IMG/VR virus record: IMGVR_UViG_3300049845_000179
Span: 1-23,009 of that record
DNA length: 23,009 nucleotides
Source: a virus
Reading direction: 5' to 3' (one strand)
Below the pieces are notes generated by a model, which did not search any database, was not told where the DNA came from, and saw nothing but the letters and a program-made list of their open reading frames with translations. Shown here one piece after another: positions 1 through 23,009 of this stretch. The translations under genes and the position numbers were made by a program. Within the stretch, counting starts at the first letter, position 1. The number at the start of each line of letters is the position of its first letter.

Positions 1-13
1 TTGACGCATGTTC

Positions 14-208
14 TCAGCCAATCTTGATCTCGCCGTCGACGATGAGCTGGTCATGCTTCAGCTTCGTGCCATCGTCCTTGGTCACCGTCTCCGCCGCGCT
101 CATGCAGGCCGGCAGCATCGAGCTGCGCAGCGCTGTCCGCAGCCGTTCCAGCTCGGCGGGATTCAGGTTCGGGTAGCTCACGCTCAGGGTGATCTTGATG
201 GTGCTCAT
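14..208 (-). CDS. Small unknown protein, 64 aa
   Basis: I do not recognise this protein. It begins MSTIKITLSVSYPNLNPAEL and looks like a compact fold with an N-terminal beta strand (TIKITLSV) followed by a short helix (ELERLRTAL). There is no signal peptide or membrane segment. Its ATG overlaps the stop of the preceding gene by four bases (ATGA at 205-208), so the two are translationally coupled and probably act in the same process. It is the last gene before the left edge, and nothing can be said about what follows it. Confidence 0.6.
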   Translation of the reverse strand: MSTIKITLSVSYPNLNPAELERLRTALRSSMLPACMSAAETVTKDDGTKLKHDQLIVDGEIKIG

Positions 209-396
209 GCGGCCTCCGCTTCATCGAAGTAGATGCCACCCATCGAGGTCACCCAGTACGATTCGGTGGCGGTGGTCGCGTCGAACGTGTCGCCAACTTC
301 GAACACTCGCAACACGGTGCCGGATTGGTCCTTGAAGACGACGCGCTTCTTGAACCGGATCTTGAAGGTGGCAGTTTGCGTATGCATGAGCTGCAT
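205..396 (-). CDS. Small unknown protein, 63 aa
   Basis: Unrecognised small protein. The sequence (FKIRFKKRVVFKDQSGTVLR, then FEVGDTFDATTATESYWVTS) suggests a small beta-barrel: alternating hydrophobic strands, a 'VGDTF' turn and a late 'YWVTSMGGIYFDEAE' strand. Two starts are possible, ATG at 396 or ATG at 387; the first has a weak AGG about six bases upstream. A GTTACAAG element lies only 13 bases before the first start. It overlaps the next gene by ATGA. It sits directly beyond the homing endonuclease, so before that gene's insertion it may have been the neighbour of the major capsid gene. Confidence 0.6.
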   Translation of the reverse strand: MQLMHTQTATFKIRFKKRVVFKDQSGTVLRVFEVGDTFDATTATESYWVTSMGGIYFDEAEAA

Positions 397-408
397 TCTA
401 CGCCTGAT

Positions 409-416
409 CTTGTAAC
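409..416 (-). promoter_or_regulatory. GTTACAAG intergenic element
   Basis: One of eight minus-strand copies of GTTACA(A/C/G)(T/G), here between the homing endonuclease stop and the 63-aa gene. It resembles a TACAAT -10 box, but the distance to the start (13 bases) is very short for a promoter of the first ATG. Confidence 0.3.
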
Positions 417-429
417 GGAAAATCGATCG

Positions 430-1659
430 TTACAAACTGAAGACCAAATTTCCGCAGTCCCAAATTCTGTTCCAACCGTTCATGAACATGTTCTCAGCTT
501 CGCTCAAGGCTGGATCAAAGGTCTCCAATTTGCCAGCAAGCTTATGTTTCTGGAAAGTCTGGCGATTTTGGCGGAGATCACCCTTGAAATAGAAGTACCC
601 TGGTGAGCTGGCATCAAGCTCCTTAAAGCCAAGCTGTCGGTACATTTCACCAGAGCTGTATCTTCTGTCGGCGTACGAGATGATCTTTCCGGGGTGAGTT
701 GACCTGAATGCTGCCAAAAGTTTACTGGCTCCCCCAACCACGGTCGTGTTGAGTTCACCCGCGTATCTGAGAAGTTCCCACTCATGATCACGACGAAACC
801 TTGGTTTACCAAAGGTCATAACTGCACACAAGCGATCGTCTAGGAACAGTCCAAGTCGAACAGAGGCAGGAACAGAACCTTGAAGATGTGTTCGATTCAA
901 AAATTCAGTACAGGTTTTCTGGTCAACGGTTCGAACTCTGAGCTTACGTGCAAAGATTCTAGTAGAAGACCCCAATAGTGCTGAGATTCTGCTCTTAACA
1001 ATGCCCTGCTGATGCACCCATTCATCTTCAAACACATGGATGAGTCTTATCCCAACAGATAAGCACGCCTCGGTTTTGTCAAGGTGTTTTCGGATTGGAT
1101 ATCCAGCGAGTTCGGAATGCCAATACAGACCATCGTACTCGATGGCCAGCTTTAGATCTGGTACGAGAATGTCTACCTCGTGCCCTATGACCTGTTGTCG
1201 GTGCAAAGCTGAAGGTTCTATACTCCTCACCCAATCAAGGAGCTCGCCCTCAGATCTTGAGGTTCCAGAGAAAACTGGATGGCATTTCTTGCACAGACCA
1301 TCAGCGAAGCTCCACTTCCTTATGGTCTGCAACTGAACCTTGACAGATGACCCGCATTGATGGGTCATCTGTAGATAGTCTACTCCGTTTTCAGTGCTGA
1401 AAATTCCGTTCGACCAACTGTCCCTGACTCGATCAAGATAAGACTCAATGGTCTTCAGTCTTCTAGTCCTTGCCGCTTTTGTAACAGCAAGAAGTCTAAG
1501 TTCTCTGCCTTTTGCTACTTCTTCAGGAGTTCGCCCTTTTGGTCTTCTTGTTCCGGCGTTCCAAACGGTGTTCGTCTCAAAGTGCTTGCGCAGTCCCTCG
1601 CGAACACGCTGTTTGTGCTCATCTGAGAGCTTCGTTCCCTTCTTTCGACCGCGTGGCAT
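430..1659 (-). CDS. Vsr-like homing endonuclease, free-standing
   Basis: Probable free-standing phage homing endonuclease of about 409 aa. The start is ATG at 1659 (MPRGRKKGTKLSDEHKQRVR), with AGG five bases upstream; an in-frame ATG further upstream would lie inside the terminator stem and is unlikely. Order of parts: a basic NUMOD3-like N-terminus (residues 1-40); a zinc-knuckle candidate (H100, C102, C123, C126); a Vsr/PD-(D/E)xK-type core (GHEVDILVPDLKLAIEYDGL, then YWHSE, about 159-183; D163, E174 and H181 are likely catalytic); then 'FEDEW' at 210-214; then a second domain (about 236-375) with a GNAT/Mom-like look (GGASKLLAAF, SYADRRYSSG, YRQLGF, then QKHKL). The family is known from T4-like phages (Hef, I-Bth0305I type). 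A line sampled in it is about 42% G+C against about 58% in gp46, fitting recent transfer. It lies just after the capsid gene terminator, a usual place for such an insertion. Confidence 0.85.
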   Translation of the reverse strand: MPRGRKKGTKLSDEHKQRVREGLRKHFETNTVWNAGTRRPKGRTPEEVAKGRELRLLAVTKAARTRRLKTIESYLDRVRDSWSNGIFSTENGVDYLQMTHQCGSSVKVQLQTIRKWSFADGLCKKCHPVFSGTSRSEGELLDWVRSIEPSALHRQQVIGHEVDILVPDLKLAIEYDGLYWHSELAGYPIRKHLDKTEACLSVGIRLIHVFEDEWVHQQGIVKSRISALLGSSTRIFARKLRVRTVDQKTCTEFLNRTHLQGSVPASVRLGLFLDDRLCAVMTFGKPRFRRDHEWELLRYAGELNTTVVGGASKLLAAFRSTHPGKIISYADRRYSSGEMYRQLGFKELDASSPGYFYFKGDLRQNRQTFQKHKLAGKLETFDPALSEAENMFMNGWNRIWDCGNLVFSL

Positions 1660-1665
1660 GGACCT

Positions 1666-1673
1666 ATTGTAAC
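1666..1673 (-). promoter_or_regulatory. GTTACAAT element before homing endonuclease
   Basis: TGTTACAAT resembles an extended -10 box. It overlaps the T-rich tail of the capsid terminator and ends six bases before the endonuclease ATG, so a transcript from it would have almost no leader. Promoter function here is doubtful. Confidence 0.3.
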
Positions 1674-1679
1674 AAAAGA

Positions 1680-1704
1680 AAAGGGGCCGCATTGCGGCCC
1701 CTTT
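1680..1704 (-). terminator. Intrinsic terminator after major capsid gene
   Basis: On the minus strand a perfect stem GGGGCCGC / GCGGCCCC with a three-base loop, extended by A-U pairs, is followed by TTTTCTTTTGTT. It begins 17 bases after the stop of the capsid gene. It closes the highly expressed head operon and separates it from the homing endonuclease. Confidence 0.93.
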
Positions 1705-1720
1705 GTTCAAGTGCTGAGGA

Positions 1721-2995
1721 TCAGCTGAACGCGACGTTCGTCACGCGGATGCGTGCGTAGTAGTCAGCCGAGTTGCCAAGGCTGGTCATAGCGTTCACGA
1801 AGGTGGCCTTGCCGTATCGCGTCATCAGGCTGACAGCTGGCATGAACGTGTTGGCGTCCATGACAACACCAGTGCTCATGAGCGGCACGTATGGGCAGTA
1901 GAAGTAACCCGTGTCGAGTTCGGACGAACCGCCCTTGTAGCCGATCAGGATGTCTTCACCAGTTGCACCGACGGCGGTGTTGGCCTCGTTGGCAGGACCG
2001 AAGCCCCAAGCGTCGTTCAGACCCCAGTTGTACGAGTACACCTTCATCTGACCGTTCATCGTGCCGACCAGCTTGTTGCCAGTTGGGCTGTCGAACGAAC
2101 CAGAGACGGCTGGTGCGAAGACGGACTTCGAAGCCGACTGGAGGATCGAGGTGATCAGGTGCGAACCAACCAACCAGTTGCCAGGACCACGACGGGTCTT
2201 AGCACCGATCTCGTTGGCGAGCTTGTTCACCAGAACGCCGAGCTCAGCGAAGCGGTCACCGATGTAGTTCGGTGCGAAGCCAGCTGGAGGAGCAGCGAAG
2301 TCGTACGTGCCGACAGTCGAAGCCAGGTTCAGCAGGTCGTTCAGGATCTCGTTGTCGATTTCGTGAGCGATCTGAGCCGACAGAGCAGCGGTCAGCTCTG
2401 ACTCGAGGTCGAGGCCGTGCTGAGCAGTCAGGTCCTGCGCAGCTTCCATCGTCCAACGAGCTTGCAGCTTGCGTGAACCAGCGGTGATCGTCTGCTTCAG
2501 GACGGACAGGCGCATGGCCTTACCACCGAAGCCTTCGTAGTCGCTCGTGAGAGCGCTTTCACCGGCGGTCGTGGCAGCCGTCAGAGCAGGCGGATAGCCA
2601 GCCGTGCCGACATCAGCGGTCGAGTAGAACCGCTTCATCTTGCTGTTGTTGGCGAAGACTTCATCACCTGGGGCGATGGTAGTCTGGGCCGAACCGGTGT
2701 CGGCAGCTTCAGCGAAAGCGAAGCGCAGCGAGTACACCAGACCGACTGGGCCGGACATTGGCTGAACACCAACCAGATCCGACGAGATCGTGCCTGGGAG
2801 GATACGACGAATCATCGGGATGACGATCTTCTGGAAGTCGCTAACAGCGCCAGCGCCAGTGGCGGTAGCAGCAGCGGTTTCCATCAGATGCTTACGCTGG
2901 TTTTCCATCAGCGTGTCGACGATCTTCTTCTTGGTTCCGTCGAGGCCTTCGAGCAGGGCCTCCTTGGTAACTGACCAGTTTTCCATGAGTTGCAT
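1721..2995 (-). CDS. 23: Major capsid protein, T4 gp23 family
   Basis: Major head shell subunit, 424 aa (T4 gp23 is 521). The family signature is clear in the middle: KLQARWTMEAAQDLTAQHGL, then DLESEL and LSAQIAHEIDNEILNDLL, matching the gp23 stretch 'SRKLKAEYTIELAQDLKAIH' of T4. The first ATG (2995) has AAGGAG six bases upstream, while the second (2986) is too far from it. The N-terminus is a charged propeptide. Possible gp21 cleavage sites of the (L/I)xE type fall after E16, E31 and E39; cleavage after LME39 would give a mature end TAAATATGAGAV, followed by the VSDFQKIVIPMIRR segment typical of the mature start. It has no late promoter of its own and is co-transcribed with the scaffold gene 27 bases upstream. 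A strong terminator follows. Confidence 0.96.
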   Translation of the reverse strand: MQLMENWSVTKEALLEGLDGTKKKIVDTLMENQRKHLMETAAATATGAGAVSDFQKIVIPMIRRILPGTISSDLVGVQPMSGPVGLVYSLRFAFAEAADTGSAQTTIAPGDEVFANNSKMKRFYSTADVGTAGYPPALTAATTAGESALTSDYEGFGGKAMRLSVLKQTITAGSRKLQARWTMEAAQDLTAQHGLDLESELTAALSAQIAHEIDNEILNDLLNLASTVGTYDFAAPPAGFAPNYIGDRFAELGVLVNKLANEIGAKTRRGPGNWLVGSHLITSILQSASKSVFAPAVSGSFDSPTGNKLVGTMNGQMKVYSYNWGLNDAWGFGPANEANTAVGATGEDILIGYKGGSSELDTGYFYCPYVPLMSTGVVMDANTFMPAVSLMTRYGKATFVNAMTSLGNSADYYARIRVTNVAFS

Positions 2996-3022
2996 GAGTT
3001 TCTCCTTAGGATGGGGACAGGA

Positions 3023-3901
3023 TTACTTGATACCTGCGAGGCGCCGAACTCGAGCAAGACCTTCGTCGAGCTGTTGAACGGCAGGTTCCACCGGTGCGTC
3101 ACCTGTCACGACCGTGGTTTTCTTTTCAGCGCCCTTACCTTCGGTCAACGCGGCAGCTGGAGCTGCAACATCTTCCTTCAGGATACGTGCGATGAAGAAC
3201 TTGTAGGACTCTTCAAGACGGCTTGTTTCGACGTTCTTGAGAACCATCTCCATTTGCTCACGCTTCTTTCCGGAAAGCGGGGCCAAAAGCTTTTCGAGCT
3301 TGGACTCGCGGACCATCTTGTTGCGTGCTTCTTCAGCATCAGCAAGAGCACGCTCTGCGTCAGCCAGCTTGGCTTCAGCGACCTTCAGACGGGTGAAGGC
3401 GCTTTCGTCATCTTTGTGAACCGATGCGAAGGTTCCAGCGAATGCTTCGTAGATCTTGCGACCGAATTCATTCTGCTTGACGACCTCGATGTCTTCCTTC
3501 AGCTCTTCCAGCTCAGCGGCCAGACGAACTTCGAAGAAGGCGTCGATCTTGTCAACGAGCTGATCGAGTTCGCTTGCGACCTCTTCAGCGATACGGTGCT
3601 TCTCTTCAACCAACTTCTCGGCGTATTCGGCCTCGAGGTCACGGAAGCGCTCGATGTCATCCTTGAGCTCTGCGATTTCCTTGAGCAGAGCCTCTGCCAC
3701 AAAGGTGTCGACCTTCTCGATAAGCGCGTCGCGCTCAACAAGCCACTGCTCTGACAGCGTGAGACGAACTTCATTGGCGACTTCTTCACGGACCTGCGTC
3801 TTGAAGGCGTCGACCGAAGCGGTCCACTGTGCAGAGATTTCAGCTTTGGTCTCTTCGCTGAGGAGCTCGGACTGAAGCAGCTTTTGCAGGATTTCGTCCA
3901 T
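3023..3901 (-). CDS. 22: Prohead core scaffolding protein, T4 gp22-like
   Basis: Likely the main scaffolding core protein (292 aa; T4 gp22 is 269). It is strongly acidic and almost entirely helical, with long heptad-like coiled-coil stretches (for example LEAEYAEKLVEEKHRIAEEV and LAEAKLADAERALADAEEA-like repeats near residues 170-195). It has many (L/I)xE tripeptides (LLSE, LTLSE, LVE, LIE, LAEL), the cleavage signal of the T4 gp21 protease, as expected for a core that is chopped up during maturation. The C-terminus (LDEGLARVRRLAGIK) is basic, unlike the rest. Identity rests on position just before gp23, composition and length more than on sequence. ATG has AAGGAG six bases upstream. A late promoter box lies at 3988-3994. 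Confidence 0.85.
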   Translation of the reverse strand: MDEILQKLLQSELLSEETKAEISAQWTASVDAFKTQVREEVANEVRLTLSEQWLVERDALIEKVDTFVAEALLKEIAELKDDIERFRDLEAEYAEKLVEEKHRIAEEVASELDQLVDKIDAFFEVRLAAELEELKEDIEVVKQNEFGRKIYEAFAGTFASVHKDDESAFTRLKVAEAKLADAERALADAEEARNKMVRESKLEKLLAPLSGKKREQMEMVLKNVETSRLEESYKFFIARILKEDVAAPAAALTEGKGAEKKTTVVTGDAPVEPAVQQLDEGLARVRRLAGIK

Positions 3902-3987
3902 GCTATCTCCTTGTTCAATAACACCAGCTAGACGCTGGAACTAGAATTCTGCGCGACAAGCACCATAGAGCTCTTGTCATGTGGTGG

Positions 3988-3994
3988 TATTTAG
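3988..3994 (-). promoter_or_regulatory. Late promoter for scaffold and capsid genes
   Basis: Minus-strand CTAAATA, matching the T4 late box TATAAATA in six of seven aligned bases. The expected start near 3982 leaves a leader of about 80 nt. It lies directly after a strong hairpin (4008-4042). Confidence 0.75.
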
Positions 3995-4007
3995 CGTGCA
4001 GTTCGGA

Positions 4008-4042
4008 AAATGGAAGGAAAACGATGTGTTTCCCTTCCATTT
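4008..4042 (-). terminator. Long hairpin between core genes; terminator or processing site
   Basis: Arms 4008-4022 and 4028-4042 form 15 consecutive pairs with a five-base loop when read as minus-strand RNA; one of them is a G-U pair that would be an A-C mismatch in plus-strand RNA, so selection appears to act on the minus transcript. Only UUUU then CCG follows, so termination may be partial. It begins four bases after the stop of the 55-aa gene. Confidence 0.6.
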
Positions 4043-4045
4043 GAA

Positions 4046-4213
4046 TCACTCTGTGGTGACTTCGTGCGTTTCAGGCTCTTGAGCTGAACCCAATCCAGAA
4101 ACCTGCTGGGTCTTAGCAACCAGGTAGTCGTGGATTGTCACAGCAGCTTGTTCCTGACGATCATGAATCAGATCATCAAGCATTGACTTCAGTTGTTCTT
4201 TGGGGTCGCTCAT
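4046..4213 (-). CDS. Small prohead core-like protein, 55 aa
   Basis: A short gene read directly from the minus strand: MSDPKEQLKSMLDDLIHDRQ, continuing through EQAAVTIHDYLVAKTQQ and ending THEVTTE. It is acidic and helical. The pattern 'L..LI.....A...H.YL.AK' is found in small head-core genes of T4-like phages, and its position between the protease and scaffold genes parallels T4 genes 67/68, so a role as a minor prohead core component is inferred. The start has AAGGAG eight bases upstream, and its own late box lies at 4248-4254 with an expected leader of about 29 nt. A large hairpin follows the stop. Confidence 0.75.
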   Translation of the reverse strand: MSDPKEQLKSMLDDLIHDRQEQAAVTIHDYLVAKTQQVSGLGSAQEPETHEVTTE

Positions 4214-4247
4214 AGCGGATCTCCTTTCAAGGTAATTGGCCGTGGTG

Positions 4248-4254
4248 TATTTAC
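4248..4254 (-). promoter_or_regulatory. Late promoter for 55-aa core gene
   Basis: Minus-strand GTAAATA, with the expected start near 4242, 29 bases before the ATG and upstream of AAGGAG. The box is the loop of a small dyad (GTGGT/ACCAC, 4242-4257). Confidence 0.7.
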
Positions 4255-4269
4255 CACACCCGGTTGAGC

Positions 4270-5418
4270 TCAGGCGGTGATTTTTGCACCGAACTTCGCA
4301 GGTGAAACTTCAACGTTCTTGCCATCGCGCTTCACGACAAGCTTCTTGCCGTCAGCAGAAACGCCAACAAATTCAAACTCATCACCATCTTCAGATGGTA
4401 GGATCTCACCCTTACGAACGGGCTTCTTATCAAAACCAGAGCCATATGGTTCTTGAACGAAGACCTTAGCCTCAGTTAGCGCAGCCAACTTCTTCTTCGC
4501 TTTTTCCAGAGCGGCTGCATCACCGTTCCTGCGCGCCTTTGCGATCTCGGCCTTAGCTTTCATGATTGCTTCGGCGTTCTGACTAGCAAGCCGCTTAGCG
4601 TCGCTCTTGCCGACCGCCTCGTTCATACGACGGATCTCATAGTCCGTGTAGTACTCAGCCGAGTAAGGTGTGATGTCACCCTTGCCGTGCTTGGCAGCGT
4701 GCTTCTCATTCATCTCGTCAGCAAGCTCTTTGGCACCGCGTTCCTGCATGGGGCCGTCAACTGGCTCGTCTATGTGGTCGACAACGTACCAGCCAGGTTC
4801 CTTGATCTTCTTGGCTTCAGCTAGTAGGAACTGCTTGAAGGTCTGCTTGCCTTCGTACTTCTTCTTGTCGTGTTTCTCGTCGCTGTGGTGACGGCTCTTG
4901 GAATCATCACCACGGAGCACATGGCTGTCAACGTCAAAGGATAGCTTGCTGCTACCGCGCTTGACCTCTTTGCCACCAAGTCCGTCGTACTGTCCTGGAA
5001 GATCCTTGTCCTTGAGGGCGTCCTTAGCCGCTGCGATGATCTTGTCCTTGTCCTTCAGCCATTGGCGCTTGGACGTCACATCGTACGTGTCAACATCGAT
5101 CTTGCCGTCTGGAAAGAACAGGACATTGATGCCGTTGTACTCGTCGTTCGGATCTTTCTTTCGGTTGCCATACGTCAATGGCACATCGTCGCGAATGACG
5201 ATCACCGAGATGAAGTCGCCCTCATCTGCGTACTCAAGCCCGACGTACTTGCCTTTGCCCTCGGCCGGACCGCCATGATATCCACGAAGGAATGAACGGT
5301 CGGGGCGAGCGCCGGTTTTTGGATTCACCTTGTCGAAGGCCCGTGCCTTGACTAGCGGGGCGCCTTGTTTCGCGGCCGGGCCACCAACACGATGAACCTT
5401 CTCGTCTAGCTTGCTCAC
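4270..5418 (-). CDS. Unknown head-operon protein, 382 aa
   Basis: I do not recognise this protein as a whole. It starts with GTG at 5418, overlapping the protease stop (GTGA), so it is translationally coupled to gp21. The N-terminal half (about 20-170) is a mixed alpha/beta region (YVGLEYADEGDFISVIVIRD; GINVLFFPDGKIDVDTYDV). The middle is very charged (SRHHSDEKHDKKKYEG) and runs into TFKQFLLAEAKK, a short motif often seen at the N-termini of T4-like virion proteins. A Lys/Ala-rich helical stretch (about 270-315) leads to a C-terminal SH3/KOW-like segment (GDEFEFVGVSADGKKLVVKR). LAE and LTE tripeptides could be protease sites. Position argues for a head or prohead component; function is unknown. 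Confidence 0.8.
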   Translation of the reverse strand: MSKLDEKVHRVGGPAAKQGAPLVKARAFDKVNPKTGARPDRSFLRGYHGGPAEGKGKYVGLEYADEGDFISVIVIRDDVPLTYGNRKKDPNDEYNGINVLFFPDGKIDVDTYDVTSKRQWLKDKDKIIAAAKDALKDKDLPGQYDGLGGKEVKRGSSKLSFDVDSHVLRGDDSKSRHHSDEKHDKKKYEGKQTFKQFLLAEAKKIKEPGWYVVDHIDEPVDGPMQERGAKELADEMNEKHAAKHGKGDITPYSAEYYTDYEIRRMNEAVGKSDAKRLASQNAEAIMKAKAEIAKARRNGDAAALEKAKKKLAALTEAKVFVQEPYGSGFDKKPVRKGEILPSEDGDEFEFVGVSADGKKLVVKRDGKNVEVSPAKFGAKITA

Positions 5419-6029
5419 TTCTTGCCCTTGGTGATTGACTGAATCAGCTTGGTCATCTCGGCCTTGAAGTACGATTGCGCTTTCTTGTCATGAACCACTG
5501 CTTCTGCGAGGGTCATGACCTTACGTGAACCAAGGGCCTCGGTCACCACATCTGGAAAGGCCTCAGGTGCAGACGGCGTCGACACGATATCCATCGTGAC
5601 GAAGCTGAAGTCCGACACATCACCGCCTTCGTTCACGTTCCCGGTGCCACGGCTGGACACACCAAGCCGAACGCCACCTTCGATGATCGCCTTGGCAATG
5701 TTGCCCGACGGGGTATTCAGCAGCTTCATCTTGCCGACAGCATTATTGCCGTCCATGCGGATCTCGGTGATCGCGTGCGATACGTTTGCCAAGTTGATGC
5801 TCAGGGTGTCTGGGTGATTGAGCTCACCCATGATGAACTGACCCTTCTTGATCTTGTCCTGGCACTCTTCAACAGCCTTCGTGATCTCGTTCACGGGGTA
5901 GCAACGACCGTTGCCGTTGCGAAGAGCGGCCTGCATCATGATGCCGGACAGGAACATGTCACCGCCCTGGCGCTTCATCTCGGTCAGGTTGGCGATAGAT
6001 GGATCGAGGTACTCTTGCAGCAGCTTCAT
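5415..6029 (-). CDS. 21: Prohead core protein protease, T4 gp21 family
   Basis: Serine protease that cleaves capsid and core proteins during head maturation; 204 aa, close to T4 gp21 (212). Visible features are FIMGELNHPDT with likely catalytic H72, then RLGVSSRGTG with the nucleophile at S125 or S126, and the strand DFSFVTMDIVSTPSAPEAF with a probable acidic partner (D140 or D147). This order (NHP, SSRG, VSTPSAP) is typical of the family. The ATG has AAGGAG in a short leader and a late promoter at 6053-6059. The TGA stop overlaps the GTG of the next gene. It lies between portal and core genes as in T4. Confidence 0.93.
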   Translation of the reverse strand: MKLLQEYLDPSIANLTEMKRQGGDMFLSGIMMQAALRNGNGRCYPVNEITKAVEECQDKIKKGQFIMGELNHPDTLSINLANVSHAITEIRMDGNNAVGKMKLLNTPSGNIAKAIIEGGVRLGVSSRGTGNVNEGGDVSDFSFVTMDIVSTPSAPEAFPDVVTEALGSRKVMTLAEAVVHDKKAQSYFKAEMTKLIQSITKGKK

Positions 6030-6052
6030 GGCTGACTCCTTTGACTGTCCAG

Positions 6053-6059
6053 TATTTAC
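6053..6059 (-). promoter_or_regulatory. Late promoter for protease, overlapping portal stop
   Basis: Minus-strand GTAAATA. Its TAA is also the stop codon of the portal gene (6056-6058). The expected start near 6047 leaves an 18-nt leader that contains AAGGAG. Confidence 0.75.
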
Positions 6060-7756
6060 GCGTTAGCTGGCGCGGGAGGTGTCGTCCCTGGCGCTTCTGG
6101 TTCTGGCTCGGTTGATTCCGGAGGTGTGTCCTGATTGCCTGTGTCATCAAGCAAGCCAGCCGTTGGATCCTCAAAGCCTAGCTCGTCACCACCCATGCCC
6201 ATGCCCTCATCACCAGGAACGGCCTTATCGGCCTCAACGTTGATGGCGTCACGGTTGTCATACACGGCTGGGTCATACAGCTGCTGTAGGATTGGAACCT
6301 CGGCGTTGTCCTTGAGCGACCGCTCTTCCTTGAGCATTAGCTCGTTCATCTGGATCTCATCATCAGTCAAGCCAAGGTAGCGCTTCAGCATGAACCGTCG
6401 GCTCAGGTACTTGACTTCCTGGATGTTGTTGAACGAACCAATCAGATCAGCATCCAACGCAGCCTGGCGGTACAGCGCAAAGTTCGCAGGATCTGGGAGC
6501 TTGATCGTGAAAACCTCATCATCGATGCGCAGGCCGCAGACCTTGAGGTAGATCTTGAACTCCTGGTCATAGATCTCGTTCATGCGATCTTGCAGGCGCG
6601 AGATGAAGTTCGCGAACCGCAGCTCCTCAATGTACGCGATGCCAACCTTGCCGTCGTTCGTTTGTGCCTGAGATCCTTGAGCATCCGTGCCACTCATGTA
6701 AGAGGTTGGGATGCGCAGGCCACGGAAGATCTTCTCTTGGAACTGACGAAGCAGGTTCGTGCCGAAGTCCTCAGTGCCACCTGGCAGCGTTTCAACACGT
6801 GAGCCTCGTCCAGCCGCTGAGACTGGAAAGTAGTAGTCCTCTTGAAGTGACGTTGGGTCGTACTGACCGTCAACCGTGTCCTTCATACCGTTCATGCCGG
6901 TGCCAGGGGTGCGCTTCTGACGGATCTCGTTCTTGATGGACTCCAGGTACCGCTTGACCTGTTGCTGGTTCATGTTTCCAACGTCGATGTAGAACACGCG
7001 ACGCTCTGGAGCACGAACGATCCGGTAGATGATCACTGCATCTTCCAGCATCGACAGCTGGCGGTACACACGAAAGATCGGGCGCAACACTGATTGGCCG
7101 AACGGAGCGCTGTCGCCCATGTCATCAGACATGGTGAAGTGCACCATGGCTGCCGCGGGAATGATGTCAACGAACTCGTTCTTGGCCACACCGTAACCGC
7201 TAGCACCTTGCATCGATGGTCGCTTCACGTGGTAAGCGATCTTGTTTCCATGCTCGTCAATCTCGATACCGGCCACCAGAGAAGGGTCCACGTATTGCCA
7301 CTTCCGAGTGTCAGACGTCTTACGGAAGAAGCAGTCGCCGTACTTGATCATGCAGCGAGCGGTGCTGAACACACGCTTCTTCAGGTCCTGCAAGGTGCTC
7401 CACTGTCGAAGGGCAGCGCGAACGGTCGTGACGGCCGAGTCGCTGATGTCCTGGTTGTCTTCCTTTTGCCACTGCACGATGAAGGGCAGCTCGGACTTCT
7501 CATCCTTGTTCGACATCTCCTCGGCGATAATGTCAAGCGAACGTGCAATGTCAATGTCAGCATCCATTGAGTCGTACTGCTTGTACGACTGAATGCGACT
7601 ACCTGGACCACGCATGACCTGAGAATACCAGGTCACGGCTGCCATCGAGCTCATGTCAGTTGCTCGCGGATCGTACGCGTCTGTGCTCAGCGTGGTGTAC
7701 AGCTGCTTACGAGTCTTGGGCGTAATGATCCGCCACATTCCGGTGTACTGACTCAC
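6056..7756 (-). CDS. 20: Portal vertex protein, T4 gp20 family
   Basis: Dodecameric portal of the head, through which DNA is packaged and to which the neck is attached; 566 aa (T4 gp20 is 524). Family segments are easy to see: DADIDIARSLDIIAEEMSNK, RVFSTARCMIKYGDCFFRK, VYRQLSMLEDAVIIYRIVRA followed by PERRVFYIDVGNM, LPGGTEDFG and FRGLRIPTSYMSG. The last 45 or so residues are Gly/Met then Pro/Glu-rich and probably disordered. The start is GTG at 7756, overlapping the stop of the upstream gene (GTGA), so it is translated by coupling to the tape measure-like gene. There is no late box immediately upstream; a GTAAATA inside the upstream gene (7995-8001) is only a weak candidate. Confidence 0.96.
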   Translation of the reverse strand: MSQYTGMWRIITPKTRKQLYTTLSTDAYDPRATDMSSMAAVTWYSQVMRGPGSRIQSYKQYDSMDADIDIARSLDIIAEEMSNKDEKSELPFIVQWQKEDNQDISDSAVTTVRAALRQWSTLQDLKKRVFSTARCMIKYGDCFFRKTSDTRKWQYVDPSLVAGIEIDEHGNKIAYHVKRPSMQGASGYGVAKNEFVDIIPAAAMVHFTMSDDMGDSAPFGQSVLRPIFRVYRQLSMLEDAVIIYRIVRAPERRVFYIDVGNMNQQQVKRYLESIKNEIRQKRTPGTGMNGMKDTVDGQYDPTSLQEDYYFPVSAAGRGSRVETLPGGTEDFGTNLLRQFQEKIFRGLRIPTSYMSGTDAQGSQAQTNDGKVGIAYIEELRFANFISRLQDRMNEIYDQEFKIYLKVCGLRIDDEVFTIKLPDPANFALYRQAALDADLIGSFNNIQEVKYLSRRFMLKRYLGLTDDEIQMNELMLKEERSLKDNAEVPILQQLYDPAVYDNRDAINVEADKAVPGDEGMGMGGDELGFEDPTAGLLDDTGNQDTPPESTEPEPEAPGTTPPAPANA

Positions 7757-10700
7757 GAGGTCATTCCTTTTCTAGTACCGAGCAGTTGTTGTGCGACCGT
7801 CTCAGCTGACACAAATTCCGCCTTTGGCCGAACTCCAGCCATCTGACCCAGTGCCATGACCTGAGCTTGTTCAAGAGTCAGCGATTGATTCAGGACCTGC
7901 AAAATGCTCTGCAACACTGCCACAGCTTCCGGACTGTTGACGGCCGCAGTGCGATCGCGTGCGCCCTGTTGCGCATCTTGCGTCGTTTCAGTGTTATTTA
8001 CGGTGGCCGGCTGCGGGGCAACGCGAGGTGGCTCTTGAACTTGTGGCGTACCGACAAGTGCGCGTCCCTCATTGAGGAGCTTGTTGGCGTCGATTTGATT
8101 GCCGTAATGCACGCTGTCAAACTTAGACGCCGCCACCCGAGCCTGATTCGTGGCCTCGGTGGCTTGCTGGGTTGATTTCTCGGCCTTACGCCTGTTCTCC
8201 TCAGAGATTGAAGAAAGCGTCTTGCTGCTGTCATTCCAGAGCGCCTCAACGGTCTGGGCATTCGACATTGCCGAGTCTTGAAGCTTCTCGCTGGTGCTCT
8301 CAAGGAACTTGACGAGCTTTGAGTCGTCAGGCAAAATTCGCTTCAGTAGCGAACCCAGCCCGCCGATCATCCTAGCAAAGAAGTCCTTGATTGCCATGTT
8401 CATGAAGGACACGATGATGTCAAATGAGTTTCTAACCCGCCCCAGGGCTTCGTCACCAAAGATGAAAGCCAAGGTGTCGATGATCATGTTCGGGATTGCG
8501 GTGAAGAACGATGTGACCGCGCCGCCGATCCGGTTGAACATTCCACCCTCTGGGTTGAGGGCCGCCGTCACATCACCCGTGAAGAGCTCGAAAACCGCGC
8601 TGAAGGCGGCACCAACGACACCAAAGCTCTTGGTGAAAGCGTGCATGCCTGACCAGATTGTTGCGCCAGCGGCCTTGGTTCCGGTCAACAGCGCCTTTGC
8701 ACCGTTTCCAACTGACACACCAAGCTCTTGGAACATGAACTTGATTGTCTGCACCGGCCCACTGATCGCGTTGGTCAGCCTGATCGCGTTAACCTGCTGT
8801 CTCAGGAAATTCGGTGCGTTTCCGATGGTCTTAACGGTGTTACCAACAGCGTTGCCGATGTCGTACATTGACGGCATCAACCGAAGCGCTGAATCCTTCA
8901 GGGTCACAAGTGGCGCGACTAGCCTTGACAGGACGCTGCCGGTCTTCGCTGCTGTTCCTGCGGCGCCAGCGACCGCAGCTCCTGCGCCGACACCACTGCC
9001 AACGACCTTAGACAGCAAGCCCATGATCGGGCCACGGAAGGCAAGCAGCAACGCTGATCCAACAGCCGCCGCGATCAGGCCAACTGGACTTTCAACGATG
9101 CCCTTGATGATTGTTGTGAGTTTGCCCACAAACTGACCGAACTCACTGACGTGCTGACCGAACTGCTTGTTGAAGACCTCACCGCTGCTCTGGGCCAGGG
9201 CCGCTGGTCGGTTCGCCTCCATGAGCTTTCCGAAGTTGTTCTCACCCAGGTACTTGGAGAGCTCATCGATGACGTTCTGGGTTCCAAGCGTGCCGGTTTC
9301 GTACATGCTCTGAGAGCGCGAATCCAGGCGACTTGCAAAGGTACGTAGCTCCTCAAGCTCAGAAGCGGTAGCGGCTCGGCCCTTCATAACGATTTGAGCC
9401 GCTCGTTCGCCTTCAGCCCCCATGCCGGCAAAGGCCGCCATCTGACGAATGCGACCAGCAGAATCGACACGGCTCTTCACCGTTTCACCACGCTGGGCAA
9501 TCAATGCATCGGCCAGCTTTTTCGAGGCCTCAGCCGTCAGGCCCAATCGCTGACCAGTTGACGCGATCTGCAGGAGCTCTCGTTGACGTGCCAAGCGAGC
9601 TGCTGGTGCAAGGCCCAGCAGCTCCTTCTGGGCTTGATCGTTGTCCGCGACGCTCTTGACAAGGTTCGCGAACTCCTCGGCCGTCATGTTCGTGCTCTTG
9701 CGGAGCTTGTCGAACAACGCCACCTGCGCGTTCATTGAGGAACCGAGATTGGCTTGGCTGATGCCCATCATGGTGGAGCTGTTCGCCATGACGGCTTGCA
9801 GCTCCTTAGCCTCTGAGCCAAAGACACCAAGCACAGCTAGCTGGTTGGTGGCCATTGAGGTGACCCGATCGAACTCTTCAATGCTTCCTGCTCGGCTTGC
9901 GAAGGCGCTGTTCTCACGCATGATGCGAACGTAGTCCGCGAGCGACATGCCGGCCAACAGCGCGTTCTTGGAAAGCTCGTACAACGACTCGGTGCTGCCC
10001 ATGCCGACTCGAGCGATCGACATGAAATCAGTTGCCAGACGAACTAGGACGTCAGAGATCTGTCCCAACATTGCCCCAAACAAGCTAAGCGATGAAGTCG
10101 TGCGGCCGAAGCGCTCAACCATACGGCCTAGCACATCTCTCATTGGTAGATCAAGGTCATCAATATTACGTCCGGACCTGGCAGGTGCCGCGCGATCTGG
10201 GCCTGGCGCTGGAGTCCTTCTTGGAAACAGTCGACCAATCGTACCGCGTAAGCCGGTTTCTTGTTTTCGGATAGCTGAAACTACTGGGGCGGTATCTTTC
10301 TTTGGGTCACCTTCTGGGACGGTGATCGGGACATTGAGGCGTGCAAGACCACCCAACAAGCTCGTCGCCGTTGCCAGGCTTGCCGCCATCTGCTTGTTTA
10401 CACCCAGCAGCTCATTGAAGATTGGATCCGTCTTCTGCTCTGCTGGTGCTTCTGGGGCAACAACCTCTGTGACCTTAGGTTGTTGAAGCGCCCCAGCTGC
10501 CGCTGACAGAGAGCTTGCCATCTGTCGATTAACATTGAGCAGCTCGGTGAAGATTGGGTCGGTCTTAGGCTCTGGGAAGACGATGTCGGGCGCTGGCCTT
10601 GACAACAACGCGGTCGCGTTCTCAAGCGCCGTTAGGACCTGTCGGCTGATTCCAACAAGAACGTCAAGCTGGTCAGTCTTCGGCTCTGGCGTGAAGACCG

Positions 10701-11469
10701 TCGGCGTTGGAACGTCAACGGTCGGCGGCTCGACGTTGATGACCTGAGACGCCGCTGGAATATTGATGATCGGCGGATCAACGGTGACGTTTGGTGCCGG
10801 AACATCAAAGATCGGCGGTGGGATCGTGACGTTTGGTGCTGGAACATCGACCTTTGGAATCTCAACAGAGATCGACGGGGCGAGTTTCGGTAGCAAGGCG
10901 GTGACGGACGCGAGGTGATCCGCCATGCGCTCATTGATATCGAGCAGCTGCCTGAAGATCGGGTCGGTCTTTTGTGGCGGCAGAGTAAGGTCGCGAACAC
11001 CTTGTTTGAGCTGCAGTTGTGCAGCTGTGACAAGACCAGCAAGCGATCCTGCCATGCTCGAGCTGAAGCCGAGCTGCTTCTCTGAGATGTCAACAAGGTT
11101 CTTGAGGAGCCTTGAGTTCTCTCCGATCTGGGCGATTGGTGAGGGGGCATCGGCCTGCAGGTCTGGAACCTGCAACGCGTTCATGAACTTGGCGAGCTGA
11201 CTGTTCAGGCTACCAAAGTTCACGGAGGCCTTACCAACCTCGCCAGACAGCTCCTTGAATGAAACGTTCAAGCCAAGGATCGCGTCCTTAGTGCTCTTTC
11301 CAGCAGTTCCAATTGCCCTGAAAACGCGAAGGGTGTCCTTCATCTCGCGCTGGGTGGCATTCCCTTGAGCACGATCCCGAGAGTTTGGAAGCTTTCCAGA
11401 CGACAACGCCGTGCTGCTCTTCAGCAGGCGATGAATCGCATCTAGTGTTTCAAGGATCTTCTGTTCCAT
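7753..11469 (-). CDS. Probable tail tape measure protein
   Basis: A very long structural protein, 1238 aa from ATG 11469 (MEQKILETLDAIHRLLKSST). An ATG at 11508 lies upstream of the expected start point of the late promoter at 11512-11518, so I chose the internal start. Order: helical N-terminus; four copies of a 27-residue unit 'KTDPIF.ELL.VN.QM..SL..A..LL' (nt 10354-10971) separated by a Val/Pro-rich stretch (VPAPNVTIPP, VPAPNVTVDPP; about residues 200-273); a Pro/Ala linker; a long helical middle; a hydrophobic, Gly/Ala-rich zone (about 790-840, GLIAAAVGSALLLAF); a second hydrophobic zone (about 943-1046); and a polar helical C-terminus. Length, helices and membrane-like segments fit a tape measure that sets tail length and may enter the host membrane. 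No sequence match to T4 gp29 is obvious, so the call rests on architecture. Confidence 0.68.
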   Translation of the reverse strand: MEQKILETLDAIHRLLKSSTALSSGKLPNSRDRAQGNATQREMKDTLRVFRAIGTAGKSTKDAILGLNVSFKELSGEVGKASVNFGSLNSQLAKFMNALQVPDLQADAPSPIAQIGENSRLLKNLVDISEKQLGFSSSMAGSLAGLVTAAQLQLKQGVRDLTLPPQKTDPIFRQLLDINERMADHLASVTALLPKLAPSISVEIPKVDVPAPNVTIPPPIFDVPAPNVTVDPPIINIPAASQVINVEPPTVDVPTPTVFTPEPKTDQLDVLVGISRQVLTALENATALLSRPAPDIVFPEPKTDPIFTELLNVNRQMASSLSAAAGALQQPKVTEVVAPEAPAEQKTDPIFNELLGVNKQMAASLATATSLLGGLARLNVPITVPEGDPKKDTAPVVSAIRKQETGLRGTIGRLFPRRTPAPGPDRAAPARSGRNIDDLDLPMRDVLGRMVERFGRTTSSLSLFGAMLGQISDVLVRLATDFMSIARVGMGSTESLYELSKNALLAGMSLADYVRIMRENSAFASRAGSIEEFDRVTSMATNQLAVLGVFGSEAKELQAVMANSSTMMGISQANLGSSMNAQVALFDKLRKSTNMTAEEFANLVKSVADNDQAQKELLGLAPAARLARQRELLQIASTGQRLGLTAEASKKLADALIAQRGETVKSRVDSAGRIRQMAAFAGMGAEGERAAQIVMKGRAATASELEELRTFASRLDSRSQSMYETGTLGTQNVIDELSKYLGENNFGKLMEANRPAALAQSSGEVFNKQFGQHVSEFGQFVGKLTTIIKGIVESPVGLIAAAVGSALLLAFRGPIMGLLSKVVGSGVGAGAAVAGAAGTAAKTGSVLSRLVAPLVTLKDSALRLMPSMYDIGNAVGNTVKTIGNAPNFLRQQVNAIRLTNAISGPVQTIKFMFQELGVSVGNGAKALLTGTKAAGATIWSGMHAFTKSFGVVGAAFSAVFELFTGDVTAALNPEGGMFNRIGGAVTSFFTAIPNMIIDTLAFIFGDEALGRVRNSFDIIVSFMNMAIKDFFARMIGGLGSLLKRILPDDSKLVKFLESTSEKLQDSAMSNAQTVEALWNDSSKTLSSISEENRRKAEKSTQQATEATNQARVAASKFDSVHYGNQIDANKLLNEGRALVGTPQVQEPPRVAPQPATVNNTETTQDAQQGARDRTAAVNSPEAVAVLQSILQVLNQSLTLEQAQVMALGQMAGVRPKAEFVSAETVAQQLLGTRKGMTS
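10354..10434 (-). repeat. Tape measure repeat, copy 4
   Basis: Encodes KTDPIFNELLGVNKQMAASL plus ATATSLL. Nearly the same amino-acid unit as copies 1 and 3, with similar DNA at 'KTDPIF' and 'ELL'. Confidence 0.8.
10486..10566 (-). repeat. Tape measure repeat, copy 3
   Basis: Encodes KTDPIFTELLNVNRQMASSL plus SAAAGAL, preceded by Pro/Glu (EP), as in copies 2 and 4. Confidence 0.8.
10603..10680 (-). repeat. Tape measure repeat, copy 2 (divergent)
   Basis: Encodes KTDQLDVLVGISRQVLTALE plus NATALL. It is one residue shorter and lacks PIF, but keeps EPKTD at the front and the ALL end. Confidence 0.65.
10891..10971 (-). repeat. Tape measure repeat, copy 1
   Basis: Encodes KTDPIFRQLLDINERMADHL plus ASVTALL. 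A Val/Pro-rich rod-like stretch separates it from copy 2. Confidence 0.75.
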
Positions 11470-11494
11470 GAGTCTCGGTGAGTTCCGGGCACCT

Positions 11495-11501
11495 CTAAAT
11501 A
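11495..11501 (+). promoter_or_regulatory. Late promoter for gp26/gp51 operon
   Basis: Plus-strand CTAAATA, with the expected start near 11507 and a 26-nt leader containing GAGAGG before the ATG at 11533. It is one arm of the inverted repeat 11493-11520. Confidence 0.75.
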
Positions 11502-11511
11502 GGGGCATCGA

Positions 11512-11518
11512 TATTTAG
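11512..11518 (-). promoter_or_regulatory. Late promoter for tape measure and portal genes
   Basis: Minus-strand CTAAATA, with the expected start near 11506, 37 bases upstream of ATG 11469. It forms an inverted repeat CTCTAAATA/TATTTAGAG (11493-11501 and 11512-11520) with the plus-strand promoter. Confidence 0.75.
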
Positions 11519-11532
11519 AGAGGTTTCGGTTC

Positions 11533-12315
11533 ATGTCGGACTCCATCAACCCGCTGCTTAAAGTCAAGCTTCCAGGCCGCGTTTTCCAACTGCCATCAAG
11601 GGGCGCGCTGTACTTCAATGGTGAGCTTGATGTCTCGGTTTCAAGTGGTGAGATCCACGTGCACCCAATGACAGCACTCACTGAAATCAACCTGAAGAAC
11701 CCTGACCTGTTGTTCAACGGTAAGGCGCTGCAGGCTGTTGTTGCGGAATGCGTGCCCGCGATCAAGAAGCCGTTGGAGCTCTTTGGCCGAGACGTCGACG
11801 CTTTGCTGTTCTTCCTGAGGCTGACAACTTACGGCTCAGAGTACCGCATCGAGGTCAAGCATGACTGTGAGAACGCGAAGGATCACTCGTACGTCGTGGA
11901 CCTTGAGCAGGTCCTACAGCGCATGAAGCAGCTCGATCCGACAATGATCGAGAAGCTGCGTACGGTGTCAGTCGATGGCCATGAGGTTTACACACGGCCA
12001 ATGCGCTTCAAGGACGTCATCGAGCTCTTTCACCAAAGCGAGGGCAAGAAAGAACTCAATGAGGATGACATCAAGCGCCTTGCAATCACGAACCTGCTGA
12101 GCATGATCGAGCGCGTTGATAATGTCACCGACCCGAAGTTCATCGAAGAATGGGTCCGGACGTTGACGACCCCGCAGATCAACAAGATCACAGCGGCGGC
12201 CAGCGCGCTGAATGATTGGGGACCGGATCAGATTGTGACGTTGGAGTGCAAGGACTGCGGTAAGGACATGCGTGTTGAGCTTCCGCTCAACCCAGTCAGT
12301 TTTTTCACCGAATGA
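11533..12315 (+). CDS. 26: Baseplate hub assembly protein, T4 gp26-like
   Basis: Protein of the T4 base plate family (gp26 type, Pfam T4_baseplate), needed for assembly of the baseplate central hub; 260 aa (T4 gp26 is 208). The N-terminus has the usual pattern 'KLPGRVFQLPSRGALYFNGE', then 'IHVHPMTALTEINLKNPDLL' and 'FNGKALQAVVAECVPAIKKP', then 'DVDALLFFLRLTTYG'. The C-terminus carries CKDCGKDMRVELPLNPVSFF, one zinc-hand CxxC. Many relatives have a second CxxC near residue 110; here only one Cys (KHDCENAKDH) is seen, so that knuckle seems degraded. It has its own late promoter (11495-11501) and overlaps the next gene by ATGA. Confidence 0.88.
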   Translation: MSDSINPLLKVKLPGRVFQLPSRGALYFNGELDVSVSSGEIHVHPMTALTEINLKNPDLLFNGKALQAVVAECVPAIKKPLELFGRDVDALLFFLRLTTYGSEYRIEVKHDCENAKDHSYVVDLEQVLQRMKQLDPTMIEKLRTVSVDGHEVYTRPMRFKDVIELFHQSEGKKELNEDDIKRLAITNLLSMIERVDNVTDPKFIEEWVRTLTTPQINKITAAASALNDWGPDQIVTLECKDCGKDMRVELPLNPVSFFTE

Positions 12316-12536
12316 TCCTGACTGGCGATCACACCAGGATCGTATCCATGATCGACAAGCTGCACCTTGAAGCCAAGGGGCTCATCCAGAGTGCGATCGA
12401 GATCTCGTACTTCAGTCGCGGTGCGTTCTCGTACGAGACGGTCCTTGGCATGTCGGCTATCGAACGCGACATGGCTGTCGAGTTCCTGAACAAGCGTCTG
12501 AAAGAGATCGCCAAGACTCCGTTCATGCCGTTCTGA
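12312..12536 (+). CDS. 51: Small baseplate hub assembly protein, gp51-like
   Basis: A 74-aa helical protein whose start overlaps the gp26 stop (ATGA at 12312-12315). The segment 'IEISYFSRGAFSYETVLGMS' followed by 'AIERDMAVEFLNKRL' matches the small proteins that follow gp26 in many T4-like phages ('Y..RG..SYE....m...eR' pattern), usually called gp51, the hub assembly catalyst. It is much shorter than T4 gp51 itself, so the symbol is by context and motif. No strong ribosome site is visible; translation is likely coupled to gp26. Confidence 0.7.
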   Translation: MILTGDHTRIVSMIDKLHLEAKGLIQSAIEISYFSRGAFSYETVLGMSAIERDMAVEFLNKRLKEIAKTPFMPF

Positions 12537-12555
12537 CGTCACCAGGCGACGCCGG

Positions 12556-12579
12556 CTCACCTCGAAGGCTGGAGGTGAG
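12556..12579. terminator. Hairpin between convergent genes, possible terminator
   Basis: Perfect 8-bp inverted repeat CTCACCTC/GAGGTGAG (12556-12563 and 12572-12579) in the 71-bp gap between convergent genes. There is no T-tract on either strand, so intrinsic termination is uncertain. Confidence 0.4.
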
Positions 12580-12607
12580 GTGTCCTATATCGAAGAACCG
12601 GGTGGTC

Positions 12608-13858
12608 TCAGGACGTCAGTCGTAAGCCGAGCTGCTTCACCAGCTCTGGCGTTCGAGCCAGGTACTCCGGCGGCACACCGTCAATACCATCATGCACCAT
12701 GATCCCATGCCGATCGATGGCCTCCCAGAGCGCGTACCGAGCCTGCCGCTCCCAAGCAAAGTACGAGCTGAAGATCCTTCGAACGTTCTCACGGTTCGGC
12801 GCGGTCTTCAGGAGCAGTACACAGGCAAGGCGCTTGGCGTTCCTGAACTGATCAGCCAGTTTTTGGAGCTGTGCTCCGATCTGGGTGAGCTCAAATGCCC
12901 CAGCCTCCGGCAGCTCATGCACAATAAGCTCAGCGGTCAGTGAAAAGCCGGCTCCGTTTGTCAGGAGCGAGGGTGAGATCTTGGAGCCATTCGCCAAGCT
13001 CATGATGATGCGCTTGATCAGCGAACGGTTCTCGCTCGTGTAAGGGAGCTTCAGGACATGTTCACACAGGTCACGTCTGAAGTTCTCCTTGTCGTTTAGC
13101 AGCGACAGCAGCGCTGGGAACATAGTCTCCATCGCACCTGGTCGATCTTTGAACTCTCGCTCAATGGTCTGCACCAGGAACTGCACGTACGCCGAATCTA
13201 GATCAATGCCTGATCCAAAGAGCTCCTCACGGAGCCAGCTTGGCCAGGTCTCTATCCCAGAGATTGGCCAAACACTAGTGTCGCGCTGCTTGAGCTTACC
13301 GCTCGGTGCAAAATGGAAGTTCAACTCCGGTCCGTTGGCGAGCAGCCATGACAGCGGATGAACCAGCTCAGGGCGCCCGCGTTCAACAACCGAACGTAAG
13401 AGCTTCGTGCGATCAAGCCCAGGCCGCAACATGACCTTTGAGATCACTGTGCCATCAGGCAGTGGTGGTGGCACGTACCTCAGGGTGTCAGACGTCGTCT
13501 GTAGGACTTTGAGCTCTTCAGGTGGCAGGACCTTTGGGATCAGGGTGCTGATCTCAAAGTTCTCCTCATCGATGTAGAACCCTCGTTCCTTGATGACGAA
13601 GAAGTGTTCCAGTGCCGGCTTGTAATCTCGCACCCAAGCACGAAGGTCCATCAACCGGATCTTGACCTCACAGAACCCGCGCGGTGAACGCCCCTTCACC
13701 GCGGCCGCGTACACCGACGAGAGCCAAAGCACGAGATCCTGACGTGCTTCGGTTCTCGAGCGGTGAAGTCGCTGTAGATCAGGCCAGAACCTGGTCCAGT
13801 GCAGCGGGTGCGACGGCGCAAGCTGATTTTCTGGCTTGAGCCGATAAGGCCTGGTCAC
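12608..13858 (-). CDS. Divergent single-subunit RNA polymerase-like protein
   Basis: 416 aa from GTG 13858, which overlaps the upstream stop (GTGA) with AGG five bases before it; longer in-frame starts lie inside the upstream gene. Three stretches match the palm motifs of T7-type RNA polymerase in the right order. Motif A: GSGIDLDSAYVQFL (D219; T7 'DGSCSGIQHF'). Motif B: NRSLIKRIIMSLANGSK (R278, K282, G291), 10 of 16 residues identical to T7 'RSVTKRSVMTLAYGSK'. Motif C: GIMVHDGIDGVPP (H389, D390; T7 'LIHDSFGTIPA', same HD-to-P spacing). The T7 motif B tyrosine (Y639) is Asn290 here. Length is far below T7 RNAP (883) but near the motif-bearing subunit of the two-part N4 RNAPII. It could instead be a family A DNA polymerase relative. 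Neighbours give no function. Confidence 0.72.
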   Translation of the reverse strand: MTRPYRLKPENQLAPSHPLHWTRFWPDLQRLHRSRTEARQDLVLWLSSVYAAAVKGRSPRGFCEVKIRLMDLRAWVRDYKPALEHFFVIKERGFYIDEENFEISTLIPKVLPPEELKVLQTTSDTLRYVPPPLPDGTVISKVMLRPGLDRTKLLRSVVERGRPELVHPLSWLLANGPELNFHFAPSGKLKQRDTSVWPISGIETWPSWLREELFGSGIDLDSAYVQFLVQTIEREFKDRPGAMETMFPALLSLLNDKENFRRDLCEHVLKLPYTSENRSLIKRIIMSLANGSKISPSLLTNGAGFSLTAELIVHELPEAGAFELTQIGAQLQKLADQFRNAKRLACVLLLKTAPNRENVRRIFSSYFAWERQARYALWEAIDRHGIMVHDGIDGVPPEYLARTPELVKQLGLRLTS

Positions 13859-14064
13859 AGTGCCTGCAGTTCGCGCTTCGTGGAAGTCGCCTTCAGGTCT
13901 TTCTTGAGAGAGCGGTAGATGCCCTTCCAAGACCGTGGGTGCAGGGCGATGGTGCCGTTTTGGACGATGTACCTGACACGGGCGACATTTTGTCCTTGTT
14001 GTTCGGCGGCCACGGCCATTGTGGTGGCGATGGAACGGAGACGTTTGGCTGTTTTGGCATTCAT
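13855..14064 (-). CDS. Small basic protein, 69 aa, unknown
   Basis: Unrecognised, strongly basic protein: MNAKTAKRLRSIATTMAVAA, then QNVARVRYIVQNGTIALHPR, ending in RSLKKDLKATSTKRELQAL. A helix, a short hairpin-like middle and a basic tail suggest RNA or DNA binding, but no known domain is visible. The ribosome site is excellent (AGGAGG five bases before ATG) and a GTTACAAT element lies 23 bases upstream of the ATG, giving a plausible promoter with a short leader. Its stop overlaps the GTG of the polymerase-like gene, so it may be a partner or simply the leader gene of that unit. Confidence 0.75.
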   Translation of the reverse strand: MNAKTAKRLRSIATTMAVAAEQQGQNVARVRYIVQNGTIALHPRSWKGIYRSLKKDLKATSTKRELQAL

Positions 14065-14086
14065 AGGAACCTCCTAAAGGAGATTC

Positions 14087-14094
14087 ATTGTAAC
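14087..14094 (-). promoter_or_regulatory. GTTACAAT element, candidate early/middle promoter
   Basis: CGTTACAAT with a TACAAT -10-like core. The expected start is about seven bases further on, leaving AGGAGG and ATG of the 69-aa gene in the leader. No clear -35 box is seen at 17 bases. Confidence 0.5.
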
Positions 14095-14101
14095 GAAATG
14101 C

Positions 14102-14500
14102 TCAAAGCACGGCATCAAGCTTCTGGGTTTTGAGCTTCCGCAGACGCTTCGCTCGGTCCTTACGACGCTGGATCTTCTCTTCTGGGGTAAAGTGCGTCGG
14201 GTGAATCAACAAGGACTTGTTTTCCCGGTGGTGGTCAACGTACTCTGCCGCGCCCTTCAGGAACTCGATGAGCTGCTCGAGCTTGATCCCATGGCGCGGG
14301 GCATTGTTCTCGATGCGCCCAAGAAGCGCGTTGCAACCACGGTGGAGGACAGCCCGAACATGGCCGCCTTTGTGATCGTGATCGAGGACGGCTTGGTCCT
14401 CAGTGCACGCCATCCGACAGATGGCGCAAGTCCAACCTTGCTGTTCAAGGAGCAGCTTTCGGGTTTTCTTTACCTCGGTGGTCTTGAGCTTACGAATCAC
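14102..14500 (-). CDS. 49: Recombination endonuclease VII, T4 gp49-like
   Basis: Holliday-junction and branched-DNA resolving nuclease, 132 aa (T4 gp49 is 157), used to trim DNA for packaging. It contains CAICRMAC (zinc ligands C25, C28), then LDHDHKGGHVRA with catalytic D40, H41 and H43 at the same numbers as T4, then VLHRGCNALLG where C56 and N57 match T4 C61 and N62. The third zinc ligand, Cys in T4 (C58), appears to be His53, giving a CCHC site. The basic C-terminus (RRKDRAKRLRKLKTQK) is shorter than in T4. The start is GTG at 14500; an in-frame stop lies upstream and no other start keeps C25/C28. A palindrome with a late-type box overlaps the start (14499-14516). Confidence 0.88.
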   Translation of the reverse strand: MIRKLKTTEVKKTRKLLLEQQGWTCAICRMACTEDQAVLDHDHKGGHVRAVLHRGCNALLGRIENNAPRHGIKLEQLIEFLKGAAEYVDHHRENKSLLIHPTHFTPEEKIQRRKDRAKRLRKLKTQKLDAVL

Positions 14501-14516
14501 CCAGTATTTACTGGGT
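14499..14516 (-). promoter_or_regulatory. Palindrome with late-type box over endonuclease VII start
   Basis: Perfect 8-bp arms ACCCAGTA/TACTGGGT (14499-14506, 14509-14516) with a two-base centre. The minus strand reads GTAAATA at 14511-14505. The second arm includes the first bases of the GTG start. A late start here would fall near 14499, on the start codon itself, so control by folding in read-through RNA fits better than simple promoter use. Confidence 0.45.
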
Positions 14517-14525
14517 CAGGCTGGG

Positions 14526-14972
14526 TCAGGCGGGTGTCATCATGGACTTGAAGCTTGCCTCGCTCTCAACGCTGAACACGAAGTCCTCGCCTTCAACGGA
14601 TCGTAGAACGAAGTCGCCGCTCTTCAGGGTGACGATGTCGGTACCGTCCCCGTCCAGGTCTAGCTTCACAGGATCGCCATCGTACTGGAACGCCTGGATC
14701 TTGTCGGCGTCGACGTACACCATGAAGCCCTCGCCGTCGGGTTTTTGGTTAGGGTGCAGTGGTGTCAGGGTCTTCTTCAGGTCAGCCGAGCTGAAGACAC
14801 CGAAAGGCTTGCGCTTGTCACCGACGACCTTGAAGGCCTCGTACTTGCCGTCCTTGGTTTGCTTGACCAAGTACTCTGTTGAGTTCCGATAGTTCTTCGG
14901 AGACGCACCGTCCCAGAGTTCCTGAGCGGTCTTGGTCTCTAGCTTCTGTTCGAACAGGTCTCGTAGCTTCAT
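14526..14972 (-). CDS. Unknown late protein, 148 aa
   Basis: Not recognised. It starts MKLRDLFEQKLETKTAQEL; short 'LRDLFE'-type N-termini are common among T4-like virion proteins. The rest looks like an alpha/beta fold: EYLVKQTKDGKYEAFKVVGD, GFMVYVDADKIQAFQYDG, then DLDGDGTDIVTLKSGDFVLR, which contains an Asp-rich DxDGDGTD loop that could bind calcium, and a final strand EDFVFSVESEASF. The ATG has GAGG eight bases upstream. It has a late promoter (14995-15001) and a hairpin that would hide its ribosome site in transcripts from further upstream. It is followed closely by endonuclease VII. Confidence 0.8.
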   Translation of the reverse strand: MKLRDLFEQKLETKTAQELWDGASPKNYRNSTEYLVKQTKDGKYEAFKVVGDKRKPFGVFSSADLKKTLTPLHPNQKPDGEGFMVYVDADKIQAFQYDGDPVKLDLDGDGTDIVTLKSGDFVLRSVEGEDFVFSVESEASFKSMMTPA

Positions 14973-14975
14973 GGT

Positions 14976-15008
14976 CCGGCCTCTTGCATCTGGCTATTTA
15001 GAGGCCGG
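14976..15008 (-). promoter_or_regulatory. Hairpin hiding ribosome site, with late promoter in its loop
   Basis: Arms CCGGCCTCT (14976-14984) and AGAGGCCGG (15000-15008) are perfect 9-bp complements. In minus-strand RNA the later arm is AGAGGCCGG, carrying the GAGG ribosome site of the 148-aa gene. The late start expected near 14989 lies at the loop edge, so only read-through RNA has both arms. Confidence 0.6.
14995..15001 (-). promoter_or_regulatory. Late promoter for 148-aa gene
   Basis: Minus-strand CTAAATA, with the expected start near 14989 and a 17-nt leader containing GAGG before the ATG at 14972. Confidence 0.75.
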
Positions 15009-15013
15009 ATCCC

Positions 15014-15049
15014 CCTCAAGGTCCCGAAGGACCTCGAAGGACCTTGAGG
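15014..15049 (-). terminator. Hairpin after paralog gene, possible terminator
   Basis: Perfect 11-bp arms CCTCAAGGTCC/GGACCTTGAGG (15014-15024, 15039-15049) lie 17 bases beyond the stop of the 102-aa gene. The loop holds another partial copy of the arm sequence, allowing alternative folds. No U-tract follows, so it may need a factor or may act as a 3'-end stabiliser. Confidence 0.5.
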
Positions 15050-15066
15050 TTCGCGCGGCAGAGCGA

Positions 15067-15375
15067 TCAGGCCTCGAACTTGGCGTTCTTCGGCAGGTCC
15101 TCGGGCTTCATCGTCTGCAGCTTGGCGCCCAGGCGCTCGCGCAGCGTCTCCGGCGCGAGCTGCTTCAGCTTGCCGGCGGTGCCGAGGCCGATGGCGACGG
15201 CCAGGGCCAGCTGCTTGGCGGTGTCGCGCTGGACGCCGGCGATCACGTCGCGGATGAACGCGGCACCGAAGGAAACGCGGGTGCGCTTGGCCATCTGCTC
15301 GGCGGCGGGCAGCCGGGTCTTCTCGACGGGCTTGGCGGTCTTCGCGCTCTTGACGGGGGTCTTGGTCTTGGCCAT
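15067..15375 (-). CDS. Lys/Ala-rich small protein, paralog A, 102 aa
   Basis: Function unknown. The N-terminal ~25 residues form a histone-H1-like basic tail (MAKTKTPVKSAKTAKPVEKT), followed by a core shared with the 95-aa neighbour: MAKRTRVSFGAAFIRDVIAG, then VQRDTAKQLALAVAIGLGTA and GKLKQL, ending LPKNAKFEA. The core has two likely helices, one hydrophobic and small-residue-rich (LALAVAIGLG). A basic tail plus small core hints at a DNA-binding or DNA-condensing protein, but this is inference. Two sampled lines are about 75-78% G+C, against about 58% in gp46, so codon use is unlike the rest. The leader shares TCACCTGGA(A/G)ATCA with its paralog, so the duplication included the ribosome site. 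Confidence 0.78.
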   Translation of the reverse strand: MAKTKTPVKSAKTAKPVEKTRLPAAEQMAKRTRVSFGAAFIRDVIAGVQRDTAKQLALAVAIGLGTAGKLKQLAPETLRERLGAKLQTMKPEDLPKNAKFEA

Positions 15376-15503
15376 GGTGATTTCCAGGTGAGTTGAACGA
15401 GGGTTGAACGGGTTGAACTACTTGGTACTGCGATTACTGCGGGGTATCGATGACTCGATGCCGTGTGATCTTACTGCGGACTCCGGAGTTTGTACATCAC
15501 TAG

Positions 15504-15511
15504 AGTGTAAC
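15504..15511 (-). promoter_or_regulatory. GTTACACT element upstream of paralog A
   Basis: CTGTTACACT reads as an extended -10 (TG-n-TACACT) on the minus strand, 129 bases before the 102-aa gene. It is one of two such elements in the 256-bp gap between the paralogs. Confidence 0.4.
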
Positions 15512-15535
15512 AGTTCTCACGGCTCGAGCTTGCCA

Positions 15536-15543
15536 ACTGTAAC
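15536..15543 (-). promoter_or_regulatory. GTTACAGT element upstream of paralog A
   Basis: Second copy in the gap 15376-15631. Apart from these two, the gap holds a hairpin (15550-15582), a short palindrome ACTCCGGAGT (15479-15488) and three GTTGAAC repeats (15392-15418). Confidence 0.3.
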
Positions 15544-15549
15544 CGAGAC

Positions 15550-15582
15550 ATGAACCAGCGCACGAGGGGAAGGCTGGTTCAT
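15550..15582 (-). terminator. Hairpin after paralog B, possible terminator
   Basis: Perfect 10-bp arms ATGAACCAGC/GCTGGTTCAT (15550-15559, 15573-15582) with a 13-base loop, 49 bases beyond the stop of the 95-aa gene. No U-tract follows. Confidence 0.45.
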
Positions 15583-15631
15583 GCCCCGGCCGCGTGGAGA
15601 GCCACGCACTCCACCACCGCGGCGGCACGCG

Positions 15632-15919
15632 TCAGGCCACGAACTTGGCGTTCTTCGGCAGCTCGGCGTTGGCCGGCAGCGCGTCGAGGTGGTTCTTGAC
15701 GCGCTCGGCGACGGTCTCGGCCTTCAGCTGCTTCAGCTTGCCGGCGCTGCCGAGGCCCAGGGCGATGGCGAACGCGAGGACCTTGGCGACGTCGCGCTGG
15801 ACGCCGGCCTTGCAGTCACGGATGAAGGCGGAACCGAAGGAAACGCGGGTGCGGTTGGCCATCTGCTCCTTGGCGGGCAGGCGGGCGGGCTTCGCGGCGG
15901 TCTTGGTGGTCTTGGCCAT
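15632..15919 (-). CDS. Lys/Ala-rich small protein, paralog B, 95 aa
   Basis: Function unknown; clear paralog of the 102-aa protein, about 70% identical over the shared core by hand alignment (RTRVSFGSAFIRDCKAGVQR, then DVAKVLAFAIALGLGSAGKL, ending ELPKNAKFVA). Its basic tail is shorter (MAKTTKTAAKPARLPAKEQ), which shows that the tail length varies while the core is kept. Like its paralog it is very GC-rich. The ribosome site is GGAG within the shared leader CACCTGGAGATCA. Two GTTACA elements (16000-16016) lie 80-100 bases upstream, between it and gp46. Confidence 0.78.
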   Translation of the reverse strand: MAKTTKTAAKPARLPAKEQMANRTRVSFGSAFIRDCKAGVQRDVAKVLAFAIALGLGSAGKLKQLKAETVAERVKNHLDALPANAELPKNAKFVA

Positions 15920-15999
15920 GATCTTGATCTCCAGGTGAATGCGTCAGGATTTGACGTAGGTGAATCATACGCTATCCACCTGGAATCGTGTTGAGTTCA

Positions 16000-16007
16000 A
16001 GTGTAAC
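16000..16007 (-). promoter_or_regulatory. GTTACACT element upstream of paralog B
   Basis: The second of two GTTACA copies nine bases apart, in the gp46-paralog B gap. GAGTTACACTTGA carries a TACACT -10-like core. Confidence 0.35.
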
Positions 16008-16008
16008 T

Positions 16009-16016
16009 CTTGTAAC
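16009..16016 (-). promoter_or_regulatory. GTTACAAG element upstream of paralog B
   Basis: CCGTTACAAG, the same eight bases as the copy at 409-416 and with the same two preceding C residues. Confidence 0.35.
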
Positions 16017-16036
16017 GGCCCATCCCGTATCCGCCG

Positions 16037-17776
16037 TCATCCCTCTACTATCTGGCTGAAGCCATGTAGCTTCTGGATCACCATCGAGCGATCAAGGCGG
16101 CCCTGGATGTTTGGGTGATGGCTGATCACGTAGATCGCCATGTCGTCATCACGGCTCTTCTCCTTCAAGATCCGCACCACCGCGTCGATGCCAGAGCCAT
16201 CAAGCTGCCCGTCCAGCTCATCGATCAGTAGCAGGTTTGTCTTGGCATGCAGGTGGTGCAGCACATCACGGAACGCCAAGGCCAACGCCGTGCTAACGCG
16301 CTTCTTCTCACCAGCTGACAGATTCCCGAAATCAAGCTCACGCCCAAACTCCGACACGGTGCAGCTCATGTCAGCATCGAACTTCACGATGTGCGGCAAC
16401 CCAAGGCGACGCGTGTACTCGTTGATCCGGTCGTTCAGGAATGGGATCGTCTTGTTGATGATCCTACGGCGAAGGAAGCTGTCCTTGTTCGTCAGTAGCT
16501 TCAGCAAGAACTGCTGATGCTCGAGGCGTTTCTTGAGCTCGTTGATCTTCTCGTACTCAACAGGCTTCTGTGCTTCTCCCTTGAGACGCTCGAGCGCCTC
16601 AATGTGTGGGTTGATAGCAGCCTTCAGGTCATCGAGCTTGGCTTGCAGTGACACCGCGTTCTCTCTGGCCTTGAGCAGGTTGTCCAGGTTCGGATGCTGG
16701 ATTGCCGCTTCAACCTCAGCAAGCTTGTTTTTCTTGTCCGCTTCCTGTTTCGCCAGCTCATCGGTCTCAGCCTCCAGCCCCAACAGAATGATGCCCTTGG
16801 TCTCGATTGCTCGATGCACCATGACAAGCTTGGCTTGCGCGTCAACAAAGCTCTGCGAGCAGTACGGGCAGCGCGCGTCCTTGAGATGCTCCTCCTCCCC
16901 CATCAGCTTCTCAAGGTCCTTGTTGAGCTGCTGCAGGTCCTTCTTCTTAGGGGCGAGCTTGGCGGCCAGGTAGGCACCGTCCTGCTTCAACTTGGCACGC
17001 TCGTCATGCAGCAGCTTCTCGGACTCGAAGTCAACGTCAGCAATCGTGGCGAGGGTCCGTTCGATGTCACCAATCTCTTTGAGACGGTCAGCCTCCCAGC
17101 GCTTGACGCGCTGCTCAGACTCTTGGGTGTGCTTTGTGTGCAGCTCTTGCGCGACCTCTTGTTGTTTGACCACTGCCTCCTGGACCTTGATATCGCCCTC
17201 GGTCTGTCTGATGAGCTCGCGAAGCTTGAAGGCCTTCTCTGACAGCAGCGTGATGTTGAAGAGCTCCTCGATCTGAGCACGCTGCTGCGCGATGGGCAGC
17301 ATCAGAAACGGTTGGGCGTTCCCGGAGAAGATGATGGTCTTCGTGAAGAGCTCGTACGAGACCCCAACGATGTCCTCAATGAGCTCATCGCACTCAGTGA
17401 CGCCCTTACCTGGCGTGATGTCCTCACCGTTCTTGGTGATCGAGATCGTGTACGCCTCACCACGAGTTCGAATGATCTCGTACTCGTCCCCAGCGCGTTC
17501 AAAGGTCAGACGAACCTCCATGAGCGTGCTCTTGGTGGCGTTCGTGCTGTTGATCAGACGCTGCAGGCTGATGCTGTCGAATGGCTTGTTGTACAGCGCG
17601 TAACAGATCGCATTGATGATGGTGGTCTTGCCGGCGCCGTTCGATCCACCCTGATCTAAGTTCTGACCCTCGATTGAGATTGTGCCAGGTTCAGACAGGT
17701 CAATGGTTGTCTCATTCTGACCAAAGCTCAGGAAGTTCCTGAGCCCAAGCTCTTTGAAGTACAGCGTGCTGCTCAT
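16037..17776 (-). CDS. 46: Recombination endonuclease large subunit, gp46/SbcC-Rad50 family
   Basis: ATPase subunit of the gp46-gp47 nuclease that resects DNA ends for phage recombination-dependent replication and host DNA breakdown. 579 aa (T4 gp46 is 560). Visible: Walker A GGSNGAGKTT (43-52), a long coiled coil (about 190-430) broken by the zinc hook CPYC (303-306), the ABC signature NLSAGEKKR (485-493), Walker B LLLIDELD (515-522) with E521 as the likely catalytic acid, and the H-loop SHH (552-554). All motifs are intact. The ATG overlaps the stop of the 115-aa gene (ATGA), so it is made by translational coupling within the gp47 operon. Confidence 0.96.
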   Translation of the reverse strand: MSSTLYFKELGLRNFLSFGQNETTIDLSEPGTISIEGQNLDQGGSNGAGKTTIINAICYALYNKPFDSISLQRLINSTNATKSTLMEVRLTFERAGDEYEIIRTRGEAYTISITKNGEDITPGKGVTECDELIEDIVGVSYELFTKTIIFSGNAQPFLMLPIAQQRAQIEELFNITLLSEKAFKLRELIRQTEGDIKVQEAVVKQQEVAQELHTKHTQESEQRVKRWEADRLKEIGDIERTLATIADVDFESEKLLHDERAKLKQDGAYLAAKLAPKKKDLQQLNKDLEKLMGEEEHLKDARCPYCSQSFVDAQAKLVMVHRAIETKGIILLGLEAETDELAKQEADKKNKLAEVEAAIQHPNLDNLLKARENAVSLQAKLDDLKAAINPHIEALERLKGEAQKPVEYEKINELKKRLEHQQFLLKLLTNKDSFLRRRIINKTIPFLNDRINEYTRRLGLPHIVKFDADMSCTVSEFGRELDFGNLSAGEKKRVSTALALAFRDVLHHLHAKTNLLLIDELDGQLDGSGIDAVVRILKEKSRDDDMAIYVISHHPNIQGRLDRSMVIQKLHGFSQIVEG

Positions 17777-18120
17777 GAGCTCTCTTTCTTGTAGCTGAAC
17801 GCGTGCTTAAGCTCGTCGAGTGTTATAAGCTCAATCGAGTTCTCTGTGCCCTCAATGTCTTCGACGAACGAGTTGTACACTCCATGCATCAGGCTGCTCA
17901 TGTGCTCGCAGCCCTCATGCAGCAGGTACACCGATCCGCTGTACTGCGGCAAGCGAATGAGATCGTCCTGAACCTGTACGTCCTCAGTGCCGGAGCTGAG
18001 TTTCCAAGAATCGCCACGCGCGAAGCCGCCGTACCAACCAGCAAGCACCTTGTAGATCGTACCGTGTTTTGGGGAGACGATCTTGACTAGCTTCCAGCAG
18101 TCGGGTTGGTATTCGCGCAT
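17773..18120 (-). CDS. Unknown protein between gp47 and gp46, 115 aa
   Basis: No domain recognised. The sequence begins MREYQPDCWKLVKIVSPKHG and continues IYKVLAGWYGGFARGDSWKL, ending LDELKHAFSYKKESS. The first half looks like a small beta-rich fold with aromatic residues; the second has YLLHEGCEHMSSLMHGVYNS, with clustered His and Cys (H-E-G-C-E-H) that could bind metal. It shares the A of TAATG with the gp47 stop and overlaps gp46 by ATGA, so all three proteins are made together in one operon. T4 also carries small extra genes between 46 and 47. An accessory role in the nuclease or a regulator of it is possible but not shown. Confidence 0.8.
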   Translation of the reverse strand: MREYQPDCWKLVKIVSPKHGTIYKVLAGWYGGFARGDSWKLSSGTEDVQVQDDLIRLPQYSGSVYLLHEGCEHMSSLMHGVYNSFVEDIEGTENSIELITLDELKHAFSYKKESS

Positions 18121-19175
18121 TAGTTCACCTGCAGTTCTTCATAGAGCTCAACCAAGAGCTCTGGGTCAATCGTGGCCGTGGCCTGCACGCCCTCGTGGAT
18201 CAGCTTGCGGACGGTCCCGTCCAGTGATGATAGGTCAAGATCACCTTCGACATCAAGACCAGCGTTCAGGGAGTCCTTCTTCGACATCAGGTCCTCTTCA
18301 ACGCTGAACTCTCGAAGCTCAAAGAGCTGCATCATCTCTTCTCGCAGAGCTTGGACCTCGGAGTACCCGATGTCAACGTCCAAAAGACAGCGGACACGAG
18401 CGTTCTTTGTGAACGGCATGTCACCCGCAAGCACCGTTGACAGCCTGGTCTTGAAGAACAACGGCGCGTGCTCGTAGTTGTAGAACTCCAGATCCTCTGT
18501 CGAGGTATCCAGCAGTGCTGCACCGCGTTCGGCGTCGCCAGCATCTCCGAAGGTCGTCGGGAAAGTGTTCCCGATGTAGATGATGTTCTTGCTGGCCTGG
18601 CGCTTGTGGAAGTGCCCACTGAGCAGGTACTTTGGCCCGCTGAACTGATCAGGATCCGGACCATGATCCAAGGTCAGATCGGCTCCTGTCACCACGAAGT
18701 TCCTGAACTCGAAGTGTCCAATGACGTACTTATACGAGTTGATGGTGCCGGCAAGCTGTGGGTACTCGTCCTTGAACAAGAAAGGCGACGCGAAAAGATC
18801 TGATGACAGCTCGGTTGGCTCGCTGATCAACACGAAGTTCTCAAGATCGGCAAACGGATCCGTGCTGAAAACCTTTCTGGTGCTGCGGTGGTACAGATCG
18901 TGGTTGCCAATGATGAAGTACACCGGAATTCCCAGTGCGTTCAACCGCCTGGCACCCTCCTGAGAGGCCTTCAGGGTCTTGACGTTGATCGCGTTCCTGT
19001 TCTCAAACCAGTCCCCAAGGAACGCCAGATGTGTGGCCTGGGTTTCTTTCACCAGGTGACACAGCCAGTCAATGTACTGCAGGCAGTCTTGCAGATGCTG
19101 ATCTGAATTTGACCGCGCGCCCCAGTGGATGTCCGTGAAAAGCAAAATTCGTTTACGAGAGGTTAGTGCCGCCAT
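18120..19175 (-). CDS. 47: Recombination endonuclease subunit, gp47/SbcD-Mre11 family
   Basis: Metallophosphoesterase nuclease subunit, partner of gp46; 351 aa (T4 gp47 is 339). The five metal-binding motifs are present in order: DIHWG (D15, H17), GDWFENR (D55), GNHD (N91, H92, D93), GHFEFRN (H154) and SGHFHKRQ (H188, H190). The C-terminal part (about 230-351) is acidic and helical and probably contacts gp46. The ATG has AGGAG six bases upstream. A GTTACAAT element at 19203-19210 gives a plausible non-late promoter with a short leader. It is first of a three-gene coupled operon and divergent from the tail-fibre genes. Confidence 0.96.
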   Translation of the reverse strand: MAALTSRKRILLFTDIHWGARSNSDQHLQDCLQYIDWLCHLVKETQATHLAFLGDWFENRNAINVKTLKASQEGARRLNALGIPVYFIIGNHDLYHRSTRKVFSTDPFADLENFVLISEPTELSSDLFASPFLFKDEYPQLAGTINSYKYVIGHFEFRNFVVTGADLTLDHGPDPDQFSGPKYLLSGHFHKRQASKNIIYIGNTFPTTFGDAGDAERGAALLDTSTEDLEFYNYEHAPLFFKTRLSTVLAGDMPFTKNARVRCLLDVDIGYSEVQALREEMMQLFELREFSVEEDLMSKKDSLNAGLDVEGDLDLSSLDGTVRKLIHEGVQATATIDPELLVELYEELQVN

Positions 19176-19202
19176 GTTAGCTCCTGCTGACGACTCAACT
19201 TA

Positions 19203-19210
19203 ATTGTAAC
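19203..19210 (-). promoter_or_regulatory. GTTACAAT element, candidate early/middle promoter of gp47 operon
   Basis: GGTTACAATTAAG; a start about seven bases past TACAAT gives a leader of roughly 20 nt with AGGAG. No good -35 box is seen 17 or 18 bases upstream (AAGCAT or GAAGCA). Confidence 0.5.
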
Positions 19211-19233
19211 CATGGGTTTTGAGACATGCTTCC

Positions 19234-19240
19234 ATAAATA
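19234..19240 (+). promoter_or_regulatory. Late promoter for tail-fibre genes
   Basis: Plus-strand ATAAATA (CATAAATAAGG), the closest match in the window to the T4 box TATAAATA. The expected start near 19246 leaves a 19-nt leader with AAGGAG at 19254-19259. Confidence 0.8.
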
Positions 19241-19264
19241 AGGATTGAATGACAAGGAGTCAAG

Positions 19265-20755
19265 ATGCTTTACGATGGAATTCGCCTGCTGCAGGGCACG
19301 GCCCTAGAAAATCTGATCGTGCCATCTGGCACCGCTTTCCCACTATCACCAACTCAGGGTGAGGTGTTTTTCAGGACGGATGAGAGCACCCTGTACATCT
19401 TTGACACCGCCTGGACACAAACTGGTGGAGAAACTGGTGCGGTAAGCGCTGGAACCCTGACAGGAAGCACACTTGCCTCAAACGTCACAGCTTCCTCGTT
19501 GACCTCGGTTGGTAACATCACGTCTGGCACGTGGTCAGCTACGCTTGGGGTGGTGTCCGGGGCCAGCCTCACTAACCTGAATGCCTCAAATTTGTCGAGC
19601 GGCACGGTGCCGATCGATAGAATCGGCACCTCAGGAACCCGAGACAGTACAACCTTCTTCAGAGGTGACGGGGCGTGGGTGGCCTCATCAGCCTCACCTG
19701 GCGGTAGCACAAACAACATTCAGTACAACAACGCAGGAGAGTTTGCCGGATCACCAAAATTTACTTGGAATGACGGTACACGCGTACTGGGTCTAGGTTC
19801 AGGTACAGACGGCTCCGTCGCCATCAGAACTACCGCCAACGCGGCCAGCCTCGAGATTGCCACCACGATTTCTCAGTCAACCTCAGGCCCCAACATTCTG
19901 ATCAGAGCGGCTGACGGATCATCGTCATTTAGCGGTTTCGCTGGAGGCAGCATCACACTTCAATCTGGTATCAACGGCAGCGGCGGTGCGTCTAACTCAA
20001 ACGGCCAGAACATCATCATGCAGGTTTCTGTTGCTGCAGGTGGAAGTCAGGCCTCAGGCAGTAATTTCATTGTCCGTCACAACGCTGGAACTGAAAGGTT
20101 GCGGATCACAGCTCTCGGCGAATGGGGGCTGAATGGCTCCAATTTCGGAACGGCAGGGCAGGTCATCGCATCTAATGGACCAGGCCTAGCGCCAACATGG
20201 CAGACGCCAGTGGCGGTTGCAGCAGCTTCAACCCTTACCGGCACCACGCTTGCGACAAACGTCGTGGCCTCATCATTGACTTCTGTCGGAACAGTTACAT
20301 CTGGAACCTGGTCAGCGTCATTCGGCGCTGTGTCAGGTGTCAACTTGACGAACCTGAACGCTAGCAACCTTGGCTCTGGTACTGTTCCAACTGCTCGTCT
20401 TGGCTCCGGTTCAGCGAGCCCATCGACCTTTCTCAGGGGCGACAGCACCTGGAGTGAGGTCAAGCCGGTCAGCATCCCAAGATCCACCTCATTTGCTGGA
20501 AACCTGACCGACCGTGGAAACAGAACAGTCATCACGGCTGGCATCACACTGCCATCTGGAGTCTACGGAGCTGGTGACGCGCTTAGTTTCTACAACAGCA
20601 CTGGATCTTCGTTGACTATTACCTCAGGGGTTGGGCTGACGCTGCGTCGCGATGGAACGGCGGATACAGGCAACCGGGCGCTTGCTCCATATGGCACGTG
20701 CCTTGTGTGGTACGACAGCTCTTCGGTAGCCGTGATCTCAGGGAGCATCACATGA
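19265..20755 (+). CDS. Tail fibre / structural fibre protein with repeats
   Basis: Probable tail-fibre component, 496 aa, Ser/Thr/Gly/Asn-rich with few charged residues. The N-terminus (LIVPSGTAFPLSPTQGEVFF, then RTDESTLYIFDTAW) is a module often found at the virion-attached end of phage fibres. Two 78-79-residue repeats (residues 62-139 and 320-398) share 'TLTG.TLA.NV.ASSLTSVG', 'TSGTWSA', 'LTNLNASNL.SGTVP..R' and 'FRGD..W'. Between them is a beta-rich region (about 150-310) ending FGTAGQVIASNGPGLAPTW. The C-terminus (ITLPSGVYGAGDALSFYNST) looks like a beta-structured tip or joint. ATG has AAGGAG and a late promoter. Its stop overlaps the next gene (ATGA), so fibre and adhesin are coupled. 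Confidence 0.82.
   Translation: MLYDGIRLLQGTALENLIVPSGTAFPLSPTQGEVFFRTDESTLYIFDTAWTQTGGETGAVSAGTLTGSTLASNVTASSLTSVGNITSGTWSATLGVVSGASLTNLNASNLSSGTVPIDRIGTSGTRDSTTFFRGDGAWVASSASPGGSTNNIQYNNAGEFAGSPKFTWNDGTRVLGLGSGTDGSVAIRTTANAASLEIATTISQSTSGPNILIRAADGSSSFSGFAGGSITLQSGINGSGGASNSNGQNIIMQVSVAAGGSQASGSNFIVRHNAGTERLRITALGEWGLNGSNFGTAGQVIASNGPGLAPTWQTPVAVAAASTLTGTTLATNVVASSLTSVGTVTSGTWSASFGAVSGVNLTNLNASNLGSGTVPTARLGSGSASPSTFLRGDSTWSEVKPVSIPRSTSFAGNLTDRGNRTVITAGITLPSGVYGAGDALSFYNSTGSSLTITSGVGLTLRRDGTADTGNRALAPYGTCLVWYDSSSVAVISGSIT
19448..19681 (+). repeat. Fibre repeat, copy 1
   Basis: Encodes residues 62-139 of the fibre protein (from AGTLTGSTLASNVTASSLTS to FFRGDGAWV). Confidence 0.8.
20222..20458 (+). 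repeat. Fibre repeat, copy 2
   Basis: Encodes residues 320-398 (from ASTLTGTTLATNVVASSLTS to FLRGDSTWSE), the same module as copy 1 with many silent differences, so it is not a recent duplication. Confidence 0.8.
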
Positions 20756-22137
20756 TTCTGGCATCTAGTGGGTACACCGCTCTGCCTGTACAGTTCTATG
20801 AGCCAATTGCGTTGTACCGGTTTGACAACAACCTGAATGACAGCTCAGCGAATCCAAAGCCGTTAATGGCCCAAGGATCCATTGCATACTCCACCAGCGC
20901 TCGGATTGGTTCGCACGCGCTGTCACTTTCGGGCACCGCGTACACGAACACCACATCACCAAGTGCCGATTTTCAATTCGTCACCGGTGATTTTGGCTTG
21001 GGCATGTGGATCTTCCGGACTTCGGCGACACCAGCCACCCAAGGCATCGTCGCAATTTCTGCTACACCAGGTGGTCTGTCAAGCTCAACCACTAGCATCG
21101 GCATGGTGGCTGAAGGCACAGGATCAATCCAAATGCTCGCTGGGGCTGATCTAGGGCGCACCGCAGCCGGTGCCATTCCGCTCAACACCTGGACGTACCT
21201 AGCAATGAGCCGACAAGGTAGCACCTTTAGGCTCTTTGTGAACGGCACTCTCGGCAGAACTGCCATAGCTTCCCCAACCCTGAACCAAAACTACATCGCC
21301 ATTGGTGCGATGACGTCCACCGCTTTCACTTTTCAGGGCCTGATTGACGACGTCAGGATCTTCAAAGGAGATGCGGTGTTCACTGGGAACTTCACGCCAC
21401 CTAGTGTCGATCAAACCTATTCTGTTCCAGGCACCTACTCGTGGGTGGTACCAGAAGGCGTCACGTCAGTCTCTGTTGTGTGTATTGGGGGTGGTGGTGG
21501 CGGAAACCTGACACTGTCCTACCGCGGTGGTGGCGGTGGTGGCGGGCTTGGTTGGAAGAACAACATTGCCGTCACACCTGGAAGCTCAATCACCGTGGTC
21601 GTTGGAGCTGGCGGTAGTGGAGGAAATGGGGAACAGTCCTATTTCATGTCTCCTAGCACGGTTTCTGGCGACGGCGGTCAATACGGCCAAGGAACATCAT
21701 TCAACGCCGCTGGCGGCGGATTCGTTGGAGATGGCGGAGGGAACGGTGGTGCTGGTGGTGCTGGCGTTGCTACTGGCTATCGAGGTGGTGGCGGCGGCGC
21801 CGGCGGTTATGCAGGCAACGGTGGTACCGGCGGTACGGGCTCAACCTCAGGAACCTCTGGCGGTGGCGGTGGCGGTGGCGGCGGTGGAGCCGGCCAATCT
21901 GGCACCTCTGGTTCTGGTGGCGGTGTTGGCCTTTACGGCACCGGCCCGAACGGTGCCGGTGGAACCACTAACGGTGGCGGAGGCGGCGGCGGCTCGTATG
22001 GCACAGCCGGTGTTTACTCAGCAACTCCCGCTGGTGGCGCCTTCGGTGGTGGCGGTGGCGGAAACGGCTCAGGAGCGAGCGGTGCCGTTCGTATCGTTTG
22101 GAGCAGCAGAACCTTCCCTAACGCCGCTGCGAATTGA
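20752..22137 (+). CDS. LamG-like and glycine-rich tail adhesin
   Basis: 461 aa, from the ATG that overlaps the fibre stop (ATGA); a longer in-frame start at 20698 would lie inside the fibre gene. Residues about 15-216 form a LamG/concanavalin-like jelly roll (IALYRFDNNLNDSSANPKPL; YSTSARIGSHALSLSGTAY; FGLGMWIFRT; LFVNGTLGRT; GLIDDVRIFKGDAVF), a carbohydrate-binding fold. Residues about 222-461 are a Gly-rich domain: SVPGTYSWVVPEGVTSVSVV, then repeated GGGGGG runs separated by aromatic or polar insets, closing GASGAVRIVW. This domain is common in phage receptor-binding tips and recalls the polyglycine layers of gp38 adhesins. Likely role: host surface recognition at the fibre end. Its TGA abuts the gp55 stop (TGA|TCA), with no terminator between. 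Confidence 0.85.
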   Translation: MILASSGYTALPVQFYEPIALYRFDNNLNDSSANPKPLMAQGSIAYSTSARIGSHALSLSGTAYTNTTSPSADFQFVTGDFGLGMWIFRTSATPATQGIVAISATPGGLSSSTTSIGMVAEGTGSIQMLAGADLGRTAAGAIPLNTWTYLAMSRQGSTFRLFVNGTLGRTAIASPTLNQNYIAIGAMTSTAFTFQGLIDDVRIFKGDAVFTGNFTPPSVDQTYSVPGTYSWVVPEGVTSVSVVCIGGGGGGNLTLSYRGGGGGGGLGWKNNIAVTPGSSITVVVGAGGSGGNGEQSYFMSPSTVSGDGGQYGQGTSFNAAGGGFVGDGGGNGGAGGAGVATGYRGGGGGAGGYAGNGGTGGTGSTSGTSGGGGGGGGGGAGQSGTSGSGGGVGLYGTGPNGAGGTTNGGGGGGGSYGTAGVYSATPAGGAFGGGGGGNGSGASGAVRIVWSSRTFPNAAAN

Positions 22138-22734
22138 TCATTCTTCGGGTGAAGATCCGGTGAAGGCAGTGTCATCACTGCTTTTGCCGGAATGTCGATC
22201 TTGGTAGTTGAAGGACGGATTCGATCCGGCCTCGATCAGCAGCTCGTCTCGGATGTCCCGTTCACGGCGTTCAGCATCGAGGTACGACAGGAATGAGCGG
22301 TACGACGCGGTTGTGTAGTACGCAAACGGGTTGTCTGATTTCTCTGGGTTGAACTTGTGCCAGTTCGCCACCAAGTTCACCACGGCTGCCGCGACCATGT
22401 CATCACGGTACGAGTACCCAACAAACCATGGATGATACGAGTACCGCTCGGCAATCATCTGCAGGTATCGCGCCATGCGGTCAGTCAGACGGCCGAGTGC
22501 CTTAGCCTCATGAAACGCCTCTAGAAGTTGGGCGTTCGTGACATAGTACTTCTTGGGGGTACTGCTCTTGTCTCGCCGGTACTTGACCTTTTTGGGTTCA
22601 GCTGGCTTGAGCTGATCGACCAGATCAAGGACCGCATTTTCTGGTTCTGCTTCAATCTCGATCTCAAGATCCGGCGGATTCTCAGGCGCCGTGCTTGGGT
22701 CGATCACAGTTGATTTCGTCTTTCGTGCCGCCAT
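22138..22734 (-). CDS. 55: Late sigma factor, T4 gp55 family
   Basis: RNA polymerase sigma factor for late genes, 198 aa (T4 gp55 is 185). The region about 63-165 follows T4 gp55 closely in pattern: YYVTNAQLLEAFHEAKALGR, MARYLQMIAERYSYHPWFVG, YSYRDDMVAAAVVNLVANWH, KFNPEKSDNPFAYYTTASYR, SFLSYLDAERRERD (T4: 'YVNNKELLQAI', 'QEMIADGIEA', '[20 protein letters not shown]'). It has an extra acidic, Pro-rich N-terminus of about 60 residues. The C-terminal T4 clamp-binding peptide (SLDFLYE) is not plainly present; the tail is SSDDTAFTGSSPEE. GAGGAG stands six bases before ATG, and a sigma-70-like promoter lies upstream. It accounts for the CTAAATA boxes in this window. Confidence 0.9.
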   Translation of the reverse strand: MAARKTKSTVIDPSTAPENPPDLEIEIEAEPENAVLDLVDQLKPAEPKKVKYRRDKSSTPKKYYVTNAQLLEAFHEAKALGRLTDRMARYLQMIAERYSYHPWFVGYSYRDDMVAAAVVNLVANWHKFNPEKSDNPFAYYTTASYRSFLSYLDAERRERDIRDELLIEAGSNPSFNYQDRHSGKSSDDTAFTGSSPEE

Positions 22735-22766
22735 GTGTTCTCCTCAGAATGGGCGGCTTGGGTCTG

Positions 22767-22795
22767 ATTCTAACACCCAAACCCACCGAACACAA
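22767..22795 (-). promoter_or_regulatory. Sigma-70-like promoter of gp55
   Basis: Minus-strand TTGTGT (22795-22790), 17-base spacer, TAGAAT (22772-22767) preceded by TG (extended -10, TGTTAGAAT). It is read by host polymerase, as expected for a gene needed before late transcription. The -10 resembles the GTTACAAT family. Confidence 0.55.
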
Positions 22796-22878
22796 TCCCA
22801 CCCGGGTTCCTAACGGCCACGGCCTGAAGACCATGTACCTTACTCCAGGAGGTGTAGTTTTCAACACCATGATAAGGT

Positions 22879-22885
22879 CTAAATA
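22879..22885 (+). promoter_or_regulatory. Late promoter for nucleotidyltransferase gene
   Basis: Plus-strand CTAAATA, with the expected start near 22891 and a 16-nt leader with AGGA before the ATG at 22907. Confidence 0.7.
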
Positions 22886-22906
22886 CCGAACTCTAGGAAC
22901 TTGCTC

Positions 22907-23009
22907 ATGAAGAAAGTCGCTGTGATCGTTGGCCGTTTTCAACCACCGACGATTGGTCATTACTACGTCTTTGACCAGGTGAAGAAGTACCTGCTGGACG
23001 ATCCGAGTT
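22907..23009 (+). CDS. Nucleotidyltransferase, NMN adenylyltransferase type (partial)
   Basis: Only the first 34 residues are in the window; the gene runs off the right edge. MKKVAVIVGRFQPPTIGHYY carries the GRFQP..xGH signature of HIGH-type nucleotidyltransferases such as NadM, NadR and the phage NMN adenylyltransferase NatV, which join NMN and ATP to give NAD+. The Rossmann start (VAVIVGRFQP) and following helix (YVFDQVKKYL) fit. ATG has AGGA nine bases upstream and a late promoter. Whether a Nudix or kinase domain follows cannot be seen. Other members of the superfamily, such as cytidylyltransferases, remain possible. Confidence 0.75.
   Translation, partial: MKKVAVIVGRFQPPTIGHYYVFDQVKKYLLDDPS

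Follow-up and report, generated by a model that had tools for sequence, protein, structure and literature searches.

A hairpin at the late promoter of a small gene in an uncultured T4-like phage as a probable read-through lock of the T4 type

The element preceding the gene for p148, a 148-residue protein of an uncultured T4-like bacterial virus, is very probably a genuine read-through lock of the T4 type, in which RNA arriving from upstream genes hides a ribosome site that RNA started at the late promoter leaves free. The evidence is computational and comes from the window (the whole stretch of DNA that was analysed, positions 1–23,009 of record IMGVR_UViG_3300049845_000179) and from related phages. 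The sequence elements, the predicted energies, the presence of a gp55 homologue and a comparative excess of pairing that is confined to read-through RNA are directly established. The lock type itself is already known from a few T4 genes, to which p148 most likely adds a further member.

The hairpin before p148 and its surroundings

The elements of the site lie on the minus strand, where the sequence reads GGATCCGGCCTCTAAATAGCCAGATGCAAGAGGCCGGACCATG.

15009–15000, minus strand: upstream arm TCCGGCCTCT, present in read-through RNA only
15002–14995, minus strand: gp55-type late box TCTAAATA, assigned from its enrichment and from box-to-start distances in relatives
14989–14990, minus strand: probable start of the late RNA, 5–6 nt past the box, placed from the spike in box-to-ATG distances at 4–5 nt in the clade and the preference for A at box+5
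14984–14975, minus strand: downstream arm AGAGGCCGGA, the perfect complement of the upstream arm
14984–14980, minus strand: Shine–Dalgarno sequence AGAGG of p148, the first bases of the downstream arm
14972–14970, minus strand: ATG of p148
15014–15049, minus strand: perfect 11-bp stem between p102 and the late box

The arms pair perfectly over 10 bp around a loop of 15 nt. The preliminary description had recognized the perfect repeat but gave arms of 9 bp, and it placed the late box inside the loop; the box is within the hairpin region but shares 3 nt with the upstream arm. TCTAAATA lies directly upstream of p148, 22 nt from its ATG. The window has five copies of CTAAATA, where 0.34 would be expected, and also a gene for a gp55-like late sigma factor, so that the box can soundly be read as a T4-type late promoter. 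Counting 5–6 nt from the box gives a start at 14990 or 14989, in agreement with the value of about 14989 put forward earlier; the upstream arm would end 10–11 nt before this start, a position that derives from spacing.

Polymerase arriving from the co-directional upstream genes (p102, p95 and SbcC) would copy both arms, and the read-through RNA is predicted to pair the Shine–Dalgarno and start region of p148. Opening the Shine–Dalgarno sequence costs 12.9 and 10.8 kcal/mol in modelled read-through RNA of two lengths and 2.6 and 1.5 kcal/mol in modelled RNA starting at 14989. Early and middle read-through RNA would fold, bury the site and be poorly translated into p148. Polymerase programmed by gp55 would initiate at the late box; its RNA would begin just past the upstream arm, the hairpin could not form and p148 would be translated late. 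From these data we infer the exact RNA start, the occurrence of read-through and its effect on translation. The p102 stop codon is 57 nt from the upstream arm, which a ribosome terminating there would not reach, and translation of p102 should therefore not melt the arm. This core reading is the one originally proposed, and the folding energies, the gp55 homologue and the comparative tests described below all support it.

The genes that frame the element, with database matches where found, are as follows.

14102–14500, minus strand: endonuclease VII, a Holliday-junction resolvase of the T4 gp49 family (PF02945, 2.9e-15; phrog_423, 5.8e-36), the next gene downstream of p148
14526–14972, minus strand: p148, a family kept across the clade
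15067–15375, minus strand: p102, co-directional and upstream of p148, with a paralogue at 15632–15919
16037–17776, minus strand: SbcC/gp46-like recombination nuclease subunit (phrog_77, 3.8e-89)
22138–22734, minus strand: gp55-like late sigma factor (phrog_234, 7.4e-30)

The PF02945 match exceeds the family cut-off and places the 14102–14500 product in the endonuclease VII family. Searches of PHROGs and Pfam gave no match for p148. Its structure model (pLDDT 84) had no confident match in the PDB and a single, unnamed viral match (E = 2.6e-6); VIA-align gave at best Z ≤ 4.2 over about 50 residues. The two paralogues at 15067–15375 and 15632–15919 are tandem small basic proteins inserted between SbcC and p148. 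Elsewhere in the window, positions 12608–13930 encode a protein conserved in the clade (416–440 residues, 58–62% identical to the nearest relatives, 23 contigs) that had no match in Pfam or PHROGs; we take its HDG-type and DLDSAY motifs as a hint of a polymerase-like enzyme. A homing-endonuclease-like gene (430–1710; phrog_3339, 8e-100) lies directly 3' of the major capsid gene. At 11494–11519 two late boxes face each other 10 nt apart, serving a divergent pair (a baseplate gene and a 1251-residue gene), and facing boxes are seen again in the relative L007 (20557–20580).

Pairing at SbcC junctions and across late genes

Phage records contained no DNA match to the window and no match to p148, and a query of viral contigs with the single p148 protein also found none; an alignment query reached 13 distant loci. 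Through SbcC and alignment queries a comparative set was assembled from related large phages; it comprises about 40 viral contigs, in which the nearest p148 homologues are 40–47% identical. In these relatives p148 often lies directly behind SbcC, its usual upstream neighbour. In 14 relatives (L008 11738, L009 9595, L016 9557, L018 9975, L027 8468 and others) SbcC overlaps the late box, its TAA stop codon serving also as the first half of TAAATA, which would make read-through from SbcC hard to avoid in them. The arm sequence is not conserved among the distant relatives, which have other pairings instead or, in a sizeable minority, none. Examples of such pairings are AATAGGGGA/TCCCCTATT in L028, ACGGGA/TCCCGT in L052, TCTAATT/AATTAGA in L017 and GTGTAAATAG/CTATTTACAC in L006.

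At 25 junctions between SbcC and a late gene, which come from related phages and so are not wholly independent, the opening cost in read-through RNA minus that in late RNA averaged 5.2 kcal, compared with 2.0 when upstream sequences were swapped (p ≤ 5e-5), and the swap test stays significant with the window left out. Shuffling each junction's own upstream sequence gave 8.5 versus 6.1 (p ≤ 5e-5). Useful pairing relative to shuffles was absent at nine of the 25 (p > 0.3), and co-directional and other sites in the first data set did not differ significantly (Mann–Whitney p = 0.076).

A survey of five phage genomes of 190–350 kb extended the comparison to late genes in general. The 104 late genes that follow a co-directional gene exceed their own shuffles by 1.64 kcal (p = 1e-4), with 20 of them in the top 5%; the 36 divergent late genes show a non-significant +0.27 kcal (p = 0.14), and 45 unclassified late genes are also enriched (+1.67 kcal). 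Perfect stems of at least 6 bp number 46 against 24 expected from within-genome swaps (p = 2e-4). Between roughly 10 nt upstream of the box and box+4, pairing with the initiation region stands at about 1.3–2.7 times the control value; the ratio is 1.26–1.28 at the two positions that follow, close to 1.0 at box+7 and box+8, and mostly 0.5–0.9 deeper in the late RNA. The pairing thus fades just past the probable RNA start, which is the boundary predicted by the lock mechanism. T4 gene e, I-TevII and segB, identified by their protein sequences, ranked among the top sites without tuning. Taken as sets, the sites of T4 (p = 1e-4), Atu_ph07 (2e-4) and Paride (5e-3) showed the excess; P-HM2, with five testable sites, showed no enrichment.

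These data suggest that related phages may use the read-through lock widely, notably on genes whose products cut DNA junctions, and the excess over many late genes looks like general late gating. The further prediction that p148 is harmful or useless early in infection does not follow, since the lock appears to be widespread.

Resolvase genes and late boxes next to the start codon

In many relatives the place of endonuclease VII is taken by a PDDEXK nuclease (PF24608; phrog_244, 'RusA-like Holliday junction resolvase'). In its 20 late-box leaders, read-through RNA has an opening cost of 10.9 kcal, which drops to 5.6 when upstream sequences are swapped and compares with 3.2 for late RNA (p ≤ 5e-5); the leader in L067 contains a perfect 12-bp stem. 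The same measure gives 16.6 versus 3.9 kcal for T4 gene 49. In L007, p148 is followed, where others have endonuclease VII, by a GIY-YIG-like gene (12913–13746) that has a late box of its own and an apparent remnant of an endonuclease VII start upstream of it.

A second hairpin is present in the window before the resolvase gene itself.

14500–14515, minus strand: hairpin CCCAGT-AAAT-ACTGGG, with the late box TAAATA (14510–14505) inside

It ends in the GTG start of endonuclease VII, 4 nt past the box. Of the 12 endonuclease VII genes, 11 have their start codon enclosed in a hairpin of 5–9 bp (p = 5e-5 by swapping, p = 0.002 by synonymous recoding), and in L005 and L051 the hairpin stays paired through G–U changes. 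The exception is the window, where CCCAGT/ACTGGG surrounds the box and the start is GTG.

Box-to-ATG distances are bimodal: one group peaks at 20–35 nt, and another spikes at exactly 4 nt (16 cases where 0.2 are expected). Sites with the 4–5-nt spacing include the window (14500–14515), L005 6004, L009 12129, L015 10455, L051 8899, L052 8296, L061 8366, L064 8243, L066 3109 and sites in the genome pieces L104–L176. In the five genomes, 24 of the 25 genes with this spacing lack a Shine–Dalgarno sequence. Misplaced start codons were rejected as the cause, as none of the 25 has an alternative in-frame ATG with a Shine–Dalgarno sequence within 40 codons. In the translations of several of these genes (endonuclease VII, a PAAR-like protein and a protein of about 780 residues) a conserved N-terminus begins right after the start. 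With RNA starting 5–6 nt past the box, in keeping with the preference for A at box+5, these mRNAs would begin at or within one nucleotide of the AUG. Together with the lack of Shine–Dalgarno sequences across the clade, this suggests that they are candidate leaderless late mRNAs. The 4-nt class was rejected as a general trait of T4-like phages: T4 has no such site, nor do the 400 kb of Atu_ph07 that were searched, and Paride and P-HM2 have two each.

A joint reading, which we favour with some reserve, is that in this clade of large uncultured T4-like phages late genes start in two modes, one with a Shine–Dalgarno sequence that read-through RNA locks and one leaderless, that both of the unrelated resolvase families (endonuclease VII and PDDEXK) are gated and that the start codon of endonuclease VII is enclosed in a hairpin. 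The hairpin of the read-through RNA could not form in the leaderless late RNA. Such a reading suggests that the synthesis of resolvases only late is a conserved need that has been solved repeatedly (compare T4 gene 49).

Alternative explanations and known systems

The window is rich in inverted repeats of at least 10 bp with loops of 3–40 nt (eight versus 0.88 in shuffles), so that the repeat by itself is weak evidence, and the exact arms are kept in no close relative, none having been found. A chance repeat in a GC-rich leader is nevertheless very improbable. Perfect stems of at least 10 bp at the position of the late box and leader arise in 0.085% of swapped upstream/leader pairs. Among the 118 late-box genes of the first 41 loci, the p148 site has the lowest hybridisation p (0.016, the resolution floor of the control pool), and its duplex energy of -24.2 is surpassed by one L041 site only (-26.0). 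The tests on orthologous junctions and across genomes are, moreover, significant without the p148 site. A dyad that acts in DNA, as a protein-binding site or a cruciform at the late promoter, would fit the symmetry of perfect Watson–Crick dyads; the duplex energies of the sense and the antisense strand are not significantly different and so do not discriminate between function in RNA and in DNA, and the facing late boxes at 11494 and 11519 make dyads of their own. The dyads are not centred on the late box, however, the excess pairing aims at the initiation region and fades just past the RNA start, the arm sequences vary between phages, unlike a protein site, and the endonuclease VII hairpins with G–U changes retain their pairing. 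We consider a role in DNA unlikely.

Marginally less likely again is that the hairpin mainly forms the 3' end of the upstream transcript as a terminator, RNase block or insulator. The strong 11-bp stem just upstream would suit such a role, as would the terminator-like hairpins followed by T's after SbcC in L015 and L036. Against it, the downstream arm contains the Shine–Dalgarno sequence and in relatives the pairing follows the position of the initiation region and that of the RNA start. An intrinsic terminator was rejected because a U run is absent both after 14975 and after the 15014–15049 stem. A split ribosome site was likewise rejected: T4 genes 25 and 38 have split ribosome sites with a hairpin in the initiation region (PMC3014915) that lies between the Shine–Dalgarno sequence and the AUG and aids translation, whereas the p148 hairpin holds the Shine–Dalgarno sequence inside the stem, not free.

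The read-through lock resembles established T4 cases. In T4 gene e the Shine–Dalgarno sequence is hidden by an RNA helix whose upstream strand contains the late promoter or promoters, and late transcripts without this 5' part are well translated (PMC3014915). Our opening measure recovers gene e (14.9 versus 2.5 kcal), although p148 is another gene in another phage group and function has been proved for T4 only; the T4 late box is TATAAATA, and here it is mostly [C/G]TAAATA. T4 gene 49 is a textbook case (PMC3014915; its regulation is cited in PMC2988022), and its leader AATAAATACCCTTA...TAAGGTAAGGGTTTATTATG folds in read-through RNA only, a comparison drawn from reviews and the T4 sequence. 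In the window the 10-bp lock is instead on p148; endonuclease VII follows and lacks a Shine–Dalgarno sequence, its start codon lying 4 nt past a late box of its own. With e, 49 and I-TevII recovered as positive controls, the analogy to e, soc and 49 drawn at the outset is supported. In T4 soc, I-TevI/II/III and segB and in Aeh1 mobE, early or middle RNA sequesters the ribosome site, and transcription from a late promoter leaves out the first strand (PMC2988022, PMC3014915). These are individual cases, mostly homing endonucleases, whereas a clade-wide excess was measured here.

If real, the 4-nt class would represent leaderless late mRNAs for gp55-type phages, a class not seen in T4 here. The wider value of the analysis lies in the apparent spread of the lock over late genes, its apparent recurrence on unrelated resolvase families and the candidate leaderless genes. 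Read-through locks in T4 are textbook material described one gene at a time. Sequence alone suffices to measure the signature of the lock from genome to genome, including the position where pairing ends, so that how far the lock extends and which genes it targets (resolvases and homing endonucleases, for example) become testable in uncultured phages.
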